From assembly GCA_918026815.1 (NCBI GenBank), contig CAKJVC010000003.1, positions 124,001-188,000 on the forward strand: DNA of 64,000 bases, in the 5' to 3' direction. Shown piece after piece: positions 1 through 64,000 of the stretch; position 1 is the first letter of the stretch; the number at the start of each line of letters is the position of its first letter. Origin of the DNA: Chalara sp. BL73. Lineage: Eukaryota > Ascomycota > Leotiomycetes > Helotiales. Below the pieces are notes generated by a model. The model made no database searches and was not told where the DNA came from. It was given only the letters and a program-made list of their open reading frames with translations. The position numbers and the translations under genes were made by a program.

Positions 1-2910
1 TCACAAACCAATGTCATCCACTACCTGGACGATGGAAATGTGACATTTAGGTTCTCGTGGCGGAAGAACGAGTACTTGGTACCATTGATGATGATTCTGA
101 AGGCGCTGGTAGAGACTAATGATCGCGAGATTTTCGAGGGATTAGTGGGCTTAGCAGGTTCGACGGCCGCGAAAAACTCTTTCTTGACAGATCGAGTAGA
201 ATTATTGTTACGGTCATACAAGCACTATGGCCTCTACACAAAGCAGAAGACTAGATCATTCTTAGGAAAGAAATTCCGAATAACACTAGGCGTGCCAGAT
301 ACTATGTCTAACTATGATTGTGGAACGGAATTTCTTCGGAAGATTGTTCTGGTTCATCTTGGGAATGTCAATGTGACGGAAGAGCAGGACAACGACAAAT
401 TCAGACAGCTTCTGTTTATGACGAGCAAGCTTTATTCGCTAGTAGGGGGAGACTGCGCTGCAGACAATCCCGATGCAGTACAGAACCAAGAGATTCTACT
501 TGGTGGATTCCTATTCGGAATGATCCTGAAAGAGCGACTCGAAGACTGGCTTGGGACAAACCTACGTCTAGTTCTTCGGGAATGGCTAAGGAAGTCCCCA
601 GACCACAATTTCCTGGCTCCCAACTTCCTCCAAAACTTCCCTGGTAAGATGTTCCAGAAAACGAATGAGAATATTGGCCAGGCCATGGAATATTTTATGT
701 CAACTGGAAACCTTGTGTCCCCAACAGGTTTGGATTTGCAGCAAGTCTCCGGGTTTACCGTTGTGGCAGAAAAAATCAACTTTCTACGATTTATCAGCCA
801 TTTCCGCATGGTACATAGAGGTAGTTTCTTCGCACAACTCAAGACAACTACAGTCCGAAAGCTGCTACCTGAGAGTTGGGGCTTTTTATGTCCTGTTCAC
901 ACTCCCGATGGAAGTCCTTGCGGTCTGCTAAATCACCTTGCCCACAAGTGCAAGATTTTGACTCGTGCTGTCGATGCCTCTGCCGTCCCTCAACTCGTTG
1001 TTGAACTCGGAGTGGTCGCTACAGGCTCTTCGTCTACCGATGAATTTGTTGTGGTACAACTGGATGGCAGAATTCTTGGCTGGTGTACTCCGAAGCAGTC
1101 CCTTCTGATCGCAGACACGTTAAGATACTGGAAAGTGGAAGGAACAAATGATGTTCCCAAGGAACTTGAAATTTGCTACGTCCCAAAGTCAAATGGTGGA
1201 CAATACCCTGGCATTTACATGTCTTCGGCACCAGCTCGAATGATCAGACCTGTAAAATATTTACCCCTCGATAGTGAAGATTTCGTGGGTCCTATGGAAC
1301 AGCCATTCATGTCAATTGCTGTCACCGAGCCTGAGATCGTATCTGGCGAGTCCACACATGTCGAATTTGATCCTACAAACATCCTGTCTATCTTAGCAAA
1401 TATGACGCCCTTCTCCGACTTCAACCAGTCTCCCAGAAACATGTACCAATGTCAGATGGGTAAGCAAAGTATGGGCACACCTGGCACCGCGACAAGGTAC
1501 CGGACAGACAACAAAACATATAGATTACAAACTGGGCAAACACCAATCGTACGAGCACCTCTACACAACGAATATGGGTTTGACAACTTTCCCAACGGCA
1601 TGAACGCCGTGGTGGCAGTCATTTCTTATACTGGATACGACATGGACGATGCTATGATATTGAATAAGTCTGCACACGAGAGGGGATTCGGTCATGGTAC
1701 GATATACAAGGTCGCAAAATATGAGCTTCAGGAAAACTCGAGAACAGGAAAAGGTGCACAAATGAAGAAGGCATTTGGGTTTGCTCCAGGGGATGAGGCG
1801 AAGGGTAGGAATGGAGGTATTGATGAGGATGGGTTACCTTTCGTAGGACGACTGGTAACCGAGGGAGATTTGATCTATGCTTGGCATACTGTGAGCCTAG
1901 ATGCGAATGGCAAGCTTGTTAATCGCGACGGGGTTACGCATTACGAAAAATACAAAGACTCGGAAACAGCATTCATCGAAGAGGTCAGACTAATCGGTGG
2001 CGAGAACGGCGTGGAACCGCTGCACTCGATTTCAGTGAAATATCGGATCCCTAGATCTCCAGTCATTGGTGACAAATTCTCCTCCCGACATGGACAAAAG
2101 GGGGTCGCTTCGCAGAAATGGCCAATGATTGATCTCCCTTTCTCAGAATCCGGCATGCAACCTGATGTAATCATCAACCCTCATGCATTTCCCTCTCGTA
2201 TGACGATCGGTATGTTTGTCGAGTCTCTTGCTGGCAAAGCTGGCGCGCTCCATGGTCTAGCACAAGACAGTACACCTTGGCGCTTCGATGAAGAGCATAC
2301 AGCAGGCGACTACTTCGGGCATCAGCTTATGAAAGCCGGATACAACTACTACGGAAACGAGCCTATGTACTCTGGCATCACAGGCGAGGAGCTGCATGCA
2401 GATATCTATATCGGTCTCGTCTACTACCAACGTCTGCGTCACATGGTAAACGACAAGTACCAAGTGCGTACCACCGGTCCGGTAACGAGATTGACAGGCC
2501 AACCCATCAAGGGTAGGAAGAAGGGGGGTGGTATTCGTGTCGGAGAGATGGAGCGCGATTCCCTGCTCGCACATGGCACTGCCTTCCTGCTACAAGACCG
2601 ACTTCTCAACTGTTCCGACTACACACGCTCCTGGATCTGCAAGCAATGCGGCACCTTCCTCTCCACACAACCCACAGTCTCAGCGTTTGCGTCGCGGAAG
2701 AAGGGAACAGGCGTTACGAGATGTAGGAGGTGTGCACATCGTGCGGAGGAATGGTCCGGACCAGGCGAGATCTGGGAGGATGGAGATGGACAACGATGGA
2801 TTGGAGGTGAGGATACGACGATTGTGGCGGTGCCAGGTGTGCTCAAATACTTGGATGTTGAGTTGGCAGCTATGGGTATCAAGTTAAAGTATAAAGTTGG
2901 CACGCAATGA
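1..2910 (+). CDS. RPA2: DNA-directed RNA polymerase I subunit RPA2 (second-largest), 5'-truncated by window edge
   Basis: The second-largest (beta-like) subunit of RNA polymerase I, which transcribes the 35S pre-rRNA in the nucleolus. The frame is open from base 1 with no credible start, so 969 C-terminal residues are present of about 1,200 usual for the family; the N-terminus lies outside the window. Seen in order: the GYDMDDAMILNKSA block (about nt 1633-1676), the nearly invariant GDKFSSRHGQKG block (about nt 2068-2103) that belongs to the hybrid-binding/wall region, and a C-terminal zinc ribbon with CKQC and CRRC pairs (about nt 2638-2750). The run between these blocks (SGMQPDVIINPHAFPSRMTI) fits Pol I better than Pol II or III. 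No intron is visible in this part. The TGA is at 2908-2910. Assignment to the beta-subunit family is very secure; the Pol I paralogue is slightly less so. Confidence 0.95.
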   Translation, partial: SQTNVIHYLDDGNVTFRFSWRKNEYLVPLMMILKALVETNDREIFEGLVGLAGSTAAKNSFLTDRVELLLRSYKHYGLYTKQKTRSFLGKKFRITLGVPDTMSNYDCGTEFLRKIVLVHLGNVNVTEEQDNDKFRQLLFMTSKLYSLVGGDCAADNPDAVQNQEILLGGFLFGMILKERLEDWLGTNLRLVLREWLRKSPDHNFLAPNFLQNFPGKMFQKTNENIGQAMEYFMSTGNLVSPTGLDLQQVSGFTVVAEKINFLRFISHFRMVHRGSFFAQLKTTTVRKLLPESWGFLCPVHTPDGSPCGLLNHLAHKCKILTRAVDASAVPQLVVELGVVATGSSSTDEFVVVQLDGRILGWCTPKQSLLIADTLRYWKVEGTNDVPKELEICYVPKSNGGQYPGIYMSSAPARMIRPVKYLPLDSEDFVGPMEQPFMSIAVTEPEIVSGESTHVEFDPTNILSILANMTPFSDFNQSPRNMYQCQMGKQSMGTPGTATRYRTDNKTYRLQTGQTPIVRAPLHNEYGFDNFPNGMNAVVAVISYTGYDMDDAMILNKSAHERGFGHGTIYKVAKYELQENSRTGKGAQMKKAFGFAPGDEAKGRNGGIDEDGLPFVGRLVTEGDLIYAWHTVSLDANGKLVNRDGVTHYEKYKDSETAFIEEVRLIGGENGVEPLHSISVKYRIPRSPVIGDKFSSRHGQKGVASQKWPMIDLPFSESGMQPDVIINPHAFPSRMTIGMFVESLAGKAGALHGLAQDSTPWRFDEEHTAGDYFGHQLMKAGYNYYGNEPMYSGITGEELHADIYIGLVYYQRLRHMVNDKYQVRTTGPVTRLTGQPIKGRKKGGGIRVGEMERDSLLAHGTAFLLQDRLLNCSDYTRSWICKQCGTFLSTQPTVSAFASRKKGTGVTRCRRCAHRAEEWSGPGEIWEDGDGQRWIGGEDTTIVAVPGVLKYLDVELAAMGIKLKYKVGTQ

Positions 2911-4514
2911 GAGAGTTATTACGGATGGCGTTTGGGGCACGTAAATAACTCAGTATCTATCGTATTTAAGTTAATGAAAAATTGTTATCCGCTTAATTGC
3001 GTCCATGTTTGCTATGTTCATATATTGAGCCTTCACATTGATGACTACCATGCAAACCTCATTACGTCCTCCAGCAAGTCGGGAAACGGCAGAATTCTCA
3101 AATTTGAAAGCAAGCAGCCAGAGCACGCCGAATGATAAACATGCGTTTCGCCTCTCTACTTACCTATATATATAGCCATCTTCCTCCCTCTCGCCTCAGA
3201 AGATCAGACTTGCAGTCTTTCCGTAAATACGTAGTAGTTTGAGGTAGCCATGCTTCGTCAGTCTATTGGAAGTGGTATATAGATTAGGGGAATCCGTTTT
3301 TTGGTTGTCAAGACGGATGGCTCGCGTGCATTAGAAGTGGATCGAATCTGTCTTTCCCTAGGCTCTAACTTTACGGTCTAACAAACTTAAATAGCCATAA
3401 TACTCCAAAGGTTAACTATAAGTGCATGTTTAATAAGTAGAAAGGTAAGGATGATAAGGTAATGCAGCTTATATTGAGGCTTCCATTCTTCGGGAAGCAC
3501 GTTTCAAAAGCAGGCTCTCTCTAAGTGAATACAGAGGTCGTGTCACATAACGATAATTATATTTTGGCATGTATCTATTATACCAGTATATATACGGTTC
3601 CTATAAGCGTGACAGAATAATACGTCTATTAAATCAATTTCTCCGAATCTCAATGGAGGTATATGGTGATTCTCCTTAATCGACCGAACACTAAGCTGCT
3701 TGTATCTCAACTATCATTTATCTTCATAGACCAAAACTTAAAGTTTAGTTTTCCGAGTATCTAGATAAGCAGTATTTTGAGTTTCAAAATGGTTAGCATT
3801 ATATAGATTCAAATATGGCATTTCACCCTAAAATAACTCCTGCAATTTCTGTTTCTAAATAGCTATTAATTGTAATAGCCTCAGCCTTTACTTATATATA
3901 ATAATTACAGTTAAATCGTTATATATAAAGTTTTATAAGGTTAGGTAAAGTAGTAGTTGAGATATAAACATGCCAAAATCGTGTTTTTTGGTGTGTTTTG
4001 GAGCGGCCAGGTTGATGATGTGGCCAGCTAAGTGGTCAGGTACATTACTCCACTTCCTTTCTTTCCGTTTTTCTTTAACAGCTAAACCTTTAACATCTCT
4101 TTGCCCACAAAGTACCTTAATAAATCTTCACACTTGAGAATCGGTCCTAAACTGCAGTGAGTCCAACTGCATCATTTCCTTCCGCCCTTGAAAGACGCTG
4201 TCCTCGACATCACATTCTCCTTCTGTCAGTCAGCCTCCAATATTCCCGCAAAGCGCCATAATACCGATAGAAGAACATCAGGGGCAAAAGAGCAAGATCT
4301 ATTAATGATATCTCAGCCACTGCCATCAATAATCTCTGGAGTATGTTATATTATCATACTGTTACTGCATAAATCCTAGCTATATATTCTGAGAGTACGG
4401 CTGTCATATCACGCGTCTAGTACTAATGACTAAGGCTTACTTTATTTGTTAGCACCTAATGGATCAGAATGCTAGCTAACGATGTCCCCATCTAATTCAT
4501 GAGCCTGCCTCAAT
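2911..4514. other. AT-rich intergenic region, no supported gene
   Basis: About 1.6 kb downstream of RPA2. The stretch from about 3130 to 4150 is strongly AT-rich with many TATATA runs and stops in all frames. It contains a perfect 12-bp inverted repeat (3561-3572 and 3968-3979), listed separately. The last 350 bp become GC-richer towards the broken F-box-like gene. I see no coding region or structural RNA. Confidence 0.6.
3561..3979. repeat. Possible MITE: 419-bp span bounded by a 12-bp perfect inverted repeat
   Basis: ATTTTGGCATGT at 3561-3572 is the exact reverse complement of ACATGCCAAAAT at 3968-3979. The interior is AT-rich and non-coding. This geometry fits a small inverted-repeat transposon remnant, but the flanking bases do not show a clear target-site duplication, and in AT-rich DNA a 12-bp match can arise by chance. 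Low confidence without other copies in the genome. Confidence 0.3.
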
Positions 4515-5318
4515 ATGCCTCCTGCTGAGATCCGCCACAACATCTTTCTGCACCTTGGCCCTATCACAGCAACAGTCTTTCAGCTTGTAGGCAAGAATCT
4601 TAAGGAGACACATGGCGAATACTTTGAGAAAACCTTTAATCAAGTTAGGTTCTCTATTCGGAGACTCAGGCTAGATGTCAATTACGACCAATATGATGGT
4701 TGCCGCTTAGCTCCTCGGCTTCGAGGATATATGGGCGGGCTCGTGTTCAATCAAGAGATTAGCAAGTTTGCCACCCAAAAAAGGTTGAATGATGCAACTG
4801 CATTAATGAAGCAGGATATCGAAGGAGAGCAAGCACAATATTATGCCAATATCGAAGAGAGGCTGAATGTGAAAAGGACACGGGAAAAGCACGAGCAGCT
4901 CTTTAGAGAAGAGTCCGAATGGGAAGCGAAGAGAAGTAGATTGATAAGGAAGAAAATGGGGGATATACAAATTGCCAGTGGTCGACTGAATGAATAACGG
5001 AACTCGGATGGTTATGTCAAGGAAGAAGGAGAAGAGATGTTAGCGGAACGTGGCTTTGACGATGGTGTGCCAGAGCTTTGGAATGACTCGGAATTTCGGC
5101 CTATGCGAACGCTTGAGGATATTGCAAGTGGATCTGATCATCTGTCGGACGATGGCTATGCCCTGCAAGATGACACAGTGCGCTTCGAAGACTGGGTGCT
5201 CAACCAGGAAAACGAAACATATCATAGACATAGGAACCCGGAGATACTTCACAAGTTGGATGAGGACAGTTTATTACATACAGTGTGGCCGAGGGGGACA
5301 GCATCACTTTATTTTTGA
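4515..5318 (+). pseudogene. F-box-like protein gene broken by one in-frame stop
   Basis: The first 160 codons begin MPPAEIRHNIFLHLGPIT, which resembles the start of fungal F-box domains (LPxEIRxxIFxHLxP), the Skp1-binding motif of SCF ubiquitin ligases. A TAA at 4995-4997 interrupts the frame, but the same frame is open again immediately after it and runs to a TGA ending at 5318, with acidic, charged sequence of the same character. The simplest reading is one gene (about 267 codons) killed by a nonsense mutation. A short intron over the stop cannot be excluded, but I see no convincing GT...AG pair with a branch site. The middle (about residues 95-150) is strongly charged and probably helical. 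The F-box call rests on a short N-terminal match. Confidence 0.5.
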
Positions 5319-6533
5319 TTGCGATTATGTTTGGACTTCCATATAAGCTTGGAATATTGTACGGAGCGGGAATAGTGCACAGATTCTGTATTCCCTTAAC
5401 TTCAAATACTACACTCTATTTTCGCCGACTGTCCGTTTTTATGTGAGGCTTTTTAATTAGCATGTATAATCTATATCACTATCCTTTCTACTATTTAGAC
5501 ACATCAGAAAACTTGCAGAGAGCCACTGGCTCCCTCCTGCTTTACCTACTCCACCGCTGTTAATATTGCTCCATTGGGCGTAGTTAGCCAATTCATGCTT
5601 TCCCCATAGCCTTTTACCCGTTCTCCCTAACAAACTAAACAAAGCACTTGGAGTCTTATTTATTGGCCGCCGTCATCCAAATCCTTAAGATAATAAACTT
5701 ACTTCTATTTAAGTCATAGATACACCTATTAAAAGGGCGTGAAAATGAAATAGCTTAGTTAGTACTAGACGACAACTCCTATAGAATACCGTTTCCACAT
5801 GCTGCAGGCGCCAAGTCACATAAGATTTTCTTCTACAAAACAACGCTTCTTAGCTCGCCTATATTGGTCCATATACCAAATATATATACCCTGGTAGATA
5901 CTACTGCATCTAGCCTGTACATGGTATCTAATACCGAATCTGCTATTAAATGTGCCAGATTTAGCTGCTAGCGGGAAGCTGAACCTCTAACAAGTAAACC
6001 AAAAAAAAAAATAGCTTCTCGAGTATCTATGCTCCTAACAATGATTTCTTGCCTATTGTACATGACTTATAGAATCAAGGATGTCATTGACCCATATTCA
6101 TGAAACGAGCAGACTACACATTATGTACTCTATTTTGCGTTGTTGCAAGTTGGTCGTTATATCATGCGGTATTAGCTCAAGTCCAAGCTTTGTGCTCACC
6201 GCTTTAAATTGCTCCATCAACAACTGCGTCAATTCCAGTTTAACGTGAAATTGATTGAGTTGCGATGCGGCTGTGTTTGAGATTTCTGCTGAAAGAGCCT
6301 CAATACCCCGTGTCGACGTTCTCAGTCTAAACTGAGTTCCCAGCACGCGTATCATAATACTCCGTAATACCCAACCTCGTCTCGCTCATCCAACCTCATT
6401 TCATGAGTGAAAACCTTTCCAACACGTACGAATCCCTTCAACATCTCTCACTCGAACCTGCCAACTTAAAGGAAGCTTTTTTGTAAACATCAGGACTCAA
6501 TATTCTCGCTCTTTCACACTTTACACTGTCAAT
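5319..6533. other. Intergenic, AT-rich, no supported gene
   Basis: Frames are short on both strands. The only modest open frame (minus strand, 6098-6355, 85 codons) resembles nothing I recognise. There is an A-run at 6001-6011. Nothing else stands out. Confidence 0.5.
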
Positions 6534-7222
6534 ATGGCAGCAAAACGAGAATGCCACCTTCGACTTCGAAAAGGCGAGCCTGTTAGCTATTACATGCATA
6601 CATGTACAACATTCCTTAACTTGCCTCGAGGGCTCCAAAGCCAAATCTACTCTGAAGCCCTTATTTCGCCAAATCCTATCATCGTATGCTCAATAGCCGT
6701 CGATAGCCATGAACAAAACTTTCCTATGGATTCTGGTTGATTCAAGGATGACGAAGGAAGAACGATCTACAAGAACAAGTACATTATTGCTTCTAAAGCT
6801 TCCGTTCTTGAAAAACTGGTTTTCAGTCTTATTCGAACTAGCAAAACTATCGCCAACGAGGCAGCAGTCGCGCTTTATCGCTTTAACGTATTTCATTTCG
6901 GGGGATCACAAGTCTGGAACCCTTTCTATGGCTAGCTTGATCTGATATGGCAAGGAAATCGCTCTTATTTGCAAATGATATATCTCTTAAATTAGTTAAG
7001 CCTGAATATCTAAACGTAAACAACTTAGGCATTCGAACTCTCGGGTGGAGACACGACTTTCGGCGCCAAAAAGTCGCTTCCTGCTCACAACCAACAAAAG
7101 ATGTTTTAGACTTTGTCGATCCAGCTATTGAAACTTGTTTCAGAATCTTGGGAATGCATGGTCCGCAATTGCAGGTGAAGCTGCTATTGGTGCCACCGTT
7201 TCTGCCAGGTGTAAATATATAG
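6534..7222 (+). pseudogene. Degenerate 2EXR/F-box-like fungal gene with two stops and a frameshift
   Basis: The start reads through FLNLPRGLQSQIYSEAL, close to the FxxLPxELRxxIYxxAL signature at the head of many fungal 2EXR/F-box-like proteins of unknown role. The same frame continues past a TGA at 6738-6740 into a stretch that includes TSKTIANEAAVALYRFNVF and VWNPFYG, typical of the later part of these proteins, and then meets a TAG at 6933-6935. After that the recognisable sequence moves to another frame (from about 6947 to 7222, including GIRTLGWRHDF and CFRILGMHGPQLQVKLLL). Two nonsense codons plus a frameshift make it a pseudogene. The family name is from pattern memory. Confidence 0.55.
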
Positions 7223-10200
7223 GTTGCGAACCCTCAAACTTATGAACCCGAGCTTTAGCCGTAGTATTTATTAGATATTCCGAGAAATATCGAGAAATAC
7301 AGAGCAAAGTTTTCGAGAAGGGTTGATGTTTTGTGGTTCGGCAAGCGGAGAAAAGATATGTTTTTCAAGCAAGCTGAAGAGTTCCGAGAGAAAGAATAGG
7401 AAATTCTCGAGACGGAAGATGTGCATTACGTTTCTCCTCTTTTGGTTATTAGGAAACATACCCTATTCTGCGGGGGGGGGAGGGGGGGGGGGGTTGTTTT
7501 ACCATATTAGAAAACTCGAGGAGTTAGTCGATGGATAGTACTTTTGAGCAATACAAGTTTATTAAGTGGTGATAAAAGTTTCATTTCAATGAAAGAGCTC
7601 TAGTTTCGAAATTGCTTCTCGTTTTGTTACTTTGTTCATCAAACTTTTTGACATGAATCACATTTTCAGTGTAATAAATATTGCCAGTTTTGTTCTATAG
7701 AGGTGCCTGTAAACATTATATTTATATATCTCAACTCTATCCTTGCGAAGTAGACAGAAAAAATGGCATCGCGCGTCAATTCTGCTATAAGTTTAATATT
7801 CCAGACGGGGTAAATATACAGGATGGGTTGAAAATTTAAGATACAGTCAAATATCCAAGCCTTTTAATAGATGGTAGCTCCACCTTTTTCTGCCCACAGC
7901 GAATGGGTTGTTGTTGGTTTTTGGGGAGATGGGGCGGCGGCTCTGTCAGCCCTCTTTCCTCCCGTCACTTAAGCATCTTCTAGAACTCGACATGCTTCCC
8001 TGTTGCTGCTTCCATCACAACCTTAAGGCTTAACCATCTCCAAAGTCGCCGTTTCGACTGTGTTTGAAATCTTGCTTAAATCCGGTATGACAGTATCTCA
8101 TTCTCCGGTCCTAGTGATCCTTTAGTTAATGAGGAGAGCAATTGTGTTTCGTCGAGTCAAACTGACTCTAGGGGGCTTGAATTTGCGAACATAGATCCCG
8201 ATTATTGCAGAAATCCAAGAAATTTTCTTTCACTCGCCTCTCTTTTATATCTTCGTTGGAATATATTGTCCATATAAATTCTAAGCAGGAAGTTCGTTTC
8301 CGCAACATCGACTGGCAAGGCTCTTGCATATCTTGAAGATTCATTAAAAGTTGCAAAAAAGAGGTTTTAAAACCAATAGTCCAAAACATTGAGAGTTTGT
8401 ACTGCAAATATAATAGCTCAAGCTACCCAACCATATGCTGCAAAGGGCTAGATGGACAAAGTGCTATTTGGGACGAGAAAATCTGTGTTTTCCTCAAAAT
8501 ACTAAAATACCATTGGACTCCAGATTCCAAACTCTAAACTCCAAATGCCAAAGATCTAAACATTTAAACTAAGAGTAGAAATCGCAGCTTCTACTGGTTA
8601 TCTGTGTGAAACGGGCACGCCTATTAGCTGACTTACGCTTAGTAGTCTCTTGGTGTTGTGACGCTTTTTTATCATTCTCTAGATAGTTATCTCTTTTAAT
8701 TCTACAATCAAATACGTATGCTCTATTCGAACCTAGTTACTGTAATTCTATCACCCGTTCTAGCCGTTTTACAATCTGCCTCTAAACAAGTCCTCACGAA
8801 TCACAATTTTAGGTCCTGTAATATTTGCTGTTCTTGGCCATAGGCGTACCATAATCATCGTCGTAGCAGATTCAAGTATGCAAAATAGCGGCAAACTCGG
8901 ATTGGTAACCGTGAGGAAGGAAATAGCATCAGGTGCGCGGTTCAGGAGGATGGTCTTGTACTGATAGAATGGCTTGGGAAGGAGAGAATCGGCAGAATGG
9001 TGACGCAAATGTTGCAAGTCAAATTCACTAAACATTATAGTAATTAAAGCCTTTGGTGGCGTGAGTGCGTTTGATTTCGGCATCAAGACATTATATATGC
9101 GCCGGTACCGGAAACTGTTGCGAACAATATATTTGAAGTTATCATAATTGTTATAAAAAAAAAAAACTCTCCTTGCTGAGCGGCTATGATCTGTCGGATC
9201 TCTCCCTTAACGATTATCTAGTCTTTCCATATCTTGAAAGTCAATATATAGTAGCTATATTGCAGCGGGTAATATTTTGAGGAGATCTGCAGCTACCTCC
9301 TCTCTCCTCTGTAGTTGCTCAACAAACCTGACTGCAGCACAAAGTAATACTCACAAAACAGTATCTTCAGTATTACTCCATTTTGTCAATCCCTCGAACT
9401 TGTAAGAGCACCCAGGTCTTTCTCTTGTCCTGTTCAAGCCAGCAAGACGGTCTGCTTTTATGCAAAATCACGGAGGAGATAGTGCTTCCCGTCATATGCG
9501 GTGTCGCAAAAAAGAAACCATTCTTTAAATATGACAGTGATTGCTTTGAATAAAGATAAAAGTTGGAATTTCTGTCTATAGCGACCGGGGTTTTTTGATT
9601 GTCAGGGGTAGAGGTATTCAAGGTAACGAGATGATTATTCGCAAAGACAACTGTGAACTTAAAATAAAGCCTGATCTTATTGTCCTACCGTTAGTGGTTA
9701 TCTGTACTGGGCCAGCAAAAAAGCGTCCATTTTGATATCTGTCATCGTAATAAAGTTGTGATCATTCTTTGCAAGCGGCGGTAAAGACCAGAGAATTACA
9801 ATTTCAGCCGTATTAGTTGTTTTCATCAAAAGCAAGTCGGTTTGCAACAGAAAATCTTAAGTTGATAACTTGCCTAAAGCGTTTTACGACGCCCAAATTC
9901 GATCACATGCGGGCTGTATGTCAAATAGGCCTTTATTAAGTGAGGGTAATCACCATACTACTTACAGAGCTATGCTTTCTTCACGAATTCCGCTCTGGTC
10001 TCCCTAAGTATATCAGGATCCAGGCTTGTTACAGGCTTGCGAGCCCATTCCGGATATCTAAGATCATCTCAGTGGTCCCGGGGCACCATTTCTGAAGCTT
10101 CGTGAGGCATTGGAATAGCTTTGAAAATGCTCCAAAAAATTTGAGATGCTTCGAGTTCGGGTACAGGGGAGAGATCTCGTAAAATGTAAAAGACCCAAGT

Positions 10201-11371
10201 TCGCATGCACAGGGTTATAGGTGCTCAATGCTTGATAGTATTGGCATGGTGAGATCCTTAGAGTTGTAGTTTAAGATCTAAAGTCGTAAAGTCCATTAGC
10301 CTGGTGCGTTTCCGATGCTTAGTGTTTGGCTTTCTGGTCTGGGTTCCTTGTCCGGGTTTGGGATGGTTGGGTTTTGACCGATGATTAGCTGAATAAAGTC
10401 TTTGGTGGACTCAAAAGTTCGAGGATGGATAAGAGCTTAGAATAAATCAGAGTTTTGAAAATTTTGTGATTCTCACTGTGGAATCACTCTACCCGTGGCA
10501 ACACCACGTAATTGCTACGTAGTTGCCTGTTGGGTTGAATGTGATCTGATTGTTGAAGGTTGAATCAAGATATGCCTCACCCCGAGTCATGTGACAGAGT
10601 CACATGACCCACCCCCCATTCAGTAACTAATCTATACTAGAAATATTGATACAAACACTCACTGTTGAGTTCCACAATCAGGAAAAGATAGAAACGCCAG
10701 ACATCGTAGCCAAGTGGTAACAGTTTGGTGAGTTTGTCGCTATGCGTATATAAATTCTGAAGGGGTGGAATAAATGGATCAAAGGTGAAAGAATGCCATG
10801 GCTTTATAGCCCCAATTGGATCTGGCCTAGATTGTCGGATCTAGGCAGACTCAAAGTAGACTAACTTGTCCCAGACGCCAGGTAGATAGTGCTGGACTAC
10901 CTCTAGATTATCTTGCCTCATTGGTTGTGATCTGGGGCTATCTGGAGATCAGCAGAGCACGATGTTTCTCGGTAATGGGTGCAATAGACATAATTTATTA
11001 GAAATATATCAATGCCTAGAAACTATCAAAACTGCTGAAATGCTGTCGTCCCGTGATACTGATTAAGATGGTCTCCTGTGTTGAACTGTGACAAGCATAT
11101 TGGGTTGATCATCGACAGAACAGATGAGGTAAGTAAAGAGGGGAAGAAGGCATTGCTTTCTGGATGAATACACTTGGTGTTATAGTATAGATGCGATTTT
11201 AATTGTCGACAATACCAACTCGAAGACTAACAAGTGACAAGCCGGGGTCCAAGTCTTGGCAATATAGTGGGGCCAAGGCTGAACTTCAACATCCTTGTCA
11301 AAAATTACTTTAAAGAAAAAAATAAATCAAAATGCGGACAGAAACATCGCGCAACAATATAGTACGATAAG
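7223..11371. other. Gene-poor intergenic region with simple repeats and a palindrome
   Basis: About 4.1 kb with no gene I can support. It contains a G-run tract at 7472-7493 (nine G, one A, twelve G), an A-run near 9156-9166, and the inverted repeat at 10586-10608 listed separately. Minus-strand frames at 8168-8407, 8769-9086 and 9373-9621 are open for 79-105 codons but match nothing I know and may be relics. The part from about 10520 to 10680 has loosely LTR-like ends (TGTTGGG...TTCCACA), too weak to call. Confidence 0.5.
10586..10608. repeat. Perfect 10-bp inverted repeat with 3-bp spacer (paired M-box-like sites)
   Basis: GTCATGTGAC, spacer AGA, then GTCACATGAC: a perfect 23-bp hairpin or cruciform. 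Each arm contains TCATGTGA, the M-box variant of the E-box bound by bHLH-leucine-zipper proteins. It sits about 760 bp upstream of Utp18, so it could be a protein-binding palindrome. It could equally be a remnant of a mobile element. Confidence 0.5.
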
Positions 11372-13180
11372 ATGCCTCAACAGCGGTCAAGAAAGAATGG
11401 CAGAATCCGTAAGACATCTTCGAAGGTGACCATAAACTTTGACGAGAGATCGGCTCAAAATGACAGCGAAAACGAGCGCATGGACATGTCAGACAAGGAT
11501 GAAGAAGAGGATGAGCTGGAGAGGCTGGTGATGGGCGATGATGCTGGGTTTCGGGCGCATTTAAGTATGGGAAATATGGAAGTGGATGAGGAGGAAGAGC
11601 CTGAGAAAGAGGGTGCGGAAGAGGGGGATGTAGAGGCCGAATCCGATTTGGAAAACGTTAATGATGCTGATGTAAGGTCCTTTTTTGATGCAAGAAGATC
11701 AAAGGCTAACAGGCTGTAGTTATTTTTTTACGACTCAGGTCCGGCAGGTCCCAATGTACAGGCATTGGTGCCGTTCAATGGACCAGAAGAACAAGAGAAC
11801 GAAGATGCGCCGGCGTGGGAGGACAGCGACGATGACCGACTCAATATATCCTTAGCAGGAAACTCTCGTTTGCGAAAACTTCGAGTAAATGCAGCAGAAG
11901 ATGTGGTTAGTGGGAAGGAATATACAAGGAGGTTACGACGACAATTCGAAGTCCTACACCCTGTTCCAGAATGGGCACAACAATCATCTCGACCATCGAA
12001 AAGACGCCGGAGGTCGTCAGAAAGCTCAGATTCATCCATATCGGCTGATGAAGACGATATATCTACACTACCGCTTGCGCGTTTCCTCCAAGATGCAAGT
12101 TCCCTATCAAGAGCAGCTCCAGAACCAGGAAAGAAGATCAAGCTCCGCCCAGAAAAACTCAACATCCAGAAAACACATCCGATTCCGGGACCGCAACCTT
12201 CAGCCGTCACATCGCTCTCCTTCCATCCCGAATATCCCGTGCTCCTCTCTTCAGGCTTGGCATCTACGCTGTATATGCACCACATAGCACCCGCAGCGCT
12301 TCCCACGCCCAACCCACGGATCACATCCGTCCACATCCGCGGAACACCAATACATACGTCTGCCTTCCATCCCAATGGCGAGAAAATATTCTTCTCTGGC
12401 CGCCGCAGCTATTTTCACACGTGGGATATGCCATCCGGCACCATTCAGAAGGTAAATCGGGTCTACGGGCACAAGGAAGAACAAAAATCGATGGAGAGGT
12501 TCAAAATCAGCCCTTGTGGACGATACATGGGTCTCGTGGGCTCGTCGAAGAAAGGTGGTGGCGTGATCAATATATTAAATGCGAGCACGACGCAATGGAT
12601 AGCTGCAGCACGTATAGAGGGCAAGAATGGTGTCGCGGACTTCGCATGGTGGGGCGACGGAGAAGGGTTCACTGTTGTCGGGAAGGGAGGAGACGTGGGA
12701 GAGTACAACGTGGAAGCCCGATCGTTCGTTACTCGATGGATAGATGACGGCTCTATCGGCGCCACGGTCGTCGCGCTGGGCGGTTCAGGCGGACCCAAGC
12801 CCCTCGGCAGCGACAGATGGGTCGTCATCGGCTCGCAAAGCGGAATCATAAACATCTACGACCGCCGCACGTTCGTCACGGGCAACGAGATCACGGTCAA
12901 GGAGCGACCCGAGCCGAAGAAGCGCTTCGAGCAGCTTGTCACGCCAACGAGCAACCTGGCGTTCAGCCCCGACGGACAGCTTTTGGCCTTCAGCAGCAAA
13001 TGGAAGAAGGACGCATTGCGGTTGGTGCACCTGCCCAGTTGTGAGGTATATCGGAACTGGCCTACGAGCTCGACACCATTGGGCACCATCACTGCAGTGG
13101 CGTTTTCGAGAGGCAGCGATATGCTAGCCGTTGGAAACGAAGCCGGCAAGATCAGACTGTGGGAGATACGGAGCTATTAG
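11372..13180 (+). CDS. UTP18: U3 snoRNP / SSU processome WD40 protein Utp18, join(11372..11671,11720..13180)
   Basis: A component of the small-subunit processome that binds U3 snoRNP and is needed for 18S rRNA maturation in the nucleolus. Exon 1 (100 codons) is joined to exon 2 across a 48-nt intron (GTAAGG...CTGTAG, branch GCTAAC), restoring the frame as NDAD|LFFYDSGP. The product is 586 residues, close to the family norm of about 600. The N-terminal third is acidic and low-complexity (DEEEDE, EEEEPEKEG), typical of Utp18. From about residue 215 there are WD40-type repeats, for example SLSFHPEYPVLLSSG, TSAFHPNGEKIFFSGR, LAFSPDGQLLAFSSKW and AVAFSRGSDMLAVGNEAG near the C-terminus. The intron carries an in-frame TAG at its 3' end, so retention would truncate the protein. 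Confidence 0.9.
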
Positions 13181-13735
13181 ATGAGCCACTTGAATGAAAC
13201 TCTTCGCAGCTACAGCTTGATGGCAGGCCATTGATTCCTGCAAAATCTTCCCCATGATGCGTAGACATGTGATTGTTAACAATCGGGATGCAGCGGTTGA
13301 TAAGCGACTCATTCGCCTCGCCTTCCTCTATCCTGTCACCCCCTGACTTAAGCGAGGGAATCACCACAACATGCAGGAAGCGGCAGTCAGGCTTGTGATC
13401 TCCTCTCCGTACTCTACTAATCTTCACTTATGATCTACAGATTCAACCCCTGCCAATTCGCCGTTCTCTGCTCGTACCATGCATAAAAATCCTGGGGATC
13501 ACGGCCCGACGCCCCGGACGAATCCGAAGATTAACCGTACCAATGATTACCCGCTTCACCCATCGTCCCCTTTAACATTTAAAATATTGATAACTAGTAG
13601 TTCTAGCCTTACTTTTCCTAAGAGAATGCTTATATCCATATCTTCGCGCAAGTTGAGAACCGTGATATCATAAAATTTCACGTGAAAGACAATTGTGAGA
13701 TTTCGGGACGGAAATGTTGATAGAGAAACGGAGAG
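13181..13735. other. Intergenic: 3' region of Utp18 and promoter of the MFS gene
   Basis: About 555 bp between two plus-strand genes. No TATA box or conserved element is obvious to me and no RNA gene is seen. Confidence 0.6.
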
Positions 13736-15178
13736 ATGGCATCCATGGAGCTCGGCACAAGAAATGGCAATGATGAGGACGCAACCACGGAGCCAGCGAC
13801 GAACGGCACGGAGGCATGTGTAGCTCATGGAAATCTTAAGCTTTTCAGCGCAAGCTTCTCGTTCTTCGTAGCCGGCACGAACGACGGGAGCATCGGCGCG
13901 CTCTTACCGTATATCCTGGCCTCCTACAAGATCGGACCAGGGCTCGTCTCGGTCCTGTACCTCGCGACCTTCCTCGCCTGGCTCCTCGCAGCCCTAACTA
14001 ACGCCCCCCTCCCGTACCACCTCACCCTCCGCGCCCTGCTAACCCTCGGCGCGACACTCCAACTCCTCTCCCAAGCGCTTCGCCCCTGGAACCCGCCATT
14101 CCCCCTCTACACCTTCACCTTCTTCCTCGCTGCGCTGGGCCAAGCATATCAAGACGCGCACGCCAATACGTTCGTGGCCTCCACCCCCACGAGTGGGACG
14201 CATAACCGCTTGGGGCTCATCCACGCCATGTACGGGTTGGGATGTCTCGTGAGTCCTTTCGTCGCCACAGGGATCGCCGGGACCAGAGATGGAAGATGGA
14301 TGTTATTCTATGTCTTCCCTCTGGGGCTGAGCGCGGTGAACGTCGTATTGGTTCTATTTGCGTTCCCGGGGCCGTTCATGGTTGACGATAGGGGAGCAGA
14401 AAGAGACAGTAACAGGAGCGCGAGGCAAGAAATACGCACCGTGTTTAAGTCCCGTGGCTTTTGGCTATTGAGCCTTTTCTACTTCTTCCATATCGGTGTG
14501 TGCTCCACCACCGCTGGTACGTTTCCCTCCTTGCTTGCCATACGGAAGCTAACACAGATAGGATGGGTGGTCGAATACCTCATTCAACTCCGCCACGGCT
14601 CCCCCACAACAGCCGGCTATGTCCCTTCGGGCTTCTACGGCGGCATGACATTGGGCCGGCTCCTCCTCGCCGAACCTGCGCATCGCTATGGAGAACGGTC
14701 CATGTTGTGTCTCTACACTTTGCTATGCTTCGCCTCGCACCTCCTCTTCTGGCTCATCCCGAATCTGGTGAGCAGCGCCGTGGCATTCAGCCTCATCGGA
14801 TTCTTCCTAGGTCCATTTTTCGCCGCAGTATGTCTATCCCCTATACCCCAGCTCCTCTTTGACTACAAGGAAGGAAACGAGAATACGAAGACTGACAAGA
14901 ATAGGGCATCTCCGTGGCTTCACAATTACTGCCGGGACATGTACAGTCTGCGGCCCTAGGTGGGTTGCTCACCGTTTGTGGAACGAAATTGAGATGCTGA
15001 CAAGATAGGAATGATCTTCGTGACAGCCCAAGCCGGCGGCGCGCTCTTCCCAAGCTTGATAGGCGCAATCGCCAATGCTGCAGGTGTCAAGGCATTACAA
15101 CCTGTAGTGGCCGGACTGATTGTCCTGATGGGGGTTAGCTGGGTGTTGGTGCCGAAAGTCGAGAGACATCTTGAGTAG
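13736..15178 (+). CDS. MFS transporter (BSC6/FHS-like), join(13736..14516,14562..14827,14905..14959,15009..15178)
   Basis: A major facilitator superfamily membrane transporter, probably at the plasma membrane; substrate unknown. Splicing by eye gives 423 residues. Intron 1 (14517-14561, 45 nt, GTACGT...GATAG with GCTAAC branch) contains no stop and keeps frame, so it is easily missed. Removing it joins TTAG|WVVEYL. Intron 2 (14828-14904, GTATGT...AATAG) and intron 3 (14960-15008) restore FFAA|GISVASQLLPG and SAAL|GMIFVTAQAGG, which match the C-terminal helices of this family. Hydrophobic segments are regularly spaced from about residue 37 to the end, with an N-terminal cytoplasmic tail and a charged central loop (about residues 220-235), consistent with about 12 transmembrane helices. 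The resemblance to yeast Bsc6 and fucose-permease-like fungal MFS proteins is from pattern memory. Confidence 0.8.
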
Positions 15179-16437
15179 GGTTAGTCGTGAGGGCTGTTAA
15201 ACACGTCTTGCTTGTTTCAATGATACAAACATGCAAAGAAGACTCCTTGATAGCTAACGACTTGTTGCGTTTGGAGAACTTACGCACCATGATTTGAAGA
15301 AACTCTAATGTTGTAAAGTCTTGCTAGTGGGATGCTGATCCTTATCAAATCTCGAACAAACATCTGCCTTTTAACCGCAAATATTGTCACTTGGCAGACA
15401 CTTAATAGTTTGAAGCGGGATGGTCAAGTCATGACCTGATACCTCCTGATTGAGTTTGCTCAGCTTGACTAGTAGCTTCAGAAGTAGAAAATGCAATGCT
15501 AAGCAGCTTGATAGCAAACAAAAACGTCGGAGAACACCTATCACGCAAAGATGAAATGTCAAGAAGTGTTTTGAAAGTTTTTCATATATCAGCAGCGGTA
15601 GCTATCTCAGCTACCACCCAGCCATCTCGCTCTTATGCCGCTACACTAAGGTAGGCAAATCCATCATCACACACAAGTCCATGCTCAGAATTCGAGCATC
15701 CATCTATCTCTCTATCGCTCCTTCCATTCCATTCTAAGTATTTCCACGATCCATGCATTTTACGACCCACCCTCTCATGCGACTAGCAAACAGACCAACA
15801 ACGCAATGCAAAAAGTTCCGCACGAAAATTAAGATGGAAGTATGAGGAAGTGTGAACAGGAATCGAACCGTATTAAGGTCGAATCGAATATAGAAAGCCA
15901 TGACGGAGGTACAAATAATATGTACGGTATGTGTGTGTGTGTCGGAGATCTCGATAAGTTCTTTAACGAGAAAGAGTGAGATTAAGCCGAGTCGCTGTCT
16001 GTGATAAGACGTGAAGTCGTACTCATAGGAAAGGTGTTTAGTTTCGATGATCGTCAATTTTTCATGTGCGATCGTGGTCGTATGTGTAGTTTTATTTTCT
16101 TGGTGGTATTGGGGACAAGGCTCCGCAGCCCAAAATAAAGAAAACGAATAGTGGAAGGATTCCTGATCCAAGAGTAACGCGGTCATTCCATGCCCGTATG
16201 CAAGGACTGATAGGATATAGGATCGCTGAATAACTCAAAAGTATGCCGATGCAATATGCACGCCAATACGCCAGAGCAAAAATAATAATAATAAGGTAAA
16301 ATGCCGCTCGGTCTGCGAAAATAAAGCAGCAAACGCCCGTCTAAAGGTCGAGGACGAACGTTGAGAATATGAATTGTAGATGGGAGAAATCACAAACTCC
16401 GGCAATGCCATGCAATGCGAAACCCAAAGCAAAAATA
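15179..16437. other. Intergenic between convergent MFS and Cdc25 genes
   Basis: About 1.26 kb, presumably shared by both 3' untranslated regions. It holds a short GT-repeat near 15930-15942 and an AATAAT run near 16280-16294. A minus-strand frame of 150 codons (15734-16186) is low-complexity and looks like chance. No gene is supported. Confidence 0.55.
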
Positions 16438-18271
16438 TTAGAATGACACGAGACGCCGAGGCATTGGCGATCCTAGGCTCTTGCCTCGATCATGCCCTAA
16501 CATTGGTGATCCCATGCTGTTAAACGTGATATCGTCATCAGTCGTTCTTGATCGATTCGGTGCTGTTGGACTATCTTCCATGCTATGCTGGCCAAAAGCA
16601 AATGTCTGTGATCGGCCAAGCTTGGCACGGTTTTGACGAAGCTTGCCCATCTCTCGCTCGCAAGTGTACGCATGCGCCTTGTCATCCATCTCCACGTAAT
16701 TTTGGGGATAGCAACGATCTCGGTGCTCCTTAAAGAAGTTGCTGTAGCCGCCATCCAAAATGTAAACCTCTGGGTAAGTGAGCTTGGGATAACATTCAGC
16801 ATTGATAGAGCGATCATGCTTGCGAATGTGACGTGCCATGATTGGTGCTCGGTGGGCAGAATATTCACAGTGGAAGATTAGCAGCATTTTACCTGCAGGG
16901 CCCTGTTCGAAAAGTTGGCTAGCGAGGTGTTCTTTGTCATTGTAGTTCACAGCACCGTTAATGTGACCTCCCTCAAACTCATACTCAAATCGGCAATCAA
17001 TAATCAATCGCTGATCAAAGTCTCTATCATATTGGCCGCCCAGGACTTCAAGCAGAGTATCCTTCGTGATCCTAGGAATGCTATCAGGTTGACCCTCCTG
17101 AAAGAAATGTGGCAGGACTGGTTGATGAAGCGGCTCTTCCATGTCGACAACAGTGTTCAAGCTACTTTGAACAGTCTCCCCCTTAGGTTTCATTACATCT
17201 CCAGGGTTCTCGAACATGCTTAATGACCGACGGAATTGCTTTCTTGGCCGGAACATTGGGTTTGAAGTACGTCTGTTATGGTTGCCGATTGGCGAGCCAT
17301 TTCGAAACGACGACATGCTGCCGAAAGGTTTGCTGACTCGGGGAAATCCCATAAGCGCGGACGCAGAGGGACTATTAGCAGACTGTGGTCTCCGTTCTTG
17401 CACTGGTGATTCTCCAAAGCACTCGTCAAGTGACATAGACGTCGATGTGCACAGCTTGCTAGATCCGATACCAAACTTGAAGGGGGGCAATTGGCCGTCT
17501 GCACTCCAAGGACCGAGGGCACTGGAGCCTAGATTACTGGTAGTCAATCCCTTTGTTCGGGCGAGCGATGGTCGAACTAAAATAGATTTTCGGCGCCTGG
17601 AAGAATTAGTATATGAGCCGTGGAATGTGCAATCTAGCTTACTCAACGCCAGGTCTTGGAGTCTCCACAGGACGAGGTGGGGATGACTGAAGCATCTCCA
17701 TATCCGTATCCTGTGGTTGAGGTGATGGTGATTGGACCTGCATTAATGTGTGGTATGGCTGCTTGTGAGGAAGAGGCGAGATGTCCATTCGCTCATCTAA
17801 TGGGCCTGGAGAAGAAGATGGTATGGGAGGAGTTGTAACACATTCTAGTAACGGTTAATACTCTTCTGCCAATATACCAATAGTCCATAATTACCCCTGC
17901 CATCTATTGTTCCAAAAAGGTTCGATGTAAAAAGAGACCGACGAGGTGTTGGCAGTTGAGGACTACAAAAAATCAGCCGTGTTTTTTCTATCAAGAAGGA
18001 ACATATACCTCATATCGATATGAAAATTTTGTGAAAGATCCGCAGCTAGACTAGCTGTGGGTGAAGAACCTCTGACAGGTCTCATTTGGAAGTAATCTGG
18101 TTTGCTCGATTGCTTCAAGCTCAGATCCCGAAAGTCGAATGCCCCTGGCCCAAAATTATTTCCTCCCACAGCTATATGTGCGTGTGGATGTGATGTGTAC
18201 ATGTCGTTTCGTCCTCCCCATCTTGACATTAAAGAAGGTTGGTGCATGGCAGCCAGTGGTGAGGACTCCAT
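16438..18271 (-). CDS. nimT: Cdc25-type M-phase inducer phosphatase, complement(join(16438..17596,17643..17844,17895..17962,18009..18271))
   Basis: The tyrosine phosphatase that removes inhibitory phosphate from Cdk1 and drives entry into mitosis. Four exons give 563 residues, near the length of Aspergillus NimT. The catalytic P-loop HCEYSAHR contains Cys421 and Arg427 (CX5R) within a rhodanese/Cdc25 domain at about residues 325-480, followed by the conserved YPEVYILDGGYSNFF stretch. Three introns of 46, 50 and 46 nt restore recognisable N-terminal sequence: SSPTASLAADLSQNFHID, then SPQLPTPRRSLF, then TTPPIPSSSPG, then ERRKSILVRPSLARTKG. The start at 18271 (MESSPLAAM) is chosen because family members begin this way; the frame is open further upstream to an earlier ATG at 18421. 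The N-terminal half is Ser/Pro-rich and probably a phospho-regulatory region. The symbol follows the Aspergillus orthologue. Confidence 0.92.
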
Positions 18272-19204
18272 GATGAAGGCAGATAAGATGATAGTATCAC
18301 TGCCGGGTGATACTCTTGTGCATTCAATTGAGCAGCCCGAGGATCCAATTCCTTGCTGGGAATTGTGTCGTGGAGACAATTGCTGACTCGAATAACCCTG
18401 GCAGAGGTGGCTGGTCGACAACAGTGAGAAGACGATTATTTGGTCGTCGCGAGTAGCGGAGACACGACCGGAGAATCGAGAGGCCCGGGGATTTGGAGGT
18501 CGGGAGGGAAGCCTACTGGAATGTCTGATGCATCGAGACTTCTTCGGGATCGTCGTCTGGTTGGTATGCTCCCTTATAAGCTACCGCGAGTGGTGGCTTG
18601 CTTCTTCCTTAGGTGTAGTGTGTCGGTACCCTTTTGTCGAAGATAAGTACATACGATATGGCTGGACAGGACCAATCGAAATGTAAATGAAACTTCTCCG
18701 TTGGGGGGGGTTGGAAGGGGAAGAAGCAAACCTTTTGAGGAGAGGGAGGGAGGTGAGGGTTAAAAGAGAGCAACAAACGAGGAGGAGGAGGAGAGAAGAA
18801 GAAGCAAGCAAAGGGCCCTTTTGGCTGAGGGTCTCCACCCTTGAGGATGTTGACCTGGCGATGTTGTGGGTGGTAGTAGCCGTAGCGTTAATTAGCGTGA
18901 ATGGAGGAGCAAGCAACAGTAGCAGAAGCAGCAGCAGCAGCAGCATCCGAGAGAACTGGAGCCAGTCTGAGAGGGTTGATAGGGTAATGGGGGAAGTGAG
19001 CGGGGGGGGGAGGGATGGAAGGGTTGAAGGGGTGAAGGGGGTGATGGTTACGACGGTAAGTCCCTGTCAGCGGTTCCCTGTTGGTTAGCTCCCAGGGAAG
19101 CTCCAATAGGGTACAGGACTGGGCTGGGCTGTAGTAATGGACAGTGAGCGAGTCGCTGGGTTCCCTGCGCGCCGAGCAACCAGGGAATACAGTAGTAATT
19201 GAAA

Positions 19205-19222
19205 AGAGAGAGAGAGAGAGAG
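19205..19222. repeat. AG dinucleotide microsatellite
   Basis: Uninterrupted GA/AG tract of about 18 bp in the region upstream of Cdc25. Confidence 0.8.
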
Positions 19223-20057
19223 TTACAGTGACGAGGGATCAAAAAAGAGAACCCTTCCAAGGATCATAGGCGCCACCAAAACTCTTTTGTGTCAAGACTC
19301 GGAGAGCGCAACAGCCAGCACGAAAAACAAAAATTCAAATACAACGAGTAGGTAGGTTACAGTCAGGATGTAGTGAAGCAGTTTTCAACGCGCAAATGAT
19401 AGATGAGTTAACTAGCCTTTCATCACATTAACGGTTTGCTGTAGAAATTATTTACAGTCCTGTATCCTCGAGTTGAAGCAAGGTACAACAGGTGCAGTAT
19501 CACATTTTCTTATCGCAGCTTCTTAGGTTTAGCCGACCACGGAAGAAGAAGAAAAAGAAGAAGAGAAGAAAGGCTGTTGTTGCTGCTGAAGAAGCCCGAA
19601 ACACCCCCCCGAAAGGCCCACCGTCAGCCTACACATGTAAGCCTATAATAATTAAAATTGTAGCGTCACAAAGCCCTACAGTACACGACAACAAGTATGG
19701 AAATCCAGCTTCACCTGCACAGATAACTCAGCCCTGTGTACAGTCGTACTGTAGTAGCAGTAGATTTATCCCTACCACGGTAAAAAAGAACTAAACTAAT
19801 TGCTACGCCTCACAGCGACATTTCACAAACAGCTGTTGAGAAGGACACAGACGGGTACTGTGCTGTAGTAGTCAGACTCTCTCCCCTTCACTCCCCAGGA
19901 TCAATGGCATTGACTCCTTCTACCAGTTCTTACTGGGCGAAGGAATTCCACTCCATCGGAACATTTGAGTGTTTTGGGGCAATTATCAACAAGGGCTTTA
20001 CAATTATAGACGGTTCGTGAGGGAAAACGACATCGCCATGGCCACTGGTCCTGCACA

Positions 20058-20079
20058 TCTCTCTCTCTCTCTCTCTCTA
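20058..20079. repeat. CT dinucleotide microsatellite
   Basis: Uninterrupted TC/CT tract of about 22 bp in the region upstream of Cdc25. Confidence 0.8.
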
Positions 20080-23000
20080 GCTGGGGCGGCGGGGGGAACT
20101 TGTGTACGGAAAATTATTCTGCCCGAGCTTCATAAATTTTTCACTCCCGTGCATGATTGTGACCACAACGCATCTCTTGTTGCGATTTTCACGTTTCATG
20201 CTTCATCTACTCCAGGTTTTAAAAGTCCCATCATCATCATGCGTTCAGGTAATCTTCATGCGTTGCGCGCCCATCAATACGCCATCATCGTCATTCTGAT
20301 CGATTTCAAGTTTCCGCAGGTTACGCGATGTAAATATTGACAAACGCGTCTCCCAAACCTGGAAGATGCATCAGCCAGATCGGAACAGGATTTGCATCGT
20401 GAAATTTCATTCAGCCCTTCTTCGCTGGCAACAATTTCTAATTCTACTGTACTGTAATCTGCGAGCAGCCAATGACAGGCTAGTCAATGCTCCATCAAGA
20501 ACGAGCGTCTCGCCAACGTTAAGCAATTTGATCCAAAAATACGTGAGTTCGTTAAGGGTCGGGATGCCTTCAATTTCCTCTCGGTTGCCACCCAGTAACC
20601 AGCCGGGACATGGCTACCAAGAAACATGCGCCCCGTCCCGAATCCATTTCCAAATCCATTTCCAAATCCAGGAAGAGGAAGCTTGGACAGAATAGGAACC
20701 GCCGTCCAAGTCAAGGGCCGCATCTGTCGTCATTATACAGTATTTTCTTTCCAGAACTTACCTATTTTCCTGATGGCCTCGCACAAGGCCAACTTTTGCT
20801 TTTCCGTGGATTGCTGTGGGTGGCCGAGTGGTCTCCCAGGACAACGGCATCCGCAGGTCAACAAAAGCCCATTATCGTGACCGCCCTCGAAGCGGCTGCA
20901 TGCTTATCGGGCGTGCGCCCATGGCCGTGCGTGCACTTGTTGTGCTGGGGGTGTTTTTTTCGTACGGCAGACCAGTCAGCAGCCCTATTCGCAGCCAGCC
21001 TTGTGCGTCAAACGCACCAAGTCTCAGGATTCAACTCAGCCTCAAGTTATCAAGTCATATCAAGTCAAGCGCGGTCAGCCTACCCCACAGTAAAAACACC
21101 AACCAGCAACAGGAGAAAGTGCTCGAAGATGTCGTGATGGACAGAAAGCGAGTGTACCAAGACTTAGCGTGGTAGCTCTAGAGAGCTGACAACAGCTTGT
21201 TGGCCGCAAGACGTCCGAGAAGTTAAAACAAACTTCCCGAACCAGCGGTCAAGTGTACTTAGCAGGAAAGCCGCCAATGGATGGTCGAGCCAACACGCGC
21301 CCCCAGACTTCTAATTGTTTAGATGCTTCCGGTCCAAAAACAGGTGTTCCAACGTTCTGGAAACCACCGGCGTCAAAACTACTATAGCCGATACAAACTC
21401 TGCGAGTTCTCCATCTTTTCCCTCCCGGGCGCTTCCATGGCCCAGTTCTGTGGAGCGGGAGAGACGAGCACCTGAATCTGTCATCCTCGTTTTAGGAAAT
21501 GCAAAAACAAAAGGCAGGCCGAGTTGCAGCCTTTGGATGACGATCATACGCCGGGATAATGGTCGTCAAAATTTCCTCTGCAGCAACTGATTTTCCCTAC
21601 TGGGATGGGCTCATTACGTTGAATCATCCTTGAACTGCCTAATTAGTTACTTAACTGTAGAATTACTGAACAGTTGGCATTTTGCCAAACACTGGAGCAG
21701 CCGACAGTAGCAATCTACTGTACATAGTAGTCGAAGGGAGTGTGTATGACATCATGACAGCTTCACGAACCGGAATCCTGCTCTTGAACAGGAGGTTCCT
21801 TGTTGTGCAGCCAGTGAACACGTTTTTAGACACCAACTACAGTAAGGCTGTGTCGATCGCATATTGTGGACTAAAAGCAATTCAGATCTCGATCTGAAGG
21901 ATGGCTATGTGAACTCCGACTAGCGAAAAGCCCAGAAACAATAACACGCACACGCGCGTGTGTGTATTGTTTATTCCATTCAATGATGCTGTTAACCCTC
22001 AATTCAAGCTCCTACACAAACCACAAGACACCCGACAGGTTCAACAGCTCTTAGATCAGCAGCAGATCCCTCAAGGAAGAAAGGGTCTATTGCTACGGGC
22101 CGAGTCTGAAAACGATACAGGCTCCCGAGCCGTGTTTGCGGATCAGCTCATTATATAAATGCCGATTGTTTCGACTGTCACTCGTGTTTGAGCTCCAGTT
22201 CATGCACAGACAGACACACAAAGCTCTTTTTGTTGCCAACGCGGATTTGCCAAGGGTGGGCTGTAAACAACGAAAATCTGGAACACCTTTCGCCTAAGTT
22301 ACGCGCTGTCACGAGGAGGGGGAAAGAAAAACGCCCCCAGCAGTTCTTCACCCCCTAGACGTTACCTTGTTGGAATAGCTTCAGCTTGACATTTTATCCG
22401 AACAATGAACCCCTCCTTTTTGGTACCCATGAGGTCGATCAGGGGGCCCGACCCTAACTTCTGTGGATTTTGGGATTTTCACATCTTAAAACTCCAGATC
22501 ACATTGCTCAATTTGTCACGGTTGCCATGAGACTCACCTTCATCATCATGCTTTAGCTCTAAGTATCGTGCAGCTCTGCACCACAATTCACTGCAATGCA
22601 GTGCAAGGCACAAAATATCACGTTGTGCATCGCTTGCACCTGCATGTTTCGGACGCCTGTCATGTCAGCATGCAGCTGCTGCAGGAGGATTTTATAACCC
22701 CGCTATGCCAATGTCAAAGCGGCCGGGGGAGCTTCTTCAAGCTTCGACATTTCCGAGGTTGAGAGAGTCTTACAAGATATGGGCTGTACTTGTAGGCGAT
22801 CATCAGACGATGTGAAAGACATAAAACTCGGGTGCTGTCCGAGTTTTCCTTTAATTTGGGTAAGCTTAGAAGATGCTGACTCGGATTCAAGACGGAAATG
22901 GGGCGCAAGGCACAAGAGGATTCTTGATAACCAGTTGCAACGACCATACCTGCCTATTGCTTTGCAAAGGAGATGAGAATTGACGGTTCTTTCCGTCTTT

Positions 23001-23451
23001 ATCATACGTCTGAAGTCCGAATGTCCTCAATTACCAGCCAATTCCATGCAGGAAGTCCGGCCCAAGTGTCTACACTGCAGTTGTACAGGTCTCACATCTC
23101 TTTCTTTGCTAGTTGTAATCCATCCTGCATAATTTTATGTTTCTCTCAGTAGATTTCACATTCACAATGCTGTGACGGCTTTTGGAAGATTTCAGTGTTC
23201 GAGCTTCTGCTTAGACTTTCGCAGCATCCCTATCTATTCCTCCTTAAGTGAGGTATCATTAATTGTATACTCCAAACTTCATAAAAGTGTGGAGCTACTC
23301 GTCTTGCTGCGCTGAAATCAAATTGAGTTAGAATAAGTGCATCGAGTTCTGGTGGTCATCGAAAAGGCATGGAAGGAATATGATAGCATTCTTCATACTT
23401 TGTGAGACACGGAGTGGTTACCAGAGTCTTTCCATCATCGTCTCATTAGGA

Positions 23452-24011
23452 TTAAATATCTCCATGAGCAAAGATATGTGCCAACAAAGCCTTCACAGGT
23501 CCGCCATCCTTCGCCATCCTCTTTGGATAGATTCTGTTGGTCCTAATAGTGTACTTCCTTAGCGCAGCCTCACCGACGAACCGGTTCGGAAGCTGTCCGA
23601 GTTTATTGGCATCAATCAAATCATAGATATTAACCCAGACCTCCTTCTTCAGTGCCTACTTTCATTAGCTGGTGCTGACGATTGGGCCGCTGTGGTTCTT
23701 ATCCCTATATGAAGTCATACCATTCTACACTTCTTGATGCTAGTCAAACCCTGGGTCTCAAGTCCAACGTCATGGCAGAGCATTAGCCAATTCTCTAACA
23801 TGTTCTCATTGCCAAAGTAAGCAGTGAACTCCTGAACAATGTTTCGCTTTAGCCCTCGCTTCTTCTTCTTCTCCTTCTCCGGCTCGGACTCGTGAGTGCT
23901 GTCTTGAAAGTTGAGATTCTTGAGGCCAGAGGTGATATGAACTGTGTCATTCTCAGTTAGTCCAACGTTTGCAGTTGCTGCCGACTTCTTTGACTTCTTG
24001 CTTCTAGCCAT
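23452..24011 (-). CDS. Small basic fungal protein of unknown function, complement(join(23452..23655,23721..24011))
   Basis: Two exons give 164 residues. The 65-nt intron (GTATGA...AAGTAG, GCTAAT branch) joins IKKCRM|ALKKEVWVNIYDLID, and the second exon continues with sequence such as LRKYTIRTNRIYPKRMAKDG and PVKALLAHI before TAA at 23452-23454. The pattern (Lys-rich N-terminus, a FGNENxLxNWLxLCHDVG-like block, a LxKYTxxTxRIYP block, then a GGPVKALLxHI block) is one I associate with small conserved fungal hypothetical proteins; I know no function. The MARSKKSKKS start and EKEKKKKRGLKRN (about residues 45-57) could be nuclear targeting signals. It lies about 400 bp downstream of the gasdermin-like gene on the same strand, but a functional link is only positional. 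Confidence 0.65.
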
Positions 24012-24409
24012 GGCGTTCTGCAGAATCTGCTGTCAGTTAGTGCTTCTTCTACCCACTCCTAAGCTATGAGTCGTAGGATCAGCTTACCCAGTCGCTCATT
24101 TCTATCTCTTGATAACAAGAAAGGGAAGGGAAGCGGTGTAAATATTTAAATCCAAGGGAATATAAAGGATCAAACGGACTAGTATGCAGGCACCCTTAAG
24201 GTCAAAGCATTACTTATTTCAATCGCGGCTCGTCCAACCACAAGGGGTACATACATGCTTCATAAACACGAAAGCCGCCAACTGAAGAATAAACACCCTT
24301 TGAACAATGCATATCGAAGTAGTCAATAATGTGGAGATAAATAGATGACTGGACATCAAAGAACTTAGTTATCAGTTGGCTCCAATAACTGGCTCGCATA
24401 ACTAACATG
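24012..24409. other. Intergenic between the small basic protein and the gasdermin-like gene
   Basis: About 400 bp holding the promoter of the small gene and the 3' end of the gasdermin-like gene. A 64-codon minus frame (24214-24408) is not recognisable. Confidence 0.6.
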
Positions 24410-25270
24410 TCAATCCAGAATCACGAACACCTTGCCTTCAACTGAAGCAGCCTCAAATTCGACATCCTCTCCGATGTCGCCGGCGGTTGTCACCTCTTCC
24501 AAGACAGCCTCGAAGGTATCCAAATCTGTTTCGCCTCTGACAGCACCAAATGATCGCCATACGGCCTTCATCTTTAGCTTAGCTTCGACAAGATTCTTAC
24601 TGCCCTTTGAGGAGAATATTGTTGTTGCGACCTTTTGGTACTGAACGGCGATGATTCGTTCCCCAGGAGTAACGAATGATGCTCCCAGGGAGCTTCTGGA
24701 TTTATGTTCACTTTCAAGTTTGACATCGAGCACTGTTCCTTTCCCTAGAAGCTTCGAAGCTCCAGGAGCCACAGAATCGGTGATTGGGGCCTGGATGCGG
24801 CCACTAATCTCCGTAGAAGCGTCTCGATTGAGACTGATTGAAGCGTCTTCAAGCGTATGCAAGCCTACGACCATGTATACTTCCGCACCTGTCAAGACCA
24901 CCTTTTCAATCCACTTTTTAACATTGTTATCCTCGAAAATGCTTTCGAACTTCAGGTTGACGTTGAGCAACTGATGGCGCATAGCGGTCTTGGTAAAGAT
25001 GTCATCAATAGTGGTCTGAGACCTTTCAGCAAAGACCATAAAAACTTCTGAGAGGGCGCTTTTGAAACGAGACGACGATTCCGCATTGGCAAGTGACTTC
25101 AAGTCTGAGAATTCTGCTTTAGATATATCGCCTTCCTGTAGGTGAAGAGCGCCAAAGGGGCAGAAATTTTGACCCGGATTCTTCATATCAAGAACAAGGC
25201 GACCTAAGGCTACCTGTTCTGGGGCTAAATACCCGTTCATAAGCACGGAAAGGGAACTTTGAGGCATCAC
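24410..25270 (-). CDS. Fungal gasdermin-like pore-forming protein (candidate cell-death executioner)
   Basis: A single exon of 286 residues, the size of known fungal gasdermins (RCD-1, HET-Q1, about 250-280). Seen: a short N-terminus leading to LGRLVLDMKNP; a central block with VKKWIEKVVLTGAEVYMVVG and LHTLEDASISLNRD; then alternating hydrophobic strands including GERIIAVQYQKVATTIFSS. The order (helical N-terminal half; Gly-x-x-VYMVVG strand; charged loop; GxxxxVQYxKV strand) is what I recall from fungal gasdermins and parallels the VFVVTE and ILAFRV strands of animal gasdermin N-domains. The last about 40 residues are acidic (ETDLDTFEAVLEEVTTAGDI) and would be the inhibitory tail removed by a protease. 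In this family, cleavage of such a tail frees the domain to oligomerise and perforate the plasma membrane. It is divergently paired with a CHAT protease gene, the arrangement reported for many fungal gasdermins, and this context strengthens the call. No catalytic motif exists in this family, so a structure or HMM comparison is the decisive test. Confidence 0.72.
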   Translation of the reverse strand: MMPQSSLSVLMNGYLAPEQVALGRLVLDMKNPGQNFCPFGALHLQEGDISKAEFSDLKSLANAESSSRFKSALSEVFMVFAERSQTTIDDIFTKTAMRHQLLNVNLKFESIFEDNNVKKWIEKVVLTGAEVYMVVGLHTLEDASISLNRDASTEISGRIQAPITDSVAPGASKLLGKGTVLDVKLESEHKSRSSLGASFVTPGERIIAVQYQKVATTIFSSKGSKNLVEAKLKMKAVWRSFGAVRGETDLDTFEAVLEEVTTAGDIGEDVEFEAASVEGKVFVILD

Positions 25271-25758
25271 GACAGGTTAACTGCTGGATGTTGCTTAGCT
25301 CGAAGGACGTGCGTAGTGATTTATTGGTGTGAGATATATCAACGAGGTGAACGCATCAAAAAACGAAGACTGCGTCGTTGTCAAGCTTTGCGTGCCATGT
25401 CGCACCTGAATCGCCCGATTCGCTCGATTTCTGTACGCCACTAAAAGCCACCTCAGGCTCCCTCCTATACTTTTGCTTTTTTTCTCGGGTGGACTACGAA
25501 CAACACTTCTATCTGCACATAACGAGTTTCTAATGTTACCTGTCCCAGCACTCTCCGCATGTAGGTAGTCAAAGAGCGGTGATTAGCCACAGGAAAGCAT
25601 TAATAACGACCACGGTCAAAACAAGTAGACAAACCGACTCCTGCAACGCCCTACTAAACTAAACTGTGTTCTATTTAGTCAATTGCCTTAACTTCTCGAA
25701 AGTAGCCAGTTCCGAACTGTGAAAACTCACACGCAGATACTCTAGTGGCACTAAATCT
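25271..25758. promoter_or_regulatory. Divergent promoter of the gasdermin-like / TPR-CHAT pair
   Basis: 488 bp separate the two start codons, so both genes must be driven from this interval. I see no clear TATA box. Pyrimidine-rich stretches lie near 25460-25490. Shared regulation is an inference from the head-to-head layout. Confidence 0.5.
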
Positions 25759-28700
25759 ATGAGCTCAGATTCTTCAGTCCCGGTTGCGGAGGCTGAACTT
25801 CCCAAGCATCCCGTCAGAAGCCCAGGTAGGGCATGGGATTTATTTGAGCTTGCTAAAGCGCACCTCTATCAATTCCAGATAAATCATTCTGGCGAGGATC
25901 TAGACTTAGCCAGAGAACTGTTTTCAGAGGCTATTGAATGCGAGCCCGATACTTCGAAGAAGGCCAGGTATCTCGGTAATCTTGGTATCGTCTATCAATA
26001 CAGATATAACCAAACAGGACATGCATCTGACTTGGGCGCTTTTCTCGATTGCACGCAACAGGCTAAAGATCACATCGCAGACGAGTTTCGACCAGCTGCT
26101 CTGCAAAACTACGCAAATGCACTTCAGCTTAGATTCTCCCAAGATGGTGATCCGCAGGATCTCGATGAATGCATTGGCGCATACAGAGATACTTTGAGCT
26201 TGCCAACAGCTAGCAGGCCGAAGACTTGTAGTAACTTATGTGCTGCATTGATGACACGGTCTCAATTGAGCGGATCTCAATCAGATCTGGACGAGGCTTG
26301 CAGAGTTGGGCGTGAGGCAGTGTCATCGACAGATGAACAACATCCCATGAGAGCTATATTTCTGGATAGCTTTGCAAATGCTCTCTGTACTCAGTATACA
26401 AGGACAAATTCGATTCCTGACCTGAACGAGTCTATCAGGCATGGCACAGCCGCAGTGTCCTTAGCTAAAGAGCAAGGTCTGCCAGAGGTGTCCACCTTTT
26501 GTTTGAATCTTGGTGGAGCGTTAGCGTCTCGATTCAAAATTTACAGAGAACTGGCTGACTTGGATGACGCTATCGACATGTTTTCTCGCGCCGAAGACGA
26601 AATGAATCCACATAATCCGAGTTATGGAAAAATTCATTTCAACAAGGGGAATGCATTGCGCATGAGATTTGAGGAAACCGCTGCTGAAGAGGATTTGGTT
26701 CGTGGTGTTGATGCCTGCACACAAGCCGTGAGCTTTGGATTTAAAGAAATGCAACTTCAAGCTCAAGCCGAAGATGCTCTGGGAAATGTGCTCTTAAGAA
26801 AATATGATTTCACAGGTTTGCCGGACATTCTCGATGAGGCGGTACGGATGTACAAGCAAGCTTTACAACGGAGAATGGATGCTACATCGGCTGCTAATAT
26901 CTGGAACAACCTTGGTGCAGCGTTGCAAACTAGATTCGAGCTCCGCGGTTCTTTGGAAGACTTACATAATGCACTAGAAGCCATTGAAAAAGGGCTTAAG
27001 GCCTCCACCGCGAGAATCCCTGGTCATGCCTCGTCGTTGGTCACACTTGGTAATGTCCTTGTGAGGAAATTTGAAAGATTGAATCTACCTGACACATTGG
27101 ATCAAGCAGTATCCGTATACAAAGAAGCCTTAGATATGACCCCAGAGACTGACCAATTGCATGCAGGAAGGTTGTCATGCTTGGGACATGCTCTGCAGAT
27201 CCGCTTCGAGTCTCAGGGCTTAGACACAGATTTTGAAGAAGCTGTTCGATGCTGCCGAAAATCGATAGATCTTTCGAATACAGGGCCAACCTACTTTATA
27301 TGTTTAGTCAACTTAGGGAATTGCTTCCTTAGGCGAGTAATAAGGGACTCATCCATACAGGGCTCAGAGCACCTGAGTGCAGCAATCAAGAACCTTCAAA
27401 CCGCCGCAGACGAGATGCCAAAATATTCTTCCACGAGAGCCATGTGCCTCAATAATCTTGGCAAAGCTTATGAGCTAAAATTTGAGCGAACCCAGATGGA
27501 TGATGACTTTGACAAAGCAACGAGGAGTTACAAAATGGCATTGGATTTGAGTTCAGCAACTCCCGTGCTACGAGTCACCGCCGGATATCGAGGAATGGTC
27601 TTGACATGGTCTAAAGACCCCCCAACATCAGTCATGTTTCTGAAATCGGCTACGAAACTACTTCATATGGTCAGTCCTCGTATTCTTAACCGTGCCGATC
27701 AACAAGACAATATCGCTACCTTTTCTGGACTTGCCAGCATCGGTGCGTCTATCCTTCTTGAATCCGGTAGCGAATGCTTTGAGGCTCTCCAAATCTTAGA
27801 GTTGAGTAGAGGTGTCATGAGCTCTATGCTTTTAGATGCTCGTATAGACACTACTGATCTGGAAAATCATGACCCAGATCTGGCAAAAGAGTTCATAGCA
27901 CTTCGAGATCAGCTTGACTCATCTCCCAACGAGCTCGTCAAAGCATCAGACGTTCTATTTGATTCAAAGTTGGATATGGAAAGAAGAATTACGGCTTCGA
28001 AGAGATTCAACGAGATACTTGATAAAATTCGCTCTGATGACAAGACGAATGGTGTTTTCCTGGGACCGACGAAGGATGAACTACAATCTCTTTCAGAGTC
28101 CGGGACGATCGTGGTCATTAATGTTTCGTTTATACGAAGCGATGCACTCATAATAACGAAAGACAGAACATGGCATTATAGCCTCCAAGATCTGAACCAA
28201 GCAGACGTTTTACAACATGCGGGAAATTACATCAAGACACTCGAGCAAGATACCCCGGTCAGCCGCAAGAAGACGAGTAAATCTCTTCATAGCATACTCA
28301 AATGGCTATGGGATGCCATTGTTGGTCCGATATTGATCGAATTGGGTACTTTCGGGAAGGCACAGGGATGGCCACGGATTTGGTGGATTCCAGTTGGCCT
28401 GATGTCTATCTTCCCCCTCCACGCTGCTGGAGACCATTCTGGCAAAACAGATAACAATGCACTGGATCGAGTGATCTCTTCCTATGCGCCAACAATAAAA
28501 TCCCTGAGCCACTCCAGAAGAATCAACCAAAAGTCAATCTCATCCGACCCCACAAAAGCCGTGTTTATAGCAATGTCGTCAACGCCTAACCAAGCAGACT
28601 TGAATTGCGCCGACACAGAAGTCACTCAGCTTCTCTCCAATATGCCAGAGGAAATCATCACCAAAGTCGTGTTTAAAAGCCCGGCCTACAAACATGATGT

Positions 28701-29199
28701 GCTACCAGCTCTTCAAGGTTGTGGCGTGGCGCACTTTAGTTGCCACGGTATCGTCGATCACATAAATCCTTCCAACAGCAGACTCTTGCTCTCGGACTGG
28801 GAAACCAGCCCTCTCACCGTCGCCGATATCAATGCTCTCAAACTCTCCAATGCACGGTTGGCATATCTTTCAGCCTGCCACGCGTCGAGTAATAGGGCCA
28901 TAGACCTCCTGGACGAGGGCATCCATCTCACCGGCGCATTCCAGATGGCGGGGTTCCCGCAGGCGATTGGATCTTTGTGGCAAGTGGACGATGAGAGGAG
29001 CGCGGTGGTGTCCCGGATAGTATGGGATACGATGTTGACTACCGTCGGGGGCGTGGCGGTTGATTTTGGGAAGGCAGCCGAGGGGCTGCATCATGCTTTG
29101 AGGGCATTGAGAGAGGAGACTCGTTGGGTGGAGGGTTTGAAGATGAGATTTCCGGATCAGCCTATCGTGTGGGCTCCCTTTATCCATATGGGAATGTGA
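25759..29199 (+). CDS. TPR-CHAT caspase-like protease, predicted activator of the adjacent gasdermin
   Basis: A single uninterrupted frame of 1146 residues. From about residue 27 to 600 there are some 12-13 tetratricopeptide-type repeats spaced about 48-51 residues, each built on an NLGxALQxRFxxxGxxxDLDxA pattern (for example LGNVLLRKYDFTGLPDILDE and LGAALQTRFELRGSLEDLHN). A helical linker follows, then a C-terminal CHAT domain (about 850-1146) that opens with IWWIPVGLMSIFPLHAAG. The catalytic dyad of this clan CD peptidase family is present: His996 in HFSCHG and Cys1040 in YLSACH, followed by the usual GSLWQVDD block. CHAT proteases are relatives of caspases and separase; the same TPR plus CHAT layout occurs in Csx29 of type III-E CRISPR systems. 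There is no NACHT or NB-ARC domain, so the TPR array is the likely sensor. Head-to-head pairing with a gasdermin-like gene implies that its substrate is the gasdermin tail; this is inference. Confidence 0.9.
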   Translation: MSSDSSVPVAEAELPKHPVRSPGRAWDLFELAKAHLYQFQINHSGEDLDLARELFSEAIECEPDTSKKARYLGNLGIVYQYRYNQTGHASDLGAFLDCTQQAKDHIADEFRPAALQNYANALQLRFSQDGDPQDLDECIGAYRDTLSLPTASRPKTCSNLCAALMTRSQLSGSQSDLDEACRVGREAVSSTDEQHPMRAIFLDSFANALCTQYTRTNSIPDLNESIRHGTAAVSLAKEQGLPEVSTFCLNLGGALASRFKIYRELADLDDAIDMFSRAEDEMNPHNPSYGKIHFNKGNALRMRFEETAAEEDLVRGVDACTQAVSFGFKEMQLQAQAEDALGNVLLRKYDFTGLPDILDEAVRMYKQALQRRMDATSAANIWNNLGAALQTRFELRGSLEDLHNALEAIEKGLKASTARIPGHASSLVTLGNVLVRKFERLNLPDTLDQAVSVYKEALDMTPETDQLHAGRLSCLGHALQIRFESQGLDTDFEEAVRCCRKSIDLSNTGPTYFICLVNLGNCFLRRVIRDSSIQGSEHLSAAIKNLQTAADEMPKYSSTRAMCLNNLGKAYELKFERTQMDDDFDKATRSYKMALDLSSATPVLRVTAGYRGMVLTWSKDPPTSVMFLKSATKLLHMVSPRILNRADQQDNIATFSGLASIGASILLESGSECFEALQILELSRGVMSSMLLDARIDTTDLENHDPDLAKEFIALRDQLDSSPNELVKASDVLFDSKLDMERRITASKRFNEILDKIRSDDKTNGVFLGPTKDELQSLSESGTIVVINVSFIRSDALIITKDRTWHYSLQDLNQADVLQHAGNYIKTLEQDTPVSRKKTSKSLHSILKWLWDAIVGPILIELGTFGKAQGWPRIWWIPVGLMSIFPLHAAGDHSGKTDNNALDRVISSYAPTIKSLSHSRRINQKSISSDPTKAVFIAMSSTPNQADLNCADTEVTQLLSNMPEEIITKVVFKSPAYKHDVLPALQGCGVAHFSCHGIVDHINPSNSRLLLSDWETSPLTVADINALKLSNARLAYLSACHASSNRAIDLLDEGIHLTGAFQMAGFPQAIGSLWQVDDERSAVVSRIVWDTMLTTVGGVAVDFGKAAEGLHHALRALREETRWVEGLKMRFPDQPIVWAPFIHMGM

Positions 29200-30941
29200 A
29201 ACCATCTTCTTAGGGCTCGGGTTTACAGGACTTGCGGTCGCTGCGTTATGATCGACCAACGAATCGTTCCTTAAGATGCCTTCCAGGCTGGAAGCTTTCT
29301 GACTAGGACGCACTGGCTCTGAATGCCACTCACCTATCTCCTGCTAAGGTCTAAGTTATTCTGTTTTACCATTCCAGCCCTGCCAGCTGATATAGTCTGG
29401 TTCCCTCGCATCGCCTAGCTTTCTTAAATTTATAGTTATCTATGTTCTCTTACCGCCTCTACTCATGGTCTTTATTTTTCCAACTTTGCACTGCTGTCGC
29501 GCCCCAATTCTCCCCGTCTTGATAAGCTAGGTATGTCAATATTTGTAGCCATTTGTGTAAAACAGTCAAGGTTCCTTACGATATTCGGACGCACTACATT
29601 TTAGGGTGTAAAATTATGTGATACGTTTTTCACAAGATAGCATTTCAAACAGCCCAGAAATCCACGGAGAGCAGCATCTGTTTCTCGATCGAAGCGCGTA
29701 TAAGGCTTACGGTGCCGAAGTTCGCGGGGGGTATGCCCTGGCGGTAGCCTCTGGAGAGATTTACGGATCTTGGTGCCTGTGCCGCGAGGCCTGTCTGGAG
29801 GATAGGAGGGGATTTGATGTTGGTAGGAGCCCGGCGAGGGAGAGGGTCGATGGTGTCGCTTTCGTTGTCGGTACCGCTGTCTGTATATGAGTTTTGGGGG
29901 AGGGATGATTTCTCTAGCGTTGACTTTTTATGATTGTGAATTAAAGGTGTGGAGTAGGGTTGCCTATGGTTCTATGGATCGCCCATGGCATTTGCCGTCG
30001 TATGTATTGTTTTGGGGTTTTGATATATAGAACTTGTTATATCCGGATTTCTCTATCCGGAGACATTGGGCGGGCCACCTCGTGGGAGGAGAGCCTGCAT
30101 ACATCTCGAGGACTTAAAAGCGTCCAATACTCTTGTTAATTAAGCTTTCCCGTGATATTTCAGTCAGGAAGTACTACTCTGAAAATTTAAACATGCCAGT
30201 GAACTGGACGATGCTCCCCCGAGATGTTTTCCTAGTTGCCATAGTATTTGACGCTACAAAGGCTTGGGCAAGCACGCGCAGCATTTCCCCTGCGGACTTA
30301 TGTTAGCCATATGTTGGGAAATAGGGTTGATACACTTTGTTGTGAGTGTTAATCTTTGAACTTACATATATGCTCAAGAAAGTGTTTTCTACCCAGACAT
30401 ATAACGGCTCGCTTAGTTCAGAGGTATCTTGTCACTCGAGTTCTATCCCACACTGCGTAGCAACTTGGCAAAGGTAAATCTCTTGAGAGGCTAATTGTAT
30501 GGGCTCTACACTTGGTTTCTAGGATTGTGCCTAATTCAGCTTCATCATGTAACTCGAGAAGGGATAGGAGCTTGATTGGCCGCATTGAACGTAAACCATC
30601 GACATCAAGCAAATACCACAAGTTTTGAGAACCATCAGACCCTGTAGCAATCAACAATACATTGGACTCCAAACCTGCCAACTGATTTCAAAATTTCTCG
30701 TACAGCGCCACTACCCTAAATACAAAGACAGAAAGATGATGGTACCAGATTGTGCCGAAGAAAGATTTATGATATAGAACACACTTATTACAAACACAGT
30801 AGCTCACAAACATATTTCAATGTCGTCTCATTTTCAATTTGTTTGCATTCTGTCAAATTCCATTCTCAGCCTTGCGCAGGAGGCACCAACACAGTTGATC
30901 TGCTTGATATCAGCCTATATAATGGCAAAATAATCTCAAAC
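29200..30941. other. Intergenic between convergent TPR-CHAT and SDR genes
   Basis: About 1.7 kb. On the minus strand a frame is open from about 29977 to 29667 (about 100 codons) and reads like real protein (Pro/Ser/Thr-rich, including GYRQGIPPANFGTVSLIRAS), but it has no upstream ATG and ends in a stop. It may be a relic exon or chance in GC-richer DNA. Nothing else is recognisable. Confidence 0.45.
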
Positions 30942-32130
30942 TTACGCGCTCTCAGAGTCCTTGTCCCTCTCACCCTCTGTCTTCCATTTATCAACATCGA
31001 TGACCTGTCTGCCATGCCAGTTGGTCATGATTTTTTCACCTTCATTCCGTAGACGATTCTGATACCAGTGTGGGAATCCTCTCAAGAACGACAAGCTTGC
31101 GCCCAGCCCAGGTAAAATGACTTGGCCACTTTTGCCAGTCAATATCTGCTTAACAATACCTTCTGCTACAGTTTCAGGCTCCAAGGTCGGCAACAGGAAC
31201 TTGCTGTCATTCCTATAGCCTTCAAATAGTGGAGTACTGGTGTAACCTTGATTGATCACAACGGTGCGGACCTTTGGCGCATTATATCGAGTCTTAAGTT
31301 CAGCAGTGAGACCTTCATGGAAGGAATGTGCTGCAGCTTTTGAGGCGGCATAATCAACCATGTTGGGCACAGTTATATATGCTGCGAATGATGCGACGGT
31401 CACAATCATTCCATGATTTTTCCTCGCCATATCTGGCACGAACTCCTTCGCCATCCAATAATGCGCAAGTGTATTTACCTCAAATGTGAAGCGTACATCC
31501 TTTTCAGCGGCATCGAGGATGCTCTTTCCGCGTGCGACTCCAGCGTTGTTGATTAGGACTGTAGGCTCGCCAACATCTTTGCGGATCTCAGCAGCAACAG
31601 CAGCGATCGTCGATGGGGATGTGATATCGCATTTGTAGTAGTAAACATTTTTGGCTGCGTTTTGTTAGCAAAGCTTTCTGTACTAGAAAGGGTACTATAC
31701 AAGTCTCGAAAGTCATAGGGATCACATCCAACACCACGACCTTGATGCCTCTCTCTGCCAATAACCTCACCACATGTCCGCCAATGCCTCCAGCGCCTCC
31801 AGTAATCAGCACTATCTCTTTCTTCCAATCATATGTATCCGCCTTCCAGTTGTTCAGAACACCATTATCGAGATAATTGGAGGCGGTGCGCAATACGCCC
31901 CAGTAGAAAAGAAACTTAACGCGCTTAAAGGCTGTCTCATGGAGGATGGATAGATCGGAACCTTTCTTGGTATATTTTGCTACGAGAATCAGCGCTAGGG
32001 TGACTACCGGATTTAGAGCTGTTTTCTTTAAGAAACGGCCGATGGGATCTGCTGTAAGTCCTGAAAGAAAGTCAGCATAGCAACGCTAGATCCTTGGTTT
32101 ACCTTTTACCTTCTCTAGGAAGCCAGCCAT
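30942..32130 (-). CDS. Short-chain dehydrogenase, retinal-SDR type, complement(join(30942..31654,31701..32060,32103..32130))
   Basis: A classical NAD(P)-dependent short-chain dehydrogenase/reductase resembling the retinal/RDH10-like (SDR16C) group found in fungi; substrate unknown. Three exons give 366 residues. A tiny first exon (MAGFLEKVK) is joined by a 42-nt intron to a part with hydrophobic membrane segments (NPVVTLALILVA; VKFLFYWGVL), which suggests lipid-droplet or ER membrane attachment. A second intron (46 nt, GCTAAC branch) lies within the Rossmann domain. Motifs: TGGAGGIG cofactor loop, NNAG, and the active-site Tyr-Lys in VDYAASKAA with an upstream Ser in VTVASFAA. The C-terminal extension is rich in charged residues. 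Two upstream out-of-frame ATGs precede the chosen start. Confidence 0.88.
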
Positions 32131-32835
32131 TGTGCATAGGCATGATGATGGTATATTTGAAGCGGTATCAGCCGTTTTGGCACGAGACGATGAATATATC
32201 TTTACGCAAGATTAAGGCGAGAATGACGACGAAAGGAGAGAGCTAGCTTTTAGAGGCTTGTAACAGCCAGAGTCAATTTATTGTGTTAGAAAAGAAATAA
32301 ACCAGTCAATTCTCAGGTCCGATCAGTCAAATAACCTCGCAAAACTGGAGTTCTTTTTCCGCCTGGGGTAGTGAATGGTTCTCTATATGTTATATCTGAA
32401 CCAGCTGTGTTTGGTATGCATAGGTGCATGTCACTTGAACCGAGGTGGGCGCTGTTGAAAATGCGGGGGCGGGGAATGTTATTCCTTAAATTACCCTTGT
32501 CACGTGTAAATAGCATTTACGGTATAGAAGGGAAACGATGAGGGAAGGATAGAGGTAGAAGAGCCTGACTAAACTAAAGTAGATGTTGGCTTCACGAAGG
32601 TTGAGTTATGCGTGAGCAGCCATAAACATAATCAATCAGCAACCATACTGAGGAGAAACGCTATCCCAAATCTGCGGTCATCTACATCAATCAAATAGCA
32701 GTATTCCAAATAAATACCCAATGTCTAAATTGAGCATACTAGACAAGATGCACATCACCATGCCATCTACGAGCCGCCCAGACTCCATGATACGATTAAA
32801 TTCCAAGATGAGCCGGTCAACGTGAAAAAAACCCT
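32131..32835. other. Intergenic: promoter of the SDR gene and 3' end of the GPI-protein gene
   Basis: About 700 bp between two minus-strand genes. No recognisable coding or RNA feature. Confidence 0.55.
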
Positions 32836-33701
32836 CTAGACGGCCAGCATCATAACAAAAGATGCGATCCATACCCAGTGTATCGCACTACGCCAGTGTA
32901 GCATCTCTCCAGCCCCCAACCCATCTTGTGTAGATCCCTCGGGCTTCTGGGGACCCAGGCCACTGCCAGTATTGTCGTCTTGACTATTGGACTGTATCGC
33001 TGTGCCGGGGACTCGTGTAAAGTTATCTGCAGAAGCAGCAAGCGCCTCTTGGGATAAAAGCTGATTATTCAAAGCATCGCACGGAGGTCGGTTACTGGAC
33101 TCGGGTATGCTGTTCGTAACTTTGATAGGGAGGTCAAAGATTGTGTACGCATCGGTGTCATTGAGGCGAAAGTTTTGGCGGATGGAGATCTAAGATACAT
33201 TAATTACTGGCAACCCAAATTGCGGTAACATACGTTATAAAGACCACGAGCACTATCTCCAGATGGAGCCCCGTCACCAAGACAAGCCGGCCATATCCAA
33301 TTTATGTGCTTAACTGTGCTCCCTGGCTCTTGCACCATTATGTTCCCCAAGCTTGCATTTCCCGCAGAAGCTGTTCCATTGGAGACAGTGAAGTTCTTCC
33401 CGGTAGTATAGCTACTCAGAAAGATAGATACATTGTATATAGCGGAGATGGGGTTCTCTGGGTATGGCGGTAGCTGTAGCAGACCGTTCGCGGTCACATC
33501 TAGAGCTACATGTAATGTATCTGAGATTGTTAACAGATATTCTCTTTATCCGTGTACTGACTTACCTCCTCCTAATGGCGTAGCTGGTTGCGGCGCATCC
33601 ACTACAACAATGCCAGGTGTGAATATTTGACCATTGATGATCTGTTGTGCCTCCAGGACGCTCGCAAGCAGGCTTGCTATGAACAATCTTGATCCATGCA
33701 T
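32836..33701 (-). CDS. Secreted, probably GPI-anchored protein of unknown function, complement(join(32836..33189,33234..33520,33566..33701))
   Basis: Three exons give 258 residues. The start MHGSRLFIASLLASVLEAQ is a good signal peptide, and the C-terminus ends in a hydrophobic stretch (IHWVWIASFVMMLAV) with no charged tail after it, as expected for a GPI-attachment signal. Between them are several N-glycosylation sequons (NFTVSNGT, NASL, NDTD, NFTR). Introns of 45 and 44 nt (GTAAGT...CTCAG; GTATGT...CTTAG) restore PLGGD|TLHVALDVTANG and LYN|ISIRQNFRLND. Cysteines are few. It resembles fungal hypothetical wall or membrane-surface proteins; I can name no function. It is transcribed away from the pseudouridine enzyme gene across about 600 bp. 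Confidence 0.75.
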
Positions 33702-34309
33702 ACTCGAGTAGGCAGTAACAAATCAAGCTGTATGGTAAAATAGGAGAAATGATGTTATAAGTAGACACACGGTGCGCTCTACCTTTTACAGCTATCTTGA
33801 ACCCCAATGCATTGATTTCAGGGCGGCACACATATCTTGAAGAGTGAAATCGCCTACCATTGTCTCGTTGTGCATAAAGATATCGCCTACTATAGCCATA
33901 GCTAAGCAAGCTCCTCGGGAAGTATCCGAAAGGTAAGGCTACATTGGATATACTGAGACTTTTAAGCGTTTCAGATAAAGTGACTGAGAGTCGCCAGCCA
34001 GCTACACGGCTCGGAATATTGTCTCACCGTCGATATCATCACGTGAAGCGTACCTTGATAACCTCAACTTCAATCACGGAAAAAGCAACCTAAAAGTCAA
34101 CATATCTATGTATGTAAGTAGCATCTCTAGCGCATGTAATTTGCGATAGCAGAAACTTTATCCGTTCATCTTTTCGGGGGAGCCGAAAAAAGCATAGCGG
34201 CTGTTGCTAGACTTTTTGCAGCGGATTTGGAGATAGCATGTGTTCGAGATCTCCATAGGAATTCCACAAACAATTATTGTCTTGGCTATTAAGTCTAGAG
34301 GGTATTTCT
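33702..34309. promoter_or_regulatory. Divergent intergenic region (GPI-protein gene / pseudouridine enzyme gene)
   Basis: About 608 bp separate two divergent start codons. Promoter function is inferred from position; I see no specific site. A minus-strand frame here (33562-33909) is the signal-peptide exon read in a different frame. Confidence 0.5.
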
Positions 34310-37217
34310 ATGGCTATGGCGATGTTGCGATCGCAGTTGTTAGGAACAAAGTTGCAACCTAAATCTTTTTCGTACAAAGGTGCATTGTTTTCTTCCGAAC
34401 TATGTTTCTCATATCGACCACGTTACCTCGCAATAAATGGCGACTCCAGAGGGCTTCGATCATTTGGAACACCTTCCAAACATACAAAAACCTATGTCAA
34501 GCTATCTGAGGAAGTGCAATGGGCGTTACACAACAAGAACAAACCTGTTGTGGCCATGGAATCAGCAATATACACTCATGGTTTCCCCAATCCGCATAAT
34601 CTTGCCCTTGCTCAAGATCTGGAGGCCATCGTTCGACTTCATGGTGCGGTGCCTGCAACCATTGCTATCATTGGAGGCATTGCAAAAATCGGACTCGATC
34701 AACAGGAGCTAGAAATTATAGCAAGCTCTGCCGGACAACCGCAGACGATGAAAGTCTCAAGGAAGGATCTTCCATATATATTTGGAATGGTAAGTAGTTT
34801 TTGAGGAATCTAATTCTTTCCACGTGATCTTATATGAAGAAATTTACTCATCAAATGTAGGGAATAGCCGGGCGGAAACTGATTGGAGGTACCACAGTCG
34901 CAGGCACTATGGTTCTTGCCCATGCAGTGGGGATCCAAGTTTTTGGAACTGGAGGGCTCGGTGGAGTCCATCGAGGCGGACAAGATACTATGGACATTTC
35001 TGCTGACCTTACTGAGCTAGGCCGCACACCTGTAGCGGTGATCAGCAGTGGCTGCAAAAGTTTTTTGGACATCCCTCGAACTTTGGAATATCTCGAAACT
35101 CAGGGGGTTGGTGTATTCACATTTGCTGACGGCCGTTCTGGCGATGTTGACTTTCCAGCATTTTACACCAGAGACAGTGGAGTAAAGTCACCTGTGGTAG
35201 TTCGCAATGAGTACGAGGCCGCATCAATCATTTGTAAGTGTCGTTTTAATTTTCTTCGTTGTATATTTACTGATGAGTCCAGACGCGGCAAATAATATGT
35301 TCCATACCGTACCGAACGCGAACACATTCTCGAGCGGTCTGCTTCTCGCAAACCCAGTACCTGAAAAATTCGCTATTCCTAAGGAGGAGATCGATTTCGC
35401 AATCAGTGAGGCCGTCCGAGAGGCTGCTGAAAATAACATTCATGGACCTGCTAATACCCCGTATATCCTTGCTCGAATCAAAGATATCACAAAAGGTAAT
35501 AGTCTTCCCGCCAACCGAGGGCTAATCGAGTCGAACGTCGCTATGGCTGCTAAGGTTTCTGTGGAACTCAACAAAATGGATCGTGCGGAACTGCATTTGG
35601 AGCAGCCACGTGAGGACAACGTCGCCAGAGCAAGAAGGACTGCTGGGTCGTTTGCAAATATCCAATATGACCGCCCTCATACAAAGCGTCCTGGTAATGC
35701 CGTAGGCAAAGCATTTAAAAGTCTATCACTTGATTCAACAGCGCCGCAATCAGACCCGAAGGATGGTGATCGAGCGAAGAGTTCTGGCACAACGAAAAGC
35801 GGTATCCGTAATTCAGATAATCTAGATTCCGTTCAGAAATTTCACGGAGAACGCGACCTCCCAGACATAGTATGTGGCACATGTTCCCTGATGGGTTATA
35901 TCGTATACATTTTATCGTAAGGCATGGTTATATTGACATTTTGCTTTAGTCCTTTCCGCTTGCCAGCATCTTGGTGTTTGGATCTGTAGCCGTGGATACG
36001 AATTGTACAGCAAGCGGCACTCCACAGATGCACACCTCAAATATCGCCAAAATGAGTTCATCTATTGGGGGTGTCGGATACAACGTTGCTTTTGCCGCTC
36101 ATCTAGTTGGCGGCAACGAGTCGGCAGGTCTATGTAGTCTTGTTGCAGATGATGTGTAAGCCATCCCCTCATTATTTGTAAACTCCTTTAACGAATATCT
36201 AGTGCTGGACAAACAATTCTCTCTAGCCATAGCCTGACACAAGAAGATGGACTTGGCACTGATGGTATCCTAAAAATATCATCTAGCGCTTCGAGACGGA
36301 CCGCTCAATATATCGCTGTCAACGACGCGAAGGGCGATCTGGTGATTGCCGTTGCAGATATGGGGGTCTTTGAGGAGAGGATACTTGATTCACACCTATC
36401 TACTATCCAAGTTCCCGAAAATCTAAAGTGGATAGTCGTAGATGCGAATTGGAACCCTGATACTGCCAGAGCAATCATGTATAAATACTCTTCCCTGGGT
36501 GTCAAAGTTGCGTTCGAGCCGGTCTCTGTTGCCAAGTCAAGTCGAATACTCCAGCCTTCACTTAAAGATAGGGTTAACTTGGGAATTTATCCTCAAAACA
36601 TGGTTAATCTTACTACCCCGAATCAGCATGAGCTAAGCGCTATGCATGCAGCTGCGAGGGAGTATGGACTCTTCGAGGGTGAAGAGTGGTGGAAGGTGAT
36701 TGACGCTTTGGGCATATCTAGTGCAGGAGCACGCGATCGCTTCGTCTCTATTACAAACTCTGCCATGACCGACCGGGGAATACCTCTACAGACGGTACAA
36801 CTGCTTCCATTTTTCCCTACCATCGTCACAAAACTTGGAGCTGATGGCGTTCTCCTCACGGAACTCCTTAAGCCAAATGACCCTCGCCTTAAGGATCCAA
36901 TACATAGCAAGTATATTCTCTGCCGGACATTCAATATGTCCGACAAACAAAGCATTGGTGGGGTGTACATGCGGCTATATCCGGGCGTGGAAAAGGTTGA
37001 AGATGTTGTAAACGTTAATGGAGTGGGCGATACATTCCTGGGAGTCCTGGCGGCAGGTCTAGCTAGAGGCCTACCTTTGCGGAAAGACCTCATCAACCTC
37101 GCCCAGAAGGGAGCGGTCATGACGTTGCGAAGCAAAATGTCCGTACATCCCAAGCTCCGAGATCTGAATAAGCCACTACTCGATTTGGTGAGAGTACATC
37201 ATGTTGAGAATTCATAA
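34310..37217 (+). CDS. Bifunctional pseudouridine-5'-phosphate glycosidase / pseudouridine kinase, join(34310..34789,34861..35233,35283..35869,35950..36155,36203..37217)
   Basis: Degrades pseudouridine: the PfkB-type kinase makes pseudouridine 5'-phosphate and the PsuG/IndA-type glycosidase splits it into uracil and ribose 5-phosphate. Five exons give 886 residues. Glycosidase (about 65-380): [47 protein letters not shown] and [12 protein letters not shown] are hallmark blocks. A polar linker (about 380-480) follows. Kinase (about 485-880): [27 protein letters not shown], and the PfkB signature [18 protein letters not shown] with its catalytic Asp. Introns (71, 49, 80 and 47 nt) were placed by frame and family continuity. 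The N-terminal about 50 residues are basic and hydroxylated, and could be a mitochondrial presequence. The fused order matches the fungal bifunctional enzymes (S. pombe C1861.05 type). Confidence 0.9.
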
Positions 37218-38176
37218 TCAGAGATTCCCTTGCCATAATCTGCCTCTCAGTCATATGGCGGTCTGCATAAGACCAACGAGGCCATGGTTCTACGCCACTT
37301 GAAACGCTTAAGCAACGGCATATTTTACTCGCCATTGCTGACGTTTGAGAATAATAATCGTTATTACCATTGCCACAAGTGGGTGATTAGAAATATTTAT
37401 ACAGTGACATATCACATTAGATATTTCTCTGGAATGCATTATTGTATATGTATTTGACACCTTGTAGATATTCAACCGCGCCAACCCAAGCAAGTATGAA
37501 GTCGCCGCACAAACTTTTCCAGCATATGTCGATCTCCTTCCTGCTGGAGCGTTATCTTGCTCTTCACTTTAATTTCTCATCTCGTTTGCATGACAGCACT
37601 GTTTGCCTTAATTTTCTCACAACTACACTTGGGCGTGTTCCCGTCAGCTGCATCTGGCTTGGTGCTAAATCATGATTGGACAGCCTTCCACTAAGCTTAC
37701 ATCTCTCTATCTCAGCCACCATCGATCTTCGTCTTAGTCAGGAGATCCAAATTTAACCTAGGCTGAAGAAGCCCTCCTCTGACGTCGGCTGAAAACTTGA
37801 TAGTGGAGTGATTGGTTCTCTCTCTACGAACCAGCCAAGCAATTCATCACGAGCTTCATTCGAGCTTCACGGCCACCACCGGCAACATACTTTAGCACCG
37901 AAGTTTATCATGGACTGCGTTTGGTACGTTGATTACGGGCGTGAAGTTTCACAGCTGTTCGTATCGGAGTCAAGCGATGCTGAAGTATGTTTGTACTAGG
38001 CATATTTGCTTCGCCGTTCTGATCTTACTTATTTGTTGTCGTCAGAGTCCGTAGGTATATAAGAATGCGTATCTGCTCTGGAAGACTATCCAGTTCAAGC
38101 ACCTTAACCTCATCTAATACTCTCTACCTTCATAATCTTACAAAACACAAATTTCCGTGTTCTAATCACAATCAAT
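37218..38176. other. Intergenic with a TATA-like promoter for the But2-type gene
   Basis: About 960 bp. TATATAAG at about 38056-38063, some 115 bp upstream of the next start codon, is a plausible TATA box. No other feature is seen. Confidence 0.5.
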
Positions 38177-38770
38177 ATGTACCACTCAACCGCTCTCGCA
38201 ATCGTCTCCCTCCTCTCCTTCGCGTCCGCAGTTCCCACTCCTGTTGACCTCGCTCCTCGCTGCGGAACCACTATTCGCCCCTCTTTCCTCCAAACACTCA
38301 CGCAGTCATCGCCCGGCACCGTCTCGCCTAACTCCCCGACCTTCCACGTCTCCCAGACCTCCTCAACAACAAACCACATCAACCAAGTCGTTGGCTTCTC
38401 CTCGATTCCCGCCGGTTCCTACGGTTGCCAATTGGCCGTCAGTTTCCCCGCTTCCTATCCAATCACAACACTCGGGTCTCCAATTCTCAATGTTAAGACG
38501 CTGTTCAAGGACCAGCCCGGTGCTATCTCTTATCCCAACGGATGGAGCTGGAATACCTTCTATCCCGGGGGAACCCCGGTTGGGCAGGGAACATTTGGCA
38601 CAGTCACGATTGAGCCGGGTACGACGAAGGTTATCAACAGCCAGAGCTGTCCGGTTGGGGGTGGAGCCCTTGCTTTTGTGTTTTCGATTGCGGATTGGGT
38701 GGCCGGGGAAGCTAGTGTGGAGTTTACGCAAGGCGCTGATGCTGGTGTGTACTTGACGTACAATTGTTAG
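38177..38770 (+). CDS. Secreted But2 C-terminal-domain-like protein
   Basis: A single exon of 197 residues. MYHSTALAIVSLLSFASAVP is a signal peptide with cleavage near Ala18. The mature part has a pattern I associate with the fungal ubiquitin 3 binding protein But2 C-terminal domain family (FHVSQTSSTTNHINQVVGF; a SYGCQLAVSFP strand; ending GVYLTYNC), found in many secreted or wall-associated ascomycete proteins of unknown biochemical role. Three cysteines, including the last residue, may form disulphides. A TATA-like box lies about 115 bp upstream. Codon use is GC-biased (frequent C-ending codons), unlike its AT-richer surroundings, which suggests high expression. Confidence 0.75.
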   Translation: MYHSTALAIVSLLSFASAVPTPVDLAPRCGTTIRPSFLQTLTQSSPGTVSPNSPTFHVSQTSSTTNHINQVVGFSSIPAGSYGCQLAVSFPASYPITTLGSPILNVKTLFKDQPGAISYPNGWSWNTFYPGGTPVGQGTFGTVTIEPGTTKVINSQSCPVGGGALAFVFSIADWVAGEASVEFTQGADAGVYLTYNC

Positions 38771-39826
38771 AAGCAGGAATGAGGGTTTCTTAGGCTCACG
38801 GTGCATTTTTCTGGTATAGACATGGGTTTCGAGAGGGTCGGCACGGAGTTTGTTACTTTCGTTTTAGATGTTAGTGTTCTCGATTAATGGGCATGGGCGA
38901 CGTCTTGATGATGTTTTGGTATACAAATCTAGATCGGGGAATAGAATAATAGAATCTCTGCAAAGCTTTGGCTGTCTTGACTACTGTTCTATTGTTTCTT
39001 TCATGTGTACATCACCCAAGCATATGCTCACCTCCATTGTGAGCCATATTGTAGTATACTAAAGCAACTTATGCACTATGTTCCACTCGCCTTATCCCAT
39101 TGGAGATAATAGCTCGACTAGAGCGAGCTGTGGCACGTGAAGCGAATGTTCCCCTATCTATTATAAGCGAGAAAGAACTTTCAACTACCGTGGGCGTCCG
39201 GTTTTGGTGAGAGTAAGGATGTGACTGCTACCTGTAACATCAATGTAGCAATTTCTCTGTCACGGTAGGCATCGACGTGTTGGCTATGCTATACTATACT
39301 ATGCTATGCCGTGCTGTGCTGTGCTGTGCAGTGCAGTACTTCAGTTGCTAGTTCCTTCTAGTTGAGGCCAAAACCATTGTTTCCTCTTTGGGGTTCTGCA
39401 TCTGCCCCCCCCCCCCCCAAAAAAGCAGGCAAGGGCACCGTTCCGCCTCAAATAAAGAAGAAGAAAAAGAACATGACAATTTCCTACCTTACTTACATTA
39501 TCCTCCGAATTTCCCGATCATCGCGATTGCGCACCGCATAGAGCTCTGTCTTATAGAGCTTGAGGTCGGTTTCCAAGCTTTGCAGCCTAGTCCTCTGGCT
39601 CACTCAATGAATCCAATCGTCCGCCTATAAAGATAGTAAACTCAAGGAGGTTCTTCCAGAACCCTCATCCTCGCCAAAGTCATACCCTCTTCCGCCTCAA
39701 AATATCATTGACCTCCTCACATCCTCGTTAGTTCTCTCCAGTGTATGCCCCTCGCACACTATTTTCATTCCACCCCAAGACCCTTCACTGAAACATATAA
39801 CAGAGATTAGTCCTTGATCTATCGCC
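38771..39826. other. Intergenic with short tandem repeats and a C-run
   Basis: About 1.06 kb. It holds imperfect pentamer repeats (CTATA/CTGTG type) at about 39288-39337 and a run of 14 C followed by 6 A at 39405-39424. No gene is supported. Confidence 0.6.
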
Positions 39827-41128
39827 ATGGAACAGAATCTTCCCCTTCACGGCCAACCTCTGCGAGCTCCAGCTGCTGAAGATCTATCAGCCTTCCGAGA
39901 ATGTCAGCAACTAGCTCAGCTCGCAAAACCTGGATTACTTGATGCTGCACTTCGCGCAGAATGGGTAAAGCTGATGGAAGGCACAATGAATCAAGCCATT
40001 GAAGAACGCCTCACTTGCAGACGATGCAACAGCTTTCACTTACCCGCTGTGACAGAAGCCACGCCCAATGAAGACAACCATACTGTGAGTAGTATGCTTG
40101 AACGTATCAGTAGCATGGTCTATGGAGTGCATCCAGAGAAGCAAGGCTTTGACCTTGTATCAGAAGGAAGAAGAATTTGGTCATTTGCCGAAAAAGCTGT
40201 GAAGGCATACGACGCCCATTTTGCAAGACACTACCAATTGCACAATGGTGCCTGCCCCGATGCAGATGGCAACTGGCCAACGCCTTCAGTAGCATCCGCA
40301 CAATCTGCATCTCCAATACAAGCAGCCCAGCACACACATACTACGCCTCGCACGCCCCCACGACAAACTAGTCCTACCCAGCTCAGTGGCCTCGCAACTT
40401 CAAAATGGTCGACTCCAAATTACTGTAGGTCTACTGATGAAGAAAACTCTATTCAACATGCTGCGAACTCCAACCAACCCGTACATATGGTATTTGAGGC
40501 ACCACAGCGGTCAAATCTCAACAAGCCACACCAAGGCAAAGGCTTAGCAAGCTCAATATTTGCCACGCCACCAAAGAAACTTAACCAAAATAGATGCATT
40601 AACACAGACAATGCCAATTTTGGATTTGGATTGAGCCATAACACAGAAAGGGGAACACCCGACCGAGGTCAAACTAGTGGTGCGATGGGTGGTACCAGCT
40701 CCGAAAGTGGTTTCTATACTCAAGGTAACCAACAAAAATGTGATAAGGAAAGATCTTTCGATGGGAAAGGAGGTTTATTTTCTAATAGCGGCTTTCAAGC
40801 TCCTTTCGACAACCAGGGAGGAAATACTAGGAACTCTATTAGCGGCAATAGAACCAACCAGCAACAATCGAAGGCGCTTCAGGGTTGTAGTACCAATACT
40901 GGCTTTGGTATCAGACCACCAGGAAATAACCACGGTGGCGGATTGATTGGTGGAAGCCATGGGGTTGGAACTGGACTTGGTGGTTCAAAAATTTCTACAA
41001 CTACGACGTATTCAGCAGAGCAGATACAACTCGCACGACAGATGAGAGTTGAGCAAATGACTTCTGGTGGTAAGCAGGGAGAGATGGCAGGCCGAGGAGG
41101 GTCTAGCCGTGGGCCTCGTCGATACTAA
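39827..41128 (+). CDS. Unknown 433-residue protein with Gly/Asn-rich low-complexity C-terminal half
   Basis: A single exon. The N-terminal about 140 residues look folded and helical, with a CRRC pair (in TCRRCNSFHLP) and an RRIWSFAEKAVKAYDAHFARHY stretch. From about 150 the sequence is disordered: TPPR/TP motifs, then Gly/Asn/Gln/Ser-rich sequence with scattered GFG and SGF units (NFGFGLSHN, NTGFGIRPPG), ending in an RG-type tail (GRGGSSRGPRRY). The tail hints at RNA or phase-separation biology, but this is inference; I do not recognise a family. The start is the first in-frame ATG (CGCCATGGAA, a reasonable context). Confidence 0.65.
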   Translation: MEQNLPLHGQPLRAPAAEDLSAFRECQQLAQLAKPGLLDAALRAEWVKLMEGTMNQAIEERLTCRRCNSFHLPAVTEATPNEDNHTVSSMLERISSMVYGVHPEKQGFDLVSEGRRIWSFAEKAVKAYDAHFARHYQLHNGACPDADGNWPTPSVASAQSASPIQAAQHTHTTPRTPPRQTSPTQLSGLATSKWSTPNYCRSTDEENSIQHAANSNQPVHMVFEAPQRSNLNKPHQGKGLASSIFATPPKKLNQNRCINTDNANFGFGLSHNTERGTPDRGQTSGAMGGTSSESGFYTQGNQQKCDKERSFDGKGGLFSNSGFQAPFDNQGGNTRNSISGNRTNQQQSKALQGCSTNTGFGIRPPGNNHGGGLIGGSHGVGTGLGGSKISTTTTYSAEQIQLARQMRVEQMTSGGKQGEMAGRGGSSRGPRRY

Positions 41129-41631
41129 AACATATTGAAAGAGAGATTTGAGATGCTGAAGAGAAGAAAGGATGGGTGGTTGCGCCGAAAAAGCTTATAT
41201 ACTCTGAAAAAAGGCACTTGGCTCTCCTTAACCATATAGATGGCAAATGTTTTGCGGACTCTAGATTCTATGCCGTTGATTTGCTCCGTGGAATCAAGGG
41301 AGAAAATACAGCGAAGATACTTTGATAATTCCTGAATACAGAAATCAAAATTTATGAACATCCCTTCCGTTTCCCGTGCACAGACTGGCGCTATGACAGG
41401 AGAAATGGTAGTACCGATCTATAATAGTAATAAAAAATACAGAAGAATCTATCGTTTGCTTTTGCTTGACTAATTGGCACTTGTAATTTCTGGAGAGGGA
41501 AGGGATTTTGCGATTCATATATAAATGCCAAGACAGACCCGTTCTGTGGCTGTCTGCCATGTGGCTGAGAAGATGGTGTCGAAAGCACCTTAGCCTTCCT
41601 TCCGCCTGTACACCAATCCACACATATCTAG
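41129..41631. other. Intergenic, promoter of the Qri7 gene
   Basis: About 500 bp between two plus-strand genes. No distinct signal is seen. Confidence 0.55.
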
Positions 41632-43029
41632 ATGAGGCTACCAAGTTGCACGACGAGGGCATTTTCTCAACCAATACCATTACGAGGATGTGCACAACGG
41701 AGAGGCCTCTTAACTCTCGCAATCGAAACCTCGTGCGATGATACAGGCGTTGCGCTTCTGGAAAAGCATCAAAATGGTTCTGCAACCCTCCATTTCCACG
41801 AAAGGATAACAGCAGACAATCGAGCGTACCGAGGCGTTTATCCTATATCAACCGCCAACTCTCACCAGAAGAATCTGGCCACCCTGGTCAAGAAGGCTCT
41901 TCAGAGTCTGCCGATCGCCAAAGTGTCTAGCTCCAAGAATGGATTGCTTGTTAAGAGCGACGGGAAGGATGAGCTTCGGCTCAAGCCTGACTTTGTGGCT
42001 GCGACAAGAGGGCCGGGGATGCGAGCAAGTTTGACAACTGGATTGGATACTGCAAAGGGTTTGTCAGTGGCATGGCAGATACCGTTCCTAGGGATTCACC
42101 ATATGCAAGCTCACGCTCTTACGCCTCGGCTTGTCGGCGCACTGGATGCTTTTGAAGCAGGTGCAGAGATCCAGAAAGAGACACACCCGAGATTTCCGTA
42201 TCTGTCTTTGTTGGTGTCTGGAGGAAATACAATGCTTGTCCACTCGAAGGATCTTTGTAACCACAAGGTCATTGCTCAAACAGCCGACCTTGCTGTTGGT
42301 GACGCGATTGACAAATGCGCAAGGGACATATTACCAGAGAAGATTATAGAGTCCTCCCCAGATGTCTCTTATGGCCCTTCTCTCGAGCGCTACGCCTTTC
42401 CAGAATCTTCCTTTGAGAGCATTGATAATGGCTATGCCTATACGATACCAGGTCAAGGAAGCTCATTCGATACAAATTCGCCGTCAGAGAATTCCGATAA
42501 CTTGATAGCCTGGTCTTTACCAGCTCCATACTCTAAGAAAGGCAAGGATGGCAATCCAGATATCTTTTCCTTTTCTGGTATTGGTAGTGCGGTAAAACGA
42601 GTTGCGGCTGCGAATCCTGACATGAAAGATGCTGAACGACAGCTCTTAGCAAGGGAGGCTATGCGTGTGGCATTTGAGCATCTTGCTTCAAGAGTTATTG
42701 TAGCTTTGAAAGGACCCGCTGAAGGCATCGAGACCCTGGTTGTAGCTGGTGGCGTGGCCAGTAACCAGTACCTCAAGTACATTTTGCGCAAAGCCTTAGA
42801 TGCAAACGGCTATGAAGATATGAAGCTGATATTTCCTCCTCCAAAATTTTGCACAGATAATGCTGCTATGATCGGATGGACTGGAATTGAGATGTGGGAG
42901 GCCGGATACAGGACGCAACTTAGTGCAATGGCCTTGAAAGACTGGTCTCTTGATCCGTCGTCAAATGATGGCGGCATACTTGGACCGCCAGAATGGATAT
43001 ATGGCGATGGAGTAAGTTTTCGAAATTAG
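41632..43029 (+). CDS. QRI7: Mitochondrial tRNA N6-threonylcarbamoyladenosine synthase Qri7/OSGEPL1 (Kae1/TsaD family)
   Basis: Transfers the threonylcarbamoyl group to A37 of ANN-decoding mitochondrial tRNAs. A single exon of 465 residues. The basic N-terminus (MRLPSCTTRAFSQPIPLRGCAQRR) fits a mitochondrial presequence and is followed at once by LTLAIETSCDDTGVA, the start of the Kae1/TsaD ASKHA fold. The metal-binding HxxxH (HMQAH, His157 and His161) and the later Asp409 (FCTDNAAMIGW) are present, as are ATRGPGMRASLTTGLDTAKG, VSGGNTML and VVAGGVASNQYL. The HSHQKN-like block typical of Kae1 appears as NSHQKNL. Its length slightly exceeds yeast Qri7 because of an insert around residues 235-310. 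Confidence 0.93.
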   Translation: MRLPSCTTRAFSQPIPLRGCAQRRGLLTLAIETSCDDTGVALLEKHQNGSATLHFHERITADNRAYRGVYPISTANSHQKNLATLVKKALQSLPIAKVSSSKNGLLVKSDGKDELRLKPDFVAATRGPGMRASLTTGLDTAKGLSVAWQIPFLGIHHMQAHALTPRLVGALDAFEAGAEIQKETHPRFPYLSLLVSGGNTMLVHSKDLCNHKVIAQTADLAVGDAIDKCARDILPEKIIESSPDVSYGPSLERYAFPESSFESIDNGYAYTIPGQGSSFDTNSPSENSDNLIAWSLPAPYSKKGKDGNPDIFSFSGIGSAVKRVAAANPDMKDAERQLLAREAMRVAFEHLASRVIVALKGPAEGIETLVVAGGVASNQYLKYILRKALDANGYEDMKLIFPPPKFCTDNAAMIGWTGIEMWEAGYRTQLSAMALKDWSLDPSSNDGGILGPPEWIYGDGVSFRN

Positions 43030-44118
43030 GCGTGAGTGATGGGGTGGGAATGGGATGGTAATGGGATGGTAATGGAGCGGTTGAGGACTCTTATGGATTA
43101 GGTAACGTTGTACTAATACTGTATCAAAAGCTATGTGGATTTAAGATACCCAGGGATTACATCAGCAATAAATGTCGCTTGACTCTCTATAGCTTTGATA
43201 GGACTCTCCTATGTATGTTGATGACTGACCGGTGATGTTTTAGCTGCGGTGCCATCAAATCGTGGGCTTCGCAGCTTCCCCTGCTAGTTGCAGAACTTCC
43301 TTGAATTCGTCTGTCTTGATTGTACTTCTCTACGGTACGGATCTTGCCACTGTATATAAAATATGGCGACACCCCGACACCCATCCGTGCAGCGCGGAGT
43401 CGGGTTGAAGACATGTGTTGCTCTACAACCCATCGTCGCTCACAACCTGCCGACCATGGACACAATTATATACTACTCTTTCATTTCCTATTCTACCACG
43501 CGTTTCATGTCTCAATTGGCATATTACTGGCTTGAAGAGTATTCACACACCCAGTCAGTAAGTTGATTAGCCTCTTGGGCAGCCTTTCTGCACTGATTAA
43601 ACTACCAACAACTATTCACGTCCGCAAGCAGTGAATGCAAATAAAAATTGTACGTTCATTCGCCCGAATCGTCCCGCGCGTTTCTAAAACCATTCAGCGT
43701 CATCTAAGGGCATGAAAGAACGCTGTAGTTTCATTGATCTTTCAATTTTCTCCTCTGCCTCTGCCACCTCTATTTTTGAGTTTCGGGTTACAACCCTCAG
43801 CAATTGAGCACTCGATTCTTGTGCAATACGCTTCGTTTCTGTTCTTTACTCCAACAAACTCCTCATTTTACAATATGTCACACCCCTCTGGCAATACCGT
43901 CCATCTTTAAGTTAAAGCCTACAAGAAGAGACCAAGTAAGTTTTCATAGTTGTCACGGAACTTCTCTTCAATTACGCCATCATATGCTAAACCTGCATCT
44001 AGCATTATTTCTGTCAATACTGCGAGTAAGGCCGTTGCGCCATGGCTGATACCACAGCAACTGATGGAACTAGAGGTTTTCAGATACAACATTTGCACCT
44101 CAGCCATCAACTTCTGAG
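43030..44118. other. Intergenic, no supported gene
   Basis: About 1.09 kb. The last 80 bp include an upstream ATG at 44042 in another frame (MADTTATDGT...) that could be a first exon or an upstream open frame of the next gene; I cannot settle which. Confidence 0.5.
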
Positions 44119-45499
44119 ATGTTCTCTGCCTCTGCCAGTGCTAGTGGCCTTGTCGCCCCTTCCAACGCACCACCTCTCCCTCCTTGGGTACTCGGAAAAT
44201 CATCTCTCCCATCAGATGACCAATCACACAGACCCACCAAACCCAGAATAAAAATCTCTATCAAGAACTCTACGACCGTGCCTTCTACTGATATCTCAGC
44301 TCCTAAGCTGGCTCCAGTTGACCTTGGCAAGCATCTTGATCAAGCAAAGGCGCTCCACAAGAATTCTCTCAATCTGCAAAATGATTACTCAATCCTTTAT
44401 GCTAGGTTTTACAAGGAGAAGTCCGGCCTCTTTAGGAGTCATGGCATTGAATATCGGGCCTTGTATGATCTAGATATCAAGATTGAGCGCCTGAAAGATC
44501 ATCTCACTGGCGCTCTGGCTGATACTACATTTGATCGGAGTGGTGACTATGCCCACCACCTGGCAAAGTAAGTGACAAGCCATATATCCTCCTAGCCATA
44601 CGTGAATGTGCAACTTTGATGTATCCAATATTGAATTTAAGCAGGCAAATCAGCCATCTCGGTGATACTTTCAATCACTTCATTAAAACTATGTCGAAGC
44701 TTCGCATTGAATTGGAGGGTAACATCATAACCCAATACACCACCCGGTCCAAGTACATCCTCATTGGTAACCAACCTAATTATCCTTACCAATTCACCCA
44801 AGATGAGACAACTGGGGAATGGATCCAGAATGGCACAATAGCTATTCAACCTCTATCGAACAAGTGGAAATCAACTATTTACCTTGAGGAAGGTGCTACG
44901 GAACTCCCTAAAAATGCTCCAGCTTTTGCTCGGGATGCTGTTACAAATGCAAAGAATAAGACTCCGCGCGGAAAGAAGTCAGGTAGGCTCACATTATTTA
45001 GTTTAGTGACATGATCAATGAGAGACACTAATGCTGATCAATTCATCTCATAGTCATCTTTGCAAGCTCACCCTTCGCAGAGCCTTCCACCAAAGGAAAG
45101 TGCACCACTTCTCACCGTGCTCCAAAGATTCCTAGCAGCACAACTCCCCATGCCCGGCCCTCTGTCGTAAGTCACGGTAATTCTGCTCCCGTCATACATG
45201 CCTCCACCACGATTTGCGATTCATCCGATCTCGCTGTTATCGAGGATCTCAGGGGAAAGATCGGCGACTTGCAGGCTGAGAACACACGTCTCCTCGCTCG
45301 GCTTATTATCGTGGCTATAAAGGCCAAAGACAGTGTGCTCGGTGAATCCGAGGTCGATCATCTCAAGCGCGAGAACACTCGTCTTGTTGCACAAGTATCA
45401 CAGCTCACTAAAGAGATGGCTATGCTGAAGCAGAAGGGCACACCTAATCCGGTCAAAGAATCTGCAGGCACTGTTCTAGGTAAGCGCAATCGTGCGTAG
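44119..45499 (+). CDS. Unknown protein with C-terminal coiled coil/leucine zipper, join(44119..44567,44645..44982,45054..45499)
   Basis: Three exons give 410 residues. Intron 1 (77 nt, GTAAGT...GCAG) joins HHLAK|QISHLGDTFNHFIK; intron 2 (71 nt, GTAGGC...CATAG) joins RGKKS|VIFASSPFAEP. The N-terminus is Pro/Ser-rich, residues about 75-250 look mostly helical and folded, a Ser/Thr/Pro linker follows, and the C-terminus has two heptad-like blocks (IGDLQAENTRLLARL; VDHLKRENTRLVAQVSQL), so it probably dimerises. The repeated ENTRL within both blocks is notable. It has no DNA-binding basic region before the zipper that I can see. No family is recognised, and the start could lie in an upstream exon. 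Confidence 0.6.
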
Positions 45500-46424
45500 A
45501 GGGCATTCATGGAGTGAGGTTTTTAATATGATTGAATGTGGTTCTTCTTTCTCTTATTTGTTTGCACAATGGTCTTTACATTATGGAAACATGATATGCT
45601 AGGTATTGAGCGGTGCGATCGTTTGTTTGGTGGAGCAGAGGTGCTACAATGCAAAGTTTATTCAGATCAGGGAGATACCTAGGTGCACAGTTTGTGGACA
45701 GTGTATGCATATGATGGCGAAACAGAGTAACTTAGGTGCTTCGTAGTCCTATAGGTCATCAGGCTTGTGACTTCATTGGAAGGCATAGGCATTGACAATG
45801 GCATTTGCGAAAGGGACTCATAATTCCTCCTTGACCTTGGTTTATTCCTCTGTATTGCTCCCATTGTTGCTTAGTAACCACTTGATGAGCATATCTGATC
45901 ATATCTGCATGCAAGGCAAAGGGGCACGAGTGGATAAGCGAGCGAAATGGATTCAGGGCAGTTTTAACTCTCAGGAAAAACTATCACACTCAGCAGTGAA
46001 GATTGTCTTCTATGGTTTCAAAGGTATCATTGATAATGTCCTTCTAGACTGTTATTGGATATATAAATCCTTTACATGATTCTATAACTCCCTCTCCCGG
46101 ACTATCTATCTAGGCTGCTCTGGTAGAGCAGCCAGGCTCTCTGCACTCATGCCTTCAGATGCGCAGAAATAGTTGTGCGTAGAATACATGCTGTGAGCAC
46201 CATAGTAGAACCCGACTTGCAGTGAGGTGAGAAATAGCCTTGTAGGCAAGGAGATTTGCACCGCCATCCCTCAGCCTTGTTGAATCTTCGTCACTTGACT
46301 TCTCCTTACGTGACAAAGTATTGACTATCCAAATACTTATTATGCCTCTAAGGTTTCTTTTCCCTCTTTGACTTTCTATCACCTCAAAAACTCAGATTAA
46401 TACCATCAAGAGCTCCTAAAGATT
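45500..46424. other. Intergenic, no supported gene
   Basis: About 925 bp between two plus-strand genes. A 95-codon plus frame (45792-46079) is not recognisable and is probably chance. Confidence 0.5.
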
Positions 46425-47330
46425 ATGGGTTCAAACCAGTCCCGGCCACCTCTTAGTCCTCAGCCACAGCACAACAGCCACATTTACACAACTCCTCCAC
46501 CAAATGGTGAAGTAATGAATATCAATGCTCCTTCTGTTCCATACACAGACAATCCCTCGAAGACCAAAAAAGCAGCCCAAGCTCAAGACCAAACCCTGCC
46601 TTCATATCCTGCCTTCTCAACCACCTTCGCATCAGTCTCACTACACAGACGCGATACGCTACGTTTTCTCCGGTTCCCACAACAAGATGTAGAGGGTCTT
46701 CGCCGAATTATACGATCAGCATGGGCCAAAGGGATACAAGAAGAACGGATATATGGCGGGTCTCACGAGATTAAGCTGTATGGGAATCCATGGGGAAGTG
46801 CGTACAGCGATTCGGTGACCTCACGCATTCTTATGCTGGAGATCTTCGCATATCTTTTCTCAATCGGATGGATTTTACACGCCAGCACGGACGTCAGCAA
46901 GAAGCAATGGGATAAAGATACACTGATTTTCCGAAAACAGCAGATGCCACCTCCTCCCAGCGAATGGATATCCGTGTCCTTCCATCGGATGGACAGGTTA
47001 CGTCTTACGGGTGCCAGTCCCCAACTCACCAACATGTTCCGCGAGGTCCTCCAGAGCATGCGACGCCTTCAATCCGAAGAGTGGAAAGACCGGGCGCTGA
47101 ACGCGTATGAGTTCAAGATTGTGGGGTATCCGTGGTCGGCGAACGGGGAGGAGACGATGGTGACGAGGATGTTAATCCTCAAGATGCTGGATACGCTGGA
47201 GAGGGACGGGTGGAGTTTGTATGCGAGCATTGATCAGAATGTCTCGGCGGAAGATACCAGTGAGGCGGATTGCTGGTATTGTGTGAGGGATAAGGCATGG
47301 ATGCCCGGTGGGTCGGTGTTCCATCGTTAG
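46425..47330 (+). CDS. Unknown protein with N-myristoylation motif and internal domain duplication
   Basis: A single exon of 301 residues. It starts MGSNQSR, a canonical N-myristoylation signal (Gly2, Ser6). After a Pro-rich disordered stretch (about 8-65) come two copies of a roughly 100-residue module, about 68-170 and 178-295. They share the order: SVSLHRRDTLRFL / SVSFHRMDRLRLTG, then an amphipathic helix, then EIKLYGNPW / EFKIVGYPW, then TSRILMLEIFAYLFSIGW / TRMLILKMLDTLERDGW, then a strand with HASTDVS / YASIDQN. This two-module protein belongs to a widespread but uncharacterised fungal family to my knowledge. Membrane attachment through the lipid is inferred. It is convergent with the CBM18 gene, 128 bp apart. 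Confidence 0.7.
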   Translation: MGSNQSRPPLSPQPQHNSHIYTTPPPNGEVMNINAPSVPYTDNPSKTKKAAQAQDQTLPSYPAFSTTFASVSLHRRDTLRFLRFPQQDVEGLRRIIRSAWAKGIQEERIYGGSHEIKLYGNPWGSAYSDSVTSRILMLEIFAYLFSIGWILHASTDVSKKQWDKDTLIFRKQQMPPPPSEWISVSFHRMDRLRLTGASPQLTNMFREVLQSMRRLQSEEWKDRALNAYEFKIVGYPWSANGEETMVTRMLILKMLDTLERDGWSLYASIDQNVSAEDTSEADCWYCVRDKAWMPGGSVFHR

Positions 47331-47458
47331 ATGCCTTGAGTGTATGACATGATACCCGTTTATTTTAATGCAATGTAGATGACAATGTCGGCAGTATTCT
47401 GTCACTAACCCCCGCCATTTTTTGTGCTTCAAAAAATATAATTATGTTAGCTAAGGAC

Positions 47459-48790
47459 TCAGATGTAGCTAGCCGGTGACTTGTTCTGCCGTGCATTTTC
47501 CCTCTCCTGTTCCTCTTTCCGGCTCCACGCCGTTTCGGCTGACATTTCCACCGGCCCATTATTATCGCCTAATTCAGCATACTGTTTCTTTTCGTAAACC
47601 CCAATCTCATGCAGTTGAGTCCCTTTTCCGAAGTCCTGGTCTTGTGACACCAACGTAGGGGCAGGCGCGACTGGCATCGGCCCTCCCGGCGGATCCTGGG
47701 CGATGAAATGATGCTGAGATCCATCTTCATGAAGATCGCCCAGCTCGAAGGCGCCAGACTTATCAGCATTCCTTCGCCGGCGGATGAAGAACCATGTAGC
47801 AAGCCCAATAAGCGCAATGCCGATAATTACGGCAGCGATTGCGATTCCTGCTTTTGCGCCAGTCGAGAGAGAGCCCGAAGATGTGGCTGCCAACTGGCTG
47901 GATGATTGTGCACTACTCCCACAGAGACCGTATAATAGCTGACATCCTGAAAAGCAATAGCTGGAGTTCCCGCCACAGAATCCAGCGCCGGAGCAGCAAT
48001 CGCCGAATTCGCTGCCGAAACAGGTTGCGATCGTGGCGGAGTTGGAGCCACAGTTTCCGTCAACGCTCGCAGGACCCACGGCAGTTGCTATTGGAGCTGA
48101 GCTGGATGTTGACGATGTTGTTGATACAACAGGGTTCACGGGTCCCACGGAGGTTGTTCTTGAAGGAGTGGAGCTGGATGCTGATGATGAAGTGGTGTCT
48201 GTAGTTTCATAGCAGGTTCCAAATAGTGTCTGACAACCACTACCACAATAATCGTCGTCATCGCCGCAGAATCCGCGGGGCGAACAGCAATCTCCAAAGC
48301 TAGAGCCTTGACAGGTTATATTAGACGTTGATGTTGCGCCACAAGAGCCGCTGGCAGAAACCTTCTCAAATTAATATTGCGTTTCTTCTTTGTAGTATTG
48401 GGTCCTTACAACTTGGGAGCCTGGCACGCTCGAGAGACATGTTCCTTCTACGTATTAGCGGTCGCACTATTCAACAGGTCTGGAGTCTTCTCACCGAACT
48501 CGGGCTGACATCCTTCACCACAGTAGGCAATTTCAGCACCACAAAAACCTTTCGAAGAGCAACAATTTCCATACGTTGAAGTTAGACAGGTTGCATTTCT
48601 CTGTGAATTACTCCCACAATTCCCATCTACACTAGTTGGTGAGGCGCGAAAGACAAGAGAAACACTTGATAGGGGGTCAGTAAGTTAGATAGTGACGCAG
48701 AGGGTGGTAGAGTTACGGGATCGATGACCTCTGGATATTTGCCAGTGCAGGAACGCAAAACAGCAACAATTGGAGTAGGACCAGCCTCAT
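47459..48790 (-). CDS. Membrane-anchored protein with three chitin-binding (CBM18) domains, complement(join(47459..48361,48410..48447,48495..48664,48717..48790))
   Basis: Four exons give 394 residues: signal peptide (MRLVLLQLLLFCVPALA), three hevein-like CBM18 modules, a Ser/Thr-rich stalk, one transmembrane helix (AGIAIAAVIIGIALIGLATW), an RRRR stop-transfer and a cytoplasmic tail of about 95 residues. Each module shows the diagnostic cysteine spacing: CGSNS...CCSSKGFCG...YCGEGCQ; CGATS...CCSPRGFCG...YCGSGCQ; CGSNS...CCSGAGFCG...YCFSGCQ. Introns are 52, 47 and 48 nt. A 38-nt microexon separates modules 1 and 2. CBM18 binds chitin; together with the membrane anchor this suggests a cell-wall tether or sensor rather than a secreted effector. 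No catalytic domain is present. Confidence 0.85.
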
Positions 48791-50611
48791 CTTGGACGAT
48801 TTTAGCTGCTTTGCAGCAAAGGCTGTATCAAGGGAGCATGGAAAAAGAAGCGCGGAACAAGATTCAAGAGAGGAAGAGGCCGATGCTTTCTGGAGAGACA
48901 AGACTGGGTATATTAAAAGAAACTAGAAATAAGCACGAAGGCGAGGCGCCACGGCTACAGCCATGGATCGCCGTGACGGCCGATGGGGCGTGCGTAAAGT
49001 GGAGAGCGAGAAAATGGCATTGATCTTACCGAGCGAGCAATTGTTCTTGTCTGTATCAGATACCATGGCATTACAAAGTATATTCGTATCAACGAGGAGC
49101 CGTGAGCGGCAGCAACATCCACAGGTAAGTTGTATTAACTACGACACGACCAAATCCAGAGCTCTTAGCACTTGAATCACAGAGAAATTGCAATGATCAT
49201 GAGCGTTCATTTGGGGGCCAGCCAACACGATGCTGAAAAAATGGTGGTGGTCAGGTCTTGGTAATGTATTGTCAAGTACTCACCTACTGAGCAATAACCT
49301 GAGACAATTTCAGGGGGCTTTAATGGGCTACGCGAACCGCGCTGCACCATACAGTATTGTATGACTGTAAGGCTTAAAGCTTATCTGAGATGACTGTGCG
49401 GCACAGCACCATATATGGACCACATTCAACGGTATACCGTGGCTCAGCCTCAGTGATCGTATTACACAGCCAATCCCATGAATCTGATATGCATTTCCCT
49501 ACCAACATCATCTATTTGAAGGTTGGCCCTCTCCTTACATCTTTTCTGAATTATAAGTTTCATGCAGCCAATTCTTATTGCAATTGAGCCATCGAGGTAA
49601 TGTTTGATGAAAAGTGACAAGGGCCTCAGAATATGTGCATTCATGAAGCAGTCAGATTCACACATAGCGGAAACAGTCCATCATTTAACGCTCTGACTTA
49701 ATGCCAAGGAATTCAAAGGAAAGGCGGCTCCGTAGCTACTCGAAACACCTCCAACTGTGGCAGGACATGTTCTGCTCCAGCAGAAAGAGGGGACAGAAAA
49801 ATACTCTTGAGGCCAATGCATGGAAGCAACGAGGACTAGATCACAACCAGGGGAAATAGATGAGCGCTTCCTGAAAAGGTTCGATAGGTTCGACAATTAA
49901 AGGTAAAACAAAGACACGAGAAAAGTCAAAGCCTAAGAGCTTTGATAAATCCAATATGCCAGCACGAACTTTTTATAGGCCAAGCATGATATTAGAGTAA
50001 TTCCTCTCACTCCAATATGCCTCCATAGAACTATTGTTCAAATAGGGCGAGGAAGTGGCAAACGCTTGCTTTCGGTTCAGTTGATTCTTGTTGTACACCG
50101 CAAAACCCTTTGCAGTCCACTAGTAGGTGTTAGAATTTATAGTGGTTTGCACTTAGCCGGCAAATCCTTACTAAAATTATTGACTTTAAGAAATTATAAC
50201 GCAACAGCCATTAGTAGAACGGGCTTAAAAGCTGAAATAACAGGATAGAATTGTTATTGTTACTGTGTAGTAACCATTGTATGTTTTTTGTGTGTACCAC
50301 AAATTATATTGCAACTTGCATAAAATCCACAACAAATCCACATTAAAATAAAAATTGCATTCTGAGTCAACACTGACTTCAGTTTCATAAGAATTCATAA
50401 TCGCTGCAAGATTTTATGTTGTTGGTATTAAATTGATTTCTTACCACCCAACTGGTGATCTGATTTGCTGTGATTATATAAGCAAGGCGTCCGACTTCAG
50501 GTGAAAATAGCGGAGCCTCATCAGTCTCCATCCGTAGAGGCTCTTACTACCACCAACAACTAACGATCAACTTTCCTTAGCCGACATACACGACAAGAAC
50601 TTATTGGGAGA
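48791..50611. other. Intergenic between divergent CBM18 and SF3b p14 genes
   Basis: About 1.8 kb holding both promoters. A TATATAAG-like box lies at about 50476-50483, roughly 130 bp upstream of the SF3b p14 start. No other gene is recognisable; the stretch 50170-50450 is AT-rich. Confidence 0.5.
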
Positions 50612-51219
50612 ATGAATCGAGGCGGCAAACTTGCTCCCGAGGTCAACCGGTATGTAATAACGCACATGGCATTGGAGACAATACTAACATCCGCACAGAG
50701 CCTTATTCATCAAGAATCTAAGGTATGCCCATTCCCCATGCCCGTATCTCTCTGCACCATTCATCACCTGAAGGACAAATACCCCTTTCAGGATACGACG
50801 ACTAAGTTGCAATAGTTACAACGTCACTCCAGAAGAGCTGTTCGACCTCTTTGGCAAGTTCGGCCCTATACGGTATGCCGTCTAATAGATACCGCACCAT
50901 GACGCGCAGTAGCTTCAATACTGACTTGATGCAGGCAAATCCGTCAAGGCATCGCCAATAATACAAAAGGAACCGCATTTGTTGTCTATGAAGACGTAAT
51001 GGATGCTAAGCTGGCTTGCGATAAGCTCAACGGCTTCAACTTCCAGAATCGCTATCTTGTTGGTAAGAATTCCCCTTATCGCATCTACTCTCAGCGACAA
51101 TGACTAATATTGCTTTAGTCCTGTATCACCAGCCAGACAAGATGGTCAAGTCGAAAGAGGACATAGAGGCTCGTAAGGACAATTTAGAACAGCTCAAGAA
51201 GCAGCACGGTATCGAATAA
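50612..51219 (+). CDS. Splicing factor SF3b 14-kDa subunit (SF3B6/p14), join(50612..50649,50699..50722,50816..50872,50935..51062,51119..51219)
   Basis: An RRM protein of the U2 snRNP SF3b complex that contacts the branch-site region. Five small exons (including one of 24 nt) give 115 residues, the usual size. The spliced product has the [23 protein letters not shown] (RNP2 LFIKNL), FGPIRQIRQG, then GTAFVVYED (RNP1), [19 protein letters not shown], and the characteristic C-terminus [17 protein letters not shown] ending QLKKQHGIE. Intron lengths are 49, 93, 62 and 56 nt with standard ends. Because of the exon sizes it is invisible as a single open frame. A TATA-like box lies upstream. Confidence 0.92.
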
Positions 51220-52009
51220 CAAGTAGACGGGCTGACGGAGGGTCCTCGCACGCTCCAATTCAAAAAGGCTTCTGTTGGCCCGTCTATGCAGTCCCGGCGG
51301 AAAGTAAATACCGTGGTAGAACATTCAGGTCGGCGTCATTCTGTTGAGGGACCTGATTCGACAGGGAACTTTATCGTTGCTTTTTTCAAGGGCGTATTTA
51401 CTAGGCGTTGATGGGGGGGCTGGCTTTATACGTCTAGCCGTGCATAATGGTTACACACCATATAGCTAGCTGTTGTGATGGGTTACGGTTGCGATGCTTC
51501 TCTACATAATCAATTTTTACGATGGAATTCCTATAACAAATTGACACAAACGTTTTGCTGCACGTTCGGGCAGATATCCTTCTCCTCTTCCTGTATAGGT
51601 TGCAAGGCTAAACTCGAAGATGATGGAATCTGCATTTTCGTTATAGCTTGCTGCTCTCTGATATTTCCCCCACTCCGATAATTGACACCTCAATAAACTG
51701 CTGAGATTTGATGAATGATTCAAGGAACAACGTCTTCCCGCTGCACGAGCGCCATTTCTGCAAGCTGCCCACGTGCCTACCTATATTTGCATCCTATTTG
51801 TTACAAAGCAGCACTTTAGGCGGGCGAGTCAGCGACCCCGCAGTGCAGGTGATGTTCGTCTCGTGGTATATCTTCTGCCTCTACCTCTTATCTCCTCTGA
51901 ATTACCAACAAACGACTTTGAAAACGCCAAAAGCAGATTTTTTCGTCATCACCAAAACCTCCCAGCAAGCAATCAAGCAAACCAGATCTCACATACCACC
52001 ACTGCCAAA
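51220..52009. other. Intergenic: promoter and leader of the metallothionein-like gene
   Basis: About 790 bp. The last part (51880-52009) is C/A-rich and T-poor, like a fungal 5' untranslated leader, directly before the tiny coding exon. Confidence 0.5.
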
Positions 52010-52192
52010 ATGCACGGTGCCAACTGCCCCAAGTGTGGAGCTGCTAGCGACAGCAAGACCTGTGGGAGCTGCGGTGCTGTAAGTGTCCACCATTCATCTT
52101 TCTTTCTATACACGACAATTACATGCTTTATACTCTTCTCCGGGGTCACACACATACAATGTTAACGTTCACCACAGACCTGCCCCAACTAA
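52010..52192 (+). CDS. Metallothionein-like Cys-rich micropeptide, join(52010..52078,52178..52192)
   Basis: A 27-residue peptide split by a 99-nt intron (GTAAGT...CCACAG). Exon 1 encodes 23 residues and exon 2 adds TCPN and a stop. Five of 27 residues are Cys, arranged as CPKC...CGSC...C, with no aromatic residues and many Gly/Ala/Ser, the usual make-up of fungal metallothioneins, which bind Cu(I) or Zn(II) in the cytosol. A leader-like C/A-rich sequence and good AAAATG start context precede it. The zinc-ribbon-like CPKCG...CGSCG reading (a very short rubredoxin-type knuckle) is an alternative. It is too small for a confident family match. Confidence 0.55.
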
Positions 52193-53331
52193 GCGCCTCT
52201 CTTTCCCCCACTATCCTCGAGCACGGCGGCGGGGAAGTGTTATGATGGAGTTTGGACAGTGTTGGGTTTTTGGGAATGGAGGGATAGGAGGGTAGCATGG
52301 TACGGGACATATGGGTAGTTTCTTCACTGCGTCGGAGGGTTTTGTGTTGGGTTGTTTGGTGGTGCGATGGGGATACCAGATAGATGGCAATGGTGGGGTT
52401 TCCTTTGGTGCCTCGAGATTTCTTCTTGCTCAACTATAATGAACCATGAACGATCAACTTTGAGAAAATGGCATGCTTGTAATGTGATTGCGTATGTTAT
52501 CCAAGTTGAAGCAAAACCCCAGAACCTTTAATGAAACATAAACACTTGCTACACTGTGCCAAAACATGCACATCAATAGGGGTATATCGGAGTGGTAGGG
52601 TAATGAGAGCAGGAGTGCAGTTGTGTAGCAGTCGCTAACATAACGAGACCTTGAGCCTGGTGGGGTGGTAGTTTTAAGTGGTGTTGTGTACCGCCCAAAA
52701 GAGCACCTGACCAGGCACCCCAGAACCATCAGCACCGCCACAACGCTAAAAGCTTATTTGTACCCGGCACTGTAAGTAAAACAGAGGGGACGCTACAGGG
52801 CCACTGGCGACAGGCTACAGGGTGGCGGCTGGCTAACACACCCTAGGCACATGTTAGTGTCAGGCCTCAGCCAAGGCTGCTCTTCCTCCCCCCTACATTC
52901 ACGTCACAACACCTTAACCGTGTCATGAACAACCTGCTCCTCCTCCTCCTCCACCATTCACCACCGCAGCCTGACCGCATCAATTTTCCTCCATAGACAA
53001 CAAATATCCTTCTACCCAACTACCACCTTTTTGCAGCAAGCTCGACACTTTCAAAACTGCTCAACAGCCACGCCTATCACGAACAGTACTTTGGCAGGAT
53101 CAAGTGCGTCACAGAGAAGACAGCCTAAAAGAGCTGGTATCAACCTCCCAAATTTAGGACACCAAATTCTGTAACGCGAATTTGGAAGTCAAATTCCACT
53201 ACAATATCACCGAATACATAAGATCAGCAGTACTAGAACCCTTCGTCTCTTGGGTTCGCATAATATATCTAGAGAGGACCCTGGGATATCTGCATATATT
53301 TTTCTCAATCCAGGCTGCTGCAGAATTGCTA
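52193..53331. other. Intergenic, no supported gene
   Basis: About 1.14 kb. Frames are short. A pyrimidine-rich stretch near 52938-52960 and a leader-like sequence precede the next gene. In-frame sequence extends upstream of 53332 to 53182 but has no ATG. Confidence 0.5.
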
Positions 53332-54559
53332 ATGCTTCCGCCTCCGGGTTTCGAGCCCACCTCGGTTGTCCAGAGTGTATCTCCAACTCTCCTCGCCATA
53401 GCAACGTCTTCATCCTCCTATCTTAGACTTGGTGTAGATGTTCCAACCGCGACGCTGTCCTCCGCCTTAGCCATCAGCACCATAGCATCCTCCCATCCAG
53501 ATGATACACCCCCAGATAATGGCGAGTGTCGCCTTTTAGGTCCCTTTGCGATTTTTGTGCAAGGTGCTTTGGGTCTACTTGCACTTTTGGCACTCGTATA
53601 CAAGAGATGGAGGGAAAGGCCACAACGACCGCTCAAAATCTGGTTCTTCGATGCCTCGAAACAAGTGGTGGGGAGCGTGCTGGTCCATGTCGCCAATCTA
53701 TTAATGAGTATGCTGAGCAGTGGTCAGTTCAGCATCAGTGTTGAACCAAGTACTGTGGCGGAGACAAGTTTGGGAGGAGTGATTAGAAGGATGGTCGATG
53801 ATGACGGACATTATAGCCCAAATCCATGTAGCTTCTACCTACTGAATTTGGCCATTGATGTAAGTTGTTTCCATATTGCTTGAATCGTGCTCAAGCACTG
53901 ACGCGAGTATTCAGACGACGGTCGGCATCCCAATTCTTATAGTCCTCCTGCGGATAATTACCGCCCTTTTTCTCTATACACCCGTCGGTTCACCTCCTCA
54001 GTCTATAGCATCAGGAAACTATGGAAATCCTCCTCGTGCCTGGTGGTGGGTCAAGCAGTCCGTCATCTATTTTATGGGCCTGATGGGCATGAAATTTTGT
54101 GTCTTAATTATCTTTCTTGTCCTCCCTTGGATCTCAAGAGTAGGTGATTGGGCGTTGAGGTGGACGGAAGGCAACGAAGCATTGCAGGTGGCGTTCGTGA
54201 TGTTCATCTTCCCAGTGATCATGAATGCAACTCAGTACTATATCATCGACTCATTTATCAAGAACCAAAAGCCCGAAGGGCATGAAAGAATAAGAGACGA
54301 GGACGATGAGGCGTATGATGATTCATATGAAGACCCACATAGTGGTAGCAGCGATGAGATCAACTCAGATGATGAAGACGATGAGGTGGTGGCCAAAGGA
54401 AGTCTGGCAAGTCAAGTCACGACAGATACTGTCAAAAAGTCCAAGAAAGGTGTTGGGAGTCATCATCTGGATCTAAAATCTCGGAACAAGGACTATGATC
54501 CAATGTTTGATGGGGAGAACAGTCCTACTGTTGGCAGCTCGAGCACGGCCGGGCGATGA
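53332..54559 (+). CDS. STIMATE/TMEM110-family membrane protein (fungal vacuolar membrane protein type), join(53332..53859,53915..54559)
   Basis: Two exons give 390 residues. The family signature begins CRLLGPFAIFVQGALGLLAL (about residue 64), followed by LVYKRWRERPQRPLKIWFFD and ASKQVVGSVLVHVANLL, the hallmark of STIMATE/TMEM110 (store-operated calcium entry regulator in animals) and of yeast Ypl162c at the vacuole. Four or five hydrophobic helices follow (GIPILIVLLRIITALFLY; MGLMGMKFCVLIIFLVLPW; VAFVMFIFPVIMNATQY). The C-terminal about 95 residues are cytosolic and very acidic (DDEAYDDSYEDPH; DDEDDE) with Lys patches. The 55-nt intron (GTAAGT...TTCAG) joins LNLAID|TTVGIP. The start is the first in-frame ATG; sequence before it is open but lacks ATG. 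The function in fungi is unclear. Confidence 0.85.
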
Positions 54560-55576
54560 GGATTGTGAACACCGTTTACTGTAAGGTGTGGCCGGGTTGT
54601 GTATTTCTTCAGGTCAAACATTGTGACATGTTTTGAGACATTGCATATGGGTTGTAGGATCTTACATTAGCGTTTTGTTGCTTTCTGCAATCATTACCGC
54701 AAGGCGCTGGGGCGTGCTATGTTATATAAAGGCATAGAGATAACGTTGGGAACAAGAGTAAATAGCAGTTTGTTATGTTTATCGGGTTGAGCTTTGGTTT
54801 CTGAGGAGGAAGTATGCTTGTTCATGGGGATAGTATCATCTACCTTCAATTTGTAATCACACCGAGCCATGACATACTTTGATCAAGATAAGTATGTATC
54901 TGGCGATTTAGGGTCTCCGTCCATATGCGTGTAGTCAGTGAGTTTAGGTGTAGATATCATGCCCGGGTTCTCTTTTACGTTACTACCACATTCTATGAGT
55001 GCTTCTTTGGATTTCTATACTGATCTTCTGTTCACTACTAGTAGTTCCATTCTATGTCGTCGTAATAGTTATTCTCAGGATAGCGTCTACATACTCTATT
55101 TTTCGCATCTTTTCTTGCGGTACGTCTTGTTAGATTTTCAAGCTATTGGTATTCACACCTTGTGGATTCTGCTCTCTATTGTCGTCCAATATCCTAGCAT
55201 ATTTCGGTAGTTCCGATAATTTTAGTCATTCGTTCCTAGGTGCTTCCCAAAGATACTGGTTTCCGTCCTTTGCCTACAGCCACTTGCAATTGTCTGTTTG
55301 TGCTGCATCCACGATGTATCCTTGGTCATAGGCAGTGAGGTACACCTTTATAGTACGCAGGCGGCTATGGATTTTCCTCTAAAATTTCAATGAGCAAGTC
55401 GAGCACGAACATCTTGAATATTCAGAAGAGTCTTGCTTTCTACAAATCCTTTAGAGCTTCTATACGTCACAATGAATCCTATTGTTCTCAAGCCTAGTTT
55501 CCCGGCGCAGGCTGATTTGTCAATCCCTCCGAACGCAACCAAGGAAAGTGCCTAGATATCCTCAGTTGCTACAGGG
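54560..55576. other. Intergenic between convergent genes
   Basis: About 1 kb shared by the 3' ends of the STIMATE-like and SDR genes. Short frames only; nothing recognisable. Confidence 0.55.
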
Positions 55577-56659
55577 TCACTTTCGAATATTATGTATGAC
55601 CTTAGAAGCATGGGCGAAGTTTAATTCAGACATGGTCTCTTCCCAACACCTCTCCTTGAGCTCGTCACCAATTTTGGTGTACATCACAGGTGGATATCTG
55701 TAGCACGTAACTTAGCCCAAGAAAAGTATTATCACTTCAAGCGATACTTACGGCCTAATATCCCAATCCCCGATATAGCTACCATGGCTTTCCTTTCCCT
55801 TTACCACAAGGGCGTCGATATAAGTGCTAGCCCCCGTAGAAATAGACCTTGCTACCGACGACGCCATGAAGTCGATAACCCTGTTGAAAAATCCAGTTTT
55901 GGCATCCCGGAAGAAGGCGGTGCCACTGGTGGCACCAGGGCTGACCATATTGATGATAACGTCCTCGGCGCTGATTAGCTCTGCAAGCTTCGCTACTAGG
56001 AAATGTTGCAAGAGCTTCTCCCTGGAGTACCATTTACTCCACGAATAGCCAATGTCCTTATCGAACTGCGAGAACAGCGATTGGTCTAAAGAGAGATTGG
56101 CCATGCTCGCCATGTCTGAGGTCGAGAGGCAGAGTACCGGCGGCTTTGCGGATGTGTGTGGCCTAGCCGCCTTCAGAACCGGTAGTAGCAGGATGGCCAA
56201 CAGAGCCGTGGAGATATAATTTACCTGCAGCGTTTGTGCGTGCCTGGTGGCCGGTGTCAACCTGAAGGTACTGTTTTGTAGTCCGGCGTTCAACATCACG
56301 AAATCGATGCGCGGCAGCGCCTTGCACTGGTCTGCGAATGCAGTGATGCTATCGTAGTCCTCCATGTCGAGCATCCAGACATCGATCTGCGCTTTCGGGA
56401 ACTCGCTGCGTAGAGCAGAGGCGGCTTGGTCGCCTTTGAAGCGCGAACGTACGGCCATAATAAGATAGGCTAGGTCGAGTTGAAGAAGCTGGCGACAGGC
56501 TTCAAGGCCTAGACCGACATTTGCGCCCGTCACAATCGCTGTGTGCCCGGTGATTCTGAGCCCTGCTGGAAGTGGTTTCCTGTGCCTGAAGAGTTGACGA
56601 TACAGGAGACCATATATGGTGGCCTCGGAGGCTGCATCACGCTCAAGTTGTGTCGACAT
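55577..56659 (-). CDS. Short-chain dehydrogenase/reductase (retinol-dehydrogenase-like), complement(join(55577..55697,55752..56659))
   Basis: A classical SDR of 342 residues from two exons. The 54-nt intron (GTAAGT...CTACAG) joins WDIRP|YPPVMYTKIGDELKERC, adding 40 C-terminal residues that complete the fold. Motifs: TGANVGLG (NADP-binding), LNAG, and the active-site YxxxK in WYSREKLLQH with Ser in LSTSD. The C-terminal VSPGATSGT follows the usual PG loop. It resembles the fungal WW-domain-oxidoreductase/retinol-dehydrogenase group; the substrate is unknown, and such genes often sit in secondary-metabolite clusters, though no backbone enzyme is nearby here. It is the last host gene before the transposon nest. 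Confidence 0.88.
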
Positions 56660-57144
56660 TTATACCGAAGTTGAACTGTATAGAGCTTGTTCTAAAAAAT
56701 AATCTGACGACCTTCATGTTCATGCATATCTTTGGCCCATCTTATAAACCCTTTGCTCGCTCAACCCGTGTGCGGTGATCCTCATGACATATCTTTTTCC
56801 AGTCGTTGATTGATAATCAAATTCGATGCCATTCTGTGTTTTACAATAGTCGCCGCAGCACAGTACCATGTAAAGCACGGGGATGCTTTAAATTATCATC
56901 CTCGTTGGCTGGTATTTACGCTTTTCGGAGACTTTCCGGTGACTTTTAAGTTATGTCCTCTGACATCAACAGGACCTATGGGCCATGCTTACTAAAAGGA
57001 TTGGATAATGTTACTAACTTTCTCAACAGAGGTATACATATCAAGCAAGGCTGGGTAGTAGAAAACTTTGTACAAAAAGCATAATTTTTCGGTAAATTTT
57101 ACAGTTCGAGCAAAATTTGTAAAAGCAAAAGTAGTAATAAAAAT
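56660..57144. other. Promoter of the SDR gene and transition into the transposon region
   Basis: About 485 bp. It becomes AT-rich towards 57100. No specific site is seen. Confidence 0.5.
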
Positions 57145-57218
57145 TGTCACGGTCCTCAATATCGCACCAGACGCCCATTGGTTCGCTTACCAGCTCGCCT
57201 ATGGTGGTCACGTGGTCA
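57145..57218 (+). mobile_element. 5' end of an LTR, truncated
   Basis: Begins TGTCACG and is similar over its whole length to the start of the solo LTR at 57751 (shared CTCAAT, CATTGGTTCGCTTACCAG and GGTCACGTG). It stops where a LINE 3' end begins. The rest of the LTR does not resume after the LINE piece. Confidence 0.6.
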
Positions 57219-57388
57219 TGGTCTTTATTATTATTCCTTTTAACGTGCTGTATCAGTCGAGGACTATGTAGCACGGCCAGCGCCTGGGCGCTAGCGTTCT
57301 TATCTAGTTTATTTACAAGCAATGGTGGTAGTTGATGTATTCCAGTGAATGTTGAGGGTCTAGCCCTGATTGTAGCAAATAGCAAAAC
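57219..57388 (-). mobile_element. 3'-end fragment of a non-LTR retrotransposon
   Basis: About 170 bp that match the 3' end of the LINE copies at 59187 onward, including the (TTA)n tail, the TCGAGGACTATGTAGCACGG core and the GTTGAGGGTCTAGCC stretch, with several substitutions (older or diverged copy). It lies within LTR-type sequence. Confidence 0.75.
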
Positions 57389-57562
57389 TGTCACGTCGCG
57401 TGCTCCCAAGCACACGTGACCCATATTAGGCGAGCTCGCCGAGCGCCTCGTGTATATATAGCTTGCTCTCCTCGAGCTCCTTCTTCCTTCCTCAGCTATA
57501 GATTCTTGTATAGCACCACAGCTGCCTTTTGTATTTGTGAATCCACAGCTCGTGCCGTGACA
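57389..57562 (+). mobile_element. LTR-like sequence with 7-bp inverted ends
   Basis: Starts TGTCACG and ends CGTGACA (174 bp), with a TATATATAG box at about 57452-57460 and a CT-rich stretch after it, as in promoters of LTRs. The flanking 5 bp (AAAAC and TTATT) do not match, so it may be part of a rearranged element. Its left part resembles, in inverse orientation, the GGTCACGTG-containing part of the other LTRs here. Confidence 0.45.
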
Positions 57563-57750
57563 TTATTTATAGCTTTTTTTAATCAACAGCCTGAAAAGGC
57601 TCAATATTTTCTTGAGAAAGCTCGAATACTTACTTTTGACGAAAGTTAAAATATCGTTTCCGAAGCGTTAAAAAGTTCTCGACGACTTATAGCAGCGCTT
57701 GCTTACTTTCTTTTTTTTCGAAAAAGTCGCAGCTGGTAAATTTACGCTTC

Positions 57751-57934
57751 TGTCACGCTCCTCAATGATGCTCATTGGTTCGCTTACCAGTTCGCCAATG
57801 TGGGTCACGTGATCATGGTTTTACTTATAAGGGATGCCACATCCACAGCTACACCTTTCCTCCTTAGTTTAGTATTCTCGTAATTGAAGCACCTATTCAG
57901 CGCCTTTACAGGCCATAGGATCGTGATCGTGACA
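57751..57934 (+). mobile_element. Solo LTR with 5-bp target-site duplication
   Basis: 184 bp starting TGTCACG and ending CGTGACA (perfect 7-bp inverted ends, TG...CA), flanked on both sides by GCTTC (57746-57750 and 57935-57939). A perfect 5-bp duplication and lack of internal coding sequence mark a solo LTR left by recombination between the two LTRs of a retrotransposon. Confidence 0.75.
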
Positions 57935-57939
57935 GCTTC

Positions 57940-59050
57940 GCGCAATCAAAAAGTTTTCGATTCTATATCTATTTTCTGATTTACTTTTTTTTGGGGTTAT
58001 TTTGTTATTTACACGACTATAGCTAATACTACAAGTACTCGACGCAGTGCTAAAAGCAAAGTCGCTACTTGTAACAACTCAAGCTGAATAGGGATCTCGA
58101 TCCGTGGATCTAGGTAGAAGGACTCAGAGGTGTAAACAACTATCAATTATTATAACTAAGAGAACAAGCTACGGACAAAAGAAAGGAAAAAAAGCAGTGC
58201 TTTTATATACAGGAACTGGCCGGGGCCAGTATAGGCGAGCTTTGCGGTGTTCGGTGCTGAGCTTCGCCGGAGCTCTGGAGCATCCGGTGCTGAGTTTTGT
58301 CCGAGCTTTAGAGCATCCGGTGCTAAGCTTTTGTCCGAGTTCTGGAGCATCCGATGCTAAGCTTCGTTCGAGCTTTAAAGCATTCAGTGCTAAGCTCCAA
58401 GCCAAAAAAAACTAAAGTCGTAACATTACTTTCTTTTTTTGTATAGCTTGCTTTTAAGCTATAGCAATCGAAATTAAAAATAAAAATAAAAGTAAAATAA
58501 AAATAATAATCCACTATTTTAGCTCGTATAGTTTGCTTTATTTATTATTATTTAAGCGATTAGCTGGTTTTTTGCTTTGTAAATAACAATTAAGCTAGTA
58601 TTGTAAGTTTACTGAAAAAACTTTTAGTTTTAAAATATTTTTCGTAAAAAGCTTTAAACTTGTATAGCGCTTTTTTGAATTTTTCAGCATTATAAAATAC
58701 AAAGTTATAGTTTACGTTTATTTATTTAATTTAGTACTGCAGTTTCCGGCAGTATTTTTAGCTTTGCTCGATTTTTTATTTTAACTGTTAGTTATAAACT
58801 ACAAACATTAAAAGCTTTTAATGCTAGTTTAATAACAAATTATTAAAGTTTTTTTGTAAAAGTTTCGATGCAAAAAAGTTATAAAACTAATTGTTTTTTT
58901 AAAAGTTTTAAACAGTACAAATAACTTATTTGTTTAGTAATTTTATATAAGCTTTTATTTTAATAGCCGAGTTTTCGGTTTAGCTGTTTATTAATTTAGT
59001 TTTTTGTTGAAACTTATATTTTGTTTTTAATTTTAAAATCGACTAATCGT
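57940..59050. other. AT-rich decayed sequence between transposons
   Basis: About 1.1 kb. From about 58440 on it is extremely AT-rich with long T and A runs and no open frame of note, consistent with heavily mutated repeat DNA. The minisatellite at 58252-58384 lies inside it. No gene is supported. Confidence 0.6.
58252..58384. repeat. 33-bp minisatellite, about four copies
   Basis: Four consecutive units starting CGGTGCTGAGCTT / CGGTGCTGAGTTT / CGGTGCTAAGCTT / CGATGCTAAGCTT, each with a CGAGCT or CGGAGCT and an AGAGCAT or GGAGCAT end, spaced 33-34 bp, then a partial fifth. The period is a multiple of three, and the plus-strand frame reads as an 11-residue repeat, but no larger gene contains it. 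Confidence 0.75.
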
Positions 59051-59186
59051 TAATGTTGAGGGTCTAGCCCTAATTGTAGCAAATAGCAAAGCAAATGAAA
59101 TTGTAGTGAACGTTTATTCTTTTCTCTTTAGCTCCCCTAGCGCCTCTAGCTCCTCTAGCTCCTGTTCCCGCTTTAGCCTATTTAGG
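59051..59186 (-). mobile_element. Truncated LINE copy A (both ends lost)
   Basis: 136 bp of LINE 3' sequence (from GTTGAGGGTCTAGCC to CCTATTTAGG). Its 3' tail is replaced by AT-rich DNA, and its 5' end stops at exactly the same point as the next copy. Confidence 0.8.
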
Positions 59187-59450
59187 TTATTATTATTATT
59201 ATTCCTTTTAACGTGCTGTATCAGTCGAGGACTATGTAGCACGGCTAGCGCCTAGGCGCTAGCGTTCCTATCTAGTTTATGTACAAGCAATGGTGGTAGT
59301 CAATCTATTACAGTGAATGTTGAGGGTCTAGCCCTAATTGTAGCAAATAGCAAAACAAATGAAATTGTAGCGAACGTCTATTCCTCTCTCTCTAGCTCCC
59401 CTAGCGCCTCTAGCTCCTCTAGCTCCTGTTCCCGCTTTAGCCTATTTAGG
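59187..59450 (-). mobile_element. Truncated LINE copy B, complete 264-bp tandem unit
   Basis: Starts with the (TTA)n tail, contains the 3' non-coding end and last codons of the LINE, and ends CCTATTTAGG, joined directly to the tail of the next copy at 59451. It shares diagnostic changes with copy A (CTTTAGCCTATTTAGG against CTCTAGCCTGTTCAGG in the long copy), so A and B look like a tandem duplication rather than two separate insertions. Confidence 0.85.
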
Positions 59451-62345
59451 TTATTATTATTATTATTCCTTTTAACGTGCTGTATCAGTCGAGGACTATG
59501 TAGCACGGCTAGCGCCTAGGCGCTAGCGTTCCTATCTAGTTTATGTACAAGCAATGGTGGTAGTCAATCTATTACAGTGAATGTTGAGGGTCTAGCCCTA
59601 ATTGTAGCAAATAGCAAAACAAATGAAATTGTAGTGAACGTCTATTCCTCTCTCTCTAGCTCCCCTAGCGCCTCTAGCTCCTCTAGCTCCTGTTCCCGCT
59701 CTAGCCTGTTCAGGTGATTCCGTCTAGTACAAACGCTAGTCGCTTTGAGGAACGCTAGCGTCTTTTCAATACCGATTGTTGTGTGCAATAGTAAAGCCAT
59801 TGTAAGCCTGTTTCCTCCAAAGTCATTTTTGAGCTTTGATCTAGCTAAAACTAGCTTAGGATCATTACAGCTAAGTAGCAAATGCTGAGCTGTTTCCTTC
59901 GTTCCGCACACACACTTGTCAGACGTCACATGACTTAGCTTGTGCAAATATGATCGAATATAGCCGTGGCCGGGCTTTAGTTGAAATAGCGAGCTAGCTA
60001 GCTCTCTAGTCGTTCCGCGCGGTAGTTGTATTTTTGACTTGATTTTCCACAGAAATAGCTTTTTATACGTAAATGGATTTGTACTAGGCTTGCTGTCGTA
60101 CTTTGCTAGCACATTTTTCCATTCCGCAATATTAGCTTTTTTAGCTTCGCAGCCTAATACCGCAAAACTAGTTGTTGTAGTGCTAGGTTCGATAGTTGTA
60201 GCTAGTTTAGCTAGTTTGTCGGCTTGGTCGTTTCCATAGATATCCGTGTGTCCTGGAACCCACTTTAATGCAATACTAGCTCTTTTTTCTATTGCATGTA
60301 GCGTAGCTTCGCTAGCGCGTATTTGCTGTGATTGGCCGGGATTGTCGTCAGCTGATTTTAGCCTGTGAAGTGCGGCTTGGTTGTCGGCATAGATATTGTA
60401 GTTTTGGCCAGGCTGTGCTATTGTACTAGCGTATTCGATAGCTTGTGTGATTCCTTCTAGCTCTCCATTGTAGACTAGCTGTAATTGGCCAATGTTGTCG
60501 ATATTGCGATGTATTGTACTAGGCCGTCCTTGATTGTCGTATTGTAGCGCAATGAAGCCGATTCCTACACCTGTCGATTCGGTGCTGGGAACCATCGACG
60601 CATCGGAATACATGTTAATTGTACTAAGGTAGCTTAGGTGATTCAAGCTAGTTTGGTGCATTGTGGTGGCGTTCTCTTTTGACAGCGAGCTGATTTCGAC
60701 TTTGTATGGCGTAGTGCGATTCTATGGAGCGTACTTGTAGTGCTGAATATGCTCTAGTCTAGCTAAACTAGCTGAACTAGCTAAACTAGCTGAACTAGCG
60801 ATGCGTTCTAGCTGTGTGCCGGCTGTAGCTGTTTGTGTAGCTTGTTTGATTGGGTGATTTTGAGGAAGCTTCAAAGCTCGAATAGCATATTGTCGTACGC
60901 TAGCATTAAGTCGTACGCTAGCGGAATACAATGCCGATTCGACTTCCATAGGGCAAATAGGGCTAGTTCGGAAAACACCTAGTATTTTGCGTAGTGCTAG
61001 GTTCTGTAATAATTGTAATTGTCGGCTAACTTGTGCTTGACCTTTCCACCATATTATCGCTCCATAGTCGGCCACGCTAGTCACGCAAGCGAAGTATAAT
61101 TGTCGAATAGCAAAAGGGCTAAGACCTTGCTCCGTGTTAGCTAGTCTAGCTAGTCGATTGAAAGCTGACCTAGCTTAACTAGTACGTATTGCGACGTGTT
61201 GCTTGAATGTGAGCCCTGAATCGAACCAAATGCCTAGCCAGCGTACTAGCTTTTTTGGCTGTACGACGTTGTTGTCAGGTAGTCGTAAGCTAATTGTACT
61301 AGCTAGTTTAGCTGTCGTAAAGTGGATTAGTTCGGTTTTGGCCAAATCGAATTGAATTGCATTCAAGCTTACTAGTTCAGCTAGTTTAGCTACTTCGCGT
61401 TCTAGTATGCGTACATTTTTCCGCAAGCTAGTCGATGACGTAGTTAATGACATATCGTCTATGTACGACACTATTTTAATCGACGAAGCTAGCTTTGCCG
61501 CTAAGTCTCGTATGTAGATCAAGAATAGTATTGGCGAAATAAGACTGCTTTGCGGAATGCCGGTATTAATTGTACTAAATTGCTCTAGTTGGTTGTCGAA
61601 CGAAAGTCGTAATTGTCGATTAGCTAGAAATAACGACACCCAGGAAATCAAGCTAGTCGGCATGCCGAGCTTTTGCAAAATAGCTAGTAACTGATTTTTG
61701 GCCACGTGATCGAATGCTCCTTTAATGTCTAGTAGCAGCGTTGTTGTTGTACGTTTTGCTAGTCGATTTTGCTGTATCTTATTTGTCAATAGCATTGCCG
61801 CGTCGATAGCTGATTTTTTCAAGCGACCTCCGATTTGCGTATTGTGCAATAAGCTAGTTGTTTCTGCTAAGTAGCTAAGTCGCTGAGCTAGTATGCGTTC
61901 GCTAATTTTGCTTAAGCAATTTAGTAGCGATATTACTTTATATACTGTCGGATCCGTATAGTCAGGCTTTTAATGCTTTTTGAGTATTACACTTGTAGCT
62001 TGCTTCCAGCACTTTGAGTGATAGCCGATATGCAATAGACTAGCAAATAGTCTATAAAATAGCTCTGAATGCGTACGATATGCTTAGCGAACAATATCTT
62101 GATTAATTGAATCAGGACCTGGCGTTTTGCCTTTGATTTTTGCCGAACACGCATTCTCTAGCTCCGAAATAGCTAGTTTAAGCCATTCCCAGCTAGTACT
62201 AGGTCGATAATTGTACCAAGCTAAATTAGCTGCTATTGGTAGCGGAGAGAACAGCTTGCTACGTAGCGTACTAGCTTTGCCTTAGAACGTCGTTTGGCCT
62301 AATATAGTCGGCAATCTTTCCGTTTGTCGATCAACGTTTTAATAA
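59451..62345 (-). mobile_element. 5'-truncated non-LTR (Tad-like) retrotransposon, ORF2 portion
   Basis: Minus-strand LINE with a (TTA)n 3' tail at 59451. In one frame it encodes, from 5' to 3': a KGKTPGPDSINQD block, reverse transcriptase, RNase H and a C-terminal CxCx7Hx4C knuckle. The upstream endonuclease part is missing: sequence related to ORF2 ends at about 62345, where a plus-strand ORF1-like gene region begins. The Tad-clade assignment (LINE with RNase H and C-terminal knuckle, common in filamentous ascomycetes) is from family knowledge. Confidence 0.85.
59642..62290 (-). pseudogene. LINE ORF2 (reverse transcriptase + RNase H), dead by at least four in-frame stops
   Basis: One continuous frame interrupted by TAA at 62084-62086, TAA at 61970-61972, TAA at 61175-61177 and TAG at 60722-60724, without frameshift. 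RT: LDIKGAFDHV (first catalytic Asp) and SYIDDMS (YxDD box, here YIDD), with the PQSSLISPILFLIY block between. RNase H in the last 339-codon open part: YSDAS, NGELEGI, YADNQAA and GNDQADKLAK supply the D-E-D-D residues, and WVPGHTDI is typical. The C-terminal knuckle is CVCGTKETAQHLLLSC. The long open stretches between single stops suggest fairly recent inactivation. Confidence 0.85.
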
Positions 62346-62481
62346 ACACCAATTTTCAACCCCCCCTATTTTGTTCAAAACATGTCTCCAATACTTGAAG
62401 AACTAGCTCACTAGCCTATTCCTCCCAGCAATAGCCAGCTCGACGCGTGGTGCGCGTAGAAAACGCTTTGTTGTGGTCGAT

Positions 62482-63129
62482 ATGTCGAGCGCGTCCGACC
62501 CCTTTTCTGAGGCGCCCGCCTCTAGCCCACCACCCAGCGACGATATCGACCTCGTCGACGTACCTATCGAAAGCTCTAGCTTAGAGCTACCAAATCAGCC
62601 TATTAGCAATAGCACTATTAGGCCTATTCAGCTCGAACTGAGCTCTGATCCTATCGCTAGCAATCCGTTCGCGACTGAAAATTTCTCAGCCGTATTTGCT
62701 TCAGGCCGCAACAACAACGGAAAACGCGACGCGTTTGTTTTTGGAAATCAAAACAACAACAACGCGAAACACGCGCGTTTCGCAAAAACAACAACAACAC
62801 GTTCCGCACGCGAACTAGTTTTGCAAGCGAAAGATTTGCTGATTCAAGCTAGTTTAAATACTAGTTCTCGCGCCGAACAATCAACACTTTTGGACCTTCT
62901 TGAAATTTTTCGAGAATACACCGAAAAAGGTCGGCTGCGCACCGCATCGACAATTATCACTTCTCAGATTGCCAATCTTGAATCAGCTACTCGACAAATT
63001 GAGACAAAAGCTAAAGCACTAGCTAAAGTGCCTATAGCTACAGCTACAACTATAGCATCCAAATCGACACCGTCGTACGCGTCAATAGCTACGACAAGCA
63101 ATACGGCCTTAAAAAAGCCTCAAGAATAG
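62482..63129 (+). CDS. LINE ORF1-like (Gag-like) protein, probably truncated
   Basis: 215 codons from ATG at 62482 (the frame is open a little further, to a GTG at 62473). The N-terminus is acidic and Ser/Pro-rich, the middle Asn-rich (RNNNGKRDAFVFGNQNNNNA) and basic, and the C-terminal half is helical (ELVLQAKDLLIQASLN; LLDLLEIFREYTEKGRLR; IITSQIANLESATRQIE). Such organisation, and the position in a LINE nest, suits the ORF1 RNA-binding protein of a non-LTR element; the zinc knuckles usual near the end are absent because the sequence stops at TAG and a LINE tail begins 15 bp later. It is on the opposite strand to the neighbouring ORF2. ORF1 identity is inferred from context. Confidence 0.5.
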   Translation: MSSASDPFSEAPASSPPPSDDIDLVDVPIESSSLELPNQPISNSTIRPIQLELSSDPIASNPFATENFSAVFASGRNNNGKRDAFVFGNQNNNNAKHARFAKTTTTRSARELVLQAKDLLIQASLNTSSRAEQSTLLDLLEIFREYTEKGRLRTASTIITSQIANLESATRQIETKAKALAKVPIATATTIASKSTPSYASIATTSNTALKKPQE

Positions 63130-63143
63130 ACCCTAGTTCAGCC

Positions 63144-63898
63144 TATTATTATTATTATTATTCCTTTTAACGTGCTGTATCAGTCGAGGACTATGTAGCA
63201 CGGCTAGCGCCTTGGCGCTAGCGTTCCTATCTAGTTTATGTACAAGCAATGGTGGTAGTCAATCTATTCCAGTGAATGTTGAGGGTCTAGCCCTGATTGT
63301 AGCAAATAGCAAAACAAATGAAATCGTAGCGAACGTCTATTCCTCTCTCTCTAGCTCCCCTAGCGCTTCTAGCTCCTGTTCCCGCTCTAGCCTATTCAGG
63401 TGATTCCGTCTAGTACAGACGCTAGTCGCTTTGAGGAACGCTAGCGTCTTTTCAATGCCGATTGTTGTGTGCAATAATAAGGCCATTGTAAGCCTGTTTC
63501 CTCCAAGGTCGTTTTTGAGCTTTGATCTAGCTAAAACTAGCTTAGGATCATTACAGCTAAGTAGCAAATGCTGAGCTGTTTCCTTCGTTCCGCATACGCA
63601 CTTGTCAGACGTCACATGACCTAGCTTGTGCAAATATGATCGAATATAGCCATGGCCGAGCTTTAGTTGAAATAGCGAGCTGGCTAGCTCTCTAGTCGTT
63701 CCGCGCGGTAGTTGTATTTTTGACTTGATTTTCCACGAAAATAGCTTTTTGTACGTAAATGGATTTGTACTAGGCTTGCTGTCGTACTTTGCTAGCACAT
63801 TTTTCCATTCCACAATACTAGCTTTTTTAGCTTCGCAGCCTAATACCGCAAAACTAGTCGTTGTAGTGCTAGGTTCGATAGTTGTAGCTAGTTTAGCT
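63144..63898 (-). mobile_element. Truncated LINE copy D (RNase H C-terminal part)
   Basis: Same 3' sequence and (TTA)n tail as the copy at 59451, nearly identical through the C-terminal domain (open minus-strand frame 63337-63813) and cut off within the RNase H/linker region at about 63898, where another tail begins. It lacks the CTCTAGCTC repeat unit seen in the other copies near 63365. Confidence 0.85.
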
Positions 63899-64000
63899 AT
63901 TATTATTATTATTATTATTCCTTTTAACGTGCTGTATCAGTCGAGGACTATGTAGCACGGCTAGCGCCTAGGCGCTAGCGTTCCTATCTAGTTTATGTAC
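63899..64000 (-). mobile_element. Further LINE copy E, 3' end only, runs off the window
   Basis: Begins with (TTA)n and the same 3' core (TCGAGGACTATGTAGCACGG). It continues past the window's right edge. Confidence 0.85.

Follow-up and report, generated by a model that had tools for sequence, protein, structure and literature searches.

We describe in Chalara sp. BL73 (Helotiales) a head-to-head pair of genes that probably forms a regulated-cell-death module, in which a TPR-CHAT sensor and activator protease would cut the tail off a latent gasdermin and so release a lethal pore. The pair lies in the 64,000-nucleotide stretch that was analysed (the window), which belongs to a 58.66-Mb assembly of 199 contigs. 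An earlier note on this DNA had read the two genes as a gasdermin-like/CHAT module, and the results support that interpretation overall. What is observed, and what the proposal is built on, is the gene pair itself, an intact catalytic dyad in the protease, resemblance of the small protein to the gasdermin fold, linkage and parallel divergence of the two genes in relatives, and an acidic tail. The features of the locus are as follows.

24410..25267, minus strand: gasdermin-like protein gene, 285 residues plus stop, single open frame
24413..24535, minus strand: acidic C-terminal tail of that protein, residues 245-285, net charge -12, putative removable inhibitory segment
24680..24844, minus strand: low-confidence loop of the same protein, residues 142-196, pLDDT <50 at residues 142-195, flanked by long strands 130-140 and 203-219
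25268..25758, no strand: intergenic stretch, 491 bp, separating the divergent start codons
25759..29199, plus strand: TPR-CHAT protein gene, 1146 residues, single open frame

On the minus strand, the ORF opens with an ATG at 25265-25267, closes with a stop at 24410-24412 and encodes 285 residues, one fewer than the 286 previously claimed. The divergent arrangement around a shared gap was described correctly, whereas the gap itself, given as 488 bp, measures 491 bp from ATG to ATG; it presumably contains the promoters of both genes. Chance origin is excluded for both ORFs because each has many homologues. The gasdermin-like protein has 24 (27-94% identity across 70-100% of length), the nearest named ones being from Bisporella, Rhexocercosporidium, Cadophora, Oculimacula, Leptodontidium and Glarea, and the CHAT protein has 275 matches, the top-ranked showing 73% identity over 100% of length. 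Elsewhere in the window, 34259-37217 on the plus strand holds two Indigoidine_A pieces with a PfkB kinase piece after them, probably as one spliced gene, which we take to serve pseudouridine catabolism, and the GC content falls to 0.366 at 58001-60000, the other 2-kb blocks ranging from 0.399 to 0.531.

That the small protein is gasdermin-like is supported by profile and predicted-fold comparison and not by family libraries, as it has no family match in Pfam, NCBIfam or PADLOC. Pfam recognises none of 63 members of the clade as gasdermin, and NCBIfam and PADLOC none of four; the clade has been overlooked by the libraries tried, and its named members are therefore labelled only 'hypothetical protein'. 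We collected 80 relatives, 62 of which were combined with the window protein into a 63-sequence profile (A3) that omits 13 short or partial proteins and five of the six fusion proteins discussed below (P0180 was kept). A profile search or a structure prediction had been proposed in the earlier note as a check, and both agree with a gasdermin: Neurospora crassa RCD-1 provides the best PDB sequence matches of the profile (E 0.001-0.0055; E 0.085-0.86 with a smaller profile, A2) as well as the best structural matches of the AlphaFold model, for which the top 15 aligned entries are all gasdermins. A previous AF2 model built from 25 sequences (pLDDT 59.6), now superseded by the 63-sequence model, already had ten RCD-1-2 chains at the head of its matches, with a best E of 0.028. 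Identity between RCD-1 and the small protein is 9-16% in the structural alignments and 25% in one 51-column piece. The low-confidence loop at residues 142-196 presumably sits where gasdermins bear their membrane-inserting hairpin. Several other matches were judged to be chance: five from a single-sequence PDB search (E at least 0.62), an arginine methyltransferase (3wst, E 0.019 over 36 residues) inside the RCD-1-matching stretch, Pfam DUF5348 in 5 of the 63 profile members (best E 0.0017), and, when other gasdermin-like proteins were scanned, a PADLOC SspD match to P0188 (E 0.023).

The charge of the window protein is unevenly distributed, with a net +3 in the body versus -12 in the tail counted from residue 245. 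The same comparison across 61 of the 63 profile rows (two fell outside the length limits) showed a tail of about 41 residues that is more acidic than every equal-length body window in 53 rows, with a mean tail charge of -11 over all 61; the eight rows without an unusually acidic tail include Ilyonectria and other distant members. Immediately upstream, W237 is invariant in all 62 rows having a residue there, position 240 is aromatic in 49 of 62 (F in 35, Y in 14) and is followed by the acidic tail, and position 244 is R in 36 of 62. Both F240 and R244 are candidate cut sites.

The large protein contains a CHAT domain (PF12770) at residues 846-1145 (128.3 bits against a cut-off of 24, E 5e-37) and TPRs that begin at residue 46, with TPR_10, TPR_11 and TPR_12 exceeding the Pfam cut-off. 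The catalytic dyad had been placed at His996 and Cys1040, positions that proved exact, and both residues are invariant in all 15 rows of an alignment (A4) comprising the window protein plus 14 relatives, from which a partial Bisporella gene model that stops before the dyad (P0035) was excluded. Among Pfam matches up to E 1 there is no NB-ARC or NACHT nucleotide-binding domain, which rules out an NLR receptor identity for this gene, and no S8 family; membership of the HET-Q1/HET-Q2 system is ruled out, the partner being a TPR-CHAT rather than an S8 protein. The best NCBIfam match is to Csx29, a CRISPR-associated TPR-CHAT protein (E 2e-11, 43 bits, well under its cut-off of 300).

A survey of relatives for conserved adjacency had also been suggested, and it found both genes on one contig, matched by equal contig sizes, in six relatives; in two of these the locus tags are consecutive, and in the other four the genes share a contig.

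Bisporella PMI_857: shared contig of size 75,399
Rhexocercosporidium: shared contig of size 3,382,063
Cadophora M221: shared contig of size 40,790, consecutive tags IFR05_010692/_010693
Oculimacula yallundae: shared contig of size 2,935,321, consecutive tags VTL71DRAFT_10384/_10385
Ilyonectria destructans: shared contig of size 1,553,480
Sixth relative: shared contig of size 37,757

Among the 15 nearest CHAT relatives, 6 show this linkage, as do 6 of the 33 gasdermin relatives whose contigs reach at least 5 kb; the comparison covered 120 listed of the 275 CHAT matches and took only the longest contig per cluster. In the remaining relatives the two genes may lie apart, the gasdermin may be linked to a different protease, or the linkage may be masked by the display of the longest contig only. 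As in protease-clustered modules, a protease gene is found within 10 kb of the gasdermin gene (491 bp in the window) and the association is conserved. The identities of the two proteins correlate over seven pairs (the window and the six relatives, P0035 entering as a partial sequence) with r 0.987, a value reached by 2 of 5040 relabellings and one that would also be expected from the species' common descent.

The same genome holds further pairs of this kind. Across the assembly, CHAT matches number 15 and fall on 13 contigs. Flanking sequence was read for all of these contigs except C82, and on a single side for C27, and a profile scan of the open frames in these flanks and the window yielded three gasdermin-like genes, each of which adjoins a CHAT gene in divergent orientation. 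Those outside the window are on contigs C13 and C164.

C13, 113,459-114,331 (L029:7460-8332), minus strand: gasdermin-like gene, 291 residues, profile E 1e-12
C13, from 114,851 (L029:8852 into L030 to 4325), plus strand: CHAT protein gene, 1658 residues, dyad His244/Cys289
C164, L013:3456-6381: gasdermin-like gene in two pieces with its middle missing, and a CHAT match with an internal stop

The C13 genes are head-to-head, 519 bp apart, and the CHAT protein looks NLR-like, with a GSGKS motif at 529 and a NACHT score of 17.5 bits that is below the cut-off of 26.7. Because its gasdermin gene lacks the middle and its CHAT match has an internal stop, the C164 pair is probably degraded. The net charge of the last 60 residues is -16 in the C13 protein and -18 in the C164 piece. 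A run of Asp was seen in the C13 tail, and a P-loop-like motif, judged by eye, past the C164 CHAT. Single-protein genome searches, which included the C13 gene as a query and are less sensitive than the profile, found no copies beyond these three.

From this body of evidence we infer a model in which the parts beyond observation are cleavage, the cut site, the basic surface, the pore, death and the trigger. The pore-forming domain of the small protein (residues ~1-244) would be kept inactive by the short acidic tail (~245-285), which may cover a basic patch until CHAT removes it. RCD-1, according to published accounts, binds acidic membranes (PMC11760362) with an affinity that depends on such a patch (PMC12881547). 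In the large protein, the TPR array would presumably sense a trigger, upon which its caspase-like CHAT cysteine protease (His996/Cys1040) would cut close to where the conserved W237..F240..R244 stretch ends. Departure of the acidic tail would free the basic membrane-binding surface, allowing the gasdermin to oligomerise into a plasma-membrane pore and leading to death of the cell or the fused hyphal compartment. Incompatibility or defence against other invaders is a possible context for the trigger.

Three other explanations bear on this model. RCD-1, the closest solved relative, is reported to be activated by two antagonistic alleles and not by cleavage (PMC12881547), and any alleles here would be unseen in the single genome examined, which raises the question of whether a different allele or partner switches the gasdermin on, with the CHAT neighbour serving as a regulator or guard. 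We regard this as unlikely, since RCD-1 is described as having no inhibitory C-terminal domain (PMC11760362) whereas an acidic tail is present here in most rows, and since the linked CHAT gene carries an invariant dyad. It is about equally improbable that the CHAT protein cuts another target and that the gene pair reflects nothing more than a shared promoter or hitch-hiking in a defence island: cleavage of the gasdermin by CHAT is a prediction, and TPR-CHAT proteins have other known targets, as the sub-threshold Csx29 match recalls, but the linkage in six relatives, the parallel divergence and the two additional pairs in the same genome all point to a functional pair. We consider it very improbable that the small protein is some other MACPF/CDC-like pore former, or an unrelated fold that resembles a gasdermin in a moderate-confidence model, because the sequence profile, as independent evidence, gives the gasdermin family too and the 15 gasdermin entries rank higher than every CDC-type entry in the structure comparison of the predicted model.

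Six of 77 relatives (P0169, P0183, P0184, P0191, P0174 and P0180) carry a segment of the phosphorylase superfamily (PNP_UDP, PF01048) in one ORF with the gasdermin-like domain and ahead of it. When five of the six were scanned, one exceeded the Pfam cut-off and four fell short of it (E 2.7e-5 to 0.013); P0180 starts within the segment and was assigned by alignment. Some of these fusions could be gene-calling joins, although the fusion boundary is similar across different sequences. Fungal NLRs are described as often having PNP_UDP at their N-terminus, and bacterial PNP_UDP as acting in immunity as an ATP nucleosidase (PMC10197012). Its fusion to a gasdermin is not described in the parts of the fungal literature searched, including PMC9815663. 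Such fusions would connect two known immune domains in a new way. A broader but doubtful reading is that these proteins make up a distinct, unnamed modular gasdermin clade, in which the acidic tail would be an electrostatic latch on the pore domain, combined in some fungi with release by a separate, head-to-head TPR-CHAT or CHAT-NLR protease and in others with PNP_UDP fusion. On that reading, the fusion perhaps couples nucleotide sensing or depletion to membrane rupture without a protease.

The cell-death module favoured here would extend protease/gasdermin pairing to a clade unrecognised as gasdermin by the family libraries tried. It also offers a simple experimental system, consisting of two single-frame genes for which the cut is predicted between W237 and R244 and the catalytic residue is exactly placed. 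If it holds, the acidic-tail rule would account for the silencing of fungal gasdermins by very short tails.

Clave et al. 2022 is said to be the source of both the Podospora anserina TPR-CHAT/gasdermin pair and a survey of fungal gasdermins. According to two reviews (PMC10197012, PMC10989679), the share of fungal gasdermin genes that cluster with protease genes is about 80%; one puts about 19% of them at most 10 kb from a CHAT gene, and the other counts about 17% of protease neighbours as CHAT. One allele of the heterokaryon-incompatibility gene hetB of Aspergillus fumigatus is described as encoding a CHAT protein (PMC11138114). Nothing on gasdermins in Helotiales appeared in the parts of the literature searched. 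In P. anserina, a gasdermin gene is reported to be clustered with a TPR-CHAT protease gene whose product activates the gasdermin (PMC12881547). That cluster, likened to ours by description only, is of the same two-gene type; it has been tested in the laboratory, whereas the window pair is known from sequence alone. Because protease/gasdermin modules, including the tested Podospora pair, have been published, the window pair is a further example of a known module type. The window protein matches no PADLOC or NCBIfam model, which sets it apart from bacterial gasdermins (PDB 7n50, 7n51, 7n52, 8sl0). RCD-1-1/RCD-1-2 of N. crassa (PDB 8jyx, 8jyy, 8jyz), nearest to the window protein both among solved folds and among PDB sequences, differs in its cleavage-free, allele-driven activation and its want of an inhibitory C-terminal domain. 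HET-Q1, a protein of 278 residues, is described as becoming active once HET-Q2 has cleaved it after F238, which takes off 40 residues (PMC10989679). The window protein is of similar size at 285 residues, its position 240 is aromatic in most rows, and its acidic tail, beginning at about residue 245, lies where HET-Q1 is shortened. The proteases differ, HET-Q2 being a 388-residue S8 serine protease and the window partner a TPR-CHAT cysteine protease of 1146 residues.
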